A DNA stretch of 64,000 bases from Geobacillus subterraneus (GTDB taxonomy: Bacteria > Bacillota > Bacilli > Bacillales > Anoxybacillaceae): assembly GCF_001618685.1 (NCBI RefSeq), contig NZ_CP014342.1, forward strand, positions 1,922,001 through 1,986,000. Reading direction: 5' to 3'. The notes under the pieces were generated by a model. It saw only the letters and a list, made by a program, of their open reading frames with translations. It did no database searches and was not told where the DNA came from. A program made the translations under genes and the position numbers. Positions 1 through 64,000 of this stretch are shown here, piece after piece; the first letter of the stretch is position 1, and each line of letters opens with the position of its first letter.

Positions 1-506
1 TGCATGATGGACATCGCCTGCTGGCTGACTGGGAGCGGCGTGGAATGGTGCAGACAATGATAACCCAAAACGTCGATGGTTTTCACCAACAAGCCGGCAG
101 CCGACGCGTCATCGAACTGCATGGCTCACTGCGCACCGTCCATTGCCAACAGTGCGGGCAGAAACAGCCGAGCCGCGTCTATTTGCGCGGTGTATTGGCG
201 TGTGAATGCGGTGGTGTTTTACGCCCATCGGTCGTGCTGTTTGGCGAACCGCTGCCTGAAAGAGCCATCACCCAAGCATGGGAGGCGGCCCGCCAGGCGG
301 ACTTGTTCCTTGTGCTCGGCTCATCCTTGCAAGTATCGCCGGCGAATCAGCTGCCGCTTGTCGCCAAGCGAAATGGCGCCAAATTCGTCATCATTAATTG
401 GGAGCCGACGGAACTCGATGATCTTGCTGATGCCGTCATCCATCAACGAAAAATTGGCGAAGTGCTGAAAGAACTTGATGAACAGCTGACGGGGGGAGCA
501 CAATGA
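1..506 (+). CDS. Sirtuin (Sir2-family NAD-dependent deacylase), 5' end outside window
   Basis: NAD-dependent protein lysine deacylase, cytoplasmic. The frame is open from position 3, so this is the C-terminal part of a gene that begins upstream; the ATG at 45 is internal. Visible sirtuin motifs are TQNVDGFHQQAG (NAD/substrate pocket), ELHG with the catalytic His, a Cys pair CQQC followed by CEC (zinc tetrad with one odd spacing), VVLFGE, and GSSLQVSP. The stop overlaps the next start by four bases (ATGA), so the two genes are translationally coupled. The partner is a fructosamine-kinase-like protein, which suggests a shared protein-repair theme, but that is inference. Family assignment is secure; the substrate is not known. 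Confidence 0.93.
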   Translation, partial: HDGHRLLADWERRGMVQTMITQNVDGFHQQAGSRRVIELHGSLRTVHCQQCGQKQPSRVYLRGVLACECGGVLRPSVVLFGEPLPERAITQAWEAARQADLFLVLGSSLQVSPANQLPLVAKRNGAKFVIINWEPTELDDLADAVIHQRKIGEVLKELDEQLTGGAQ

Positions 507-1375
507 ACCGGGAAGCGATGCTGCAAGAGGCGCTTCGCTCGATCGGCGATGATTCACGAATCCGCCATTGGCGCCGAGTATCAGGCGGCGACATCAATGA
601 CGCCTACCGCGTCCAAAGCGGCAAGCAAACGTATTTCATCAAAATGCAACCCTTCCCACCAGCCGGCTTTTTCACCGCCGAACAGGCAGGATTGAACTTG
701 ATCAAGCAGGCGAAGGCGATCCGTGTTCCAAACGTCTTCGGCACGGGAGAGGCGGACGGATGCGGTTGGCTTGTCCTCGAGTGGATCGAAGGAACGGAAA
801 CGGCGCAGACGGCTGAACAGCTCGGGCACGATCTCGCCCGCCTCCATCAATGCCGCGGCCCGGCATTTGGACTCGATCGAGATACATATATTGGGACGCT
901 GCCGCAGCGAAACGGCTGGTACGGCCGCTGGCTCGACTATTACCGCGATGCCCGCCTTGTGCCGCAAATGAGACGGGCAGTGGCAAACGGCCTCCTGCCC
1001 GCCGAGCGGCAACGGCGGCTTGAGCGGCTGCTCGAGCGGCTTGACCGCTGGATTCCAAACGATTGTTTTCCGTCGCTGTTGCACGGCGACTTATGGAGCG
1101 GCAACTGGCTCCCTGGCCCCGACGGCGTCCCGTATGTGATCGACCCGTCCGTTGTTTATGGCCATTACGAATTTGAAATCGCGTTTACCGAACTGTTTGG
1201 CAGTTTTCCGGCCCGATTTTATGCGAGCTATCAAGAGCTGATGCCGCTCTCAGCTGATTATCATGACCGAAAGCCGATTTACCAGCTGTTTTATTTACTT
1301 GTACACTTGAACCTGTTTGGCGAAGTGTATGGCGGCTCGGTCGACCGTGTGCTCGAGCGTTACGCGTGGGAGTAA
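503..1375 (+). CDS. Fructosamine/ketosamine-3-kinase family protein (APH-like fold)
   Basis: 290 residues, the usual length for the fructosamine kinase family, which phosphorylates sugar adducts on amines so that they fall off (deglycation). The APH-type catalytic loop HGDLWSGN is at about residues 194-201 and the metal-binding IDP at about 213-215. An N-terminal lobe contains the SGGDINDAYRV glycine-rich strand and FIKM, whose Lys should bind ATP. The start is the ATG overlapping the sirtuin stop, so both genes are one transcript. An aminoglycoside phosphotransferase is less likely, because HGDLWSGN and the C-terminal YGHYEFEIAF segment are fructosamine-kinase-like. Confidence 0.88.
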   Translation: MNREAMLQEALRSIGDDSRIRHWRRVSGGDINDAYRVQSGKQTYFIKMQPFPPAGFFTAEQAGLNLIKQAKAIRVPNVFGTGEADGCGWLVLEWIEGTETAQTAEQLGHDLARLHQCRGPAFGLDRDTYIGTLPQRNGWYGRWLDYYRDARLVPQMRRAVANGLLPAERQRRLERLLERLDRWIPNDCFPSLLHGDLWSGNWLPGPDGVPYVIDPSVVYGHYEFEIAFTELFGSFPARFYASYQELMPLSADYHDRKPIYQLFYLLVHLNLFGEVYGGSVDRVLERYAWE

Positions 1376-1400
1376 CCTCCCCCCGGCTCCTCGATCTTGA

Positions 1401-1736
1401 CATCCGACGCACAGTTCTGTCGATTATTGGGTCGACGATCCGACATCCAAAGACTACAACCGCTGGATCTATTACCGCGGCAACCCGCATCGGCGCTGGA
1501 AATCGTTTGAACGCCTCACCCACCCGCTTTATAAATATGCCGTTGTCGTCCGCTACAACGACAACCCGATCGTGAAAGGGAAAGGAAGCGCCATCTTTCT
1601 GCACATCTGGCCGCGCCCTTCCGGTTATACGCTCGGCTGCATCGCGATGGCCGAAAAAGATCTCTTACTCGTCATCAAACGGCTTGACGCCAAAAAGAAG
1701 CCCGTCATTCTCATCAGCGAACAACGAAAACTATGA
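1401..1736 (+). pseudogene. L,D-transpeptidase (YkuD-like) C-terminal remnant
   Basis: A frame open from 1401 to a TGA at 1734-1736 encodes a peptide with no usable start codon. It reads WVDDPTSKDYN near its start, then VVVRYNDNPIVKGKGSAIFL, then HIWPRPSGYTLGCIAM. These are hallmarks of the YkuD-type L,D-transpeptidase family, including the catalytic Cys in the TLGC context and the preceding His. The N-terminal half is missing and the piece starts 25 bp after the kinase stop. I read it as a decayed or truncated gene. It would be refuted by a sequencing error that hides a full upstream frame. Confidence 0.72.
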
Positions 1737-1748
1737 ATCAGATGCAAA

Positions 1749-1781
1749 AAAACAAGCCCGCTGCCTCCTGCGGGCCTATTT
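1749..1781. terminator. Bidirectional rho-independent terminator
   Basis: GCCCGC (1756-1761) pairs with GCGGGC (1770-1775). An A-run lies on the left and TATTTTGT on the right, so the hairpin can stop transcription from either side. The minus-strand version (T-run at 1746-1752) follows the stop of the membrane protein gene directly. Confidence 0.75.
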
Positions 1782-3869
1782 TGTGCTAATCGCCTCAAGC
1801 AGCGCATCGCCATGTTGACTGACGCGCACATAAGCGAAACGGGCGTCTTCCTGCCGCTTTATTCCCGTTTTTTCCGGCACGAAATACGACTCAATCCCGT
1901 ATACGACTTGCGTACCATAAAAAGTGCCGTTAATCAAAATATCCCCTTGTTGCCGCGTAAATCCGGGCCATTTTTCTCCATTCACGGCGTACACCCCAGC
2001 AAAGCGATGCACCCCATCCGGTCCCTTTCGCAGCGCAACTTTCACCTTGCCGCTTCCATCCAACGACCGAATCGTAGAAATGTCATAGCGAAGCTGAATA
2101 TAGTCCCCTTGCAGCACCGAACGCGGATCCACCGGCTCAAGTTCCAACTTTACCACATCACCATACCGCAACAAGCGCTCCTTTTGCCATATCGTATACC
2201 CTACAAAAACAAATTGAACGGCGACAACAAGCAGAACAAAAAATGAAACGCCCCGGCGCCAGCGCACTCCTTCCGATAACGTGAGCCGATTCCGTTTTTC
2301 CAACCAGACGGCCCAAGCAAGCAGCATAACCCCAGCAGCCAGCAAACTGACCGATTTATGAAGCAAATTCCATGCGAGTTCATAATATTTCAGCACGAAA
2401 TATAGCCCTAAATATCCCCAGGCAATCTTTCGCTCCCGGCGCCGCCGTTGAAATAAGAAAAACGCGAGAGCGGCCACCATAGCAAGATTGGCAGCTATAT
2501 ACATCCCGTCGGCGGCGAACACATCAACGCTTGTCGCAATCCCGAGCGCACCTAGCGCCAGTACGAGCGGGGTGAGAGCTGTCCTCCCGCTCCATCGGCC
2601 GTATGCGTACAAACCGCCGTTCAACGCAGCAAGCGCCAGCAGCACAAACCGTCCATCTTCAACAGCCGGATCGAGCGCCGCCGACAAGTAAAGCGTCAAC
2701 GCCACCGTCGTCAGCCGGTGCACCCCGCGATCGGCGGAGCGGACCAGTCCGATCGCCAACACGGCCGCATAAAGAAACAGCACAGCCGCCGATAGTTCCC
2801 AGGCTACCGTTAACCCGAGCCCGTAACCGACTGCGAGCAGCGTATAGCGGACAACGGCGTTCCACCGCCGGCCAAGCCAGGCAGGAAGGACGAATCCGAA
2901 GACCGCGGCGAAAAAGAGCACGTACGGCGACCATGACTCTGCCCAAAGGAGATACAAGCCGAGCAAACTCGCCGTCGCCAATGCCGAGGCCGCAAGCGTA
3001 ATCACCGCTTGAAACGCTGTCAAAGCCCATGTCCCAGTCCGCGTCCCCGCCGAAAACACCCCCGTCCGCCGCAGAAGCATGATCCCACCATACAGAATCA
3101 CCCCTGCCGCTGCAAGCCCAATGAAAAGCATCCATGTTTCAAAATGATCAACAAGGAGACGAATATATTGAATCAACAAAAACAAGCCGGCAAATAAACT
3201 TGTCAGCAACGCATATGACCGTTGCTTTGTGACTGCGAAAAAGTAATATAGCAACCCGGCAAACAGCGCTGCATACACGTATGGCCACCAGACATCACGC
3301 TCATACGAAAAACCAGTTACACTGATCACGAGCAGCCAACCGTGCATGGCTGCGTAAGCGAGATGAGCTGCCCACGGGGAACGGCTGAGGCCAAAGATCG
3401 CACCGTTCACAGCCGCAAACAACAACAGCCGGCCAAACGACGCCCATTCCGCCCACTCGATATGGTAAGCGGAAGGAAAGTAATAAAACCAGCAGGTGAG
3501 TTGCAGCAGCACGACAGCGATGACCGAAAGCGCGGGATCTTTCGTCAGCCGCGCCAGCAACGCCGTCGGCACAAGCCAAACGAGAAACAGCCAATAGCTG
3601 TCAGCGTGGGAATTGTAAATTTGCCCAAGCAATGCCAAGGAGATGCCAAATGACAACACTCCGCCAATAAACAGCCATCGCCTTACAAAATGATGACGCC
3701 CTGCCAATGCTGCGGCGGTCCCATAAAACACCGCCATCACTCCGATGCTCGTTCCCGCTTTCGCTTCCCTCCCCATCTCCGGCCAATTGGCCGCAAAAAA
3801 GTAAACAATACCGGCAATCATGCATAAAAGCGCCAACATGTACCCCGTCTTCACAATACGGGTAACCAC
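1776..3869 (-). CDS. Large integral membrane protein, DUF2157 plus C-terminal GDYXXLXY domain
   Basis: About 697 residues when started at GTG 3869, which has GGGGAG six bases upstream; an ATG at 3914 lacks a good RBS. The N-terminal third matches the DUF2157 pattern (AANWPEMGREAKAG, then repeated hydrophobic segments). About 16 or more membrane spans follow. The C-terminal extracytoplasmic domain contains VLQGDYIQLRY, the signature that names the GDYXXLXY family. Function is unknown for both families. It stands alone on the minus strand between two terminators. No catalytic residues can be recognised, so no activity is proposed. Confidence 0.85.
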   Translation of the reverse strand: MVTRIVKTGYMLALLCMIAGIVYFFAANWPEMGREAKAGTSIGVMAVFYGTAAALAGRHHFVRRWLFIGGVLSFGISLALLGQIYNSHADSYWLFLVWLVPTALLARLTKDPALSVIAVVLLQLTCWFYYFPSAYHIEWAEWASFGRLLLFAAVNGAIFGLSRSPWAAHLAYAAMHGWLLVISVTGFSYERDVWWPYVYAALFAGLLYYFFAVTKQRSYALLTSLFAGLFLLIQYIRLLVDHFETWMLFIGLAAAGVILYGGIMLLRRTGVFSAGTRTGTWALTAFQAVITLAASALATASLLGLYLLWAESWSPYVLFFAAVFGFVLPAWLGRRWNAVVRYTLLAVGYGLGLTVAWELSAAVLFLYAAVLAIGLVRSADRGVHRLTTVALTLYLSAALDPAVEDGRFVLLALAALNGGLYAYGRWSGRTALTPLVLALGALGIATSVDVFAADGMYIAANLAMVAALAFFLFQRRRRERKIAWGYLGLYFVLKYYELAWNLLHKSVSLLAAGVMLLAWAVWLEKRNRLTLSEGVRWRRGVSFFVLLVVAVQFVFVGYTIWQKERLLRYGDVVKLELEPVDPRSVLQGDYIQLRYDISTIRSLDGSGKVKVALRKGPDGVHRFAGVYAVNGEKWPGFTRQQGDILINGTFYGTQVVYGIESYFVPEKTGIKRQEDARFAYVRVSQHGDALLEAISTK

Positions 3870-3974
3870 TCGCCTCTCCCCTTTGTATGTTCTTTTTTTA
3901 TTCGTATGCAACAAAAGATGATCTAGAATGCCAGCAGAAAACGATTATGTTCCAATCATCAGCCGTCTTTCCAA

Positions 3975-3998
3975 CTAAAAAACGGCGGATGCCCGCCC
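3975..3998 (-). terminator. Rho-independent terminator after PAP2 gene
   Basis: On the minus strand GGCGG (3993-3997) and CCGCC (3984-3988) form a stem with loop GCAT, followed by GTTTTTTAG. It lies 18 bp past the PAP2 stop. Confidence 0.8.
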
Positions 3999-4015
3999 TG
4001 TTTCTCGCCTGCAGG

Positions 4016-4618
4016 CTACGGACGCTCAAGCCGCCGGAGCATTATGCGGTAAAGGGCGAGGCAAGCGGATAAATAAGCAGTCCCAAGCACAAACCCGCCG
4101 AGCACATCGGACGGATAATGCACTTGCAAGCTTAACCGACTCAAGCCGGTGAAGAGAGCCAGCACTGCAAACACGCTGTAAATGGCCGCCCGCTCTCCTC
4201 GCTTTGTGCGCGTTTGCGCCAAAAAATACGCCAAAAGCAGCAAGTAAATCGTCCCAATCATCGCATGACCGCTCGGAAAGCTGAACCCTTCGACCCCAGC
4301 ATACGGGGGACGTTCCCGCCCGACAGCGTGCTTGATCCATTCATTGATGCCATACCCTCCGCCAACGGCAACAACGACAAGCAGCATCCCATATACATCG
4401 CGGCGGAAAAACCATAAGCTGATGACGAGCATCACACGAACGATGCCAATGGTTTTCCCATTGCCGAGAAACGTAAACGGATCGAGCCATTGCCATGAAG
4501 CAAACAACTGCAGCCCGCCTTCGTCAGCCGCCTTTGTCAGCCCGGCCGCCACGCTTACCCAAACAAACAAAAAAAGGACCGCACCGGCAGCCGCTATCAT
4601 CCATAATGGTCGATTCAC
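4016..4618 (-). CDS. PAP2-family membrane phosphatase
   Basis: 200 residues with five or six membrane spans. The three phosphatase motifs are all present in order: KHAVGRERPP (about residues 92-101), PSGHAM (about 114-119) and SRLSLQVHYPSDVLGG (about 161-176), with the catalytic His in the third. The family removes phosphate from lipid pyrophosphates such as undecaprenyl pyrophosphate or from phosphatidate; this member cannot be assigned a substrate from sequence. It starts at ATG 4618 preceded by AAAGGAGGA and is a single-gene unit with its own terminator. Confidence 0.92.
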   Translation of the reverse strand: MNRPLWMIAAAGAVLFLFVWVSVAAGLTKAADEGGLQLFASWQWLDPFTFLGNGKTIGIVRVMLVISLWFFRRDVYGMLLVVVAVGGGYGINEWIKHAVGRERPPYAGVEGFSFPSGHAMIGTIYLLLLAYFLAQTRTKRGERAAIYSVFAVLALFTGLSRLSLQVHYPSDVLGGFVLGTAYLSACLALYRIMLRRLERP

Positions 4619-4667
4619 TCTGATTCCTCCTCCTTTGTTCTTCCTTTACTTATTTTTGCAAACCAAT

Positions 4668-4710
4668 AAAAAATCCTCCTTAAAAAGCAGCGCTTTTTAA
4701 GGAGGAATCC
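4668..4710 (-). terminator. Strong terminator of the glutamate synthase operon
   Basis: A perfect 15-bp stem (4674-4688 with 4692-4706) and a 3-base loop; the minus-strand copy is followed by TTTTTTATTG. It starts just past the gltD stop. Confidence 0.92.
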
Positions 4711-4714
4711 ACCA

Positions 4715-6199
4715 TTACGACGGCAGCTTCGTCTCTCCCATCAGGAACCGGTCCACTTCACGGGCCGCCCCCCGGCCCTCGTGGATCGCCCAAACGATCA
4801 GGCTTTGGCCGCGGCGGGCGTCGCCGGCCGCAAACACGCCTTCAATGTTTGTCGTATATTTGCCGTACGGAGCCTTCACCTTATTGTTGACTGTTTCCAC
4901 GCCGAACTGCTTCAACACCGGCTGCTCAGGCCCTTCGAAGCCAATGGCGATGAAAACAAGGTCGCACGGCCACACTTGTTCTGTCCCCGGAATTTCGTGA
5001 AAGATGGCTTTGCCGTTTTCATCGACGGTTTTTTCCATTTGGATCGTATGCAGTTCTTTCACCCGGCCATACTCATCGCCAACGATTTTTTTCGTCTGGA
5101 TGCAATATTGACGCGGATCCGCGCCGAACTTTGCTTTCGCTTCTTCGTATGCATAATCAAGCGTAAAGACGAGCGGGTATTGCGGCCACGGATTGCTGTC
5201 TAGACGCTTGTCCGGAAGAGCCGGATGTTTGCCAAACTGGACAACGCTTTTACAGCCTTGCCGCAGCGCGGTCGCTACACAGTCAGCCCCCGTATCGCCG
5301 CCGCCGATGACGATGACATGTTTATCTTTGGCATCAATAAACTGTCCATCGGCAAAATTCGAATCGAGCAAACTTTTCGTCACCCCGGTTAAATAATCCA
5401 TGGCAAAATGGACGCCCTCAAGCTCCCGCCCCTCAATAACCAAGTCGCGCTGCTTTTGCGCTCCGACGCATAAAACAACCGCATCATACTCAGCACGCAG
5501 CTCGTCGGCCGTGATGTCCTTGCCGACTTCCGTGTTCGTAATAAACGTAACACCTTCTTCCTCAAGCAAACGGACGCGACGTTCGACGATTTCTTTTTCC
5601 AATTTCATATTCGGAATGCCGTACATCAACAAACCGCCGATGCGATCGGCCCGCTCGTACACCGTCACCGAATGGCCGGCTTGGTTGAGCTGATCGGCAC
5701 AGGCGAGCCCAGCCGGACCGGAGCCGACGATGGCCACTTTTTTCCCGGTGCGCGCTTTCGGGATACGCGGTTTCACCCATCCTTCGGCAAACCCTTTATC
5801 AATGATGGCCCGTTCGATCCCTTTAATCGCCACTGCCGGATCGGAAATCGCCACCGTACACGAGCCTTCACACGGTGCCGGACAGACGCGGCCTGTAAAT
5901 TCCGGGAAGTTGTTCGTTTTCAAAAGCCGATCAAGCGCTTCTTTCCAACGGCCGCGGTACACTAAATCATTCCATTCCGGAATTAAGTTGTGCACCGGGC
6001 AACCGGAGGTGAGGCCGTTCAGCTCCAATCCCATATGACAAAACGGCGTGCCGCAATCCATACAGCGAGCCCCTTGGCGCGCCAGCACCTCCTCGGAAAA
6101 CGGCTGTGCATATTCTTTCCAATCGTCAAGACGGGAAAGCGGGTCACGCTTTTTCTCTTCCTCGCGAGCATATTCCATAAATCCTGTTGTTTTTCCCAC
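4715..6199 (-). CDS. gltD: Glutamate synthase (NADPH), small subunit
   Basis: 494 residues, close to the 493-495 of Bacillus homologues, if started at GTG 6199 ([10 protein letters not shown]), which has AAGGAGGGG upstream; the longer open frame to 6304 has no support. An N-terminal domain with Cys-rich motifs ([26 protein letters not shown]) should hold the [4Fe-4S] clusters. The FAD site [13 protein letters not shown] and the NADPH site GGGDTGADC follow. It feeds electrons from NADPH to the large subunit to turn glutamine and 2-oxoglutarate into two glutamates. It is transcribed after gltB with a structured 141-bp gap. In B. subtilis nomenclature this subunit is called GltB. Confidence 0.97.
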
Positions 6200-6271
6200 G
6201 ATGGTTCCCCTCCTTCTTTCCGTACACGTCCTCTCTTCTCTCATGCGGCCTTCCCGCCTGTTTAGCCAGTC

Positions 6272-6301
6272 AAAAAGCGAGCCCCGCGCGGGCCGCGGGG
6301 C
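6272..6301 (-). terminator. Intra-operon hairpin between gltB and gltD, possible partial terminator
   Basis: On the minus strand an 8-bp GC stem (6294-6301 with 6281-6288) is followed by TCGCTTTTTG. It sits between the two glutamate synthase genes and could lower gltD expression relative to gltB. The T-tract is short, so read-through is expected. Confidence 0.6.
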
Positions 6302-6340
6302 CAAGGCGTCGCCATGTTGCAGCCGCCCAAAAGGGTGGCC

Positions 6341-9300
6341 TTATTTTGCGGCCACTTGCAGCACATGGGCGCTGGCGGCAGCCGCTTTTTTCCGTTTCGC
6401 CACCGTTTCAAACGCCGCCATGGCAGCTTCTTCATACGAAAGCCCGGACTGTTCAAGCATTTGAATCGTTTCAACCATCAGTTTGTAGTTGCGCGGAATC
6501 ACTTTGACAAACCGCTTTACATAGACGTCCCACTCGTCAAGCACTAACGCCGCCCGCTGGCTTCCCGTATAGCGGTAATGGTTTTCGATCATCCGACGCA
6601 CTGCCAGCATTTCTTGCTCGTCTTCGAGCTGTTCAAACGCGACGAGCTCTCGGTTGGCTGTTTGTTGCCAGCTGTCTTCATCAGCGAGAACGTAGGCGAT
6701 GCCCCCCGACATGCCGGCGGCAAAGTTTTTGCCGACCGAGCCGAGAATGACCACACGGCCGCCGGTCATATACTCACAGCCGTGGTCGCCGACGCCTTCG
6801 ACAACGGCATGGACACCGCTGTTGCGCACCGCAAACCGCTCGCCGGCGCGGCCGCGAATGTACGCCTCGCCGCTCGTCGCTCCGTAGAAGGCAACGTTGC
6901 CGATAATGACGTTGTCTGCCGACGCAAACGACGCCTCAAGCGGCGGACGGACGATCACCTTTCCGCCCGAGAGCCCTTTGCCGACGTAGTCGTTCGCGTC
7001 ACCGACAAGCTCGAGTGTCATTCCTTTCGGCGCAAACGCCGCAAAGCTTTGCCCGGCTGATCCGACAAAACGGAGGCGGATCGTATCTTCCGGCAGCCCT
7101 TCCTCGCCGTAGCGCTTCGAAATTTCGCTGCCGGTCATCGCCCCAACCGTGCGGTGAACGTTACGGATCGCGAGTTCGAGTTCAACCGGCTCTTGCCGCT
7201 CAAGCGCTGGCTGCACCGCCGGCAAAATTTCTGTATAGTCAAGCGTCGTTTCCAAACGATGGTTTTGTCCTTTGCCGCAAGTGCGCGGGCCATCGACTTG
7301 GTGCAGCAGGCGGGACAAGTCGAGATGTTTCGCTTTCCAGTGCGCTTTCGCCCGCTCGCTCACTTTCAGAATATCGACGCGGCCGACCATTTCATCGATC
7401 GTGCGGAAGCCGAGCTCAGCCATAATTTCACGCACTTCTTGGGCGACAAAGTACATGAAGTTGACAACATGTTCCGGCTCACCCGCAAACTTCTTGCGCA
7501 ATTCCGGATTTTGTGTCGCCACGCCGACTGGACACGTATCCAAATGGCAGACGCGCATCATGACACAGCCTAAAACGACGAGCGGTGCCGTCGCAAACCC
7601 GAATTCTTCGGCCCCAAACAGCGCAGCCATCACAACGTCACGGCCGGTCATGAGTTTGCCGTCCGTTTCTAGGACGACACGGTCGCGCAAGCCGTTGAGC
7701 ATCAGCGTTTGGTGCGTTTCCGCCAAACCAAGCTCCCACGGCAGGCCGGCATGTTTAATGCTCGTTTTCGGCGAAGCGCCCGTGCCGCCGTCATAACCGC
7801 TGATGACGATGACATCGGCGTTTCCTTTCGCTACCCCGGCAGCGATCGTGCCAACGCCCGCTTTCGCCACGAGCTTGACGCTAATGCGTGCGTCTTTGTT
7901 CGCATTTTTCAAATCATAAATCAACTGGGCCAAATCTTCGATCGAGTAAATGTCATGGTGCGGCGGCGGAGAAATGAGCTCCACCCCCGGCGTCGAGCCA
8001 CGCACTTTGCCGACCCATGGGTACACTTTGTTGGCCGGAAGCTGTCCGCCCTCGCCTGGTTTTGCCCCTTGGGCCATTTTAATTTGCAATTCGTCGGCGT
8101 TGACTAAATAATGACTTTTCACGCCAAAACGCCCGGAAGCGACTTGCTTGATCGCGCTGCGGCGCCAGTCGCCGTTTTCGTCCTTCACATAGCGAGCCGG
8201 GTCTTCCCCGCCTTCACCGCTGTTGCTTTTCCCGCCGATCCGGTTCATGGCAATCGCCAACGCCTCATGCGCCTCTTGGCTGATCGAGCCAAACGACATC
8301 GCTCCGGTTTTGAAGCGGCGGACGATCGACTCGACCGGCTCGACTTCGTCAATCGGCACCGGCGTCCGGTTCGGATCGAAGTCGAACAAGTTGCGCAAGA
8401 ACGTCAACTGTTCTTCATTGGCCAGTTTCGAATATTGCTTATAAAGATTGTAATCATTTTTCCGGCACGCCCATTGCAACAAATGGATCGTCTGCGGGTT
8501 GAACGCATGGTGTTCGCCGTTGCGCCGCCATTGCAGCTCGCTGCCGGTATCTAACACATCGTCTTCGTGACGGGCGCCAAATGCTGCTTCATGGCGCATT
8601 TTCGCTTCCTGCGCAATTTCGCCGAGCCCGATGCCGCTAATTTGCGACGCTGTGCCAGTGAAGTATTCATCGATGACCTCGTTGCTGATGCCGACCGCTT
8701 CAAAAATTTGGGCGCCGCGGTAGCTTTGCACGGTCGAAATCCCCATTTTCGACATCACTTTGACAACGCCGTCGACTGCCGCTTTCATATACGCCTTCAC
8801 CGCTTCACGGTACGACAAGGCGATCGTACCGTTTTCCGCTGCCTGACGGATCGTCTCGAGCGCCAAATACGGGTTGATGGCATCCGCGCCGTAGCCGATC
8901 AGCGCCGCAAAATGGTGCACTTCACGCGCTTCGCCGCTTTCAACAAGCAGGCTGACGTTCGTCCGTGTCCCGTTCCGGACGAGGTGCTGGTGAAGCCCAC
9001 TTACCGCAAGCAACACTGGAATCGCCACATGTGTTTCATCAACGCCGCGGTCGGACAGAACGAGAAGCGTCGCGCCGCTTTCAACCGCCTCATCCGCTTT
9101 GGCGAACAGCTCGTCAAGCGCTCGTTTCAAGTCATCCGTAAACAGCGTCGGCAGCACCGCGCACGAAAACTCTGGATACGGATTGGCTTTCAGAGCTGCC
9201 AGTTCCTCGTTTGTCAATAGCGGCGTCTCAAGGCGAATGCGCCGCGCTGCCTTGGCGTCCGGATGCAAAATATTCCCTTCTTTGCCGAGCAGCGTCATCG

Positions 9301-10900
9301 TTGACGTGACGACATACTCGCGAATTGCGTCAATCGGCGGGTTCGTGACTTGGGCAAACAGCTGCTTGAAGTAGTTAAACAAGCTTTGCGGCCGTTCCGA
9401 CAGCACCGCCAGCGGAGCGTCCATGCCCATCGCACCCGTCGGGTCTTTCCCTTCCGTCGCCATCGGCAAAATCATTTTTTCGACATCTTCGAACGTGTAG
9501 CCGAACGCTTTTTGCAACTTAATGAGCGATTTCGGCGCTTCAACCGTTTCCGGAACGTTGAAGTCGCCAAGCGTCACCATTTGCTCGTCAATCCATTGAC
9601 GGTACGGCTGTTGGCTCGCCATTTCTTCCTTAATTTCCTGATCAGAAATGATCCGCCCTTGCTCCAAATCAACAAGCAACATTTTCCCCGGGCTCAGCCG
9701 TTCTTTATATAAAATGTTGTTCGGGTCGACATCGATGACGCCGACTTCGGACGAGAAAATAATGTAGTCGTCTTTCGTCACGTAATAGCGGGCCGGACGC
9801 AAGCCGTTCCGGTCCAAAATGGCGCCGATTTGCCTGCCGTCGGTGAACGAAATCGCCGTCGGGCCGTCCCACGGCTCCATCAAACAGCTATGATACTCGT
9901 AAAACGCCTTTTTCGCGTCATCCATTTGTTCATCCCAAAACCACGGTTCCGGAATGAGCATCATCGCCACATGGGCCGGCTTCCGGCCAGCAAGAACGAA
10001 AAATTCAAACGCATTGTCCAAAATTGACGAATCGCTTCCGTTTGTATCTAAAATCGGCGTCACCTTTTCCAAATCGGCGCCGAACGCTTCCGAGACAAAT
10101 TGTTTCTCGCGCGCCGCCATCCAGTTGACGTTGCCGCGGAGCGTGTTGATCTCGCCGTTATGGATCAAATAACGGTTCGGATGAGCCCGCTCCCAGCTTG
10201 GGAACGTGTTCGTGCTGAAACGCGAGTGCACAAGGGCGAACGCCGAGCGGAACCGTTCATCCTGCAAATCCAAATAAAACGCATCAATTTGTTCCGGCGT
10301 CAAAAGCCCCTTATACACGATCGTCCGGCTCGAGAAGCTCGCCACATAGCACTCATTGTTTTCCACGCACTTTTCAAACTGTTTGCGAATGACATACAAT
10401 TTCCGTTCAAATGCCAGTTCTTCGGTAATGTCGTCGCTCGCAGCAACAAACACTTGGCGAATGAACGGTTTGCTTTGCCGCGCCAGTTTGCCAAGTTTGT
10501 TGTCGTCAACCGGCACCGTCCTCCAGCCGAGCAGCTGCTGTCCTTCCCGGGCGATGATTTCATTTACTTTTGCTTCATAATGCGCCCGTTTCTCTTCATT
10601 TTCCGGCAAAAAGAACATCCCGACCCCGTAGCGACCTTTTGCCGGCAAGTTCATTTCGCCGCACACCGCTTGAAAATACTCGTGCGGAATTTGCATCATA
10701 ATGCCCGCACCGTCGCCCGTTTCCGGATCGCTGCCTTGGCCGCCCCGGTGTTCAAGCTGGCGAAGCATATGGAGCGCTTTTTCAATAATGTCATGTGACG
10801 GTTTTCCTTTTAAATGAGCATAAAACCCGATCCCGCATGCATCATGTTCAAATTCCGGGCGATACAGCCCTTGTGCTTTCGGTAATCCGTAGTGTTTCAT
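6341..10900 (-). CDS. gltB: Glutamate synthase (NADPH), large subunit
   Basis: 1519 residues when started at ATG 10900 ([15 protein letters not shown]), with GGGAGGGGAAGG upstream; the frame is open to 10996 but without an RBS. A short propeptide precedes Cys22 (ACGIGF), the N-terminal nucleophile of the class II glutamine amidotransferase domain. The central and FMN-binding synthase domains follow ([21 protein letters not shown]), with the [3Fe-4S] cysteines in [17 protein letters not shown]. The C-terminal GXGXG beta-helix domain is also present. It releases ammonia from glutamine and channels it to 2-oxoglutarate. It is divergent from gltC, its likely activator. In B. subtilis it is named gltA. 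Confidence 0.97.
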
Positions 10901-10939
10901 GCTGCCTTCCCCTCCCGTTCCGAATTGTCTGTAATATTT

Positions 10940-10968
10940 ATTGTAGTTTTCAAAATTAATATAAACAA
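10940..10968 (-). promoter_or_regulatory. Candidate gltB promoter
   Basis: On the minus strand TTGTTT (10963-10968) and TACAAT (10940-10945) are spaced by 17 bp, about 40 bp upstream of the gltB start. The -35 is weak, as expected for an activator-dependent promoter. Confidence 0.45.
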
Positions 10969-10970
10969 TA

Positions 10971-11004
10971 TATAATTTAGATGAAATCAATCTCATTTTT
11001 CGAT
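10971..11004 (+). promoter_or_regulatory. Candidate gltC -10 and LysR-type operator
   Basis: TATAAT at 10971-10976 points toward gltC. ATCTCATTTTTCGAT at 10990-11004 has the dyad ATC/GAT and the T-N11-A spacing of LysR-family sites, and lies just downstream of that -10. That is the arrangement expected for GltC autorepression and gltB activation. The assignment is by motif only. Confidence 0.5.
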
Positions 11005-11025
11005 AAAAGGGAAAGGGGTGGAAAA

Positions 11026-11937
11026 ATGGAATTACGACAGCTGCAATATTTCGTTGAAGTCGCCAAGCGCGAACACGTGTCTGAAGCGGCCGATGCGCTT
11101 CACGTCGCCCAGTCGGCGATCAGCCGGCAAATTGCCAACCTCGAAGCGGAGCTTGGCGTCCAGCTCTTTGAACGCGAAGGGCGGAACGTGAAGCTCACCC
11201 CGATCGGACGCCACTTTTTGCCGCACGCGGAAGCGGTGCTAAAAGCGGTCGACGATGCAAAGCAACAAATTGAGGAATATTTGGACCCGGAACGCGGGAC
11301 GATTAAAATCGGCTTCCCGACAAGCCTCGCCAGCCATATGATGCCGATGGTCATTTCCGCTTTCAAAGGCGAGCACCCGAACGTCTCGTTCCATCTTCGT
11401 CAAGGATCGTACCATTATTTGATTGAAGCGGTGAAAAAGAGGGAAATTGATTTGGCGTTTCTTGGACCGATTCCGGCGCGCGAAATCGGCATTAAGGGAG
11501 AAATTTTATTTTCCGAGCCGTTTGCCGCCCTCTTGCCAAACAGCCACCCGCTCGCCCGCCGCGACCGGATCGTATTGAACGAACTGCGCCATGATCCATT
11601 TGTAACGTTTCCAAAAGGATACATTTTGCATCAAATCGTTATTGACGCTTGCCACCAAGCCGGATTTTCGCCCAACATTTCATCGGAAGGCGAAGATCTC
11701 GATGCCATTAAAGGGCTTGTCTCCGCTGGCATCGGCGTCACTCTCCTGCCGGAAAGCGCCTTGTCAGAAAGCTTGCTTCGTTACGCCGCCAAGGTGCCGA
11801 TTGAAATGCCGCAAGTAAAGCGCAACGTCGGCATCATCATTTCCGATCATCACGAGCTTGCCCCATCGGTGAAAGTATTCTACCGGTTTGTGAAAGACTT
11901 TTTCTCCGAGCTGGAGCGGTATCAATTGCGGGGATGA
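11026..11937 (+). CDS. gltC: LysR-type regulator of glutamate synthase
   Basis: 303 residues from ATG 11026, which has AAAGGGGTGG upstream; the in-frame ATG at 10981 has no RBS and would overlap the operator. The N-terminal winged helix ([26 protein letters not shown]) is followed by a linker helix and a periplasmic-binding-like effector domain. In B. subtilis GltC activates the glutamate synthase operon in response to 2-oxoglutarate and represses its own gene. Divergent position next to gltB supports the same role. A terminator follows. Confidence 0.93.
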
Positions 11938-11984
11938 ACGCTCCCCCACCTGCGCTCACGTCGAGAAATGGGTTCAAGATCACA

Positions 11985-12020
11985 AAAAAGACGCAGGTGC
12001 TTTTTCCTGCGTCTTTCTCT
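11985..12020 (+). terminator. Terminator after gltC
   Basis: A 10-bp stem, AAGACGCAGG (11988-11997) with CCTGCGTCTT (12006-12015), followed by TCTCTTAT. The A-run upstream would let it act on the other strand as well. Confidence 0.8.
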
Positions 12021-12159
12021 TATATTCTCCCGCACACTTGCCTGTTCGTCCCCTTCACTCTTTTTCCTTCAGGGAGGGCTACTATCAAGGACAATTGAAA
12101 AAGGGGTATGAAGAGCATCGGGCTTTTGGTGCTGCTTCAATCAGATCGCGTCCCAAACG

Positions 12160-13146
12160 TCATCCCAGCCGCACCACCATCCGGCCGCGCAGTTCGCCGC
12201 GCAAAATGCGCTTAAGCGCTTGCGGCAATTCAGCGAGCGAAATCTCTTGAGCAATCCGCTCCAAATCCGGCTTTAAGTCGCCAGCGAGCCGCTCCCAAAT
12301 GCGGAGGCGCACATCCATTGGACAATAGACAGAATCGATGCCAAGCAAGCTGACACCGCGCAAAATAAACGGATGGACCGTCGTCGGCACTTCCGCCCCT
12401 CCGGTCAGTCCGCTCACCGCCACCGCTCCGCCGTAGCGGATGCGGCTTAACACCGTCGCCAGCGTCCGGCCGCCGACCGGGTCGACCGCCGCGGCCCAGC
12501 GCTGCTTATCCAGCGGACGAATGCGTTCAGCCGTGACGTCTTCGCGCGTCAACACTTCCTTGGCGCCGAGGGCGCGCAAATAGTCGTGCTCCGCCGTTTT
12601 GCCTGTGCTCGCTTCCACCGTATAGCCGCGCTTCGCGAGCATCGACACAGCCAGACTCCCGACGCCGCCCGTCGCCCCCGTGACAAGCACCGGTCCGCGT
12701 TCCGGCGTCAACCCATGCTCCTCAAGCCTGTGAATGGACAATGCCGCCGTGAACCCAGCCGTGCCGATCGCCATCGCTTCTTTCAACGTCAACCCTTTTG
12801 GCAGCGGCACGAGCCAATCGCCGTGCAGCCGGGCGTACTCGCTGTAGCCCCCGAAATGCGTCACACCGATTTCATAACCGGTCGCAATCACCTCATCCCC
12901 TTCGCGAAAACGCGGATGTTGCGACGAAACAACCACCCCGGCCAAATCAATTCCCGGCACGAACGGATACGTTTTCACAATTTTGCCGTCCGGAATGGAC
13001 GCCAATCCATCTTTGTAGTTGACGCTTGAATAATGGACGCGGACAACGACGTCTCCTTCCGGCAAATCATCCATGGATATCGTCTGCACGCCGGCGGTAA
13101 ATTCTGTTTCGGTTTTGTTGACAACAAACGCTTGAAATGCGGACAT
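12160..13146 (-). CDS. YhdH/YhfP-type quinone oxidoreductase (zinc-free MDR family; acryloyl-CoA reductase-like)
   Basis: About 328 residues from ATG 13146; the adjacent ATG 13149 is an alternative and both use GGGAAAGGGAG. The N-terminal catalytic fold reads YSSVNYKDGLA and FVPGIDLAG. The NADPH site GATGGVGSLAVSML lies mid-protein. There is no structural zinc Cys cluster, which fits the YhdH/AcuI branch of medium-chain dehydrogenases. Members reduce conjugated carbonyls such as acryloyl-CoA with NADPH. It is monocistronic in this context. Family is firm; substrate is not. Confidence 0.88.
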   Translation of the reverse strand: MSAFQAFVVNKTETEFTAGVQTISMDDLPEGDVVVRVHYSSVNYKDGLASIPDGKIVKTYPFVPGIDLAGVVVSSQHPRFREGDEVIATGYEIGVTHFGGYSEYARLHGDWLVPLPKGLTLKEAMAIGTAGFTAALSIHRLEEHGLTPERGPVLVTGATGGVGSLAVSMLAKRGYTVEASTGKTAEHDYLRALGAKEVLTREDVTAERIRPLDKQRWAAAVDPVGGRTLATVLSRIRYGGAVAVSGLTGGAEVPTTVHPFILRGVSLLGIDSVYCPMDVRLRIWERLAGDLKPDLERIAQEISLAELPQALKRILRGELRGRMVVRLG

Positions 13147-13217
13147 CATTCTCTCCCTTTCCCCATACATTCTTCACTCATGTCATTCGACAAACAAACG
13201 CCAGATTCCTTTTTTAT

Positions 13218-13269
13218 CATCCTGAACCAAGAAGACCCTCACTCCCGCTTGTGAGCGTAAGCGGGTGAT
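13218..13269 (+). repeat. Solo IS200/IS605-type right-end hairpin, copy A
   Basis: A 52-bp segment with stem CCCGCTT/AAGCGGG (13244-13250, 13259-13265) around GTGAGCGT. It matches copy B at 57313-57364 at most positions, sharing GAACC, AGAAGACC and GTGAGCGTAAG. No transposase gene is attached. It probably marks a lost TnpB-type or IS200-type element. Confidence 0.55.
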
Positions 13270-13305
13270 AAATAAACGTCTAATGAAAGTCCTTCCTACA
13301 CTTCC

Positions 13306-13333
13306 TTGACTTCTTTATGTTAAACTGTAAACA
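13306..13333 (+). promoter_or_regulatory. Candidate promoter of the Uma2-family gene
   Basis: TTGACT (13306-13311), 16 bp, then TAAACA (13328-13333). The -35 is good and the -10 poor. Confidence 0.35.
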
Positions 13334-13365
13334 AACATATCTTTAAGATGAAAGAAGGTGAAACA

Positions 13366-13935
13366 GTGGGCAATACCCCTGACTTGAACAAAATTTACAC
13401 GTACGCTGACTGGAAAACATGGGAAGGTCGCTGGGAACTGATAAATGGAAAAGCCTATAATATGACACCTGCTCCATCTTCGGAACATCAATTTGCCGTC
13501 GGAGAATTGTATTTTGCTTTGCGCCATTTTTTCCAAAACCAACATTGTTACGTCTTTATGGCGCCGTTTGATGTATTCCTTAGCAAAAATGAAACGTATG
13601 AAACCCCTGATGACATTGTCCAACCCGATATTGCCGTGATTTGCAATAAAAAACAGATTGTCCAAAAAGGATGTTACGGGGCGCCTGCGCTAGTTGTTGA
13701 AGTTTTGTCACCTTCAACCGCTTTAAAAGATTACAACGAAAAATTTTACACGTACCAACACTACGGCATTGCAGAATATTGGATCGTCGATACGGCTAAC
13801 AAAATGATTCATGTATACCATTTGCACGAAGGAGCCTATCAACGGCATGCCACCTACGGGCAACAAGACACGCTGCATTCCGCACAATTTGAGGACTTAG
13901 CTATTCCACTAACGTATGTATTTGGATGGAGTTAA
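13366..13935 (+). CDS. Uma2-family (DUF820) PD-(D/E)XK nuclease-like protein
   Basis: 189 residues from GTG 13366, chosen because AAGAAGGTG lies six bases upstream; the ATG at 13348 sits inside that RBS. The restriction-endonuclease-like core is visible as IVQPDIAVI, then PALVVEVLSPST (the E-x-L-S-P-S form of the catalytic motif), then KFYTYQHYGIAEYWIVD. Uma2 proteins are common in Bacillales and cyanobacteria, mostly of unknown role, and some are thought to be linked to mobile DNA. Nothing next to it indicates a partner gene. It is AT-richer than its neighbours and may be acquired. Confidence 0.85.
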   Translation: MGNTPDLNKIYTYADWKTWEGRWELINGKAYNMTPAPSSEHQFAVGELYFALRHFFQNQHCYVFMAPFDVFLSKNETYETPDDIVQPDIAVICNKKQIVQKGCYGAPALVVEVLSPSTALKDYNEKFYTYQHYGIAEYWIVDTANKMIHVYHLHEGAYQRHATYGQQDTLHSAQFEDLAIPLTYVFGWS

Positions 13936-14117
13936 AACGGTTCTGACCATTCAGTGTTCATGATCGATCTTTCGTCAAACGCACAGGAATCGATGATCCA
14001 GCAGCCTGCCCTAAGGCAGATGTCTAAGAATCTCCCATCTCGAAACCGGGAGAACGTCCAACCCTAGCGACAGCGGCCTGCTTCTATGTTTTTCCGAATG
14101 TCTGCACGAAGGCAAAC

Positions 14118-14150
14118 AAAACACCAGCCTGTCGACCCAAGCTGGCGTTT
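14118..14150 (-). terminator. Terminator after the aminotransferase gene
   Basis: On the minus strand CGCCAGC (14141-14147) pairs with GCTGGTG (14122-14128) with one G-T wobble, followed by TTTTGTTT. It lies just past the stop. Confidence 0.75.
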
Positions 14151-14157
14151 GTTCTTC

Positions 14158-15510
14158 TTATTGAATGGCCGCTAGCGCCCCGCTCAAGACGCGGACCACA
14201 AACGAAAGTTCATCATCCGTGATGCACAGCGGCGGCGACAAGGTGAGCACGTTGTTGTACCCGGCGACTGTCGTTCCGTTTTTGCCGATGATGAGGCCGT
14301 TTTCTTTGCATCGATGGATCACTTGATTGACAAGCGACACATCAAGAGGCTCTTTCGTCGCTCGGTCGGCGACCAATTCAATGCCGACAAGCAGCCCTTG
14401 GCCGCGCACATCCCCGACGTACGGATGGTCGGCCAGTTTCGTTTTCAGTGCCGAAAGCAGCCATTCGCCCGCTTCACGCGAACGGTCAAACAGACGCTCC
14501 TCCTCCATAATCTCGATGTTTTTCAGCGCCACCGCACAAGCAGCCGGATGGCCCCCAAACGTATTGACATGGCGGAAATAGTCGTATTCGCCTGTTCCTT
14601 TGAACGCCTCGTAAATCTCTTTCCGAACCGCCATTGCCGCCAGCGGCAAATACGCGCTCGTAATGCCTTTCGCCATCGTGATAATGTCCGGCTTGACGCC
14701 GTAGTGTTGAAATCCGAACGCCGCTCCCGTCCGGCCGAAGCCGCAGATGACTTCATCGACAATGAGCAATGCGCCGTGTTTTTCACACACTTCTTTGACC
14801 GCTTTCATATACCCGTCCGGAGGAATGAGCACACCGCCCCCGGTGATGATCGGCTCCATAATGACGGCCGCAATCGTTTCACTCAACTCCCACGTCATGA
14901 CATCATCAATGGCCTTGACCGCCCGCAACCGGCGCGGGTCATCCGCCGCATCCGGGTCGCGGTACACATCCGGCGGCGGCACGTGGATGAACCCTGGCGC
15001 GAGCGGTTCGTATTTGTATTTCCGTTGCGCCTGCCCGGTCGCTGAGAGCGCCCCCATCGAATTCCCATGGTACGCCCGGTAGCGGGAAATGATTTTGTAC
15101 CGGTGATGCTCCCCGCGTTGCTGATGGTATTGGCGGGCGATTTTAAACGCCGTTTCGTTTGCTTCCGACCCGCTGTTGGAAAAGAAAATGACATACTCAT
15201 CGCCTAACAGTTCGTTGAGTTTTTCCCCGAGCCCGATGGCCGGCAGGTGGCTTTGCGTGAGCGGGAAATATGCCAGCGTTTTCAGCTGCTCGTACGCTGC
15301 TTCCGCCAGCTCCTCGCGTCCGTACCCGACGTTGACGCACCAAAGCCCGGCCATCGCGTCCAAATAGTTGTTTCCTGCGACATCGGTCACCCAGCACCCT
15401 TTTGCCTCGGTTACAACAACCGTGGCACTCGGATTGTATGGCTTCAACGAATGCCAAATGTATCGGTCGTCTTTGTCGAGCCATCGTTGATGGCTTTGTT
15501 CGGTTCTCAT
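14158..15510 (-). CDS. Class III (omega) aminotransferase, PLP-dependent
   Basis: 450 residues from ATG 15510 (MRTEQSHQRWLDKDDRYIW), with GGAAGGGAG about ten bases upstream; the frame extends to 15591 without support. Fold type I class III signatures include SNSGSEANETAFKIARQYH, AYHGNS, DEVICGFGRTG, and the PLP lysine in TMAKGITSAYLPLAA. Family members move amino groups from omega-amino acids (beta-alanine, GABA, taurine, putrescine) to pyruvate or 2-oxoglutarate. A PucR-type regulator gene and an APC permease gene lie upstream, which suggests uptake and breakdown of one such amine. It resembles B. subtilis YhxA; the substrate is not decided. Confidence 0.88.
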   Translation of the reverse strand: MRTEQSHQRWLDKDDRYIWHSLKPYNPSATVVVTEAKGCWVTDVAGNNYLDAMAGLWCVNVGYGREELAEAAYEQLKTLAYFPLTQSHLPAIGLGEKLNELLGDEYVIFFSNSGSEANETAFKIARQYHQQRGEHHRYKIISRYRAYHGNSMGALSATGQAQRKYKYEPLAPGFIHVPPPDVYRDPDAADDPRRLRAVKAIDDVMTWELSETIAAVIMEPIITGGGVLIPPDGYMKAVKEVCEKHGALLIVDEVICGFGRTGAAFGFQHYGVKPDIITMAKGITSAYLPLAAMAVRKEIYEAFKGTGEYDYFRHVNTFGGHPAACAVALKNIEIMEEERLFDRSREAGEWLLSALKTKLADHPYVGDVRGQGLLVGIELVADRATKEPLDVSLVNQVIHRCKENGLIIGKNGTTVAGYNNVLTLSPPLCITDDELSFVVRVLSGALAAIQ

Positions 15511-15703
15511 CACCGCTTGGCTCCCTTCCATTGGAAATCGTTCTATTTTACAGCCATTATCGCTCATCCCGCACCACGGTTCATTAGACAAAGTGTAAAA
15601 ATAGTCGTTTCATCCGTTCCACAGTTTGACTACCATTTTCACCCTAAACCACTAGAGACGAATCGCTGCTAGGACTGCGCACATCCCTCTAGGGCTATGG
15701 CCT

Positions 15704-16046
15704 TTACTCGGCTCCAAGCGCGGCCCTCCGTTGCCCATGCATCTCCCCGCCGCTCATCAAGTAGTCGTACGCTTTGAGCATCAACTCGAGAGCCAACCGC
15801 TTGTCCGCTTCCATGAAATCAGTCCCAAGGAATCTTTCTAGCTTTTCCATGCGGTGGTACAACGTCTGCCGGACGATAAACAGCCGTTTTGCCGCCTCTT
15901 GCTTCGAACCGTTGCACTGCAGATACACTTTGAGCGTTTCAAGCAGCTTTCCATTATATTTCCGGTCATACTCAATAATCGGCCCTAAATATCGGTTGAT
16001 GGCCTCACGCAAATCGCTATATTTGTCCAACACTATAATCATCCGG
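15704..16046 (-). pseudogene. PucR-type regulator, C-terminal (HTH_30) fragment
   Basis: About 114 native codons after the TnpB element end: IVLDKYSDLREAINRYLGPI, then EYDRKYNGKLLETL and KQEAAKRLFIVRQTLYHRME. This is the helix-turn-helix tail of PucR/CdaR-type regulators. The open frame continues back into the inserted element, where it reads through the hairpin. The N-terminal part of the same gene lies at 17376-17886. About 250 residues of the expected middle (GGDEF-like) domain are missing from both pieces, so the regulator should be dead. Confidence 0.75.
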
Positions 16047-16130
16047 TGTGAACTACCCCCACTTAATTTTCTAGCGAAAATTTGAAGTGGGGGCTTCCAA
16101 AGAAGTTTGACTGCTTCAAGCAATCCTTAT
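16047..16130 (-). ncRNA. Candidate TnpB guide RNA (omega/reRNA) 3' end and right-end hairpin
   Basis: Immediately after tnpB, on the same strand, a strong hairpin spans 16056-16093: nine pairs (CCCCCACTT/AAGTGGGGG), a small bulge, then AATTTTC/GAAAATT closing a TAGC loop. It is followed by TAGTTCAC and then native regulator sequence. In IS200/IS605-type elements this position holds the transposon right end and the scaffold of the TnpB guide RNA, with the guide read from the flank. The 5' limit of the RNA is unknown. Confidence 0.5.
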
Positions 16131-17363
16131 TCTTTGAGGCGTGTCCACTTCGCCGCTAGAGCATAAGACACTCAGGTCTACAGCTTTACTTTTCTTTAAG
16201 ATGTTTAATGCGCCATTGACATCAGCATTAATTAGTTTGCCAGACTTTGTTCGATACAAGCCGCGCTTAACACGTTTGCCGCTGAACTTATATTCTTTTG
16301 GATTGTCGGCATTATATTCAGGAATCTCATCGCCGTCAAAAAAGCTGGCTTGAGACGTATATGATTCTTCCTGTTTCAAGAATTCAATGCCGTAAAATTC
16401 ACAAAGATATTCTAATTTTTCTTTTATGTTACCGAGAGGAATATTGACAAAGTTTTGATTTGTCTTTTTTCCTAGATTAATATTGCGTTGTAATGTTTCC
16501 GCATAGCCAATGACAAGTTTACCAATTTGATTTTCAATACAGTAGTTAATGATGTAACGGCAAGTCTTGTTGATATAATCATTCACTTTATTATTGCGAT
16601 TCATAGCAAGCAAAGCCTGTTTACGAGTCGTGCCTTTGATTTTTTGCTTATCTTTCATGCTTTGAAGTCTGGCATTTTCTTTGTTAAACCATTGATTTAT
16701 ACTTTTTAATCTCCGCCCATCAATGATGAATGATCTGCCGTCTGATGTGACACAAGTGGCAAGATTGTTTAATCCTAAATCAATGGCCAGTGCTTTTTGG
16801 TCGTTTAATTCTCTTTGATCTTCAGGCATTTCATATTTGTACTGAATCTCAAAGAACCTGGCATGATGCTTAGGAATGATTTCAATCTGCTTAATCTTTT
16901 TGTCCAGCAACACAGGCGGAATCGTTATCGTGATAGGCTTGTGAGTCTTTTTAAATAGGCGAGAATACGGTATCGTGAATTTGTTGCCGTCTATACGAAT
17001 CTGGCCAATGATCAGTGAATGAAAGCCATCTTTTTTAAGATATTTTGGAATACTGATAGCCTTGTAGTCATATTTTCCTTGTTTGGCAAGACTGATCAAA
17101 CCAAAGAAAGATTTAAAGGCTTCATTGACCTTTTTTAAAATTTGCTGTGCCATGTTGCTGTTTAACAGCTTATAGTTTTCGTTAGTTTTTGCAAGATGAT
17201 CGTTTTTCTCATAATTAAGAAATTCCTTGTGTTCAAAATAGTATTGTCTGACATTGTACAATCCGACGTTGTACATGTTCTTGGCAATATGGCACAGTTC
17301 TCGAAGAGTCAAGTATTCTTCTTTGGTCAAACCATTTAGCTGTTGTTTGATACAAAAATACAT
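16116..17363 (-). CDS. tnpB: TnpB RNA-guided nuclease (IS200/IS605, IS1341-type element)
   Basis: 415 residues from ATG 17363, with GGGAGGTG upstream. The N-terminal helical domain ([20 protein letters not shown]) is followed by RuvC-I ([19 protein letters not shown]). RuvC-III is seen in [10 protein letters not shown] near the C-terminus. The usual RuvC-II Glu is absent at [13 protein letters not shown]; instead [10 protein letters not shown] lies further on, as in TnpB clades described with a relocated catalytic Glu. The CxxC zinc ribbon is also missing. There is no tnpA partner, so this is an IS1341-type element that would need TnpA in trans. It is inserted in a PucR-type gene in the same orientation. 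Confidence 0.9.
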
Positions 17364-17375
17364 GTTTTCACCTCC

Positions 17376-17886
17376 CATCTAGGCAGCTGTGCAAAAACGT
17401 TAAAATCTCCCGATAATGATGAACCGTCAGCAGCTTTTTATTCAACTCTTGAGAATACGACTCAAGCTGGGAGATCATTTGATATTGCTGATTAATCAAA
17501 TACGTGTGAATGTCATGGGTAATCTCGACGAAAGGAACTTCCTCAAGAAAAAGAATGAGCGGGAAATGGTGGCGGTCAGCCAGCTCTAATGCCTCCTTTG
17601 GGATCGAGGAGGCGTACGTTCCCAATTCGATGCATAGCCCCGAAGCGTCACATTCAATCAACTGCCGAAGCAGCGATAAAAACAATGCGTCATCTTCCCG
17701 CCACCCGACACCGGTAGACAAAATGAGCTCTTTGCCGCGCAGCAAGTTGCTGATTTTTGTGACCTCGACGACATGCACCCACTTGACTGGCCTTGACAGC
17801 CCTTCTTTTCCAGCGACAACAACCGCTTTTTGGAAATAGTTTCTCTTTAATACATCAGCGACTGTCAGAGGAAAGCTGTACTCCAT
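17376..17886 (-). pseudogene. PucR-type regulator, N-terminal fragment
   Basis: About 170 residues from ATG 17886 (MEYSFPLTVADVLKR), with GAGGGGAGAGGGAAGG upstream. The sequence matches the PucR N-terminal domain: KWVHVVEVTKISNLLRGKEL, then GLCIELGTYASSIPKEALEL, then FPLILFLEEVPFVEITHDI. A coiled linker (QLESYSQELNKKL) follows and the frame ends inside the TnpB element at 17368. Family members activate catabolic genes next to them, here the aminotransferase and the divergent permease. With the C-terminal DNA-binding part separated, activity is doubtful. Confidence 0.82.
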
Positions 17887-17967
17887 CCTTCCCTCTCCCC
17901 TCTGTTTCATCCTTGTTAAGAATATTCGCAACTTTACGACCAAACTCCTTCTAAAATGGCAACGTCT

Positions 17968-17984
17968 ATTGACAAATTGTCCAA
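17968..17984. promoter_or_regulatory. Candidate operator, dyad in the regulator/permease gap
   Basis: GACAAATTGTC (17971-17981) is a perfect 5-1-5 palindrome in the divergent intergenic region, flanked by TT and CAA. A related half-site TTTGTC lies at about 18009. A site for the PucR-type regulator is the simplest reading; it is untested. Confidence 0.35.
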
Positions 17985-18109
17985 TCGTCCTTTGTTTTTT
18001 GTTGGCACTTTGTCTAATGTGGGGGACGGCTCTTCCATATACACTAAAAATAATTATATAATCGGACTATTCCACCAATTCAAACTACTATTCCGAAGGG
18101 GGAATGCAG

Positions 18110-19501
18110 ATGAATCATTCCGGTCTGCAAAAAGGATTGAAAGAACGCCATATGGCGATGATCGCCATCGCCGGAGTCATCGGCGCCGGGTTGTTTGTTG
18201 GAAGCGGAGCTGTTATCCACTCGACAGGACCGGGGGCCATTGTTTCTTACGCTCTAGCAGGTGCGCTCGTCGTGCTTGTCATGCGGATGCTTGGGGAAAT
18301 GGCGGCGGCCCGTCCGACGAGCGGATCGTTTGCCGCTTACGCCCATGAAGCGATCGGCCCGTGGGCAGGATTCACGGTTGGGTGGCTGTACTGGTTCTTT
18401 TGGGTGATTGTCATTGCGATTGAAGCGAATGCGGGAGCGGCGATCATCCAATATTGGTTTCCTTCCATTCCGTTATGGCTCCTTAGCCTTGTTCTCACCA
18501 TTTTGATGACGCTTACAAACGTTTGGTCCGTGAAATCTTACGGGGAGTTTGAATATTGGTTCGCCTTCATCAAAGTGGCGAGCATCGTGCTTTTCCTCAT
18601 TCTTGGCTTAGCGTTCATCTTCGGCCTTGCTCCGGGCAGCGAACCGATTGGGCTGAAAAACTTAACCGGCCACGGCGGATTTATGCCGCATGGCATCGGT
18701 TCGATCCTTGTCGGAATCGTCATCGTCATTTTCTCGTTCTTCGGGACAGAAATCGTCACGATCGCCGCCGGAGAATCAGCCGAGCCGCAAGAAGCGGTGT
18801 CGAAGGCGACGAAATCGGTGACATGGCGAATTTTAGTCTTCTATATCGGATCGATTGCCGTTGTCGTCACATTGCTGCCGTGGAACTCGGCAAGCGTCTT
18901 GAAAAGCCCGTTTGTTGCCGTGTTAGAACATGTCGGCGTCCCTGCGGCCGCCCAAATCATGAACTTTATCGTATTGACTGCCGTTTTGTCCTGCCTCAAT
19001 TCCGGACTGTACACAACGTCGCGTATGCTTTACTCTCTCGCTGAGAAAGGAGAGGCGCCAAAATCATTTTTACGGCTCAGCAAAAACGGCGTTCCGGTCC
19101 GGGCGGTCATCGCCAGCACGCTGTTTGGCTACATCGCCGTCATCATGAACTACGTTTCGCCTGATAAAGTGTTTCTCTTTCTGGTCAACTCTTCCGGAGC
19201 GATCGCGCTGCTCGTCTATTTAGTGATTGCCATCTCACAATTGCGCCTGCGGCAAAAGCTTGAACGCGAAAACAGCACCGACTTGAAGATCAAAATGTGG
19301 CTGTTTCCATATTTAACGTATTTTACAATTCTCGTCTTGCTCGTCATCCTCGCCTCGATGCTGTTCATTGAATCAATGGTTTCACAGTTGCTGCTAACGC
19401 TGCTCATTACCGCCGTCGTCATCGTTTGCTACTTCCTCTTTGTCCGGCGCCATCTTCATCCAAATTATCGGCCGACGGCATCGACGACTATAAAAGAGTA
19501 G
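18110..19501 (+). CDS. APC-family amino-acid permease (GABA-permease-like)
   Basis: 463 residues with twelve predicted membrane spans. The start is ATG 18110, six bases after AAGGGGGA; ATG 18104 is too close to the RBS. The consensus first helix GVIGAGLFVGSG, then STGPGAIVSYALAGALVVLV and ARPTSGSFAAYA, are typical of the AAT group (GabP, AnsP, RocC). The FSFFGTEIVTIAAGESAEP segment agrees. It imports an amino acid by proton symport. Position next to the split regulator and the class III aminotransferase points to uptake of the amine that enzyme uses. The cytosolic C-terminus is short. Confidence 0.9.
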   Translation: MNHSGLQKGLKERHMAMIAIAGVIGAGLFVGSGAVIHSTGPGAIVSYALAGALVVLVMRMLGEMAAARPTSGSFAAYAHEAIGPWAGFTVGWLYWFFWVIVIAIEANAGAAIIQYWFPSIPLWLLSLVLTILMTLTNVWSVKSYGEFEYWFAFIKVASIVLFLILGLAFIFGLAPGSEPIGLKNLTGHGGFMPHGIGSILVGIVIVIFSFFGTEIVTIAAGESAEPQEAVSKATKSVTWRILVFYIGSIAVVVTLLPWNSASVLKSPFVAVLEHVGVPAAAQIMNFIVLTAVLSCLNSGLYTTSRMLYSLAEKGEAPKSFLRLSKNGVPVRAVIASTLFGYIAVIMNYVSPDKVFLFLVNSSGAIALLVYLVIAISQLRLRQKLERENSTDLKIKMWLFPYLTYFTILVLLVILASMLFIESMVSQLLLTLLITAVVIVCYFLFVRRHLHPNYRPTASTTIKE

Positions 19502-19521
19502 CGTTCATTATGGCTGAACGA

Positions 19522-19560
19522 GAATAGCGCCCATCATCGAGGGGCGCTATTCCTTTTGAA
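19522..19560 (+). terminator. Terminator after the permease
   Basis: An 11-bp stem, GAATAGCGCCC (19522-19532) with GGGCGCTATTC (19542-19552), followed by CTTTTGAA. Confidence 0.82.
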
Positions 19561-19711
19561 CAGCCTGTTTCCTCTGCCCGCCCGCAACCACGTCCACACG
19601 GACATCCAAAAGTGACAACTTTTCAAACTTCCACCGATCCCTATATACATGGATGATCCCACGTTGTATACTGACATTGAGAATAATTTCACAAACTAGG
19701 AGGCCTAAACC

Positions 19712-20020
19712 ATGATTGTCCACGAACTGATGGACATGGAACATTTATTTGCCGAGCAATTGCAGGAAGGTTACTACATCATCCGCGAAACGTACCAAAA
19801 CGTGCTCATTGAACCAAAAGGCGGCGACGCCGTCCGGCAAGTGGACGCCGGAACCGAAGAAGTCGTCACCCTTTTGTTCGACCCGGGCGATGAATATTCG
19901 CTTCTTTGTCTTGATACGTACACGTTTACCGGCGGCATTCCGTCGTTAACCGAGCTGAAAGAAACGATTGCCGCTGAATATGACGTGTTTGTCAACCGTC
20001 ATCGCGCGGCATCCTTGTAG
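19712..20020 (+). CDS. Small conserved-looking protein of unknown function
   Basis: 102 residues, acidic, with no membrane segment. It starts at ATG 19712, with a strong AGGAGG eight bases upstream, which is the main reason to believe it is expressed. The sequence runs MIVHELMDMEHLFAEQLQEG, then VDAGTEEVVTLLFDPGDEYS. I recognise no domain. It is monocistronic between the permease terminator and the convergent methyltransferase. Confidence 0.7.
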   Translation: MIVHELMDMEHLFAEQLQEGYYIIRETYQNVLIEPKGGDAVRQVDAGTEEVVTLLFDPGDEYSLLCLDTYTFTGGIPSLTELKETIAAEYDVFVNRHRAASL

Positions 20021-20142
20021 CCGTTGCCCATAAAGACAGCACCCATAGGGAAAGCCGCGTCCAGTCCGGCTGGAAATGCACTCCCATGACCGCGGCCGAA
20101 CTAAGGGCGAGAACACGCTGCAAAACTGTTTAGAAAAGGAAC

Positions 20143-20170
20143 CAGCCCGTTCGCCTAGCGAGCGGGCTAG
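20143..20170 (-). terminator. Hairpin overlapping the methyltransferase stop
   Basis: On the minus strand AGCCCGCTCG and CGAACGGGCT pair with one mismatch around CTAGG, followed by GGTTCCTTTTC. The 5' arm begins at the stop codon itself. Confidence 0.6.
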
Positions 20171-21591
20171 TTTGATTTCCGTTCAATTTGAAACACTTTA
20201 AAGCCGATATCGAGCTCCGTCTTCCCTGTGTCCCGTACGAGTTTCTCCCCCGCGCGCCGGATGCGCTCACGGCCGATGTCGCAAATCGTCCGCAATCCGG
20301 CTTGATATGCCGCTGACGTTTCCGCCAGCCGTTCAGGAAGCTGCACCATGATGAACGACCGCCGTCCCCCGTCTTCGGCGTTTTGCTGCATGACCGCATG
20401 GGCGGTCGTCGCCGAACCGGAAAAAAAGTCGAGGATGACATCATCGTTCTTCGTCGTCAGTGCGATCATACGCTGAATCAGCTTAACCGGCTTCGGGTAA
20501 TCCATCACCGCCACCCCACCAAACAGCTCCTTCAGCTCCTTTTTCGCCTCCTGCGAATGGGACACCTCGTCATGCGTCCAGATCGTGAGCGGTGTCATCG
20601 TCGGTTTCACCTCGTGCAAAAACCGCTTCAGGCGCGGCACCCCGTTTCCGTCCTTGCCAAACCAAATGCGGTTGTCCGCCGCCAATTCGGCAAAGCGCTC
20701 TTTCGTCACCCGCCAGCAATACCCATTCGGCGGGGGAACGACCCGGCCGCCCGGGGTCACGATGTCATAAACTTTTTCCGGAATGGGCGGACCGACCGAC
20801 AAATCGCCGGACGTCCACGGTCCGCGCGGGTCATTGTCCGGGTTGGCATACCGCCCATCCGCTTCCGGATGGCGCGGCAAGCCGTACCAAGCGAGGCGGT
20901 CGATATCTTTCGCATAACATAAAATGAAATCATGATTGCGCGAGGCGAACTTGTTCATGTTCACCGGCGAAAACGCCCGCTGCCAAATGAACGTCGCGAC
21001 AAAATTGCGCTCGCCGAAAATTTCATCGCACATTTTTTTCAAATTCGCCTGTTCCGTATCATCAATAGAAATAAAGATCGCCCCTGTTTCAGCCAACAAC
21101 GCCTTCGCCGCCCAAAGGCGCGGGTACATCATGTTGAGCCAGCCGGCATGGGCAAGCGCCTCTTCCCGCCCTAAACCTGAAGCGGCGCGTTTTCGCTTGC
21201 GCCAATTGTCTTTGTACATCAACGCTTTTCCTGTATTGTAAGGCGGATCAATGTAAATCATCTGCACTTTTCCTTCATGCGAGGAGCGCAAAAGCTTTAA
21301 CGCTTCCAAATTGTCTCCTTCAATATACCAGTTGTTCGTCGTTTCCCACCGCTTGCTTGCCGCCCGGTCGGGCCGCAGCACTCCCGTGGCGGGCATCTCC
21401 GCCAACCGCTTCGCCTCCGCTTTTCCTGGCCACGTAAACTCATACACTTCGTCCTCCGCCTGGCAGCCAAGCGCCTTTTTCAGCCGCTCCCAGTCAATCG
21501 CCTCGCCCGCCACCGCCTCCGGAAAAAGCTCCTTAACCAGCTCCAGCCTCGCGCTTGTTGCTTTTTTCGCTCTCCTGCCGCCGTTTGCCAT
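20167..21591 (-). CDS. Type III Mod-like adenine-N6 DNA methyltransferase, C-terminally short, no Res partner
   Basis: 474 residues from ATG 21591 (MANGGRRAKKATSARLELV), with GGGGGAGGGG six bases upstream. The beta-class order of motifs is seen: catalytic DPPYNTG at about 115-121, and the AdoMet-binding DFFSGSATTAHAVMQ near residue 395. The target-recognition region lies between. Mod subunits usually run to about 600 residues; here the protein stops just after the GFKVFQIE segment, where others continue. No restriction (res) gene is adjacent on either side. It may be an orphan methylase or the remnant of a type III system. A hairpin terminator starts at the stop codon. Confidence 0.85.
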   Translation of the reverse strand: MANGGRRAKKATSARLELVKELFPEAVAGEAIDWERLKKALGCQAEDEVYEFTWPGKAEAKRLAEMPATGVLRPDRAASKRWETTNNWYIEGDNLEALKLLRSSHEGKVQMIYIDPPYNTGKALMYKDNWRKRKRAASGLGREEALAHAGWLNMMYPRLWAAKALLAETGAIFISIDDTEQANLKKMCDEIFGERNFVATFIWQRAFSPVNMNKFASRNHDFILCYAKDIDRLAWYGLPRHPEADGRYANPDNDPRGPWTSGDLSVGPPIPEKVYDIVTPGGRVVPPPNGYCWRVTKERFAELAADNRIWFGKDGNGVPRLKRFLHEVKPTMTPLTIWTHDEVSHSQEAKKELKELFGGVAVMDYPKPVKLIQRMIALTTKNDDVILDFFSGSATTAHAVMQQNAEDGGRRSFIMVQLPERLAETSAAYQAGLRTICDIGRERIRRAGEKLVRDTGKTELDIGFKVFQIERKSN

Positions 21592-21702
21592 CGCACGCCC
21601 CTCCCCCACGCCGCCTTGCTGCGGCGTTTCTTGTCCGCGAAAAAGTGCTCGTGTTTCCATTATTTCGCCATGGCAAACGGTTTTCCTGCCTCCATTTCTA
21701 GC

Positions 21703-21740
21703 CGAAAAACACCCCCGCCTCCTGCGAACGGAAGCGGGGG
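21703..21740 (-). terminator. Terminator downstream of the CRISPR array
   Basis: On the minus strand CCCCCGCTTCC and GGAGGCGGGGG (21712-21740) pair with one wobble, followed by TGTTTTTCG. It lies directly after the terminal repeat, so it should end the array transcript. Confidence 0.7.
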
Positions 21741-21847
21741 GTAGAATCCTCTAAACGAGGCTTTCCTCTTTCAAGATATTGAGAATTACACTAAAGAAGA
21801 AATGGAAGAATGTTTCAATCCTCTAAACGAGGCCTTCCTCTTTCAAG
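21740..21847 (-). CRISPR. One-spacer CRISPR array, no cas genes in the window
   Basis: Two 36-nt repeats (21812-21847 and 21740-21775) flank one 36-nt spacer (21776-21811). Read on the minus strand, the first repeat starts CTTGAAAGAGGAAG and ends in ATTGAAAC, the 8-nt 5'-handle common to many type I and III systems. Repeat two differs at one internal base (T for C) and at its last five bases, the usual decay of the leader-distal repeat. An internal CCTC-GTTTA-GAGG can fold. A promoter sits immediately upstream and a terminator follows. Nearest genes are a methyltransferase and a Dna2-like nuclease-helicase. Confidence 0.85.
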
Positions 21848-21856
21848 AGCACCTTC

Positions 21857-21885
21857 ATTTTACCATTGATTTTCTAAGGCGGCAA
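21857..21885 (-). promoter_or_regulatory. CRISPR leader promoter
   Basis: On the minus strand TTGCCG (21880-21885), exactly 17 bp, then TAAAAT (21857-21862). Transcription would start at the edge of the first repeat. The AT-rich stretch 21848-21960 acts as the leader. Confidence 0.6.
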
Positions 21886-22020
21886 GAGGCCATTTTGCAC
21901 ACCCCTTCCACCCCCTCGAAAAATAAAATGTGGTTATGTCAACTTGTATGATTGACTAAAAACGTCAACTGTCCAAACTTTTGATAAATCAAGGTCATGT
22001 TTCGTTTCGCGAAAGAAAAA

Positions 22021-22124
22021 CTGCCATGCACACCTCCCCCGTTTTTTCACCGTTTTTGGATCGTGCACCGCGCAAAATGCGCGGGAGCGATCCAAACGGT
22101 TGGGCGGGGAAGGCGGCATGGCAG
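22021..22124. other. 104-nt nested palindrome between CRISPR leader and helicase gene
   Basis: Four nested arms: CTGCCATGC/GCATGGCAG (22021-22029, 22116-22124), CCTCCCCC against GGCGGGGAAGG, CCGTTTTTGGATCG/CGATCCAAACGG (22050-22063, 22088-22099), and CCGCGC/GCGCGG around AAAAT. As RNA it would form one long interrupted hairpin. It may be a structured transcript end for the helicase gene or a small non-autonomous element. No protein is encoded. The rest of 21848-22159 holds only the CRISPR leader and a TTTCGCGAAA palindrome at 22005-22014. Confidence 0.6.
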
Positions 22125-22159
22125 CTCGAGCAGTCAGCGGCTGCGCTATTCCCTTTTCC

Positions 22160-25100
22160 TTACTGGCTGCGGGAAGCCACCTGATCGAACACGCGGCAAC
22201 CGACTCGATACATGTGCAAGACGGCACCGTCAACAACGAACGTTCGGGCTTCTCCGTGCTTTGATGCATAGTGCTCAAGACTCAACATAAAGTTGACCCC
22301 TTCGCGATACTCGTCGTTATCTAACACGTGCAGCGAGGGGGACAGCAGATGGCGGGAAAGGAAAAGAATCGTCTTTTTTCGCGCGCGTGTGAGCGAGACG
22401 TTCAATCGGTTGAGGCTGTAGATGAACTCCCCTTCCATCGCGGCCAGTTCCGGGTCGGCGACGCCGTAGCTGATGATCGCCGCTTCTGCCTCTTGCCCCT
22501 GCATTTTGTCGACCGTATCGACGAAAAACGGCGAGCGCAGCCCTTCGCGTTCAAGCGCACGGCGGATGGCGCGGATCTGCGCCCGGTGCGGTGAGATGAT
22601 AAACAAGCCGCGGCGCCAAAACGCCTTGTCGCCGTCTGGCGTATCGTGATATCGTTTTCCGTCGTCATCAAGCAGCCGCTCCCGAAGCGTTTTCGTTACA
22701 CTCGCCACCCAACGCGCTTCCGCCTCGTTTTCTTGCGCACCGTACACGCCGTCATACGTGCAGACGACAAGCGGATAGTCAGGATCGATCGCCGCTTCCA
22801 CCCATTCATCGGCAGTTGGAGCGTCGACGAGCGCCAGCGTTTGTTCGGCAATTTGGCGGGTGAACGCCGTATAGTCACGTCCATAAATCCGATCGGCCGG
22901 GTAGCGGCAAAGCGCCTCATTCATACGGAAATTGTCCGTCAATTGGCGGGTATACCGCTTCTCGACATCGGCGTCAAACAACAGGCGGAAAATCGAGTCG
23001 AACAAGTGCGGCTCCCCTTCGCCGGCCGCATACGTCCCTTGAATGATCGGCGGCAGCTGGAAATGGTCGCCGACGATAAGCAGCCTGCCTGCTTTTTTGA
23101 CATGGCGTAACGCCAACAGTGAATCGGCCACGCGGACTTGCGACGCCTCATCAAGGACGACGACGTCAAACCCTTCTATATAGCCTTTTTCGTATGCCCT
23201 TTGAATGCCGTACAGCGTGGCGCCAAGCACCCGATGGCCGCCGCTGCCAAACCATCCGAGAAGGTCACGGTCCGCCACCTCGGCGATTCCTTTGGCGTTT
23301 TCCGTCTGAATCTCACCAAGTTTCGCGATATGGACGCTGCGCCGCGGCGCAAGCTCCTGAATTTTGCGCAGAACGTTTTCGATCGCCGCGTGAGTGAAGC
23401 CGGAGATGAGAATGGCAAGCCTCCGCCCCTGATGTTCGTAAATCGCCATAAGCAACTGAAGAGCGGCGGCGATAAAGTGCGTTTTTCCAGTGCCAGGCGG
23501 CCCCCAGACGAGTGTCAACGTATGGCGGAGAAAGTGGAGAAACGCCTGGCGCTGGCTTTTCGTCAGCCCGCTTTGGCGGAGGAGCGCCTTCACCTCCTCT
23601 ACATCCCAGTTGGGACGAAACGTTTTCCGATAGCGAATCGGATCGCGAATCAAGTCCAAGATGCGATGATTTTCCTGATCCAACTGTTGCAACGCCTGCA
23701 AGACGCGCCGGGTGGTAAAATCGGCATGCCGGATCGACAGCCGATACTCCTCTCCTTCCACAAGCGGGAACCGGTCGAGCCATTTGGGCAACTCGAGCTC
23801 GAGTTCAGCTGTCTTGCCATCATCTTCGATGGCGCGAATGCGGGTAAAGTACAAATTGGCCCATTGGGGCGGCTTCCATTCGCTGGAATACTTATAATCT
23901 GGAAACGCCTGTTGCGCCTTTTCCCCTTCCTCATTGCACTCCGTCAAAAGCCAGCTCGCCCTTTGATCGATCGCTTCAAGCGCCTGGCGGTTGTTCAATC
24001 GGAACCGATCGCCGCCAAGGTACGTGACATGAAGCGTCACTCCGTTCTCAAGCCGCTCCGAAAGCGGGAGCAGGCGGCTTCGGCGAATTTCCAAGTAGTT
24101 TAATAGCGCCTCGTAGCGCGCCATAAACGCCAGCTTGGACACAAGCGGATCACGGTAATCAGCCAGATCGGGAAAAGCAAATTTTTCCGGCCAGACCATA
24201 AGTGGCGAAGGATCGACGCTCTCGGCCCACGCACGGATTCCTTGAATGATGCTGTGAGCGGCCCAAAGACGCCGGCTTAGCTCCTTCTCGACCGCTTTTC
24301 GTTTTTCCTCGTCCCCCGTTTGCCAGGCGTCGTGCAGCACATCCAGTTTCATGGCGTTTGTCAAACGAAATGAAAAACGCTCACTCGCCGAGTACAGAAA
24401 CGGCGAATCATTGTAGGCCGCAATATATCGCGACAAGTCTTCAAGACGGTACGCGACATGCGCCGGCAAGGCGAACAGCTGGCTCACGGCCGTTGTCAGG
24501 ACAACGACAGGAAGCGGAACCATTTCGCTTGGGTGGTCGCTGGCACTTGCTAATGAGCTGCTATGAAAATAAGACAGCAACCGAACGGCTTTTTCTTGAT
24601 ATTCTGGATCGAACAAAAGCTCTTGAAGCAACTGTTGCACATTGTCCCATTCATAGTTGTCGACGACATACGCCTGCACGGACTTTTGCGCCCGCCACTC
24701 TCGCTCTCGGTTGTAATCGTGCACCGTATGAAGCAGGCGGTCCAGCGCATCGGCCAGCTTTCGGCCAACCTCGTCGCATTCCTCAAACGAACCGGCGATA
24801 ACATGATGCATTTCTGATCCCGTTCCAAACACATCTGTTCCACCAACACGGTACAACGATGCCGCCGCAATCTTCCCCGTCAACGGATCGCGTTGCGCGG
24901 TGAGAATCAGACGGATGTCTTCCCATATCGGCATATGCGTCACCGCCTGGTCATACGGAACGACCTTTTCCTCCGCAATCGCCTCAAGCTGCGCTTCAAG
25001 CCGCCGAAGTTGGCGCGCCAGCCCGGCGTTTTGTTTCAGCACATGCCTGTTTTCTTGACGTTCAAGAAATTGGCGAAACTCACCGATCGTCTCAGGCAGC

Positions 25101-25927
25101 TGCCGCTCACGGATGAAGCGGGACGTGTAGTTCGATAAGTACGGAACGAGGGAAATATGCGACTGTTTCCGCGCTTTGTCGAAACAGTAATCATAGAACG
25201 GGCACCATTCACAGCGATAATCCAAATGCCAAAACAGCTCATCAAGTTGCTTCCCAGCCAGCGCCGTCAGTTCGCCAGCCAAAAACTGTTCGAGATACGG
25301 GAGCAACTGGCTGATATCCGCTGCTTGCGGCTGCTCGGTTTTGTACGTCCATACCCCCGCTTCGCGCCAATCCACATTGCCCCTAATGCCGTGCTCCTCT
25401 AAAACGGAAGACAAAATCAAGGCGTACAACGCCGTTTGCACGCGGTGGGAAAGCTTCAACACGTCTGATGATTTGATGTCGATGATGCGAAACACAAAGC
25501 CGTTTTGTCCCGGTATGCACTCAATCAAATCCGGGCGGCACGCCGCAAAATGGATGTCGTCCCGATCCAACCCGTACCGTTCGTAAAAGCGCGGCGGCGC
25601 GATCAATGTCGGCTGATACAAATATCGCTTGCTCGGCCGCTTCAACTCGCGGATCGTTTCCTCGCCATCCAAATAGCAGTGGGAAATCGGTGCGCCAGGC
25701 TCTCGCTTCCCCATCTGCACTTGGCCGGCCAAATAGGTCGTAATCACTTCCTCTTCCCACTCAACCCCTCGGCGCAGCACGCTCTGATGCACCGCGGGCC
25801 GCTCAAACAGCTCTTCCGGCACATCGAGCTCGCCGCGCCGCTCTTTCGCCAACGACTGAAAATAAAAATTCCGCTCGCACTCATGATAAAAATAGCTTGC
25901 GATTTTGGCAGGAGAAACGTAAAGCAT
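22160..25927 (-). CDS. Dna2/TM0106-like fused RecB-type nuclease and SF1 helicase
   Basis: 1255 residues from ATG 25927 (MLYVSPAKIASYFY), with AAAGGGAT upstream; the frame runs to 26002 without an RBS. N-terminal RecB/Cas4-type nuclease: first cluster Cys in HECERNFYF (about residue 18), catalytic ACRPDLIE and IIDIKSS (about 151), QTALYALIL, and Cys triad CEWCPFYDYC (about 234-243), which together should bind [4Fe-4S]. C-terminal SF1B helicase: GPPGTGKT (about 808), VVLDEASQV (about 922), GDHFQLPP, VDTVDKMQGQEAEAAI, and NVSLTRARKKTI. The middle 400 residues are unassigned. It probably unwinds and cuts DNA with free ends; a role in repair or phage defence is inference from the neighbouring methylase and CRISPR array. 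Confidence 0.88.
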   Translation of the reverse strand: MLYVSPAKIASYFYHECERNFYFQSLAKERRGELDVPEELFERPAVHQSVLRRGVEWEEEVITTYLAGQVQMGKREPGAPISHCYLDGEETIRELKRPSKRYLYQPTLIAPPRFYERYGLDRDDIHFAACRPDLIECIPGQNGFVFRIIDIKSSDVLKLSHRVQTALYALILSSVLEEHGIRGNVDWREAGVWTYKTEQPQAADISQLLPYLEQFLAGELTALAGKQLDELFWHLDYRCEWCPFYDYCFDKARKQSHISLVPYLSNYTSRFIRERQLPETIGEFRQFLERQENRHVLKQNAGLARQLRRLEAQLEAIAEEKVVPYDQAVTHMPIWEDIRLILTAQRDPLTGKIAAASLYRVGGTDVFGTGSEMHHVIAGSFEECDEVGRKLADALDRLLHTVHDYNREREWRAQKSVQAYVVDNYEWDNVQQLLQELLFDPEYQEKAVRLLSYFHSSSLASASDHPSEMVPLPVVVLTTAVSQLFALPAHVAYRLEDLSRYIAAYNDSPFLYSASERFSFRLTNAMKLDVLHDAWQTGDEEKRKAVEKELSRRLWAAHSIIQGIRAWAESVDPSPLMVWPEKFAFPDLADYRDPLVSKLAFMARYEALLNYLEIRRSRLLPLSERLENGVTLHVTYLGGDRFRLNNRQALEAIDQRASWLLTECNEEGEKAQQAFPDYKYSSEWKPPQWANLYFTRIRAIEDDGKTAELELELPKWLDRFPLVEGEEYRLSIRHADFTTRRVLQALQQLDQENHRILDLIRDPIRYRKTFRPNWDVEEVKALLRQSGLTKSQRQAFLHFLRHTLTLVWGPPGTGKTHFIAAALQLLMAIYEHQGRRLAILISGFTHAAIENVLRKIQELAPRRSVHIAKLGEIQTENAKGIAEVADRDLLGWFGSGGHRVLGATLYGIQRAYEKGYIEGFDVVVLDEASQVRVADSLLALRHVKKAGRLLIVGDHFQLPPIIQGTYAAGEGEPHLFDSIFRLLFDADVEKRYTRQLTDNFRMNEALCRYPADRIYGRDYTAFTRQIAEQTLALVDAPTADEWVEAAIDPDYPLVVCTYDGVYGAQENEAEARWVASVTKTLRERLLDDDGKRYHDTPDGDKAFWRRGLFIISPHRAQIRAIRRALEREGLRSPFFVDTVDKMQGQEAEAAIISYGVADPELAAMEGEFIYSLNRLNVSLTRARKKTILFLSRHLLSPSLHVLDNDEYREGVNFMLSLEHYASKHGEARTFVVDGAVLHMYRVGCRVFDQVASRSQ

Positions 25928-26096
25928 ACATCGATCCCTTTCTAAAACGTACTGGCCGATGCCCGCACTGAGATTTGTCAGTTTGTTTATCCATTGTATC
26001 ATATGTTTGTACGCTTTCCTATATACACCATTCCTGCTTGTCTAACAAGAACATATGTGCTATAATGAAGGAAATTAAGATGAAAGAGGGGCCAAC

Positions 26097-26951
26097 ATGA
26101 GCGAAGAGATCCTCTTGCAACTGTTCGACCGGCTCGGTCATATCGAAAACACGTTGCATCTCCTCGTCGAAAGCCACAAACGGCTGGAAGCGGAACAACA
26201 AGAAATGCGAAAAGAGCAGCAGGAGATCCGAAGAGAACAGCAAGAAATACGGAAAGAGCAGCAGGAGATCCGAAGAGAACAACAGGAAATGCGGAAAGAG
26301 CAGCAGGAGATCCGAAGAGAACAGCAAGAAATGCGAAAAGAACAGCAGGAGATCCGAAGAGAACAACAGGAAATGCGGAAAGAGCAGCAGGAGATCCGAA
26401 GAGAACAGCAAGAAATGCGAAAAGAACAGCAGGAGATCCGAAGAGAACAGCAAGAAATGCGCAAAGAGCAGCAGGAGATCCGAAGAGAACAGCAAGAAAT
26501 GCGAAAAGAACAGCAGGAGATCCGAAGAGAACAGCAAGAAATGCGAAAAGAACAGCAGGAGATCCGAAGAGAACAGCAAGAAATGCGGAAAGAACAAGAA
26601 GAATTCCGACTCATCCAGCAAGCTCTCCTTGAAGGCCAAAAGCGGTTGGAAGAAGAACAAGCCCATATCAAAGCCGGCCAAAAAGAGCTGTATGACTTGA
26701 TGTCTGCCCTGCTTCACCGCCAGGATGAAACCGACGCTGCACTTGAAGCCCTCGCCATGGACGTGCATAAACTTCACGGTGAAGTCTCTTCCATCCATCA
26801 AAGGCTCGACTCCTTAGAGAAAAAGGTTGACGCCCATGTCCAATCATTCACCGACGAGCTGAACAACGCAAAGCTTGATATCGCCTTCCTCTCAAACAAA
26901 GTCATCGAACACGAACGGGACATCTATAAAATAAAACAGGTCATTTTATGA
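26097..26951 (+). CDS. Long coiled-coil protein with 14-residue tandem repeats
   Basis: 284 residues from ATG 26097, with AAGAGGGG upstream. A short N-terminal segment (MSEEILLQLFDRLGHIENTL) is followed by nine near-identical 14-residue units (KEQQEIRREQQEMR; the first has I for M) and then a less regular coiled coil to the end (VSSIHQRLDSLEKK, LDIAFLSNKVIEHERDIYKI). No signal peptide or membrane span. The flanking portions resemble the small coiled-coil proteins found in many Geobacillus genomes, including the one at 52846-53199. It is divergent from the nuclease-helicase gene. Function is unknown. The repeat number probably varies between strains. Confidence 0.85.
   Translation: MSEEILLQLFDRLGHIENTLHLLVESHKRLEAEQQEMRKEQQEIRREQQEIRKEQQEIRREQQEMRKEQQEIRREQQEMRKEQQEIRREQQEMRKEQQEIRREQQEMRKEQQEIRREQQEMRKEQQEIRREQQEMRKEQQEIRREQQEMRKEQQEIRREQQEMRKEQEEFRLIQQALLEGQKRLEEEQAHIKAGQKELYDLMSALLHRQDETDAALEALAMDVHKLHGEVSSIHQRLDSLEKKVDAHVQSFTDELNNAKLDIAFLSNKVIEHERDIYKIKQVIL
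26211..26588 (+). repeat. Nine tandem 42-bp units inside the coiled-coil gene
   Basis: Units of exactly 42 bp, marked by GGAGATCCGAAGAGAACA, recur every 42 bases from 26211 to 26588. The length keeps the reading frame and also a multiple of seven residues, so the coiled-coil register is preserved when the number changes. Confidence 0.95.
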
Positions 26952-26954
26952 ATA

Positions 26955-26985
26955 CAGGCGGGCCGTCTAAGCCCGCCTGTTCCTC
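26955..26985. terminator. Bidirectional terminator between convergent genes
   Basis: A 9-bp stem, CAGGCGGGC (26955-26963) with GCCCGCCTG (26971-26979). It serves the coiled-coil gene and the convergent yclQ. T-tracts are weak on both sides. Confidence 0.65.
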
Positions 26986-27949
26986 ATTTCAATCCTTCTT
27001 CTACTTGTTTGATCATTTCTGATACCGATGTCAGACCGCCCCCCGACAAATACCAATAATTCGGGTCCAAGTACACAATATGGCCGTTTTGATATGCCTT
27101 CGTCTTTTTCACGAGCGCGTTTTCAATCGTTTGTTTCGCTGTCGGTTTTCCTTCGACAACGGCGTCACGGTCAATGACAAACAAGTAATCCGGATTTTGC
27201 TCGGCAATGTATTCAAACGACACGTTTTGCCCGTGCGGTGTATCCGCTTTTAAATTCGGGTCAACGGCCTGGACGCCAAGCACATCATGGATAATCCCAA
27301 AGCGTGACCCTTTTCCATATGCACTCACTTTCCCACCGGTCGTTAAAATGATCAACGCTTTTTTGTCGCCTGCTTTCGCTTTTACGGAGTCAATTTGTTT
27401 TTGGATATTCTCCAATTCTGCAGCGACTTCGTCTTTCTTATCAAAGATTTGCCCCAATAATCTCATGTTACTGGAAAAAGAATCAAGATAGTTTTTCGTA
27501 TCAACAGCCATGTACACCGTCGGTGCAATTTCGCTCAACTTATCATACAGCTTGGCTTGACGTCCGGAAATAAAGATGACATCCGGCTGAATTTCACTTA
27601 ATTTTTCAAAGTCCGGTTCCTGTAAACTCCCGACGTTTTCATAGCCACCGCTTTTATATTTTTCCAAATACGATGGCACGTTCATTTGCGGCAAGCCCGT
27701 CACGTTTACCCCTAAGCGATCAAGTGTATCGAGCACGCCAAAATCAAACACAACGACTTTTTCTGGATTTTTCTTCACTTTCACCTCGCCAAGTTCATGA
27801 CTGACAGTGATCTCTTCGACTTGAACTGTTTTTTCCTCGTTGTTGTTATTGCTCGTATTGCCGCTTGCCTTTTCACTGTTGCCGTTTCCGCAAGCCGCTA
27901 ATACAACAAGAAGCAAGGCAACAACAACCGATAACCACCGCTTTTTCAT
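26984..27949 (-). CDS. yclQ: Siderophore-binding lipoprotein of an ABC importer (YclQ/petrobactin type)
   Basis: 321 residues from ATG 27949. A signal peptide ends in a lipobox LAAC, followed by an Asn/Ser-rich linker (GNTSNNNNEEK). The mature part is a type III (helical-backbone) binding protein: KVVVFDFGVLDTLDRLGV, then QPDVIFISGRQAKLYDKLSE, then AEQNPDYLFVIDRDA. It captures ferric siderophore on the outer face of the membrane and passes it to YclN/YclO. In B. subtilis the YclNOPQ system carries petrobactin. Here yclQ is separated from yclP by 385 bp that contain a mobile repeat. Confidence 0.9.
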   Translation of the reverse strand: MKKRWLSVVVALLLVVLAACGNGNSEKASGNTSNNNNEEKTVQVEEITVSHELGEVKVKKNPEKVVVFDFGVLDTLDRLGVNVTGLPQMNVPSYLEKYKSGGYENVGSLQEPDFEKLSEIQPDVIFISGRQAKLYDKLSEIAPTVYMAVDTKNYLDSFSSNMRLLGQIFDKKDEVAAELENIQKQIDSVKAKAGDKKALIILTTGGKVSAYGKGSRFGIIHDVLGVQAVDPNLKADTPHGQNVSFEYIAEQNPDYLFVIDRDAVVEGKPTAKQTIENALVKKTKAYQNGHIVYLDPNYWYLSGGGLTSVSEMIKQVEEGLK

Positions 27950-28073
27950 CAGCTTTTCCCCCCATTTGTATGATGATCGACATAATCAATATGTTGACAG
28001 CTTTTTCTCCTGCTTAGCCAGGGGCGCCCAATCTTGCCTAAGCAAATGCAAAAGCTGAATCAACCATAAGAAT

Positions 28074-28210
28074 CTAGAAGGCCGGTGATGAAAGGAGCAA
28101 GTCGCTTTACTGCCTTGTTTCTCAAATGGAGAAACTTTGCGGCATCGGCTTCTCATTTCACGCGATCTAACGTCAGCTAGGAGTGATCGTTGTTTTTCAC
28201 CAGCCTTGTT
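28074..28210. repeat. MITE-like dispersed repeat, copy 1
   Basis: About 137 bp between yclP and yclQ. It is homologous end to end with 50376-50513: shared CTAG(A/G)AGG..GGTGAT at one end, the internal TTCTCAA..AGAAAC and GCATC(A/G)GC segments, and (T)TTTTTCACCA(A/G)CCTT at the other. The ends are inverted copies of each other (GGTTGGTGA against TCACCAACC). No protein is encoded. The remaining flanks (27950-28073, 28211-28334) show no gene. Confidence 0.6.
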
Positions 28211-28334
28211 GAAAACCATGCACGTCATGCCGACAATGAAACGGGCGCACAGTCCGCCACGTTATGGATCACACAAGCTACATCTCGTCCGAATAAGTCT
28301 TCTAGCCATATTCGCGCCATTGCAATGACTGGTC

Positions 28335-29090
28335 TTAAAAATATACACAAATGCGTCTGTTCTCAATCGTTTGGATATGAACATCCATATCGTAAATGCC
28401 ACGCAGTACTTGGCTGCGCATCATGGTGGATACATCGCCTTCGGAAACGACTTTTCCATCCTTTAAGGCAACGATGTAATCGGAATAACAGGAAGCGAAA
28501 TTGATATCATGCATGACGATAACAATCGTCTTATCCAGCTGATCCACTAAGTTGCGCAACACTTTCATCATTTGCACCGAATGTTTCATATCTAAATTGT
28601 TTAGCGGCTCATCTAAAAAGATGTAATCCGTATCTTGCGCAAGCACCATGGCAATATACGCCCGCTGCCGCTGTCCGCCGCTCAATTCGTCGAGATAGCG
28701 GTGCTGTAGGTCATTAAGCTCCATGTAGTGAATGGCTTCGCGCACATATTCGTTATCTTGGCGCGTCAGTCGGCCGCGCGAGTACGGAAATCGGCCGAAT
28801 GAAACGAGTTCCTTCACTGTCAGACGAGCGGCAATATGGTTTGACTGCTTTAAAATCGAAATCTTTTTCGCTAGTTCCTCTGTCCGATAATGGCTGATTT
28901 CTTTTCCATCGATCCATACTTCACCGCTATCTTTTGGAATGAGGCGGCTCATGATGGAAAGCAATGTGCTTTTTCCCGCTCCATTCGGACCAATCAGCGA
29001 TGTCAATTGACGCCGGGGAATCGAAAGCGACACTTGATCAACGACTTTTTTTCCGCCGTATCGTTTCGATACTTCTTTTACTTCTACCAT
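28335..29090 (-). CDS. yclP: Ferric-siderophore ABC transporter ATPase
   Basis: 251 residues. Walker A GPNGAGKST (about 33-41), Q-loop ILKQSN, signature LSGGQRQRA, Walker B YIFLDEPLNNLD and the switch His in VIVMHDINFA are all intact. It is the cytoplasmic ATPase that drives YclN/YclO. Its ATG at 29090 overlaps the end of yclO, so translation is coupled. The 3' end runs into the repeat-containing gap before yclQ. Confidence 0.95.
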   Translation of the reverse strand: MVEVKEVSKRYGGKKVVDQVSLSIPRRQLTSLIGPNGAGKSTLLSIMSRLIPKDSGEVWIDGKEISHYRTEELAKKISILKQSNHIAARLTVKELVSFGRFPYSRGRLTRQDNEYVREAIHYMELNDLQHRYLDELSGGQRQRAYIAMVLAQDTDYIFLDEPLNNLDMKHSVQMMKVLRNLVDQLDKTIVIVMHDINFASCYSDYIVALKDGKVVSEGDVSTMMRSQVLRGIYDMDVHIQTIENRRICVYF

Positions 29091-30034
29091 GCTTTTCGCT
29101 CCTTTAACAACAGATATAGGAAATATGCTCCACCTACCATATTGATAATGACGGACAATGTCGTCGAAAACGTGAACACCCGCTCAACTACCCATTGACC
29201 ACTGACAAGAGCGATAACACCAAACAACGCCGCCCCTACGAACAAATACCGATGTTCATACGTTTGAAAAAACGCGTAAGCGACGTTCGCAACAATCAAC
29301 CCGAAAAACATGACTGGTCCAACAAGCGCCGTCGATACGGAAACGAGCACGGCGATAATCATCAACATCCGCTTGACAACCGTCTCATAGGAGACGCCTA
29401 AGTTAATCGCGTGATCTTTTCCGAGTGACAATACGTCGAGCTCGGGAAGATGCCGGTATGTGTACCATATAGCAATCACAATGACAATGCCAGCCGGCCA
29501 AAGCAACTCGGTTTTCATATTGTTGAAACTAGCAAACATTCGGTCTTGGATAATCGAAAATTCATTCGGGTCAATCAAATATTGCATAAACGATGTCACA
29601 CTTTGAAAAAACGTCCCCAGAATCATCCCGGCAAGCAGGATGAAATACACCGTCTGCCCTTCCCGCCGAAAGAGGAAAGAATAGAGAAGAATCGAAAAGC
29701 CAATCATGCTCCCAGCGGAAAGGAGAAAATGCACCGTATCGTTCATCATCGTCAATGTCGTCGACCCGAACAAAAACACAATCGCTGTCTGAATTAACAT
29801 GTACACAGAATCAAGTCCAATAATGCTTGGCGTTAAAATCCGGTTGTTCGTTATCGTTTGAAACAAAACGGTTGAAATCGCTCCCGCCCAGCCAACGAGC
29901 ACCATCGCCGTCACTTTTTCACCGCGGGAGCGTAAAATATATTCAATGTTGCCGCGCAGCTCAGTAAGCAAGAACAACGCAATAAAAGCTAAGGCCAGTA
30001 CAACGAGCACTGCTGTTTTCATCCGGTTAGACAT
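29084..30034 (-). CDS. yclO: Ferric-siderophore ABC transporter permease
   Basis: 316 residues of the FecCD family with nine or ten membrane spans. Typical segments are TNNRILTPSIIGLDSVYML and the coupling-helix region LDVLSLGKDHAINLGVSYET, followed by LVGPVMFFGLIVANVAY. It forms a heterodimer with YclN. It overlaps yclN by eight bases and yclP by seven. Confidence 0.94.
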   Translation of the reverse strand: MSNRMKTAVLVVLALAFIALFLLTELRGNIEYILRSRGEKVTAMVLVGWAGAISTVLFQTITNNRILTPSIIGLDSVYMLIQTAIVFLFGSTTLTMMNDTVHFLLSAGSMIGFSILLYSFLFRREGQTVYFILLAGMILGTFFQSVTSFMQYLIDPNEFSIIQDRMFASFNNMKTELLWPAGIVIVIAIWYTYRHLPELDVLSLGKDHAINLGVSYETVVKRMLMIIAVLVSVSTALVGPVMFFGLIVANVAYAFFQTYEHRYLFVGAALFGVIALVSGQWVVERVFTFSTTLSVIINMVGGAYFLYLLLKERKAW

Positions 30035-30983
30035 ATTGCTTCGTTCTCCTTATAAGCAAATATAAAAAGATGCCGCTCCCGATCACCCCTACTGTTAAGC
30101 CGATCGGAATCTCATATGGATAAATGACAATCCGACCGAGCAAATCGCAAACAAGTACGAACAACGCCCCAGCAAGCGCAGTTACCGGTAATACTTTGCG
30201 TAAATGATCGCCATAATACATTGACACAATATTCGGAATGATCAACCCTAAAAACGGCAGAGAGCCGACCGTCAACACTTCAATCGATGAAATGATCGCA
30301 ACAATGATCAGTCCTGTATACACAATCGATCGGTAACGAAGCCCTAAATTCGTGGCCATCTCTTCTCCCATGCCTGCGATGGTAAACCGATTGGCATACG
30401 CGTAAGCGACCACCATAAGCGGGACGCTAATGTATAACATCTCATAGCGTCCTTGCATCATAACCGAAAAATCGCCTTGTAGCCAAGCGGACAGCGATTG
30501 GATCAAATCATATTTATACGCCAAAAACGTTGTCACCGAGCCGACGATATTCCCAAACATGAGACCGACAAGCGGAATAAACACCGAATCTTTATATTTG
30601 ACACGATCTAACACCGTCATGAACAACAGTGTTCCAACAAATGCAAACAAAACAGCAACAGCGGCCTTGACGATGGGCGCAGCCGAAGCGAACAAAATCA
30701 TGGACACTAATAGCCCAAGCCGAGCCCAGTCCATCGTTCCTGCCGTCGTCGGCGACACGAACTTGTTTTGGCTAAGCTGTTGCATAATTAAGCCGCAAAT
30801 GCTGACGCTCGCCCCAGCGATGATGATGCTGACGAGCCGCGGCAGCCGGCTGATCAAGAAAATTTCCCACGCATCACGATCCCTCTCCCACAGCTCACGG
30901 GGCGATAAATCATGTACCCCGACAAATAAGGAAAGAAGCGATAATCCAAAAAGCAACAACACCCATTTTTTCATCGTCCTCAT
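30027..30983 (-). CDS. yclN: Ferric-siderophore ABC transporter permease
   Basis: 318 residues of the FecCD family, first gene of the yclNOPQ unit. RLPRLVSIIIAGASVSICGL is the usual entry helix; LIMQQLSQNKFVSPTTAGTM and the late VGSLPFLGLIIPNIV segment agree. Two starts are possible, ATG 30983 and ATG 30974; neither has a perfect RBS (GGTAGG and GAGGACG). Expression should be Fur-controlled through the boxes at 31208-31257. Confidence 0.93.
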   Translation of the reverse strand: MRTMKKWVLLLFGLSLLSLFVGVHDLSPRELWERDRDAWEIFLISRLPRLVSIIIAGASVSICGLIMQQLSQNKFVSPTTAGTMDWARLGLLVSMILFASAAPIVKAAVAVLFAFVGTLLFMTVLDRVKYKDSVFIPLVGLMFGNIVGSVTTFLAYKYDLIQSLSAWLQGDFSVMMQGRYEMLYISVPLMVVAYAYANRFTIAGMGEEMATNLGLRYRSIVYTGLIIVAIISSIEVLTVGSLPFLGLIIPNIVSMYYGDHLRKVLPVTALAGALFVLVCDLLGRIVIYPYEIPIGLTVGVIGSGIFLYLLIRRTKQYV

Positions 30984-31073
30984 CCTACCGTTTGTCTTCT
31001 TTTATCTGCGCTCATCCCATCCGTCCAACCGTTCCATAAAAACTAAATGAAGCGACAACCGAGCGCGATTTGA

Positions 31074-31148
31074 CTATGTATCCTTTTTCTTTCTGTTGTC
31101 CAACCTCTCGCCGAAGCATTCAACCACGCTTGGCTTCTTAGCTCCCAT
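31074..31148 (-). CDS. Possible 24-codon leader peptide in the yclN 5' region
   Basis: ATG 31148 has GAGAGG about seven bases upstream. The frame reads MGAKKPSVVECFGERLDNRK and ends KKDT at TAG 31074. It lies between the Fur-controlled promoter and yclN, inside an unusually long leader (about 250 nt, 30984-31230). The peptide is basic with one Cys. It could be a regulatory upstream ORF or chance. No other gene is seen in 30984-31207. Confidence 0.35.
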   Translation of the reverse strand: MGAKKPSVVECFGERLDNRKKKDT

Positions 31149-31207
31149 TTTTCTACCTCTCAACTAAGCATGTAGAAACCAATACGTCGACAAATTATTT
31201 TGAAATA

Positions 31208-31264
31208 GATAATCATTATCACCAACACAGATTTATTCTAATTGATAAAAATTATCATTGTCAA
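31208..31264 (-). promoter_or_regulatory. Fur-controlled promoter of yclNOPQ with two Fur boxes
   Basis: On the minus strand TTGACA (31259-31264), 18 bp, then TAGAAT (31235-31240). A 7-1-7 Fur box (TGATAA-type arms, 31243-31257, one mismatch to consensus) fills the spacer. A second perfect core, GATAATCATTATC, lies at 31208-31220 downstream of the -10. Iron-dependent repression is the obvious prediction. Confidence 0.85.
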
Positions 31265-31408
31265 TATATTTGATGGTTTTTTTCATTTTCTCATTTTTTT
31301 CTCATTTCGAATGCTCCTCACCACGAAAACAGGCAGGCCCACCTCGGCCTGCCTGATCGCTCACAGAGCATGATATAGGATTGAGATAGAGAATGACATT
31401 CCCCCTTG

Positions 31409-31702
31409 CTATATGCCATTGGCCAGATCGATCTGCATCGTCAGCAGAGCATAGCTTAACGTTTTGCCGTGCGGATCAAGGGCCAGCGAAGTGGTGACAC
31501 CACCATCGAGTGCGTTGTGGCAAACAAACTGCAGCGCTGCAATGTTAGGAAGCTCGTAGCGAACGATCTCTCCTTTCACAATGTCGCACAAATGATCCTT
31601 CACTTTTCTGTAAAGCAAAAAACAGCTGTTCTGAAAGGCTGCTTTCTTCAAGAGAAACAAAGCATTCTCCTCCTGCCTATATAAAAAAGGGCCCCGCTGC
31701 AT
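31409..31702 (-). pseudogene. AtuA-related C-terminal domain remnant
   Basis: The last 70 residues match the small AtuA-type domain protein: DIVKGEIVRYELPNIAALQF, then HNALDGGVTTSLALDPHGKT. The expected N-terminal part (the SGDKG-type motif) is absent and replaced by unrelated sequence, so the gene is truncated. Such proteins normally pair with AtuA in acyclic terpene or branched-acid breakdown. It sits beside a broken aldehyde dehydrogenase, suggesting a decayed catabolic locus. Confidence 0.6.
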
Positions 31703-31724
31703 GGAGACCCCTTTGGCTGCTTTC

Positions 31725-32301
31725 TTACCCTTTGACAAAGACGGTTTTGATGGCAGTGAAAAATTCAATGGCCGCCCGTCCTTGTTCCCGCGAATGGGAG
31801 CTCGATTGCTTCATGCCGCCAAATGGCGCCTGAAGCTCGACGCCAGCGCTTTCTTCGTTAATCCGCACGAGCCCGGCTTCAATATCTTGGATAAACGTTA
31901 ACATTTTTTCCAATATTTCGGGTGAAAATCGAGGCGCTGAGGCCAAACGGCGTGTCATTGGCTAAAGCTATCGCTTCTTCAAACGTGTCCACTTTGATTA
32001 AGGCGAGCACCGGTCCGAAAATTTCCTCGCGGGCGATCGTCGTGTTTGGGGATACATTTTCAAGCACCGTCGGCTCCACATAAAATCCGTTGGCCAACTC
32101 CCCGTCGTCCAAGCGGCGGCCGCCACAAAGCAATGTCGCTCCCTCTTCGATCCCTTTTTCGATATAAGAAAGAACCGTCTCTAATTGCTTTTGGCTGGCA
32201 CATGGCCCCATCCACACGCCTTCTTCCAGTTCGTTGCCGATTTTCAGCTGTTTGATCTTCGCTAACACTTGTTTTTTAAATTCAGATTCATTCAATGGCA
32301 T
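31725..32301 (-). pseudogene. Aldehyde dehydrogenase C-terminal remnant, frameshifted
   Basis: Two overlapping frames together give the last ~190 residues of an aldehyde dehydrogenase: [55 protein letters not shown], then after a frame change near 31910-31935 [20 protein letters not shown] and [10 protein letters not shown]. The N-terminal ~290 residues with the NAD site and catalytic Glu and Cys are missing. It resembles 2-oxoglutarate semialdehyde dehydrogenases. Inactive. Confidence 0.85.
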
Positions 32302-32321
32302 TTACCATCTTGACAGAGAAG

Positions 32322-32362
32322 CGACAAAAAACCGGCCTCCCCAACACAAGAGAGACCGGTTC
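32322..32362 (-). terminator. Terminator after cysI
   Basis: On the minus strand AACCGG (32356-32361) and CCGGTT (32330-32335) close a hairpin with a partly paired interior; a TTTTTTG tract follows. It is 20 bp past cysI. Confidence 0.7.
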
Positions 32363-32380
32363 GAATGAAACCGCATCAGT

Positions 32381-34102
32381 TTAATCGTGAAAATTCGTCC
32401 CATCCGTCACTTCTTTAACGATGCCGGCGCGGATGACGAAGTCGCCGAAATGTTCGCCGTCAAGCCGCTCTTTGGCATAGCGGGACAAAAGGACGCGCAG
32501 TTCGCGCAAAATGTCTTCTTCGCCGATGTTTTCGCGGTACAGTTTGCCAAGGCGCGTGCCGTTGAAGGCGGCGCCGAGGTACATGTTGTATTTGCCGACC
32601 GCTTTGCCGACAAAGGCAATTTCGGCAAGCACATGGCGGGCGCAGCCGTTCGGACAGCCCGTCATGCGGATCGTGATTTCTTCGTCGCGCAAGCCGTTTT
32701 CATCGATGATTTCCTCGATTTTATCGAGCAGTTTCGGCAAGTACCGCTCCGCTTCCGCCATCGCGAGGCCGCATGTCGGCAGCGCGACACAGGCGAGCGC
32801 GTTGCGGCGCAAGGCGGTGTACCGACGTCCGTCGGTCAGGCCGTACTTGGCGATCAGCGCCTCGATTTCCGGTTTTTTCTCGCTCGTGACGTTGGCGATC
32901 ACTAAGTTTTGGTTTGCTGTCAGCCGGAAATCGCCGGTATGAACGTTGGCGATTTCGCGCAGGCCAGTCATCAGCTTGTAATCGTCGTAGTCTTTGACGC
33001 GGCCGCCTTCGACAAACAGTGTGAAATGCCACGTTCCGTTGACGCCTTCGACCCAGCCGTAACGGTCGCCGTTATGCTCGAAATGGTACGGGCGCGCTTC
33101 GCCGAGCTTCCAACCGAGGCGGCGTTCAATTTCCTCTTTCACGACTTCAAGGCCAAGCCGGTCGATCGTGTATTTGAAGCGGGCGTTTTTGCGCGACGAG
33201 CGGTTGCCATAGTCGCGCTGAACGGTCATAATTTTTTCCGCCACCTCAACGACTTGATCCGGCGTGCAGAAGCCGATCACTTTAGCAAGCTGCGGGTACG
33301 TCGTTTTGTCGCCGTGGGTCATCCCCATGCCCCCGCCGATGGCGACGTTAAATCCGGCGAGCTTGCCGTCTTCCACGATGGCGATCAACCCGATATCTTG
33401 TGAGAATACATCGACATCATTGGACGGCGGGACGGCGATACCGATTTTAAATTTCCGCGGCAAGTACGTCGGACCGTAAATCGGTTCTTCCTCGCCGTCG
33501 ACTTGCGGCGTGCCAGCTACTTTTTCTTCATCCAGCCAAATTTCATAATACGCCCGTGTCCGCGGCAACAAATGGTCGCTTAACAGTTTCGCCCATTCAT
33601 ACACTTCCGCATGCACTTCCGACTGGTATGGGTTCGGATTGCACATGACGTTCCGGTTGACGTCACCGCAGGCAGCGAGCGTTGTCATGAGCGCGCCGTT
33701 AATGGCTTGCATCGTTTTTTTCACGTTCCATTTCAGGACGCCGTGCAATTGGAACGCTTGGCGCGTCGTTAATTTTAACGTGCCGTTCGCGTACTTGCGG
33801 GCGATTTCGTCCATGACAAGCCACTGCTCCGGCGTCGCCACCCCGCCCGGTGTGCGGACGCGAATCATGAACTGGTACGCCGGCTCCAATTTTTGTTTTT
33901 GCCGCTCGGTGCGGACATCACGGTCGTCTTGCAAGTAGCTGCCGTGAAACTTCATCAGCCGGTTGTCATCATCCGGGATGCCGCCGCTGATCGGGTCTTC
34001 CATCGTTTCGGCGAGCGTGCCGCGCAAGTAATGGCTTTCCTGTTTAATGCGCTCGACATCGCTTGGCGGTCCGTCCGGCGCTTTTAACACGACTTTCGCC
34101 AT
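32381..34102 (-). CDS. cysI: Sulfite reductase (NADPH), hemoprotein beta subunit
   Basis: 573 residues from ATG 34102 ([11 protein letters not shown]), with AAAGAAGGAG upstream; GTG 34114 sits on that RBS. The siroheme/[4Fe-4S] ligands are visible as [10 protein letters not shown] and, about 40 residues later, TGCPNGCAR. The ferredoxin-like repeats contain [11 protein letters not shown]-type ([12 protein letters not shown]) and QNLVIANV segments. It reduces sulfite to sulfide with six electrons supplied by CysJ. It follows cysJ by 26 bp as one transcript. Confidence 0.96.
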
Positions 34103-34128
34103 TTCCGATTCCACTCCTTCTTTAGAGA

Positions 34129-35958
34129 TTAATAGACGTCGCGTTGGTACCGTTTTTGTTTTTGCATTTCCGTCAAATACGCTTCTGCTTGTTCGCGGCT
34201 CATGCCGCCTTCTTTTTCAATAAGATCAATGAGCGTCTGGTGGACGTCGCGCGCCATGTGCTGCTTGTCGCCGCAAATGTAGACGACGGCGCCTTCCTCG
34301 AGCCAGCCGAACAGCTCTTTGCTTCGTTCAAGCATCCGGTGCTGGACGTATACTTTTTTCTCCGTATCGCGCGAGAAAGCGACATCCATTCTTGTCAGCA
34401 CACCGCTTTTCAGCCAGGCGAGCCATTCCGTTTGATACAGGAAGTCAGTCACAAAATGCTGGTCGCCAAAGAAAAGCCATGATTTTCCGTTCGCTCCTGT
34501 CGCCTCGCGCTCTTGCATAAAGGCGCGGAACGGCGCCACCCCCGTGCCCGGTCCGACCATAATGATCGGCGTCGACGGATCTTTCGGCAGCTTGAAGTTC
34601 GGATTCGGTTGAATAAAGACCGGGAGCGTATCACCGATGTGAATGCGCTCGGCGCAAAACGTCGAGCACACCCCTTTGCGCAGGCGGCCGTAAGACTCAT
34701 AACGAACCGCACCGATCGTCAAATGCACCTCGTCCGGATACGCAGCTAAGCTGCTCGCGATCGAATACAGGCGCGGCGGCATTTTTCGCAAAATGGAAAT
34801 GACTTGTTGCGGCGCAGCGTCCCACGAGCCAAAATCGCGCAGGGCATCGAGCAAGTCGCGGCCTTTGGCGTATTCTTTTAATTTCGCCTCATTGCCCGGA
34901 GCAACAAGCTCTTGAAGCGCGCTGTTTTTCGATAACGGCGCCAGTTTTTGCAGCAGTGCTTTCGTCAAAACGGTGATTTCAAAATGGGACGTGAGCGCTT
35001 CTTTCAGCGACCGCACTTCTCCGTCCTTGTCAATCGTCACTGTTTCTTCCGGGTTCCATTTCATTTCTTGGATGACAAGGTCAACAAGCTCTGGATCGTT
35101 TTTCGGGAAAATGCCAAGCGCATCGCCCGGCTCATATTTCAAACCCGATCCTTCGAGCGACAATTCGAGATGGCGCGTTTCTTTATTCGATCCGCGGCCG
35201 TTTAAGTTAATGTTTTCCAACACCTCAGCTAGGAACGGGTTTTTCCGCGAATAGACGACGGCAGGCTCAGCTTTCGGCGCCGCAGCCACAGCCGACAAGA
35301 GCGGAGTTGTTCCACCGTTGGCATTGGCTTGTTTGCTCAACTCGCCAAGCACGCCATCGAGCCATTTCGCCGCTGCTTCCTCGTAATCGACATCGCAATC
35401 GACGCGTGGATAAAACCGCGTTCCGCCAAGCTCCTCCAACCGCTTATCGAAATCTTTCCCCGTCTGGCAAAAATGCTCGTACGACGTATCGCCGAGCGCG
35501 AGGACGGAGAAACGGAGATGATCCAGTTTTGGCGCCCGCTTGCTGTGAAGAAATTCGTAAAACGACACCGCGTTGTCCGGCGGATCGCCTTCCCCATGCG
35601 TGCTCACGACGATGAGCAGCGTCTCGACTTTCTTCAATTCATTCGGCTTAAAGTCAAGCATGGACGACACTTTCGCCTCGAATCCGCGCTCCTTGAGCGC
35701 CTTGCCGGCTTTTTCAGCCAACTTTTGCGCGTTGCCGGTTTGTGAACCGTAAAGAACAGTCACTTCTTTCGAAACCGGCTTGCCACCCCCGGCAAACAGC
35801 GTCGGCGCCTCGGCATCGAGAACGCTCACCGCGGTCTCGGCTGCGGCCAAATACCCGCTCAGCCACAGCTTTTGCGACGGCGTCAACGTCGGCAACAAAC
35901 GGTTCAGGAGCTCGATCTGCTCCTGACTAAACGGACTGTTAGTGACTTGCAGCTGCAA
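34129..35958 (-). CDS. cysJ: Sulfite reductase (NADPH), flavoprotein alpha subunit
   Basis: 609 residues from TTG 35958, which gives (M)[13 protein letters not shown] as in B. subtilis CysJ and has GAGGGGTG six bases upstream; GTG 35967 overlaps the RBS. Flavodoxin-like FMN domain: [38 protein letters not shown]. Ferredoxin-NADP reductase-like domain: RLYSIASS for FAD, then [12 protein letters not shown] and [10 protein letters not shown] for NADPH. It passes electrons from NADPH through FAD and FMN to CysI. Confidence 0.96.
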
Positions 35959-36123
35959 CGTGTCCACCCCTCAATATAAAATAGAATGATGGCGGAATTT
36001 CTTTCTGAACTTTTATCGGTGTGGCCGCCAAACATCCATTATTCCTATAAAACAAGTAGGCTTTAAATGTTATATCATATTTACACTTTACCGCAAAACA
36101 AAACATTAGTAAAATAAATATAA

Positions 36124-36141
36124 ATTATTAAAACTATTAAT
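36124..36141. promoter_or_regulatory. Candidate CysL site in the cysJ/cysL divergent region
   Basis: ATTATTAAAACTATTAAT is an imperfect dyad in an AT-rich 240-bp intergenic region (35959-36197), compatible with a LysR-type site controlling both directions. It is one of several AT-rich dyads, so the exact site is uncertain. Confidence 0.3.
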
Positions 36142-36197
36142 ATTTCTAATCAATATCTACGCTTGGATGAAGCCATCACGGGCAGGGGGGAATGAGT

Positions 36198-37094
36198 ATG
36201 TATTATGACGAATTAAAAACGTTTATTACGTTGGCAGAAGTGAAAAATTTCACAAAAACAGCTGAAATCCTCCACCTCTCCCAGCCGAGTGTCAGTTTGC
36301 ACATTAAAAATTTAGAAAAGGAGTTTCAAACCAAACTGTTCATCCGTTCCCCGAAACGGCTGCGCATGACGCCAACCGGTGAACTTCTGTATGACCGCGC
36401 CAAACAAATGATGGCGCTTTATGAACAGACGAAACAAGACATTTTAGAGCATCACCACTCGGTGAAAGGCGAATTAAAAATCGGCGCCAGCTTTACGATC
36501 GGGGAGTATATTTTGCCGCCGTTTTTGCTCGACTTCCAACAGCGCTACCCGGAACTCGAACTTGAGGTGATGATCGGCAACACAAAAGAAATCGTCGAAC
36601 TCGTCCGCTCGTACCAAGTGGATATCGGCTTGATCGAAGGACAAACGAACGAAAAAGAACTGTCCGTTCACCCGTTCATGCAGGACGAACTTGTCATCGT
36701 TGCTTCAAACTGCCACGAATTGGCACAAAAAGAGGAAGTGACGATCACCGATTTGCAAAATGAAGCATGGGTAGCACGCGAAATCGGTTCCGGCACACGC
36801 GAATACTTCAACCACTTCATCCGCTCAAACGGATTAAAGGTGAAATCGCTCATGATCATCAGCAGCAACCAAGGCATTAAAGAAATGTTAATCAACGGCA
36901 ACGCCTTGTCCTTGTTGTCGCGCAGCGTCGTCGCCCGCGACATCGAGCACGGCCACCTGTCCATCGTTCGCCTGAAGCACCCGCCGTTTTACCGGATGCT
37001 TTCTTATATTTATTCGCCGGTTATGGAAAACAAACAAAGCGTCCGCATTTTCCTTGAAACGTTGCAAACCAACTGGACGGGCGCCAACAAATAA
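36198..37094 (+). CDS. cysL: LysR-type activator of sulfite reductase
   Basis: 298 residues from ATG 36198 (MYYDELKTFITLAEVKNFTK); ATG 36192 touches the AGGGGGGA RBS. The winged helix (QPSVSLHIKNLEKEFQTKLF) is followed by a typical effector-binding domain. B. subtilis CysL (YwfK) activates cysJI, and the same divergent arrangement here supports orthology. Followed by a palindrome shared with the truncated convergent gene. Confidence 0.92.
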   Translation: MYYDELKTFITLAEVKNFTKTAEILHLSQPSVSLHIKNLEKEFQTKLFIRSPKRLRMTPTGELLYDRAKQMMALYEQTKQDILEHHHSVKGELKIGASFTIGEYILPPFLLDFQQRYPELELEVMIGNTKEIVELVRSYQVDIGLIEGQTNEKELSVHPFMQDELVIVASNCHELAQKEEVTITDLQNEAWVAREIGSGTREYFNHFIRSNGLKVKSLMIISSNQGIKEMLINGNALSLLSRSVVARDIEHGHLSIVRLKHPPFYRMLSYIYSPVMENKQSVRIFLETLQTNWTGANK

Positions 37095-37099
37095 CAGAA

Positions 37100-37124
37100 G
37101 GGCGCGGTCATCGATGACCCGCCC
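37100..37124. terminator. Palindrome between cysL and the czcD-like remnant
   Basis: GGTCATCGATGACC (37106-37119) is a perfect palindrome, flanked by GGGCG and CGCCC. There is no T-tract on the plus strand, so termination is weak or absent. Confidence 0.4.
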
Positions 37125-37333
37125 TCACACTTCCATCTCTCCATGACGAATGTGCGGCATTTCGATTTGAATCGTCGCATGGCGAATGTGAAAGCGCGTT
37201 TCGACCAAATCAATCGCCCGCTGCAAAACCGCCTGTCCATCGCATCCTTCCTCAATGAGCAAATGGCAGCTTAACGAATCAAGCCCCGAGGTGATCGTCC
37301 AAATATGCAAATCGTGGACATCGATCACCCCAT
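37125..37333 (-). pseudogene. Cation-efflux (CDF/CzcD-like) C-terminal stub
   Basis: About 67 residues: VHDLHIWTITSGLDSLSCHL, then GQAVLQRAIDLVETRFHIRH. These match the cytoplasmic C-terminal domain of CDF zinc/cobalt exporters. The membrane part is missing: the similarity ends at about 37333, where the base composition drops sharply. The junction therefore marks one edge of the acquired island. Confidence 0.78.
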
Positions 37334-37722
37334 CAGTGATCTATTGATTTGTATCAAATTATTCTTATGTTTATTAATCATTGATTTTAAGCCAATTTCG
37401 AAGCTTATCCAATCTATAAAATCTAACAAAAATCATTGATTTCTATTAAAAATGTGGTCAAAATGTGGTCACGTGGTCAAGAAGGCCGGAGTCTTACTCC
37501 GCCTTCTTTTTTTCAGAAGTCCTGCTTACACAACACCTCATGCTACACGCAATATTCGTTCTTGGAGTATTTCTCTGGCTTTCCAAAAAAATTACTTCAA
37601 GGTAATCGGACAGATACTTATGTCGAAAAATTAATCTGAATTTATATAACCAAGAAATATTTTTTGATATTTTTGAATATTACACTTATTTTATTTGCTA
37701 ATCACACTCTTTCTTCTTATTA
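37334..37722. other. AT-rich non-coding stretch at the island edge
   Basis: No convincing gene. TGTGGTCA occurs twice in tandem (37454-37470) followed by GTGGTCA. A rho-independent terminator on the plus strand (37480-37513; arms AGAAGG..CGGAG and CTCCG..CCTTCT, then seven T) follows. It may be the tail of a deleted gene such as a phage-type integrase; that is a guess. Confidence 0.45.
37480..37513 (+). terminator. Orphan rho-independent terminator
   Basis: The stem AGAAGGCCGGAG with CTCCGCCTTCT (one bulge), loop TCTTA, followed by TTTTTTT. No intact gene precedes it. Confidence 0.8.
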
Positions 37723-39091
37723 CTGTAGATGAGCAAATTCACTAACATAAATTGACAACCAAACAAAAAAGGAGACATGAACCCGACTCCTTGGTTAAAA
37801 TAGATGTGCTAACCAACCATTCACAAGGAGGTTCATGTCTCATGAATAGATTAGCACATCATCAAGGAATCCACAAGTTTTTCTTCGCATTGGGGTTGGC
37901 ATTGCATTTCTCGAAGCCGGTTCTGAAGCATCTCGTTCATATCGTCGATGCCTTGACCACCAAGGGATTCTCGGGAACGCTGACGGATCTCCATCACTGG
38001 AGTTTTCATCCCAATCATCGAACAACGCTCAGCCATTTTTTCACGAAAAGCCCTTGGGATGAAGAGACGTTGCTTCGCAAACTCCAGCAATGGATCCTTC
38101 ATCGCATCAAGCGAATCGCCAAACGGGAGAATCAACCCCTTTTTGTTTCGATTGATGATACCATTTGCCAAAAAACGAAGCCTTCGTCACGGGCTGCACA
38201 CGCCATTCAAGGGTGTGGTTGGCATTTCTCTCACAAAGATCATCAATCGGTCTGGGGGCATTCGCTCGTTTGGCTGATGGTGCACACCTTCACGCAGGCG
38301 TTCCCATTTGCGTTCCGCCTGTATGACAAGAAGGCGGGAAGGAGCAAAATCGACCTGGCGATCGAGATGCTTTCCTCACTCAAGGTGGAACCGGATCGGC
38401 CGGTGTATGTGCTCATGGATTCGTGGTACCCGTCCAAAAAGCTCATCGAAGCCTGCTTGAGCAAGGGATTTCATGTCATCGCGATGCTCAAGACGAACCG
38501 GATTCTTTATCCGAAAGGCATTGCGATCCAAGCGAAGCAGTTCGCCCGCTATATCGAGCCCCAAGACACCCGCCTCGTCACGGTGGGGAAGGAGCGTTAC
38601 CGCGTGTATCGCTATGAGGGGGCGATCCATGGCCTCGATGACGCGGTGGTGCTGCTGGCTTGGAAGGCGGATCAGCCGATGACACCGGAACATCTCCATT
38701 GCGTCTTGAGCACCGACCGGGAGCTAGGCGATGAAGACATCTTGCGTTACTATGCCCAGCGTTGGACAATCGAATGCTTTTTCCGACAGGCGAAAGATCA
38801 ACTGAAGCTGGATGGATACCGCGTCCGCCACATTCGGGCGGTGAAACGGTATTGGGCGGTGGTGCTCTTGGCCTGCGTGTACAGCATAGCGGAATCCCAG
38901 CAAGACCTCTCCACCGGATTGGAGCTTCTTCGATCGCGGAAAGGCCACAGCGTCGTCGAGTTCATTTATAACGCCGCGAAGCAAGAGATTCCCATTGATG
39001 TGATCAAAAAACAGCTCCATGTCGCCTAAGGGGTTCCCTGTTTGTCTCTCTAACCATGGAAATTATTGTAATGAAAAATGCTCATCTACAG
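37723..39091 (+). mobile_element. IS701/IS4-type insertion sequence, complete
   Basis: 1369 bp bounded by inverted ends CTGTAGATGAGCA (37723 onward) and its complement ending at 39091. A 7-bp direct repeat CTTATTA flanks it (37716-37722 and 39092-39098), so the insertion is clean and recent. It carries one transposase. Confidence 0.88.
37842..39029 (+). CDS. DDE transposase of the IS701-like element
   Basis: 395 residues from ATG 37842, with AAGGAGG upstream; the longer frame from 37752 has no RBS. DDE residues are in FVSIDDTICQK, VYVLMDSWYPSKKLIE and RWTIECFFRQAKDQLKLDGY, the last being the YREK-like C-terminal region typical of IS4/IS701 transposases. The gene is intact, so the element should be active. 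Confidence 0.9.
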   Translation: MNRLAHHQGIHKFFFALGLALHFSKPVLKHLVHIVDALTTKGFSGTLTDLHHWSFHPNHRTTLSHFFTKSPWDEETLLRKLQQWILHRIKRIAKRENQPLFVSIDDTICQKTKPSSRAAHAIQGCGWHFSHKDHQSVWGHSLVWLMVHTFTQAFPFAFRLYDKKAGRSKIDLAIEMLSSLKVEPDRPVYVLMDSWYPSKKLIEACLSKGFHVIAMLKTNRILYPKGIAIQAKQFARYIEPQDTRLVTVGKERYRVYRYEGAIHGLDDAVVLLAWKADQPMTPEHLHCVLSTDRELGDEDILRYYAQRWTIECFFRQAKDQLKLDGYRVRHIRAVKRYWAVVLLACVYSIAESQQDLSTGLELLRSRKGHSVVEFIYNAAKQEIPIDVIKKQLHVA

Positions 39092-39358
39092 CTTATTATT
39101 TTTTTGCTAACAAAGTCATTATAATACAGTTCATAATATGCTAAATTTCCGCAAAAATAACACTTGCAACGACTATATGTTTTTTGTACATGAGGAATGT
39201 GAAGTAACTTTAATCCCTCTCTTATATGTTTTTGACAAACAAATATCATAAATTATCCCCCCGATTAAATACACACTAATGGATTACTCCAATTTCCTCA
39301 TAATTCATTACCGGCTAATAGAGATACACTTTATTCTTAGGAATGTAAGGGGATGTCA

Positions 39359-39510
39359 GCCGTACCATACTTCATTAGGAACTGTCATATGAAAGCATTG
39401 GTTCATCAGGTTCGCATACACGTTGTAGGGAAGATTACGCTCATCTTTTCCTTATATTTCCGTACCGTATCAACCACAAACCTTCTTCGATCATGACGAA
39501 AGCCTGTTTA
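39359..39510 (-). pseudogene. IS3-family orfB transposase remnant
   Basis: On the minus strand one frame reads FRHDRRRFVVDTVRKYKEK and, after a frameshift, DERNLPYNVYANLMNQCFHM and PNEVWYG. This matches the segment before the first catalytic Asp of IS3/IS150-type OrfB proteins. The remainder of the gene is gone. Confidence 0.5.
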
Positions 39511-39575
39511 TTACAAAATAAAAGTGTAAAGATTTGCAGAGAATTGGATTTGTGCCAACTTTACATGAAGAAGTG

Positions 39576-39643
39576 GGCGTGATAGCCTCGCTGGGCGAAG
39601 CCAACCATTGATATTGCTGGCTTTTTGGCTTGATAGTCACGCC
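39576..39643. repeat. Imperfect 68-nt hairpin
   Basis: GGCGTGA (39576-39582) pairs with TCACGCC (39637-39643), and inner AGCCA with TGGCT. It could be the end of a lost IS200-type element or a structured RNA. Confidence 0.35.
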
Positions 39644-39880
39644 TACAGAGACTCCATGTCAAGTTGCAATTCTTTGCACTTCCTTTTGCAAAACTCTATA
39701 TTTTTTCTTTTCCAAAAACATACGAGCCACAATCTTTGGAAACACACTGATCCCTTGTTTACTAAGTTTTTGCCTATAACAACCTATGTGAAAAACGACT
39801 ATCGAGTTGAAGTTTTTTGGAAGTCATCATCCCACAAAACGTTGAACCCCTAGCACGAGGTAAAATCTCGCTGTTTCGTT

Positions 39881-41131
39881 TTAATTTATATCAATCTCCG
39901 TAGAAATATTTTTTCGTTGATATGGTTTGCAAGCAAACACCCAAATAATCGCTACAATTCCTCCCTGCACAGCATAGATCCAGCGATAACTGAGTATCTC
40001 CCCAAGGAAGCCCATTGCTATATATACAACAAGTGATATGACGGAAAAAAAGGTATTAAAAGTAGAATAAACTCTTCCTTGATAATCAAGTTCGGTACTT
40101 TTCAGAGCCTCAGTTAAATACATAATTCTCGTTTGAAAAGTGATACCGATAAGAAAATAGCCCAGAACTGCCATCCACATATTTTGAGACAAGGAAAAAA
40201 ATATAAGGCTAAACGCCAAAGACAATAAACCCAAATGCATTAATGGCTTATCCCCGTATATACGCGAGACAATCGGTAAAACCAATCCCCCGATTAGTGC
40301 TCCAACACCAAAGGAAGCATCGATAAACCCGAATCCATTTGTTCCAACCTTTAATTCATTAAGTGCAAAAGGGGCGATAATCACATTAATGGTGCGAAGA
40401 ATCACAATAAACAGGAGAACCATTAGATATTTAGGAATGATTTCTCGATGGAATCGTATATACGTGATTCCATCGTTCAACTCACCCCAAAATTTCGTCC
40501 ATGCTCCACCTTTATCAGTTATTCTGGCTGGTCTTATCACTTCTCTTCTCATAGCCAACAAGCAGAACGCCGAAAATATGAATGTACTGGCGTTCAAGAT
40601 CATGATGACCATAGGAGAAGAGTAAGTAATGATCAATCCGGCCGCGCTTGCACCAATCAATCCACCGATTTGGTTTGCGATCGAACTGAAGGAGTTCGCT
40701 GAAAGGAGCATTTCTTTTGGAATAACCTCACGAATCAGTGCCATCGTGGAAGGATTATACACTTGGTCACCCAGCGCAACGAAAAAAGCCATCGCATACA
40801 AATGCCATGGTTGAAGCTGTCCCAGCCACCAAAAAATAGGTATAGCAAGCACAATAACAGCTCGAAAAAGATCCATATAAACTGATAGCAACCTACGGTC
40901 CCATCGATCGACAAATACACCGATAAACGGTGACAACAAGATACCAGGAATAGCAGCACAAACAAGAACAACAGCAACTGAAAAACTTGCTCCGGTTAAC
41001 TTTATTGCCAACCAGCTATTAGCAATAAACTGCATCCCCGTACCAAACATCGAGACTGTCGTACCGATAAAGTAAAATAGGAACGGTCGTTGGCGCAATA
41101 TCTCAAATCTTTCGCGTATAAGTTCATTCAT
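39881..41131 (-). CDS. MFS efflux transporter, last gene of the biosynthetic operon
   Basis: 416 residues with twelve membrane spans. The MFS signature between helices 2 and 3 reads GVFVDRWDRRLLSVYMDLFR. Best fit is the MFS_3/drug-efflux group that exports small molecules. The start ATG overlaps the stop of the second ATP-grasp gene by four bases (ATGA), so it is co-translated with the ligase. By position it should export the operon product or give self-protection, as BacE does in the bacilysin cluster. Base composition is AT-rich like the rest of the operon. Confidence 0.85.
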   Translation of the reverse strand: MNELIRERFEILRQRPFLFYFIGTTVSMFGTGMQFIANSWLAIKLTGASFSVAVVLVCAAIPGILLSPFIGVFVDRWDRRLLSVYMDLFRAVIVLAIPIFWWLGQLQPWHLYAMAFFVALGDQVYNPSTMALIREVIPKEMLLSANSFSSIANQIGGLIGASAAGLIITYSSPMVIMILNASTFIFSAFCLLAMRREVIRPARITDKGGAWTKFWGELNDGITYIRFHREIIPKYLMVLLFIVILRTINVIIAPFALNELKVGTNGFGFIDASFGVGALIGGLVLPIVSRIYGDKPLMHLGLLSLAFSLIFFSLSQNMWMAVLGYFLIGITFQTRIMYLTEALKSTELDYQGRVYSTFNTFFSVISLVVYIAMGFLGEILSYRWIYAVQGGIVAIIWVFACKPYQRKNISTEIDIN

Positions 41132-42387
41132 AAAGAGTCATCACCAATCTGATCGTTTACTTCTACTACTATTTGATTTAATAATTGATCTACAATTCTA
41201 TTTGCAGCCGTTGCATCGTCTGCAACAACCACTAAATCGCCTATCCAGTCATCATTTGATGTTGGATATCGTACCTGATCGCCTATTTTGACTTTCCATT
41301 GAAATTTCTCGACAAACTGGCAACCTTCAATTAATTCCATACCTTTCAATACGCAAATCTTCCCTGTTTTTGGTGCAGTGAAATGATATACACTTGCACC
41401 TTTTTTCCATTTTGGCGTCAAATCAGGTTTTTCACCAACAAACATCTTGATAGTTTCACGAATAGGGTCTATTCCCGTCGCTTTATAAATCAGTTGCGGG
41501 ACAATACCACCAGCTAATCTAGGATTTATCTCTACAAGATAGGGACCTCTCTTGGTAAGAATGAGTTCTGTGTGACACGGACCGAAATCATATCCAATCG
41601 TTCCAAGAAGATGTCTTACGTAGTTAGTAATTTCTTTGGAATTTTTAATTTCAACAGGAAAACTTGCTCCTACCTCTACAAAATAAGGATAACCCGTTAG
41701 CTTTCGATCGGTAATTCCTAAAACGTGGTGATCACCGTTCATGGAGAAAGTTTCGACACTAACTAAGTGACCTTCCAAATACTCCTCTATCAAAAAATCG
41801 GACGAGCGCTTCAGTCCACGATTGTTATCAAGGTTTAGTCTGTTTTTTTCGTACATCTCTTCCAATTCGGATTTATTGTAAACAATTCTCACGTTTCTAC
41901 TTCCTGTGTTGTCCACTGGTTTAAACACACATGGATAGCCTATTTGTTCAGCAAGAAAATAGGCTTCCTCCAAACTATTTCCACTTCCCCATCGTGGGAC
42001 AGGAATTCCATTTTCGGAGCATACCTGTCTAGTGATATGTTTGAGACGCGCTGTCTTTACAGCTTTAGGATTACATGCAGGCAGACCTAATCTTTTTGCA
42101 ACCTCAGCTACAATTGGTGCGTAAAATTCACTGAAGCTTAATATTCCGTCAAAAGGGTGTTGCATTTTAAATTGCTTTAAGTATTGCAATAATTCATCTG
42201 GCTCATTTGTTGGACATTCTTTGATACGGTCTGCGTACCGTAATGGATGATCGTCTAATCTCCTTCCCTTCATATAGTGTTCAAGATTTGCTGTCACAAA
42301 CGTCACGCTATAACCAAGTTCCTTTGCGATGCTTATAGCTTCAATCCCGTTTCCTGGATTACTCTCAACAAATACAATATGCTTCAA
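41128..42387 (-). CDS. ATP-grasp carboxylate-amine ligase (second of two)
   Basis: 419 residues from TTG 42387, chosen because GGAGG lies nine bases upstream. An N-terminal pre-ATP-grasp domain (MKHIVFVESNPGNGIEAISI) precedes the ATP-grasp fold: PCVFKPVDNTGSRNVRIVYN binds the nucleotide, FLIEEYLEGHLVSVET follows, and GPCHTELILTKRGPYLVEIN with RLAGGIVP provides the metal-binding Glu and Asn. The C-terminal domain resembles the LAL_C2 type of L-amino-acid ligases such as BacD. It should activate a carboxylate as acyl phosphate and join it to an amine. Substrates unknown. Confidence 0.85.
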   Translation of the reverse strand: MKHIVFVESNPGNGIEAISIAKELGYSVTFVTANLEHYMKGRRLDDHPLRYADRIKECPTNEPDELLQYLKQFKMQHPFDGILSFSEFYAPIVAEVAKRLGLPACNPKAVKTARLKHITRQVCSENGIPVPRWGSGNSLEEAYFLAEQIGYPCVFKPVDNTGSRNVRIVYNKSELEEMYEKNRLNLDNNRGLKRSSDFLIEEYLEGHLVSVETFSMNGDHHVLGITDRKLTGYPYFVEVGASFPVEIKNSKEITNYVRHLLGTIGYDFGPCHTELILTKRGPYLVEINPRLAGGIVPQLIYKATGIDPIRETIKMFVGEKPDLTPKWKKGASVYHFTAPKTGKICVLKGMELIEGCQFVEKFQWKVKIGDQVRYPTSNDDWIGDLVVVADDATAANRIVDQLLNQIVVEVNDQIGDDSL

Positions 42388-43093
42388 CTCAAATTCCTCC
42401 TTTCACACATGATGATTCTCAACATTATTTATGACAACATTTATCCTTCTTGAAGCTGCTTCTGCCCGGTTGATAGCTTCCTCAACAGTATCACCTTCAG
42501 CTACCACGTAACCAACTCGATCCAAACTACTACTCAACTCCGAAATATAGGTTCCAACTTCTTTCAACATTCTCACTTCTCTGATTCCAGCCATCGCTTT
42601 GACTGATTCAATCCCTTCAAAACGTTCAATCATCCCAATGTTTGCATTAACGTAACGGATAGCAGCTGCTTTCGATCGAGTTGCAGTTAAATCAACTGGC
42701 CTACCAAGAGCCGCTTCAACCATTATTTTATATATGTTACAACCTGTTGCGATATCTACTAACATAGGAATCCGATCGCCACCTGGACGAGTCTGGGTTT
42801 CAATGATGTGAACCCCTTTTGATGAGAGCTTTACTTCCGTGTGAGCTGGACCAAAGGTGTGACCGACGGCGTCTAACAATTCTTGCACTTCGTCGAATAT
42901 TGCTGTTTTTTCTTCGTGGCTAACACGAGCCGGAACAGCATGCCCCATTTCAATGAAGTGGGGCGCTCCAGTTGTTAATTTTTCTGTGATAGCCAACAGC
43001 GTATGTCGTCCATCAATTGTCATTGTTTCAACGCTGAACTCAACCCCATCTATATACTCTTCCACCAAACATGGAAACAATATATTATTTCGA

Positions 43094-44342
43094 CAGGCGT
43101 GTTGATTATCCAATAAAATCCAAAGGGTATAGAAAAAAGAGCACCTTTCCTGTAGAATGTGAGTAACGACACAAACAAACCCAGGAGGTGCTCTCTATGA
43201 ACAAGCATACCACACTCCCGAATTTGATGCAAAAACTTGTTTCGGATGAAGAGATTCAACTGATTGCCGAAGCGGTTGGGTATCGTGATTCGTCTCGAAC
43301 CTTTACGTTGCGCGAGTTGATTCACTTCTTCCTGCTGGCCGCCATGCATCAATGGAAAAGCTTTCGCCACGGAGCCGATGTGGGGCCTCTGTATGGATTG
43401 CCGCGATTCCATTATTCAACTGTATCCAAGAAAGCGAAAGAAGTTCCCTATGACATCATGAAACGCTTGTTGGCGTTGATCATTTCCAAGTGCAACCGCC
43501 AAACCCGCCGTTCGCTTCGGTTTCCCAAACCGCTTCGGGTGGTGGATTCGACGACCGTCACGGTCGGGAAAAACCGCCTCCCATGGGCGCCGTATCACGG
43601 CGAACGCGCCGGAGTGAAGCTGCACGTCGCGTATTCGCCGGAATCCTCGCTGCCGGCAGACGTGGTGGAAACGACCGGACTGCGTCACGATGGCCCAGTG
43701 GGAGAACAGTTGACGAACGCTCAACAAGTGCTGGTGGAAGACCGGGCGTATTTCAAAATCGAACGCCTCGATCGATTTGTGGAGCAGCATCAGCTCTTTG
43801 TCATTCGAATGAAGGACAACATCGAACTTCATCAGAAAAAAAGCTTGAAACGCCTTTCCAGCACATCTTCATCGGTTCAAGCCGACTTCACGTGCCAGTT
43901 GGGGACGAAACAATGCCGATCGACCAAGCGTCACCGGGTAGTGATCTTTCGAGATGCAAATGGCCGCGACATTCGGGTCGTGACGAACCTCTTCCATGCG
44001 TCTGCGGAAACCATTGCCGACATGTACCAACAACGTTGGACCGTTGAAGTCTTTTTCCGTTGGGTGAAGCAATATCTGAATGTCCCGACCTTGTTTGGCA
44101 CGACGGAAAATGCGGTATACAACCAACTGTTTGCGGCGTTCATCGCGTATGTGTTGCTGCGATGGCTGTATGATCAAACCAAAAAACAGACGAACGTCTC
44201 TCTTTCCTTCATTTCGTTCGTTCGCCGTTTTTTCTCTGGGCAGCTTCCTCTCGATTGGAAATCCGGGATGGCCGCTGCTTTGTTTGAGTATGCCCAAATT
44301 TATGGAAGGCGTATGTATAATTTTGGATAATCAACACTCGTG
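43094..44342 (+). mobile_element. IS4-family (IS5377-like) insertion sequence, complete, 9-bp target duplication
   Basis: 1249 bp with imperfect inverted ends sharing GTGTTGATTATCCA. TTATTTCGA is duplicated at 43085-43093 and 44343-44351. The transposase is intact. It lies in the opposite orientation to the operon it interrupts. Confidence 0.9.
43197..44330 (+). CDS. DDE transposase, IS4 family
   Basis: 377 residues from ATG 43197, with AGGAGG nine bases upstream; GTG 43188 lies inside the RBS. DDE motif residues are in RVVDSTTVTVGKN, VLVEDRAYFKIERL and QRWTVEVFFRWVKQYLNV (YREK-type region). Length and sequence recall IS5377 of G. stearothermophilus. No frameshift is visible. Confidence 0.9.
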   Translation: MNKHTTLPNLMQKLVSDEEIQLIAEAVGYRDSSRTFTLRELIHFFLLAAMHQWKSFRHGADVGPLYGLPRFHYSTVSKKAKEVPYDIMKRLLALIISKCNRQTRRSLRFPKPLRVVDSTTVTVGKNRLPWAPYHGERAGVKLHVAYSPESSLPADVVETTGLRHDGPVGEQLTNAQQVLVEDRAYFKIERLDRFVEQHQLFVIRMKDNIELHQKKSLKRLSSTSSSVQADFTCQLGTKQCRSTKRHRVVIFRDANGRDIRVVTNLFHASAETIADMYQQRWTVEVFFRWVKQYLNVPTLFGTTENAVYNQLFAAFIAYVLLRWLYDQTKKQTNVSLSFISFVRRFFSGQLPLDWKSGMAAALFEYAQIYGRRMYNFG

Positions 44343-44881
44343 TTATTTCGAGATTTTTGCTCTTCCAACTCAGACATGTCTATGATCAGCCTGACACCTT
44401 TGCTTCCAGTTCCATCAATTGGCTTTAAAATGATAGGTCCTCCAACACTTTGAAAAAAACGAACAATCTCTTCGAAATTGTTGACAACGCTAAAACGTAC
44501 AGGATTGCAGTTGGAAGCCAACATTTGCTGTCGCATTTTGTATTTATCACGGGTATTTTCTACCGCTTTAACAGGGGTATTGAGCAAACCAAACTCTTCT
44601 GCCATCTTGGACGCAGTCAATAGCGAAAATTCCGTTACGCTCAGTACCGCATCAAACGGGCGAATACGATGTAAACAGCGAATGAATTCTTCCAGATCAG
44701 GATTGTCGTTGAGCTCCATCATGTGCACGACATCAGCAATTTGTAAATCTTGAGGACGCAAACGATTTTTGTGCTGAATAAAAGTAAGGTGAATATTCTC
44801 CGCTAGTTTGGCATATTCAATTGCTTGAGTGTACCCTCCAACCATCAATACTCGTTTTATCGACATTTCGATTCCCCCGTT

Positions 44882-45472
44882 TCAATTAATTTTTTTATAG
44901 AAAAGTGAAATTCCTTTTCCAATTGGAACCAAGACTTCCTCATACATTCCACAAGCACGAATGATTGAAAAAAACGGAACTAAATCATCTGGATTTGGAT
45001 ACAATGAATTATCAACCAACAATAAACCACCAGGAACTAAAATGTCATCAATATATCTCCACCAATCAACATAATAAGTTCGGACAGCATCTAGAAAGAT
45101 AACATCTTGTTTTCCTTTAAACGACTGTAAAACATCGCCGATGTTCTCGTGGATGGGGTTTATTAATGTTTCTGTTCTCGCTTTTTTAAAATGTTCCAAA
45201 GCAATGAGATATTTCTGTTCATGCCATTCCACTGTAGTTACGATACCGCCGCGCTGTCTCAGTGCTTCCGCTATCCATATGGTAGAATAGCCACAACCTG
45301 TGCCAAGCTCAAGTACAGTTGAGTAGTGACTGAGAGAGAGCAGAATATATAAAAATCGCCCTGCATCTTCACCTATAATCAGCATCTGATCCTTCTTTTC
45401 CGTTGTACGGCTGTCATGTTCGGTAGCAAATTGTTGTATGTCTTTTAAAATTAGCAATGTTCGTTCGTCCAT
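44882..45472 (-). CDS. SAM-dependent O-methyltransferase (family 3, CCoAOMT-like)
   Basis: 196 residues from ATG 45472 with GCGAGGAACA upstream. AdoMet site: VLELGTGCGYSTIWIAEAL (about 52-70), then VTTVEWHEQKYLIA. The metal-binding Asp of this family appears in DVIFLDAVRTYYVDWW, and GGLLLVDNSLYP follows. These enzymes methylate catechol or similar hydroxyls with Mg2+. The next ATP-grasp gene begins 15 bp downstream. A strong hairpin separates it from the di-iron gene upstream. Its target is presumably an intermediate of the operon. Confidence 0.85.
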   Translation of the reverse strand: MDERTLLILKDIQQFATEHDSRTTEKKDQMLIIGEDAGRFLYILLSLSHYSTVLELGTGCGYSTIWIAEALRQRGGIVTTVEWHEQKYLIALEHFKKARTETLINPIHENIGDVLQSFKGKQDVIFLDAVRTYYVDWWRYIDDILVPGGLLLVDNSLYPNPDDLVPFFSIIRACGMYEEVLVPIGKGISLFYKKIN

Positions 45473-45551
45473 TCATTGTTCCTCGCTTTCCAAAATGATA
45501 TTCTTCTATGTATCATGAATAAGTATCATGAATAAAATAAAAATAGTGAAA

Positions 45552-45597
45552 ACACTCGTACCTTCTCATGTAACACCATGAAAAGGAAACGAGTGTA
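45552..45597 (-). terminator. Terminator/attenuator between the di-iron and methyltransferase genes
   Basis: Arms of about 20 bp: ACACTCGT/ACGAGTGT (45552-45559, 45589-45596) plus CCTTCTCATG/CATGAAAAGG, one mismatch, loop TAACAC. On the minus strand it is followed by TTTTCACTATTTTTATTTT. It should stop most transcripts after the di-iron gene. Confidence 0.82.
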
Positions 45598-45635
45598 CGC
45601 TCTTTTATCCTAATTATTTGTTTGACGAGGGAACA

Positions 45636-46400
45636 CTAGCAATAATATTTTGCAAGATAGTCCATCATACGGCTCATGTCCGTCCACGTCTCTCTGTTTG
45701 TCTGACGGAATGCCTCCTCTAGTGCTGCTTCCACTTCTTCTTGTTTTCCGTTTGCAGCCCACTCGTGCAAAAGCATACCTGTGTAGCCAACATGACGAAT
45801 CTCATCGTTCAAGATCACTTTCAGAACGTCCAAGGTTTTCTCCGGCCATCCTTCTTTCACAAAGTCCGTCTTGCTTAGATAGTCAATATACAGCTTTAGA
45901 CAACGCCAAGAGCGCATTTCAATTGTATGGACACGAGCAGTAAAAACAATGAGGTCTTCATGATAATCTTTTATATCGTCCCACTTTTTTAACATTTCTT
46001 CACTCTCTGCGATTTCAAGCTCACCACCCAAATCTTGAAGAAGACCTCCAAAAAGACGCGAATGTCTCTCCTCATCAAGAGCATGACGGTGCATTAACTG
46101 TTGAATTCGAGGGTCTCCGCTGCGTTCACCCATTAAATCGACACGCAGAGAACCAGATGCTTCATCGGTCGTATTCTGGTGCAACATGTGATATTTCCAA
46201 TTAGGAATTTCTTTCATTAGAAAGTGGACTAAATTTTTAAACACATCTGTCTCATATGAAAGGAAGTTGTTGATCAACGAGCTCATTTTTTTAGAATAGG
46301 GGTTATTTATATCAAAATTACTATCATAATCCTTGAGTAATTGGAACAAATCTTGACGGATACTATCCGATCCGACAATAGTTTGCAGTTCATTTGCCAT
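45636..46400 (-). CDS. Ferritin-like di-iron oxygenase-type protein
   Basis: 254 residues, all helical in prediction, from ATG 46400 with AGAAGGAGG upstream. The four-helix di-iron ligand set can be placed: Glu50 (LSYETDVF), E110-x2-H113 (ALDEERHSR), Glu161 (HTIEMRSW) and E200-x2-H203 (LNDEIRHVGY). This pattern is seen in R2-like, AurF-like and related oxygenases. It would use iron and O2 to hydroxylate, N-oxidise or cleave a substrate. I do not recognise a named subfamily. It leads the biosynthetic operon and is bracketed by two hairpins. Confidence 0.75.
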   Translation of the reverse strand: MANELQTIVGSDSIRQDLFQLLKDYDSNFDINNPYSKKMSSLINNFLSYETDVFKNLVHFLMKEIPNWKYHMLHQNTTDEASGSLRVDLMGERSGDPRIQQLMHRHALDEERHSRLFGGLLQDLGGELEIAESEEMLKKWDDIKDYHEDLIVFTARVHTIEMRSWRCLKLYIDYLSKTDFVKEGWPEKTLDVLKVILNDEIRHVGYTGMLLHEWAANGKQEEVEAALEEAFRQTNRETWTDMSRMMDYLAKYYC

Positions 46401-46433
46401 TAGTAAAAACCTCCTTCTAATAATAGTAGAGAG

Positions 46434-46465
46434 GGTTCCGTACCAAGTTCTCTTGATACGGAACC
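46434..46465 (-). terminator. Attenuator-like hairpin upstream of the di-iron gene
   Basis: A 14-bp stem with one G-T pair (46434-46447, 46452-46465) and a 4-base loop, no T-tract. It lies between the small ORF at 46478 and the di-iron RBS. It may protect or partly terminate an upstream transcript. Confidence 0.55.
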
Positions 46466-46477
46466 TATGAGGAAGGA

Positions 46478-46597
46478 TTAGTCTTCCTTGCTGAATGAAG
46501 AATTCAAGCGAAGAAACTTAGGTGGAACGGCTTCTGCTGAACCCTTTGTTAACTTTAAAGAACAAAGGGTTTTTGCTCTCAATTTACTGAGATTCAT
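46478..46597 (-). CDS. Possible 39-residue peptide upstream of the biosynthetic operon
   Basis: ATG 46597 to TAA 46478 encodes a basic peptide beginning MNLSKLRAKTLCSLKLTKGS and ending FLRLNSSFSKED, with one Cys and a PP turn. Its position directly before an oxygenase, a methyltransferase, two ATP-grasp ligases and an exporter is that of a RiPP precursor. Against this, there is no clear RBS, and the DNA contains a 10-bp inverted repeat (ACCCTTTGTT/AACAAAGGGT), so it could be purely regulatory. Confidence 0.35.
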   Translation of the reverse strand: MNLSKLRAKTLCSLKLTKGSAEAVPPKFLRLNSSFSKED

Positions 46598-46693
46598 ACG
46601 CTGTAACTATTCAGCCACATCATAAAGTGAGCTGAATATTTTCTTCTTTCCTTGTCTATGATGTGAATACTGATAGACAAGGAGGTGAATCGC

Positions 46694-46769
46694 ATGTTGA
46701 CGGTACAACAAGCTGTATTTACAGTTGAAAGCTTAATCAGCAAAGTCCAACAACAAAAGCAGCTCATTA
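46694..46769 (+). pseudogene. 5' end of an unknown gene cut by an IS1634-type element
   Basis: ATG 46694 has a strong AAGGAGGTGAA upstream and reads MLTVQQAVFTVESLISKVQQ before hitting the IS end at 46770; the frame ends at 46831 inside the element. It starts divergently from the operon. A short hairpin TATTCAGC/GCTGAATA (46608-46639) lies before it. Probably another transposase; not identified. Confidence 0.5.
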
Positions 46770-48656
46770 CTCACATTTCGCACCCTAACAAGGTCAAAAC
46801 AAAGGATTTTTTATTTAGTTTTTCAGAATAACTTTTTGACCAACACGACGAGCGATGGCTATCCTTTTTTTACCATCGCTGGTCGTTCCGTATGACGTTA
46901 CACGTAAATGCTCTCATCCAGCCCCAACCCCTGCAGAATCCTTCGTTGTTCAGGGGTGAGGGAGCGATCCAGTGAGCGTTGGATGCGTCCATCCGGCAGC
47001 TCCAGGAGGACGACGTTCACATATTGAAACAGCTGGAAAATCGCCTGCCCCGTCGGTCGGGTCAGCTTGCGGCCTCCGGCGCCCTTTAATGGGTGTTCGG
47101 GTGTGATGAACTGGCGCACCCGGCGCTGAAAGACGCGGTAAATGGCCAAGGCCAAGAGAAACAAATAGCCCAATACCGCAACTCGTTCTGGCTTTTTGAC
47201 ATAGATCTCATCCGTGAAAAAAGGGTCTTTCAAAAAAGCGAAGTTCATTTCCACCGAGATCTGCCCTTTATATAGCTTCAAGATCTCTTGGGCATCCATT
47301 TGTTGGCCCTTCCATTCCTCCGGAACGGTCGTGACGAGGACAAACCGGGACGCTTTCCGTCTTGCCTGTTCCCACGCGTTTTGGTCGAATTCGACGTCAA
47401 GGCGCAAGAGATACCGCGTCTCCATCTCGGGTTCCGCCCCTTTTTTCGGCCGTCCGCGCCGTTTTTTCGGGCGTACGATCTCTTCGACCGCGGCCTTGAC
47501 CTGATGAAACCGTGGGCGAAGGGACGTCTTGAGGGACGCCAAGGCTTGTTCAGCGTCTTCCCGGCACGAGAAAGGGTGGCGCTCCCAATGGGCTTGTTCC
47601 TCGCGAAGAAGCTCCGCTTCTTTGGTTCGTTCTTTTTCGAGCGTCTTTCCTTTTCGCTGGTCGAGCGCACTCGATTCGACGACGATCAGCCGAACGGGGT
47701 GGCCTTCATAGGTGGAGGATGTTTCCCATACCCGGTACGTGGCGCCGTTTCTCTCCGCCAGGGTAAAGGGGTCGCTCCACGGGATGTGGGCCGAATCGGC
47801 CTCCGCTAATGCCCGTTTCACGATCCGAAGCGACGAAGGGCCTCGGGTGATCAAAAAGGCGTTGGCCGCTTTGGTTTGCGCCAGAGTGTCTTTTGTCATC
47901 GCGGCGGAATCGGCCACGTAAATCCATTCGTCTTCCATCTTGGCTTGTTTGAGCTGTTCGTGGACACGGGACAGCACCTCCGGATTCCACGTTTTGTCAG
48001 GCAGGTTGCCGTCGTGCACATCGCCGTAAAACGGGATGCCGTCCTCGTTGCCGACCAGTCCGAAGCCGATCTGTTTTTGCCAACGATGATGGCGGTTATA
48101 GCCATGTGTGATCTGCAAAGCCTCTAATGAGGCCGATTCATACGCGCCGTAAACCGTCTTGTCCGTCGTATCGGCGTGAAAGGCTCGGAGGGAAAGGCCT
48201 TCTTTGCGATAAATGTGAATCAAGCAAGTGCTGATCACCTTGTGAATGTCGGCCTCATACAAGCGGTCGAGATGACGAGCCAAGGCATCGTCGTTCAACC
48301 AGGAAGGATGGAGACCGGGACGGATGAGTTTCTCACAATCGACCTCCTGAGCCCATCGTTCCACGTGAACGAGGGCTTGCCGGCCGTCAAACAGATTGTA
48401 GATGATGGCCTGAACGGCATCGCTGACTCGAGTCTGGCACTGTGGATCAACGGGAACGAGATGGTCAATCAATTGGGGCAGGCCCAGTTTCTTGAATAGG
48501 GCACTTATTATATTCAAATAATCATTACGATAGACCTTTTTGACTTGAACGTTCATGAGAGAAAAACTCCTTCACTTTCCTTGTGTGTCAAGGATTCATT
48601 CGACATCGGAACGAAAAAATCCTCCCGATTTTCGTTGGGAGGGTGCGAAATGTGAG
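46770..48656 (-). mobile_element. IS1634-family insertion sequence
   Basis: 1887 bp. The ends are inverted copies: CTCACATTTCGCACCCT at 46770-46786 and its complement at 48640-48656; GGATTTTTT follows on both sides internally. No target duplication is seen in the flanks (TCATTA against ATCCAC), which suggests rearrangement after insertion. Confidence 0.85.
46898..48556 (-). CDS. IS1634-family transposase
   Basis: 552 residues from ATG 48556. An N-terminal DUF4277-like region (VYRNDYLNIISALFKKLGLP) precedes the DDE core: RAFHADTTDKTVYG, WIYVADSAAMTKDTLAQ, and GQISVEMNFAFLKDPFF with the C-terminal Glu. A basic stretch RPKKRRGRPKKG lies between. The gene is full-length and undamaged. Confidence 0.93.
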   Translation of the reverse strand: MNVQVKKVYRNDYLNIISALFKKLGLPQLIDHLVPVDPQCQTRVSDAVQAIIYNLFDGRQALVHVERWAQEVDCEKLIRPGLHPSWLNDDALARHLDRLYEADIHKVISTCLIHIYRKEGLSLRAFHADTTDKTVYGAYESASLEALQITHGYNRHHRWQKQIGFGLVGNEDGIPFYGDVHDGNLPDKTWNPEVLSRVHEQLKQAKMEDEWIYVADSAAMTKDTLAQTKAANAFLITRGPSSLRIVKRALAEADSAHIPWSDPFTLAERNGATYRVWETSSTYEGHPVRLIVVESSALDQRKGKTLEKERTKEAELLREEQAHWERHPFSCREDAEQALASLKTSLRPRFHQVKAAVEEIVRPKKRRGRPKKGAEPEMETRYLLRLDVEFDQNAWEQARRKASRFVLVTTVPEEWKGQQMDAQEILKLYKGQISVEMNFAFLKDPFFTDEIYVKKPERVAVLGYLFLLALAIYRVFQRRVRQFITPEHPLKGAGGRKLTRPTGQAIFQLFQYVNVVLLELPDGRIQRSLDRSLTPEQRRILQGLGLDESIYV

Positions 48657-49387
48657 ATCCACGACGCCGCGTCGCCGTTGATGATCAAAAGGTCCCGGCA
48701 CGGATCATAGGCATATTCGTTCATCAGCCACTCTTCAAACCGTTCCCACACGTCTCCCGCCCCTTCATGGAGGTAGTGGCGCCGGTTCACGAGCTCAAGC
48801 TGCGAGCCGTTTCGTCTCCATCCCTCGTGAACCGCCAGGATTTTCTCTTCTTTCGCCCGTTTCCCTTTCCCCTGGCGGGAAATGAACAGCCCATCCGCCT
48901 CCACAAACAGCACTCGGCCGTGCCGTTGGGAAACAGGGCGGTGCAGCGAGACAGGGGCCTCCAGCACCAGTTGGCGAATCGCCTCGTGGCTTAGGACCGC
49001 ATACCCCACGATCGACTCCAACGTACGGGCTGCTTTGCGGTAGGAAGAGCACTCTACGGCCAACTCGACCGCCGTTTCCTCGAGGCAAGGGCTGATCGAC
49101 TGCGCTCCATCAAAGCCCAGTTCGGCATCCAGCAAGAAGGTATACGCCCCCGCCTGCCGATCATAGTAGTAGTTCCGTCGAAACGTCACTTCTCCAAACA
49201 GCGTTTGGATCGTGGTCGGCCGTTTGTCTTTCAGCTGATACCGGCGCTTGTCCCGCGCTTCCGCCAGTTGTTGATCAATCTCCTCCAAAAGGGTCGCCAA
49301 CAAGACAGCGAACACCTTTTGAAGAGTTCTGACTAATTGTTCCTCCAGCTCTTTTAATAAAGGCCATTCTGTGGTAAGATGTTTCAT
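48657..49387 (-). pseudogene. ISLre2-family transposase, 3' end removed by the IS1634 element
   Basis: Starts at ATG 49387 (MKHLTTEWPLLKELEEQLV) with GGAGGGAGAGAG upstream and runs about 243 residues to INGDAASWI. There the sequence enters the IS1634 end and stops 20 residues later. Family features are FGEVTFRRNYYYDRQ, SYRKAARTLESIVGYAVLSH and VLFVEADGLFISRQGKGKR. Full-length members have about 450-480 residues, so the catalytic C-terminus is gone. Confidence 0.9.
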
Positions 49388-49497
49388 GGACTCTCTCCCT
49401 CCTGTTTTCGGTTGATGTTGACAATCACCATCATAGCAGGGAGAGAGTCCTTTTTGCATGACATTTGCTTTTTTCTACCGCGCTTCGCTTGGTGGCC

Positions 49498-49541
49498 CCG
49501 ACGAGCGTCGCGAACAAAAGTTCGCAACCCTCGTCGGGGAT
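49498..49541. repeat. GC-rich 44-nt hairpin
   Basis: CCCCGACGAG/CTCGTCGGGG (49498-49507, 49532-49541) with inner CGCGAAC/GTTCGC and an AAAA loop. It lies between the ISLre2 end and a TnpB-type hairpin. It may be a left end of the same lost element. Confidence 0.6.
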
Positions 49542-49574
49542 CATTTCGGAATGTCACCCACAAATATTTTACTC

Positions 49575-49619
49575 ACACCACTTACTCCCTTTGGTCGTTG
49601 AAGTGGGGGTCTCCTCGCC
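49575..49619 (+). repeat. Solo TnpB-type right-end hairpin, copy C
   Basis: CCACTT (49578-49583) and AAGTGG (49601-49606), followed by GGGTCTCCTCGCC. The same tail, TTCTCCTCGC, follows the hairpin at 57956-57986 (copy D), so the two are probably ends of one element family. Confidence 0.5.
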
Positions 49620-49724
49620 AAAGACGATGAAATACATTCGCCATGACAGGATCTTTCCGCCATTTCCGCAAACGCTCGATCGGGGTGAGCTGCGGCGAAT
49701 ATGGCGGGAGATAAAGAAAAAACC
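49612..49724 (-). pseudogene. IS630-family transposase C-terminal remnant
   Basis: On the minus strand the frame reads FFLYLPPYSPQLTPIERLRK then DPVMANVFHR. LPPYSPxLxPIE is the third catalytic block of IS630/Tc1-type transposases. Only about 37 residues remain, adjoining the tRNA terminator. Confidence 0.75.
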
Positions 49725-49740
49725 CCCGCATCGCAAGGGT
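49711..49740 (-). terminator. Terminator of tRNA-Arg
   Basis: On the minus strand ACCCTTGC (49733-49740) pairs with GCGGGGGT (49722-49729), loop GAT, then TTTTTTC. It begins ten bases past the tRNA 3' end. Confidence 0.75.
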
Positions 49741-49749
49741 TTTCACTAA

Positions 49750-49822
49750 CGGCCCCGAGAGGATTCGAACCTCCGACGCACGGTTTAGGAAACCGACGCT
49801 CTATCCACTGAGCTACGGGGCC
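49750..49822 (-). tRNA. tRNA-Arg (anticodon CCT)
   Basis: 73 nt read on the minus strand. The acceptor GGCCCCG pairs with CGGGGCC, followed by discriminator G. The D arm GCTC..GAGC, anticodon stem around loop TTCCTAA (anticodon CCT, reading AGG) and T arm with GGTTCGAATCC are all canonical. CCA is not encoded. It forms the edge of the IS-rich island, on the side of its own 3' end, where integrative elements usually insert. Confidence 0.97.
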
Positions 49823-50573
49823 ATGATAAGAATGTACACCTAAGCGCTGGGACGGCTAGGGGAGAGACTCCATCCCCTCGAGACGTCGAGAATTCCGATT
49901 GTTTGATCCGTTCCTGGTTTTTTGAGGAAAAACATCGAAACGAGACCGCTCCTTGCCTTTGGCGCTGTGCAACCGATCAAACGCGCGGCCAGTTTGAGAA
50001 TATGTTCATTGTTTGGTTGCCAGTGAACTGGGGGCAGGCTCTAGTCATGTTTGTTGATGCATACCGTTTATGGCGTGTCAGACGGGTATATTATAACTGA
50101 TTTTTTGCTGTTTTAAAAGGTTAAATGGACAAGGAAAAGTTTTGCAAGTGCATAGAATGGCAAAGGATGCTTATGCTACACTAAGGGTAAGGGGATTGGC
50201 AAGGGAAGCGGCCCATACACCGTTTTTCGTCGAATCGTCTAGAAAGGCCGACGAGGAATGAAAAAGGCGGCTCATCCCCATTATTTTTTTCAATTAGGGA
50301 AGCCTTGTCAGATCTGTCCCCCTTTCTGATGAACTGCCACCGGTTCAAGCAAAAAACAAATTTTTCACCAGCTCTCTAGGAGGTTGGTGATTTACTTGCG
50401 CAACCGCTTCTGGAAATCGGTTCTCAAGTAGAAAAAACTTGTTGCATCAGCCTCTATGTTCGCGCGTTCAATCATCGATCAAGTCAAACAGTGGTTTTTC
50501 ACCAACCTTCTAGAGGCGGCATCAGGCTGCAAAGTGTTGATCCGTCAATATGACTCAAGGGAGGAATGGAACG
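49823..50573. other. Gene-poor stretch upstream of tRNA-Arg and the dioxygenase gene
   Basis: No convincing coding sequence; a 65-codon frame at 49903 has no RBS and no recognisable content. It holds the second copy of the MITE-like repeat (50376-50513) and an AT-rich TATAAT on the minus strand at about 50090-50095 that could be the tRNA promoter. Confidence 0.5.
50376..50513. repeat. MITE-like dispersed repeat, copy 2
   Basis: 138 bp, homologous to 28074-28210. Its ends, CTAGGAGGTTGGTGA and TCACCAACCTTCTAG, are near-perfect inverted repeats. It ends 60 bp before the dioxygenase start. Confidence 0.65.
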
Positions 50574-51341
50574 ATGAACCCCCCTGCCCTATTTCTCGCC
50601 CACGGTTCGCCGATATTGGCGATCGAAGACAATGCGTACACGGCGTTTTTGAAAAAGCTTGGGGAAGGAATTCGCCCGCAGGCGGTCGTCATCTTTACAG
50701 CGCATTGGATGACGCGCCAACCGACGGTTTCGGCGGTTGAGGGGACGTATGACATGATTTATGATTTTTCCGGGTTTCCGCGCGAGCTGTATGAAGTGGT
50801 GTATCCGGCGCGCGGGTCGGTCGAGTGGGCGGAGCGCGTGCGCGAGCGTCTCGCTGGTGTGGCGGAAGTGGCCGTTGATTCCACGCGCGGGCTGGATCAC
50901 GGTTCTTGGGTGTTGTTGCACCGCCTATTTCCCAACGCTGACATCCCGATTGTGCAAGCGTCGGTCGTGCCGTGGTGGACGCCGAAGCAATTATTCCAGC
51001 TTGGTGAGGCGCTGCGTCCATTGCGTGACGAAGGATTGATGGTCATCGGCAGCGGCGGGACGGTGCACAATTTGATGGCGCTCCGTTGGGAAGGGCATGC
51101 GGAGGCAGAAAGCTGGGCGGCCGCTTTTGATGACTGGCTGTTGCGCGAGTCAGCCGCCCGCAGTGAGGATGTATTCCATTATGAAGAAAAAGCACCTTAC
51201 GCCAAGCAGGCCGTACCGACCCCCGAACACCTCGCGCCGTATTGGATCGCTTACGGCGCAGGCGATCGCGGCGGGGCGCCGCGCGTGTTGTTCCGAGAAT
51301 ATCAATATGGAAGCTTAAGCCTCATGGCTGTGTCTTTTTAA
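50574..51341 (+). CDS. DODA/LigB-type extradiol ring-opening dioxygenase
   Basis: 255 residues from ATG 50574 (MNPPALFLAHGSP), with GGGAGG eight bases upstream; ATG 50550 is before the RBS. Metal ligands of the class III extradiol fold are seen as His in FLAHGSP, His in IFTAHWM, and the acid/base His in GLDHGSWVLL; GSGGTVHNL follows. YgiD-like enzymes open catechol rings such as L-DOPA using Fe or Zn. It is monocistronic with its own terminator. Substrate is unknown. Confidence 0.9.
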   Translation: MNPPALFLAHGSPILAIEDNAYTAFLKKLGEGIRPQAVVIFTAHWMTRQPTVSAVEGTYDMIYDFSGFPRELYEVVYPARGSVEWAERVRERLAGVAEVAVDSTRGLDHGSWVLLHRLFPNADIPIVQASVVPWWTPKQLFQLGEALRPLRDEGLMVIGSGGTVHNLMALRWEGHAEAESWAAAFDDWLLRESAARSEDVFHYEEKAPYAKQAVPTPEHLAPYWIAYGAGDRGGAPRVLFREYQYGSLSLMAVSF

Positions 51342-51344
51342 AAG

Positions 51345-51386
51345 GCCCGCCTCCGACGCCACCGCGTGGGGGCGGGCTGTTTCTTT
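51345..51386 (+). terminator. Terminator after the dioxygenase
   Basis: GCCCGCC (51345-51351) with GGCGGGC (51371-51377), followed by TGTTTCTTTG. Confidence 0.75.
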
Positions 51387-51403
51387 GAGACAAAGCAGCG
51401 TTC

Positions 51404-52570
51404 TCATTTGCCACAGCACTTTTTATACTTTTTCCCGCTGCCGCACGGACATGGGTCGTTACGGCCGATTTTTCGCTCTTTTCGGCGGTATGGGATGTTG
51501 GTCGGCCGCGGAGGTGTTTGCAGCACGGCTTGAAAATGGCGATACCGCTGCTCGGCAATGGCTCTCCACGTTTCCAGCTTCGGGTGATCGATCTCTAGAA
51601 TCGTATAATAGGCGTACGCGTTCTGTTCGACATCAATCATCCAAGAACGCCCTCGTTTTTCCGCTCTTTTTACATACTGCTCTACTTCTGGGAGCGCCTC
51701 TTTATCCAGCTGATGGCAAAGCGCCTCAAAGCAAAATGCTTGGAGGTCATCATCGCGCTGCTTGGAAAAGACTTCTCGCAATACACGCACGGCCTGTTTA
51801 GATTTGATGTTGGCGAGCACATGAATAGCGGACAGCGCCGTGTCTTCCTGAAACGCATATGGGCGCACCGCTTCGATCGTTTCTTCACGTTGGAACATCG
51901 ATAAGGTGGAAACGGCTTGATCAACAAGCACATCACCGTCTTGTTGTTCCAACAGTCGGGCGAGGCGGGGAATATATTCAGCGGCGCCGACGAGCGAGAC
52001 CGCATACACCGCCAAAATGCCGTCATACGAAAACCAAGGCTGTTGCTCGTTTTTCATCCATGTCAGACCGATATCTTCCTTCGTCATCCATCCGCGTTCA
52101 ACGAGAATGCGCACGGCTTGCTTGGCTACTAAAAACCAATCGTGATTGTGAAACTCTTCCTCGTGCAAATGCGAAAGCACTGAAAAATAGTGTTCCCATA
52201 CGTCATCTTCCGTTCCTTCTAAAGCAAGGCGGACAGCTCGCTGCCAAGACCGCGGGAAGTGAGGGAGCAGCTGTTCTCCGTATTTTTCGAGCTGGGCGGC
52301 TGGAAACGGGAAAAACCAACGGATGTACTTCGCTGCATCTTTCATGCTCAACAACTGCTCAAGCGCTCGGTCGGTCAACGGCTGTTTGGAGATGCCGTGC
52401 AAAATCATCCTCCGTGTTTCTTCGTTGTCCGCCGTTACAGCCTCATCCACCAAACGCTCCACAAGCGCGGCTGGAATATCCGGATACTCTTCGATTGCGT
52501 CAAACGCAAACTGGCGGAGGACAGGATGGTCGCTAAACAAATGCGGCTCGATTGTTTGAATAAAGGACAT
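51404..52570 (-). CDS. HEAT-repeat-like protein with C-terminal SEC-C zinc motif
   Basis: 388 residues from ATG 52570 ([15 protein letters not shown]), with GAAGGTGTG upstream; the open frame to 52711 has no RBS. The body is an all-helical repeat array ([60 protein letters not shown]) typical of HEAT-type scaffolds. The last 20 residues, [19 protein letters not shown], are the zinc-binding SEC-C motif also found at the end of SecA. The role is unknown. It stands alone. Confidence 0.88.
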
Positions 52571-52845
52571 GATCACACCTTCTTTTTTTCTGAAATTTCC
52601 CCCCGTCGCTGACAGAATATCGACATTCAACCTCCTCGCGACGGGTTTGCGGGTTCTTCCTTCATACATGGAACACAAGCAGCGGCCGATGCGATGGAAA
52701 TGGGCAGCCAAAGGAGCTCTTGGTCATTTCAAACATCACAGCATCTCCTCCTCTATCATAGACAAAATCCGCTTGATTTGAAACCGTTTTTCCTTCTCGC
52801 AAACTCGCTTGTTTGATATGCTAGAAATGGAAGGAGGTGAAGAGG

Positions 52846-53199
52846 GTGGAAGAAAAAACGATATTGGCGCAAATTTTGCAAGTGCTTGATTTGTACGCGT
52901 CCGATATGCGCAAGCAGTTCGAAGCGCTCCATGAGAAATTCGACTCGCTCCAACGCCAAGTCCAAGCGTTGAATGAAAAAACGGATGAAATGGACAAGCG
53001 CATTGAGGAGATGGACGGACGGTTTGAGCGGCAGATTGCCCAGTTGGAGCGCACCGTGAACGAACGGTTCGAACGGCTCGAAGCGAAACTCGGCCACATC
53101 CGCGTCGAACCAGTTGAAACACAAGAAACAGTCGACTTCCACTCCGTCAAAATCGCCCAGCATGATCGAAAAATCCGCCATTTGCTTCACGCTCGATAA
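52846..53199 (+). CDS. Small coiled-coil protein
   Basis: 117 residues from GTG 52846, eight bases after AAGGAGG; GTG 52837 is part of that RBS. The sequence is a nearly continuous coiled coil (FEALHEKFDSLQRQVQALNE, MDKRIEEMDGRFERQIAQLE). No membrane segment. It resembles the non-repeat parts of the protein at 26097-26951. Function unknown. Confidence 0.8.
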   Translation: MEEKTILAQILQVLDLYASDMRKQFEALHEKFDSLQRQVQALNEKTDEMDKRIEEMDGRFERQIAQLERTVNERFERLEAKLGHIRVEPVETQETVDFHSVKIAQHDRKIRHLLHAR

Positions 53200-53252
53200 A
53201 TCCTCCACCGCCATCATGCCCCCGCCCTCCCATCAAGGCGGGAGCGTTCGCA

Positions 53253-54164
53253 TCAAGAAAGCTCTCGGGCAAGGTCGGCCGCCAAGGCGGCGTTGTTTTT
53301 CACTAAGGCGATGTTCGCTTTTAAACTTTTCCCTTCAGTTAATGTTTTCACCCGGTCAAGCAAAAACGGGGTGACCGCTTTGCCGGTGATGCGCTTTTCT
53401 TCCGCTTCCTTGAGCGCTTGTTCGATGATGGCCGTGATGTACGATTCCTCGAGCTCGTCCTCTGGTGGAACTGGATTGGCGACGACGATGCCGCCGTCTA
53501 AGCCGAGCGCCCATTTGGTTTCAATGAACGTGGCGATCTCTTTGGCGCTATCTAAGCGATAATCGACGGGAAACGGGCTTGTCCGCGAGTAAAACGCCGG
53601 CAGGACGTCCGTCTGATAGCCGAGAACCGGAACGCCGTGCGTCTCGAGGTACTCGAGCGTCAACCCTAAATCCAAAATTGATTTCGCCCCGGCGCAGACG
53701 ACCGCGACGTTTGTCCGCGCCAACTCTTGCAAGTCAGCCGAGATGTCCATCGTCCGCTCGGCGCCGCGGTGCACCCCGCCGATGCCGCCGGTCGCAAACA
53801 CGCGAATCCCCGCCATCGCCGCACAAATCATCGTCCCCGCCACCGTGGTCGCCCCGTGTTTCTTTTTCGCGACGACATACGGCAAGTCGCGGCGGCTCAC
53901 TTTTTCAATGTCGCGGCTTGTGCCTAAAAACTCAAGCTCGTCATCCGTTAGCCCGATTTTGATTTTTCCATCGATGATCGCGATCGTCGCCGGCACGGCG
54001 CCGCGGTCGCGGATCAGTTGTTCGACGTCTTTCGCCGTTTGCACGTTTTCCGGGTACGGCATGCCGTGGGAAATGATCGTTGATTCCAAAGCGACGATCG
54101 GCTTTTGTTCCGCTTTCGCCGCGGCCACTTCTTCAGAAAAAACAAGGATGTCGTTCATCATCAT
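53253..54164 (-). CDS. psuG: Pseudouridine-5'-phosphate glycosidase
   Basis: 303 residues. Three ATG codons in a row (54164, 54161, 54158) follow AAGGAGGAGA; any may be used. Family markers are [14 protein letters not shown] at about residues 26-39, [40 protein letters not shown] and [20 protein letters not shown]. It splits pseudouridine 5'-phosphate into uracil and ribose 5-phosphate. The start overlaps the psuK stop (ATGA), so the pathway's two enzymes are coupled. Confidence 0.96.
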
Positions 54165-55096
54165 TCTCCTCCTTCGCGAAAATACTGTTCATGCGCTGCT
54201 CGCAACTGTTGTTCCGTCAGAGCGGGATGCACCGTTTCAGCCGTCTGCAGCGTCAATGCCGCGTTGCTCATCCCGAGGCGGCAGGCGTCTTTAACCGAAT
54301 GTCCATTCAGGACGCCGTACAAAAATCCGGCCGCAAACGCATCGCCTGCTCCGGTAGCGTCGATGACCTTGATGGCGGGAGCCGCGATCGTTCCCCTCTT
54401 CCCTTTCCTTGTCGCGTACACGACACCCTCGGCCCCACGCGTAATGACGATGGTTTCCACTCCGAAACGAAAAAGCGATTCGATCGCATCATCAAGGCGG
54501 CGTTTCCCCGCAAGCGCCATGGCTTCCGCCTGATTCGTGACGAGCCACATGACACCGGCGAGATCGGCCGGCAATCGCTTCACTTTAGGCACGGACACGG
54601 TCACGGCGCAAAGAGGGAGGCGTTCTTGGCGGCACTGCCCGATCACCCAGGAGATGACATCGGGCGGAAAATTCGTATCGAGCACGACAGCGGAAATCGG
54701 ACCGAGCTCCCGCCATCGCTGCTTCAGCCATTCGCTTCGTACGGCATCATAAATCGCCATATCGGCCAAGGCGAGCACCATCTCGCCATGCTCATCAAGC
54801 ACCGCTGTATACGCCCCGGTGTTCGCTTCGGGGATCCGCGTGACCAGCCTTGTGTCAACATATGGACTCGTGGCATCAATGAGCCATTGCCCGTCATGAT
54901 CGTCACCGACCACGCTGAGGAGGGCAACGTTTTGCCCGAGCCTCCCGAGATTTTCAGCGATGTTTCTCGCCACCCCGCCTGCGGTCTGCGCGCTCGCGAC
55001 AGGGTGGGACGTGCCGAGCTCAAGCGGCACAAGCAGCCGCGCTTTCCGATCGACATTCGCCCCGCCGATGCAGACGATGGAAGCTTTCGTTCGCAT
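54161..55096 (-). CDS. psuK: Pseudouridine kinase (PfkB family)
   Basis: 311 residues from ATG 55096 ([20 protein letters not shown]), nine bases after GAAAGG; ATG 55105 is an alternative. PfkB signatures: [18 protein letters not shown] near the N-terminus, and [16 protein letters not shown] with the catalytic Asp near residue 255. It phosphorylates pseudouridine for PsuG, which lies directly downstream with overlapping codons. Confidence 0.93.
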
Positions 55097-55220
55097 GCCT
55101 TTCATCCTTTCTATCGCATCCATTCGAAACTGACGCGCCTTCTTCCAACCTTTACTATTGTATCATACAGCACCTGCAAATGAAAAACGCATCCCGCCTA
55201 TATAGCGGGATGCAAGATTG

Positions 55221-56441
55221 CTAGTTTTTATATGCGCAATACGGACGCAACTTGACACCAATCAAGCTGCCAAGGAAGGCAAACACAAACCAAATCCAGC
55301 CATGGACGCTGAAGGAAGCGATGCCGCTGAAGTACGCGCCGATGTTGCAGCCGAACGCCAACCGGGCGCCGTAACCCATCATCAATCCGCCGATGAGCGC
55401 GCCAATCGTCATGCGCGTCGGCCGCTTCCATTGCACCGGCTTCGCATAGCGGCCAGCAAACGCCGCGGCCAGTAAAGCACCGAACATTAAGCTAATGTCC
55501 ATGACCGTCGTTGTGTCATAATAAAGTGGATTGGCGAGCGCCTGCTGTTTCGCCTCGCCTTGCCAATAAGCCCATGCCGTCGGATCGGCGCCAAACAGCT
55601 GAACAAACTTCGCCCCCCACAGAGCAAACGCGGATGTGATCCCCCACGGCGAACCTTTGAACATGAGAACAAGCACGTTCATCAGCGCCAATAATAGCGC
55701 GCCGACCAGCAATGACCACGGACCTTTGTAAATGGTTTTCCATCCGTGGCGGCGTTCAAGCGGTATCGTCAACAGCTTGCCGTGGCGCCGCTTTTCCATC
55801 ACCGTCACGACGTAATAGACAACCGCTAGCAAAACAAGCTGCAATAGAAAGCCGCCCCACGCGCCGAACGAGGCAATAAGCGAAATCGGCTCAACGTGCG
55901 GCATACGCATCCAAACATCAAAATGCGTCGTTGCAATGACCGATCCGGCGATAAATCCGATCAAAGTAACGACGCCGTTCGCATCACCGCCACCGATATG
56001 ATACAGCGTCCCGGACGCGCAGCCGTCACCCAGCTGCATGCCGATCCCGAAAATAAAGGCGCCAATCATAACGGCAATGCCGACTTCATGCACATTCCCG
56101 GCCACGGAATGGCCGAATATCGATCCTTTCAGCAGCAACGGCAAAAACAATGCACTGGCCACCGCCATCATGATCATCTGCGCTCGAATGCCTTCTCCTT
56201 GGCGGTACAAAATGAATTTCCGCCAGGCCGAAGTAAAACCGAAATGGGCCTGGTAAAGCACAAAGCCGCCGAACGCTCCCAACAAATACAACAGCGCTTG
56301 TTGCCAGGACACACGGCTGTATAAGAACAATGCTCCACCGATTAACACGAAGCAGGAGACTGCAATGATCCATGCCGTCGGATTTTTCGGAGCGTTCGCC
56401 GCCTGTTTCGCGCGAACGTCTTGTTGTGCAGTCATTTCCAT
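55221..56441 (-). CDS. YeeE/YedE-family (TsuA-like) sulfur-compound transporter
   Basis: 406 residues from ATG 56441, with AAGGAGG nine bases upstream. About ten membrane spans in two repeats. Each repeat carries the conserved cysteine segment: GMQLGDGCASGTLYHIGGGD and GYGARLAFGCNIGAYFSGIA. The family imports thiosulfate or moves other reduced sulfur compounds through cysteine relays. No rhodanese or TusA gene is next to it here. Selenium-related members exist, so substrate is open. Confidence 0.9.
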   Translation of the reverse strand: MEMTAQQDVRAKQAANAPKNPTAWIIAVSCFVLIGGALFLYSRVSWQQALLYLLGAFGGFVLYQAHFGFTSAWRKFILYRQGEGIRAQMIMMAVASALFLPLLLKGSIFGHSVAGNVHEVGIAVMIGAFIFGIGMQLGDGCASGTLYHIGGGDANGVVTLIGFIAGSVIATTHFDVWMRMPHVEPISLIASFGAWGGFLLQLVLLAVVYYVVTVMEKRRHGKLLTIPLERRHGWKTIYKGPWSLLVGALLLALMNVLVLMFKGSPWGITSAFALWGAKFVQLFGADPTAWAYWQGEAKQQALANPLYYDTTTVMDISLMFGALLAAAFAGRYAKPVQWKRPTRMTIGALIGGLMMGYGARLAFGCNIGAYFSGIASFSVHGWIWFVFAFLGSLIGVKLRPYCAYKN

Positions 56442-56591
56442 GGTGCACTTCCTCCTTTGCTGTTTGTTCATTAGCTTACTTTATAATACTATAAAATAGA
56501 TTGTTTTTCTATGAATTAAATCAGAAAGTTTCAATGTTGCCACTGATCGGGTATAATGCAAACGAATCGTTTCAATAAGGAGGAGATCGGC

Positions 56592-56987
56592 ATGTGGAAC
56601 GAGTTTAAAAAATTCGCCGTCCGCGGCAATGTCATCGACTTGGCCGTCGGGGTCATTATCGGCGGGGCGTTTGGCAAAATCGTTTCTTCGCTCGTCAATG
56701 ACATCATCATGCCGCTTGTCGGGCTGATTCTAGGCGGCATCAATTTCAGTGATTTGTCTTGGAAAGTCGGCAAAGCGGAAGTGAAATATGGGGCGTTTAT
56801 CCAAACAGTCGTCGACTTTTTGATCATCGCGTTTTCGATTTTCCTGTTTGTGAAATTGATCAACACGCTGTATGAACGGGTGAAAAAGCAGGAAGAGGTG
56901 AAGGAAACAGCGCCGACGTTGACAAAAGAAGAGGAGCTGCTCACCGAGATTCGCGATTTGTTAAAGCAGCAGCGGGAAACGACGTGA
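56592..56987 (+). CDS. mscL: Large-conductance mechanosensitive channel
   Basis: 131 residues from ATG 56592, with AAGGAGGAG upstream. The N-terminal amphipathic helix ([20 protein letters not shown]) leads into TM1 with the [15 protein letters not shown] pore-lining stretch. TM2 ([19 protein letters not shown]) and a charged C-terminal helix bundle follow. It opens on membrane tension to release solutes during osmotic downshock. Monocistronic. Confidence 0.97.
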
Positions 56988-56988
56988 A

Positions 56989-57013
56989 AGCCTGTCTCGG
57001 AGGTGGACAGGCT
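56989..57013 (+). terminator. Weak hairpin after mscL
   Basis: AGCCTGTC/GACAGGCT (56989-56996, 57006-57013). It begins at the mscL stop but lacks a T-tract. Confidence 0.45.
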
Positions 57014-57108
57014 CTCAAAAACGGTAAACGAATCTCTTAACTATGTGAATATGTTACGGTGACTTGAGGGTGGATCGGCCTCCCCTGATTTGGAAGGGGG
57101 TGATGCCG

Positions 57109-57195
57109 ATGACAGTATTTGAAGCATTGATGTTTTTTCGCAAGTCGCATGGTTTCAATACTGTCGCACAATCAAAAGAAATAATCCACCCTTAA
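57109..57195 (+). pseudogene. Type I (holin-like) toxin with a frameshift in a T-run
   Basis: GGAAGGGGGTG precedes ATG 57109, giving MTVFEALM, the hallmark start of small Gram-positive membrane toxins (TxpA/BsrG/holin-like group). After a run of six T the frame becomes atypical (FFRKSHGF) and ends at 57195. With five T it would read MFFASRMVSILSHNQKK and stop at 57184, exactly the expected toxin tail. So it is a one-base frameshift, natural or a sequencing artefact. Antisense antitoxin RNA would be expected on the minus strand. Confidence 0.72.
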
Positions 57196-57223
57196 GTTAA
57201 CGAGGCGCTTAGGCGGATTATTT
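57179..57223. terminator. Hairpin at the toxin 3' end, likely shared with an antitoxin RNA
   Basis: AAATAATCC/GGATTATTT (57179-57187, 57215-57223) with a partly paired interior. T-rich flanks on both sides suit convergent termination in a type I toxin-antitoxin locus. Confidence 0.6.
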
Positions 57224-57312
57224 CCTTCTGCTCGCGCCGACCCCCTTTATGGGAACCGTCTATTGCGGGGCTGAAGGTGCAGCAACACCTTTGGCTTCAC
57301 TTGTTATTTTGT

Positions 57313-57364
57313 CATCTCGAACCGAGAAGACCGCCACTTCCCAGCGTGAGCGTAAGTGGGAGAG
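57313..57364 (+). repeat. Solo IS200/IS605-type right-end hairpin, copy B
   Basis: Homologous to 13218-13269. Stem CCACTT/AAGTGG around CCCAGCGTGAGCGT. It ends just before the stop of the convergent lipoprotein gene. Confidence 0.55.
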
Positions 57365-57367
57365 CGT

Positions 57368-57904
57368 TCAATTTACGTCGATTACAACGTAATCCCAGTA
57401 CGTTTTTCCAAGATAGACGAGTAATGCCCATTTTCCCGATTCACCAAGCCTTATATTTGATGGTATATGTGCGTCTGCACCATTATTCGAACCTCCTGGA
57501 ACTCCCGTTGTCCAAACGGTTTTTCCGTCTAGTGTTAACGCAGGAGCTATATCGTTGCTGCCTTTTTTCACTGCAACGATTGTCAGTTCTCCTTCTGGAA
57601 TGGAGTCCCCCCAGAAATGCCACATGTATTTGCTATCTTTGTTTGCTATAAACGGTGCATCAATGAAACCCACTTTGTTTGGTACTCCGCGCATTTTATA
57701 ATTTCCAGATTGAAAAACCGGGCTTACTTCCCAATTGATATGACTGATTACTTTTTGATCTATTTTAACAGGTATTTTTTCAATATCACTCATCTCTTTT
57801 ACCGAAGCTGTAGATTCAGCATTTTGGGCTTGTTTTTCATTCTTTTCCCATATACTGCATGCGGATAAAGAAAAAAGGATTACGATGACTAGCAAATGTT
57901 TCAC
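57368..57904 (-). CDS. DUF4871-like lipoprotein
   Basis: 178 residues from GTG 57904 (VKHLLVIVILFSLSACSIW), with AAAGGTGGTG upstream. The signal peptide ends in lipobox LSAC, so it is anchored to the outer face of the membrane. The mature domain (INWEVSPVFQSGNYKMRGVP; YMWHFWGDSIPEGELTIVAV; SGKWALLVYLGKTYWDYVVI) looks like a small beta-sandwich. Function unknown. AT-richer than its neighbours. Confidence 0.82.
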   Translation of the reverse strand: MKHLLVIVILFSLSACSIWEKNEKQAQNAESTASVKEMSDIEKIPVKIDQKVISHINWEVSPVFQSGNYKMRGVPNKVGFIDAPFIANKDSKYMWHFWGDSIPEGELTIVAVKKGSNDIAPALTLDGKTVWTTGVPGGSNNGADAHIPSNIRLGESGKWALLVYLGKTYWDYVVIDVN

Positions 57905-57952
57905 ATTTTCACCACCTTTCACTAATTTAATGATATCATATTTTTAGCGATT

Positions 57953-57996
57953 CCTCCCCGACTTTCGCTATCGCTTAGAAGTCGGGTTCTCCTCGC
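57953..57996 (+). repeat. Solo TnpB-type right-end hairpin, copy D
   Basis: CCCGACTT (57957-57964) with AAGTCGGG (57979-57986), followed by TTCTCCTCGC as in copy C at 49575-49619. No gene attached. It separates the lipoprotein gene from yjiH. Confidence 0.5.
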
Positions 57997-58044
57997 TTAT
58001 TCCCAAGATGAAAGGAACATAACCCCCCAGGCGCCAACCCGTTG

Positions 58045-59373
58045 TCAAAGCAGCCAGTACGCAAGCGGAGCGGTGAGGACGAGCGTCAAGACGGTGCGTT
58101 CGAACCAGATGACCAGCAGCCTCGGCAAGCTGAGCGGAATTTCTGTAGATAAAATGCATGGAATGACAGCGGAAAAGAATAGGATCGCTGATACGGATAC
58201 AACCGCAATAATGAATTTTGTGACAAGCGGTGCTTCGGTGACAAGCAAGGCTGGCAAAAACATTTCTGCGATTTCGATGGCCGAAGCTTTCGCGGCCAAC
58301 AGCGGTTCAGGGATTTGCAACAGAAGGGTGAATGGATAGAACAGGTAACCCAACCAGTCAAACACCGGCGTATATTCAGCGAGCAGCAGCCCGATCAGCC
58401 CGACCGACATAATGGAAGGCAAAATGCCCATCGTCATGATAAAACCATCGCGCAAGTTTTCCCATATGTTCGTCCCAATCCCTTTTGACTGCGCTACCGC
58501 TTTCATCGCCTCAGACCAAGCTTGTTTCATATAGTTCCCCGTCACTCTTTGCTCGGGCTCCCCCTTGCCGTCGTAGTATTCGTCGCTCATGCGGCTTAGC
58601 GGCCACATCCGAGCGGTGAACGCTGTAACGGCAAACGTGACGAGAAAGGTCACCCAAAAATACGTATTCCATATTGACATTAACCCTAACGTTTTCGCGA
58701 CAACCACCATAAATGTGACGGATACGGTGGAGAAGCCGGTAGCGATGATTGCCGCCTCTTTCACCGTATATTTGCCCTCTTTGAACACTTTGTTCGTGAT
58801 CAAAAGACCGATGGAGTAGCTGCCGACAAAGGAGGCAACGGCATCGATGGCCGAGCGGCCCGGCGTTTTCCAAATCGGCCGCATGATCGGCTGCATCCAC
58901 ACACCGACGAATTCAAGCAGCCCGTAGCCAACAAGAAGAGCGAGAAAAACCGAGCCAATCGGCACAAGCAAGCCGACGGAAACGACGAGCTTATCGTACA
59001 AAAACGGCCCCATATCCGGCTGAAACAGCCATGCCGGACCAATCCGAAACACAAGCATAACGGCCACGATCAATCCAAGTACTTTGAGAATGGAAAAAAC
59101 AGCGGTGACCGCGTCTTTGTTCCACGTCTTACTATAGAACGGATAAACCGCTCCAAGGGCAATAACGATAAGCGCATAATACGGGACGAGTCCCGGAAAC
59201 TGCGCGCGAATCCATGTCACAATATGATCGAGCAAAATTGACGATGTGCCGCCGATCGAAACCGGGACGAAAAATACGAAAATGCCGATGGCGCTAAAGA
59301 CGAAAAACTTCCATGCCCCGCTTGCCGGCGTTGGTGTCGGCGTGGATGGCGCCATGTTCGGATTCGCTTTCAT
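58045..59373 (-). CDS. yjiH: YjiH-family membrane protein (nucleoside-recognition Gate domains)
   Basis: 442 residues from ATG 59373 (MKANPNMAPSTPTPTPASGA), with GGGTGGAGAG upstream; the frame to 59475 overlaps hutI and has no RBS. About eleven membrane spans. Two Gate-type repeats are visible around ALLVGYGLLEFVGVWMQPIM and KASAIEIAEMFLPALLVTEA. The family is often found in histidine-utilisation operons of Bacillales, where a transport role is assumed but not shown. It lies 98 bp downstream of hutI. Confidence 0.88.
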   Translation of the reverse strand: MKANPNMAPSTPTPTPASGAWKFFVFSAIGIFVFFVPVSIGGTSSILLDHIVTWIRAQFPGLVPYYALIVIALGAVYPFYSKTWNKDAVTAVFSILKVLGLIVAVMLVFRIGPAWLFQPDMGPFLYDKLVVSVGLLVPIGSVFLALLVGYGLLEFVGVWMQPIMRPIWKTPGRSAIDAVASFVGSYSIGLLITNKVFKEGKYTVKEAAIIATGFSTVSVTFMVVVAKTLGLMSIWNTYFWVTFLVTFAVTAFTARMWPLSRMSDEYYDGKGEPEQRVTGNYMKQAWSEAMKAVAQSKGIGTNIWENLRDGFIMTMGILPSIMSVGLIGLLLAEYTPVFDWLGYLFYPFTLLLQIPEPLLAAKASAIEIAEMFLPALLVTEAPLVTKFIIAVVSVSAILFFSAVIPCILSTEIPLSLPRLLVIWFERTVLTLVLTAPLAYWLL

Positions 59374-59471
59374 TTCTCTCCACCCCCATTGTTCTTCGTT
59401 ACGCAAGACTGGTACAACCGGAAGCATCCCGCTTCCGGTCGCCAACCGCTTCAACGGAAGACCATTCCCCT

Positions 59472-60746
59472 TCAAGCGCGCACCTTTCCTCCCGCCACCA
59501 CCACCTTCCCATCCTTGATCACCGTCTCCGCATGGTTGACGCCGTAATAGTACATGATTTGTACGTAGTTCGGGACGTTGAAAACGACCAAATCCGCTTT
59601 CTTGCCTGGTTCAAGGCTGCCGATCACATGGGCGCGGCCGATGGCGTGGGCGGCGTTGATTGTGGCGGCGGCAAGCGCCTCGGCCGGGGTCATGCGCATA
59701 TGCAAGCAGGCAAGGCTCATGACCAGCGGGAGCGAGACGGTCGGCGATGAGCCAGGGTTGCAGTCGGTCGCTAAGGCGACTGGGACGCCGGCGTCGAGCA
59801 AGCGGCGGGCGTTGGCGGCGTTGGTTAGTAAGAAAAACGCTGTGCCTGGCAGGAGGACGCCGATCACGCCGCGCTCCGCCATGCGGCGGAGGCCGTCATC
59901 AGAGGCACGAAGCAAGTGGTCGGCCGATATCGCCCCCACCTCAGCAGCCAGTTCGGCGCCGCCGTACGGTTCGATTTCATCGGCGTGGATTTTCGGCGTC
60001 AAGCCGTGCGCTTTGCCCGCTTCGAGGATGCGGCGCGCCTCATCAGGGGTGAACACGCCGCGCTCGCAAAAGACGTCGTTGAACTCAGCCAACCCCTGAC
60101 GGCTGACTTCAGGAATCATTTCTTCGATGATCAAACGGATATATTCCTCCCGGTCGTGCTTCCACTCCGGCGGAACGGCGTGGGCGCCAAGAAAGGTGGA
60201 AACGACATCAACCGGGTGGGTATCATCGAGCCGCTTGACGACGTTAAGCTGCTTCATTTCATGCTCAAGGCTTAACCCGTAGCCGCTTTTCGCCTCAACG
60301 GTCGTGACGCCGTGAAGCAAAAACTGATCGAGCCGCCGCTTGCTTTCTTCATACAGCGTCTCTTCCGACGCCTCACGGGTTGCCTTTGTCGTCGCGTGAA
60401 TGCCGCCGCCGGCGTTCATGATCTCCATATACGTCGCCCCGCCGAGGCGCATCGTCCATTCGTGTTCACGGCTGCCGGCGTAAACGAGATGGGTGTGCGG
60501 GTCGACAAGGCCGGGGGTGATCGTTTTGCCGCGGGCGTCGATCACCTCTGCTTCGGCAAGCCGGTCGGCAAATCGGTGAGCCAGTTCGTCGTCGGGACCA
60601 ACGGCGGTGATCGTGCCGTTTTCAATCCAGACGCTGCCGTTTTCCATGATGGAAAGGTCGCTCATGTTCTTTCCCACAAGCGGGGCCGCGGAGCTTCCCG
60701 CCAGCGTGACGAGCTGGCGGGCGCGGCGGACAAAGAGCGGTCGCAT
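59472..60746 (-). CDS. hutI: Imidazolonepropionase
   Basis: 424 residues, start ATG 60746. Amidohydrolase metal site DPHTHLVYAG (about residues 77-86), EAKSGYGLSLEHEMK, HADEIEPYGG and ATDCNPGSSPT are all present. It hydrolyses imidazolone-5-propionate to N-formimino-glutamate, the third step of histidine breakdown. It follows hutU by 15 bp. Confidence 0.97.
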   Translation of the reverse strand: MRPLFVRRARQLVTLAGSSAAPLVGKNMSDLSIMENGSVWIENGTITAVGPDDELAHRFADRLAEAEVIDARGKTITPGLVDPHTHLVYAGSREHEWTMRLGGATYMEIMNAGGGIHATTKATREASEETLYEESKRRLDQFLLHGVTTVEAKSGYGLSLEHEMKQLNVVKRLDDTHPVDVVSTFLGAHAVPPEWKHDREEYIRLIIEEMIPEVSRQGLAEFNDVFCERGVFTPDEARRILEAGKAHGLTPKIHADEIEPYGGAELAAEVGAISADHLLRASDDGLRRMAERGVIGVLLPGTAFFLLTNAANARRLLDAGVPVALATDCNPGSSPTVSLPLVMSLACLHMRMTPAEALAAATINAAHAIGRAHVIGSLEPGKKADLVVFNVPNYVQIMYYYGVNHAETVIKDGKVVVAGGKVRA

Positions 60747-60761
60747 AGGCGGTTCTCCTTT

Positions 60762-62423
60762 CTATTTGAGCATCGGCATATCGATGCCTTTTTCTTTCGC
60801 CGTCCGAATGGCGAGCTCATACCCGGCGTCGGCGTGGCGGACAACACCAAGACCAGGGTCGGTCGTCAACACGCGTTCCAGCCGTTTTTCCGCCTCTTTC
60901 GTCCCGTCGGCGACAATGACCATGCCGGCGTGAATGGAGTAGCCCATGCCGACGCCGCCGCCGTGGTGAACCGACACCCAGCTTGCGCCGCCGACTGCAT
61001 TCAACAGCGCGTTTAAAATCGGCCAGTCAGCGATGGCATCGCTTCCGTCTTTCATCGCTTCCGTCTCCCGGTTCGGCGAGGCGACCGAACCCGAGTCCAA
61101 ATGGTCGCGACCGATGACGATCGGCGCCTTCAATTCACCGCGGGCGACCATGTCGTTGATGAGTTTCCCAAACTTCGCCCGCTCGCCGTAGCCAAGCCAG
61201 CAAATGCGCGCCGGCAGCCCTTGGAATTGGATTTGTTTTTGCGCCATGCGAATCCAATGGCAAAGGCGTTCGTTCTCGCTGAACTCGCGCAAAATGACTT
61301 CATCGGTTTTGTAAATGTCTTCCGGATCGCCGGAGAGCGTCACCCAGCGGAACGGGCCTTTTCCTGCACAAAAGAGCGGGCGGATGTACGCCGGCACAAA
61401 ACCCGGGAAGGAGAAGGCATCTTCGACTCCTTCGTCTTTCGCTACTTGGCGGATGTTGTTGCCGTAATCAAACGTCACCGCTCCACGATTTTGCATCGCC
61501 AGCATCGCCCGTACGTGCTCAGCGATCGATTGTTTGGCGCGGGCAACGTATTGCTTCGGATCGCGCATTCGCAGCTCGGCCGCCTCCTCAAGCGTCAACC
61601 CCGCGGGGATGTAGCCGTTTAACGGATCATGGGCGGACGTTTGATCGGTCAAGACGTCCGGAACAAAACCCATATCAACGAGCCGCGGCAACACTTCGGC
61701 CGCATTGCCGACAAGGCCGATCGACAGCGCTTTTTTCTCTTCCTTCGCCCGTTTGGCCATGGCGAGCGCGGCGTCCAGACTGTCGGTCATCGTGTCAAGG
61801 TATTTCGTGTCAAGGCGGCGCTGGATGCGGGCCGGGTCGACTTCAACGGCGAGACAGACGCCGCCGTTCATCGTCACCGCCAACGGCTGCGCCCCGCCCA
61901 TGCCGCCAAGGCCGGCCGTGACCGTGATCGTTCCTGCCAGCGTGCCGCCAAAGTGCTGGCGCGCCACTTCGGCAAACGTTTCGTACGTCCCTTGGACGAT
62001 CCCTTGGCTGCCGATGTAAATCCAGCTGCCGGCCGTCATTTGCCCGTACATGATCAACCCTTTTTTGTCGAGTTCATGGAAATGGTCCCATGTCGCCCAT
62101 GCCGGCACGAGGTTCGAGTTGGCCATGAGCACGCGCGGTGCGTCCGGGTGGGTGCGAAACACCGCGACCGGCTTGCCCGATTGAATGAGCAATGTCTCAT
62201 CGTTTTCCAACCGGAGAAGAGTGTCTACAATCGCCTCGTAACATTCCCAGTTGCGCGCCGCTTTCCCGATGCCGCCGTAGACGATCAACTCATCGGGCCG
62301 CTCGGCGACATCCGGATGCAAATTGTTGTGCAACATGCGCAGCGCCGCTTCCTGAATCCATCCTTTCGCTCGCCGCGTTGTTCCGGAAAGCGCTTGCACC
62401 GTTCGCTTGTCTGTCACCGTCAT
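60762..62423 (-). CDS. hutU: Urocanate hydratase
   Basis: 553 residues from ATG 62423 (GTG 62417 also possible) after AAAAGGAGAGG. Conserved [35 protein letters not shown] (NAD site), FDYGNNIR with [20 protein letters not shown] (active-site Cys) are intact. It converts urocanate to imidazolonepropionate using tightly bound NAD. No hutH or hutG lies within the window, so histidase and the last hydrolase must be encoded elsewhere. Confidence 0.97.
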
Positions 62424-62573
62424 CCTCTCCTTTTCCCTCTTTGTTTTTATTGTAAAGAAGGGAAGAGAACGGAGATAGATGCACCTCTTTTAAAGGTGAG
62501 TCATTTTTTTCGAAATTTCATATTTCTTTCTCCTTCATTGATCCATTTCTTTTGATCGCTGTTCATTTTTTTT

Positions 62574-62633
62574 GAAAAAAACCGCCTACCGCGGTGATGA
62601 CCGATACGATCGTTGTTCATCGCGGTAGGCGGT
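62574..62633 (-). terminator. Terminator overlapping the 3' coding end of the regulator gene
   Basis: A perfect 13-bp stem, ACCGCCTACCGCG against CGCGGTAGGCGGT (62621-62633 with 62581-62593), followed on the minus strand by TTTTTTTC. The 5' arm lies within the last codons and the loop contains the rest of the reading frame. Confidence 0.85.
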
Positions 62634-64000
62634 CGGCGTCTCATTCAGTTCGGCTTTGAAGACGCGCGTCAAATAATGGGCGGTGCGAAACCCGGTTTGT
62701 TCGGCGATTTCTTTAATCGACAAATCCGTCTGCCGAAGCAGCCGTTTCGCTTCCTCAAGCCGCCGGTTCGTCAGCCACTGGCGAAACGTCACGCCGCGCT
62801 TTTTCGACAACAAATGGCTGAAATACGCGGGGCTGCGGCCGGCTGCCGCCGCGACCCGCTCCAACGTGAGCGACGGGTCGCGAAAATGGGCTTCCATATA
62901 GCGGAGCCCCCGTTCGATGGCGTCGACGCGCGCGTCTGTGTCAGCCCGCCTCGCCTCGTAGAGAAGCCGATATAAAAACAATATCAATTCTTGAACGATG
63001 CGATACAGCACAGGATTGTACAAAATCTCTTGAAACAGGCGCATATACTCGCGTTCGGTCGTGCCGCGGTCCAGGCGGTACGTCTTCATAAACCGCCGGA
63101 TTTGCGCCAAGATGCTCGTCAGCCGCGTGCGCACCATCTCCGGGCTCGGAAACGGAGGCGTCCAATGGGAAAATTCCCGCTGAAGCCATCGCTTGACCGC
63201 TTCATGGTCAAACCGCTCAAGCATCTCGATCCATTGCCGCTGCTCTTCCGGCGTCAGAAACGGATCCAAGTCACGCCACCGCCCATCATCCGGCGCCGGA
63301 GCAATCACTTGCCGGTAGCCGATAAAAAACGTCGTCTCGAGCAGCCGACGAGCGGCTTGGTATCGCCCACGCACCGTTTGTCGGCCATCCGGCGGCATGA
63401 TGACGACCGCCAATGGCTCATGATGTTCCTCCTCCCAATCGCGCAACATCTTCCACGCTTCCTCTTTCCCGTCGCCCGGCAGCTCGGGAAAGAGACAGGC
63501 CGCCATATAGGTCAACGGCAAGACGCGCGCCCGCCGGCGAAACGGATAGTTCGTTAAAAAGCGGACCACTTCAGAAGAGAAGGCAGGCTGTTCGGCCTGC
63601 ACAAGCCATACGTGGGTCGACACGTCAACACAGTCATCGGCAAATAGCGAGCGATAATCGCCATCATGACCGCCAACGCCCGCGGACGGCCGAGAGCGCC
63701 CGTCCCCGGCGGCAAATGAAGCCGCCGTTCGCAACGCTTGCTTCAATTTGGCGGGCTCAAGCGGCTTCACAAGCAAATCGACGCATTGCCAGTCGATCGC
63801 TTGCTTCGCCCGCGCGAATGTCGCCTCCGCGGTTGCAGCAATCACCCGTTGGCAAAACAAGCGGATGCAAGATGTCGCTTTCCCCCACTGTTCATACGGA
63901 ATCATATCCAATTCGACGTACAACAGCTCCGGCGCCTCCCGCTCAAGAAGCGCCATCATCTCCTCGACCGTAGCCGCCGTATATACTTGCTCAATCGGCA
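62586..64000 (-). CDS. Response regulator with AraC-type output domain, 5' end outside window
   Basis: At least 470 residues; the frame is open to the window edge, so the start is upstream. The visible N-terminal part looks like the second half of a receiver domain (APELLYVELDMIPYEQWGKA; VIAATAEATFARAKQAIDWQ; DLLVKPLEPAKLKQAL with the conserved Lys-Pro). A long linker follows, then two AraC helix-turn-helix motifs (LTLERVAAAAGRSPAYFSHL; LSIKEIAEQTGFRTAHYLTR). It is a YesN-type regulator that would pair with a sensor kinase. It lies upstream of hutU but is terminated before it; a link to histidine use is not shown. Confidence 0.85.
   Translation of the reverse strand, partial: PIEQVYTAATVEEMMALLEREAPELLYVELDMIPYEQWGKATSCIRLFCQRVIAATAEATFARAKQAIDWQCVDLLVKPLEPAKLKQALRTAASFAAGDGRSRPSAGVGGHDGDYRSLFADDCVDVSTHVWLVQAEQPAFSSEVVRFLTNYPFRRRARVLPLTYMAACLFPELPGDGKEEAWKMLRDWEEEHHEPLAVVIMPPDGRQTVRGRYQAARRLLETTFFIGYRQVIAPAPDDGRWRDLDPFLTPEEQRQWIEMLERFDHEAVKRWLQREFSHWTPPFPSPEMVRTRLTSILAQIRRFMKTYRLDRGTTEREYMRLFQEILYNPVLYRIVQELILFLYRLLYEARRADTDARVDAIERGLRYMEAHFRDPSLTLERVAAAAGRSPAYFSHLLSKKRGVTFRQWLTNRRLEEAKRLLRQTDLSIKEIAEQTGFRTAHYLTRVFKAELNETPTAYRDEQRSYRSSPR

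Follow-up and report, generated by a model that had tools for sequence, protein, structure and literature searches.

A one-spacer orphan CRISPR array in Geobacillus subterraneus, most likely left by a lost or separate type III-B system

Introduction

CRISPR arrays that are isolated from cas genes have been surveyed previously, and that work names spacer diversity as the feature by which true CRISPRs are told from spurious ones (PMC5294841). Cas6 and the adaptation genes can be shared between type I-B and type III-B systems (PMC12814883), and Geobacillus icigianus has been reported with two III-B systems (PMC12424400). Here, a very short array at 1.944 Mb of the G. subterraneus genome (G000), lying within a stretch of 64,000 nucleotides referred to below as the window, was compared with these systems and with related loci in other genomes of the bacterial family. 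The locus is probably an orphan mini-array, in the sense of a real CRISPR array cut down to one spacer, situated apart from any cas operon and static in this genome; its leader and repeat belong to a Geobacillus family whose closest cas association, a III-B (Cmr) operon, lies at a different site in the genome of a relative and is lacking from this one. On comparison of orthologous sequences the array is genuine and ordinary in kind, as documented by spacer turnover, and its most likely origin is a III-B system that has been lost or that is separate from the array.

Results

Anatomy of the array

An earlier note, prepared from the sequence alone, described a minimal array of two 36-nt repeats and one 36-nt spacer, with a promoter, a decayed tag in the terminal repeat and a terminator. 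All of these parts were recovered, in each case on the minus strand (Table 1), and orthologous loci with different spacers were found in addition. The sizes agree with those of CRISPRs (repeats of ~23-47 nt and a spacer of similar size), as does the presence of a leader before the first repeat and of a degenerate terminal repeat, which differs from the leader-proximal copy by one internal mismatch in addition to the decayed end.

Table 1. Features of the array and its flanking genes in the G. subterraneus window.
Feature	Position	Strand	Basis
CRISPR leader	21848..21990 (upstream limit approximate)	-	DNA search and alignment of seven orthologous sites
Promoter-like TTGCCG-17-TAAAAT, TG ahead of -10	21857..21885	-	Promoter scan and sequence
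Leader-proximal repeat, 36 nt, CTTGAAAGAGGAAGGCCTCGTTTAGAGGATTGAAAC, ends GAGGATTGAAAC	21812..21847	-	Repeat comparison
Spacer, 36 nt	21776..21811	-	Sequence and orthologue alignment
Terminal repeat, 3' end decayed (ATTCTACC replaces ATTGAAAC)	21740..21775	-	Repeat comparison
Intrinsic terminator adjoining terminal repeat	21703..21740	-	Terminator scan
Flanking gene outside array: type III-like N6/N4 DNA methyltransferase; marks orthologous site	20167..21660	-	
Flanking gene outside array: PD-(D/E)XK nuclease + SF1 helicase protein	22160..26002	-	

The terminator hairpin begins at the end of the terminal repeat and comprises 11 G+C-rich base pairs (21740-21712) followed by TGTTTTT. Scans returned two promoter-like sites versus 0.4 in shuffled sequences and five terminator-like sites versus 0.7, and the expected transcription start coincides with the first repeat or slightly precedes it. 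The stability of the repeat's hairpin is not significantly above that of shuffles. At up to three mismatches the repeat matched only the two copies of the array in the 3,474,426-base genome (a reversed control pattern gave zero matches), and no further array with the exact AGGATTGAAAC repeat end was found there. Elsewhere in the window, an ORF at 26097-26951 carries a highly repetitive REQQEMRKEQQEI-type repeat and probably encodes a coiled coil, and positions 57045-57293 match the BsrG type I toxin-antitoxin RNA family (Rfam RF01412, 84.9 bits).

Orthologous loci and spacer turnover

Forty-one genomes of the bacterial family were searched with the repeat and leader as DNA query, and the leader-repeat family was located in 15. 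Gene neighbours and alignment place it at the same site, beside the methyltransferase gene, in six relatives (G001, G008, G012, G010, G009 and G005), and across seven species the orthologous positions retain leader, repeat and terminator. One intact spacer is present in each of G000, G001 and G008, and the three are mutually unrelated in sequence, that is, spacers are unique and vary between relatives as in true CRISPRs. In G012 and G010 the locus has no spacer and comprises a leader, a single repeat and a terminator; the loci of G009 and G005 are degraded. Spacers at this site would thus have been gained and lost over species time, and this turnover argues for a real CRISPR array. Moreover, the lone repeat of G012 bears the terminal-repeat end ATTCTACC, and the empty loci would fit deletion of the spacer unit through recombination between the two repeats.

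The same turnover is evidence against a conserved regulatory guide. The earlier note had raised the possibility of a dedicated regulatory guide, taken here as a crRNA-like RNA directed at a host gene, a role that a single spacer with its own promoter and terminator would suit. However, the orthologous loci have an unrelated spacer or none, the best match of the spacer to the cas regions (21/36) is at chance level, being no better than that of shuffled spacers (mean 21.7), and no other match was found in the genus at up to three mismatches; this reading is accordingly regarded as very improbable. Scarcely credible is the reading, also allowed for at the outset, that the repeats belong to a dispersed element that merely resembles CRISPR. 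Leader-repeat copies do occur at multiple sites of the chromosome, and several have just one repeat, but tag and spacing are CRISPR-typical and relatives do possess arrays and cas genes linked to the family: in G037, which belongs to a different genus, three spacers are set among four repeats behind the same kind of leader, and a Cmr operon of G001 is flanked by leader-repeat copies.

As evidence for function, sequence conservation gave mixed results. Between G000 and G008 the promoter and repeat are 97% identical, whereas identity is 81% in the intergenic DNA on the flanks and 73% at fourfold sites; in G001 and G012 conservation is no higher than in the flank, and in G005 it is lower.

Spacer target

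No convincing protospacer for the spacer emerged when viral contigs were scanned, with both degenerate and exact patterns, or when phages and plasmids were searched by BLAST. Matches to mobile elements are weak, and involve terminase genes but also unrelated genes. The plus strand of the spacer is open for IENYTKEEMEE, whose likeness to phage proteins is loose. An origin in a P27-type terminase small subunit was considered, since the same frame reads KKNYTKEEIE or DKNYSKEEIK in phages or plasmids of Listeria, Enterococcus and Staphylococcus, but was dropped because unrelated phage proteins contain the short motif too and a tail fibre gene matches almost equally well. The spacers of G001, G008, G012 and G037 gave no phage match, and for two of these relatives' spacers exact scans of viral contigs were empty.

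Cas genes of the genome

The absence of cas genes described in the earlier note holds locally, the array being neighboured by the methyltransferase and helicase-nuclease genes rather than by the cmr genes of a type III-B locus. It does not hold genome-wide: the Cas proteins that the note supposed might be encoded elsewhere are found at a distance of ~0.95 Mb, where they adjoin a different repeat. The type I-B set at 2.892 Mb comprises a single Cas1 match, cas2, cas3, cas4, cas5, cas6, cas7 and cas8, and a III-B cmr operon lies near 2.905-2.914 Mb, ~0.96 Mb from the array. Both operons adjoin long arrays of a 30-nt repeat, GTTTTTATCGTACCTATGAGGGATTGAAAC, which shares its ATTGAAAC end (the 8-nt tag) with the orphan repeat and otherwise differs, and the leaders of the I-B arrays look unrelated to the orphan leader. 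Since repeat body and leader differ, processing of the orphan repeat by the resident Cas6 is uncertain.

The sole cas1 reading frame (~2.893-2.8945 Mb; L043:10640-11920) is split by the DDE transposase gene of an insertion sequence, which separates the N-terminal part from the rest, such that the genome lacks the intact Cas1 of an array active in spacer acquisition. Acquisition is therefore probably disabled, and the array probably frozen in this strain. A second mobile element was observed nearby, namely an IS605-type OrfB (TnpB-like, 420 aa) between cas2 and cas6 (L043:8012-9345), which shares 99.5% identity across 1334 bases with a copy at 16048-17381 of the window; ORFs flanking the window copy (15704-16123 and 17368-17943) resemble two halves of one PucR-like regulator.

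Two forms of the orphan mini-array can feasibly be distinguished. It is plausible, at somewhat less than even odds, that the array is a non-functional relic, unprocessed, unused now and slowly decaying, as suggested by the interrupted cas1, the different repeat beside the resident Cas systems and the decayed or empty loci of G005, G009, G010 and G012. Genome searches revealed no Cas1 and no RAMP match in G008, G009, G012, G037 or G038, and in G009, G012 and G038, which carry such leader-repeat loci, a Cas6 match is absent also. Lone cas6 genes are present in G008 and G037 (L141:12066-12872; L142:13401-14192), and the neighbours scanned include no further cas gene; that of G008 adjoins a short array of I-B-like repeat. 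Against a relic stand the promoter, leader-proximal repeat and tag, all intact in this genome, and the strong conservation versus G008. More tentatively, the array may be live, with the resident Cas6, Cmr or I-B complexes drawing one crRNA from it in trans. The 8-nt tag is identical, which makes such use in trans possible; cas6 and cmr genes are present, a promoter and terminator are predicted, and I-B and III-B repeats are generally alike, with one Cas6 able to serve several systems (PMC12814883). Conversely, the differing repeat body and leader, and the failure to find a protospacer, speak against it.

A second site and the Cmr operon of G001

A second leader-repeat site lies between HAD hydrolase and aroD genes, where the G. 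subterraneus genome has just one degenerate repeat and its leader. In G001, the G. icigianus relative, two leader-repeat copies occur at this site, the second of them with one spacer, and between them lies a Cmr1-6 operon accompanied by a TIGR02221-family protein. This second III-B operon, flanked by two related copies, is the closest cas association of the family. Its Cmr2, Cmr4 and Cmr5 are only 26-37% identical to those of G. subterraneus, whereas the other cmr operon of G001 is 97-98% identical to the G. subterraneus operon, which ties the leader-repeat family to a III-B system absent here. In G008 the HAD-side and aroD-side copies are on different contigs (L045:1-5650 and L046:1-7800), and their inner sides encode signal peptidase, ABC transporter and two-component genes, unlike the content of the G001 operon. 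It is conceivable, though unlikely, that in Geobacillus isolated leader-repeat units serve as ports for recombination, where copies at conserved sites gain and lose single spacers and those at HAD-aroD have bracketed an entire Cmr operon as it was gained or lost.

Discussion

The orphan mini-array, if expressed from its own predicted promoter, would yield one crRNA with the usual AUUGAAAC tag, starting AUUGAAAC-AUUCUUCC, which the Cas6, I-B and Cmr complexes of the genome might use in trans. The finding is modest in itself. However, the orthologous loci show how a CRISPR array is reduced to a single spacer, or loses it altogether, yet keeps its leader and terminator, and they form a natural set for testing whether an orphan array can be served in trans by Cas6 or Cmr of another repeat type.

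With regard to known systems, the array resembles the isolated arrays of PMC5294841 in having a true repeat-spacer structure far from cas genes, with spacer diversity, but differs in having one spacer only and in keeping its leader and terminator; unlike the static Streptococcus pyogenes array of that survey, the loci orthologous to it turn over. Virus-borne mini-CRISPR arrays (PMC6858448) are likewise very short and without cas genes, whereas the G. subterraneus array is chromosomal and its site is conserved between species. The resident I-B and III-B system shares the ATTGAAAC tag but differs in its 30-nt repeat, unrelated leader and long arrays. The second III-B (Cmr) locus of G. icigianus (PMC12424400; G001 contig 56) has a related leader, a CCTC-N5-GAGG-ATTGAAAC repeat end and a one-spacer array in common with the G. 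subterraneus locus, and differs from it in the repeat body (GTTTA in G. subterraneus against a GCGGA loop) and in possessing Cmr1-6 where the G. subterraneus site is without cas genes.
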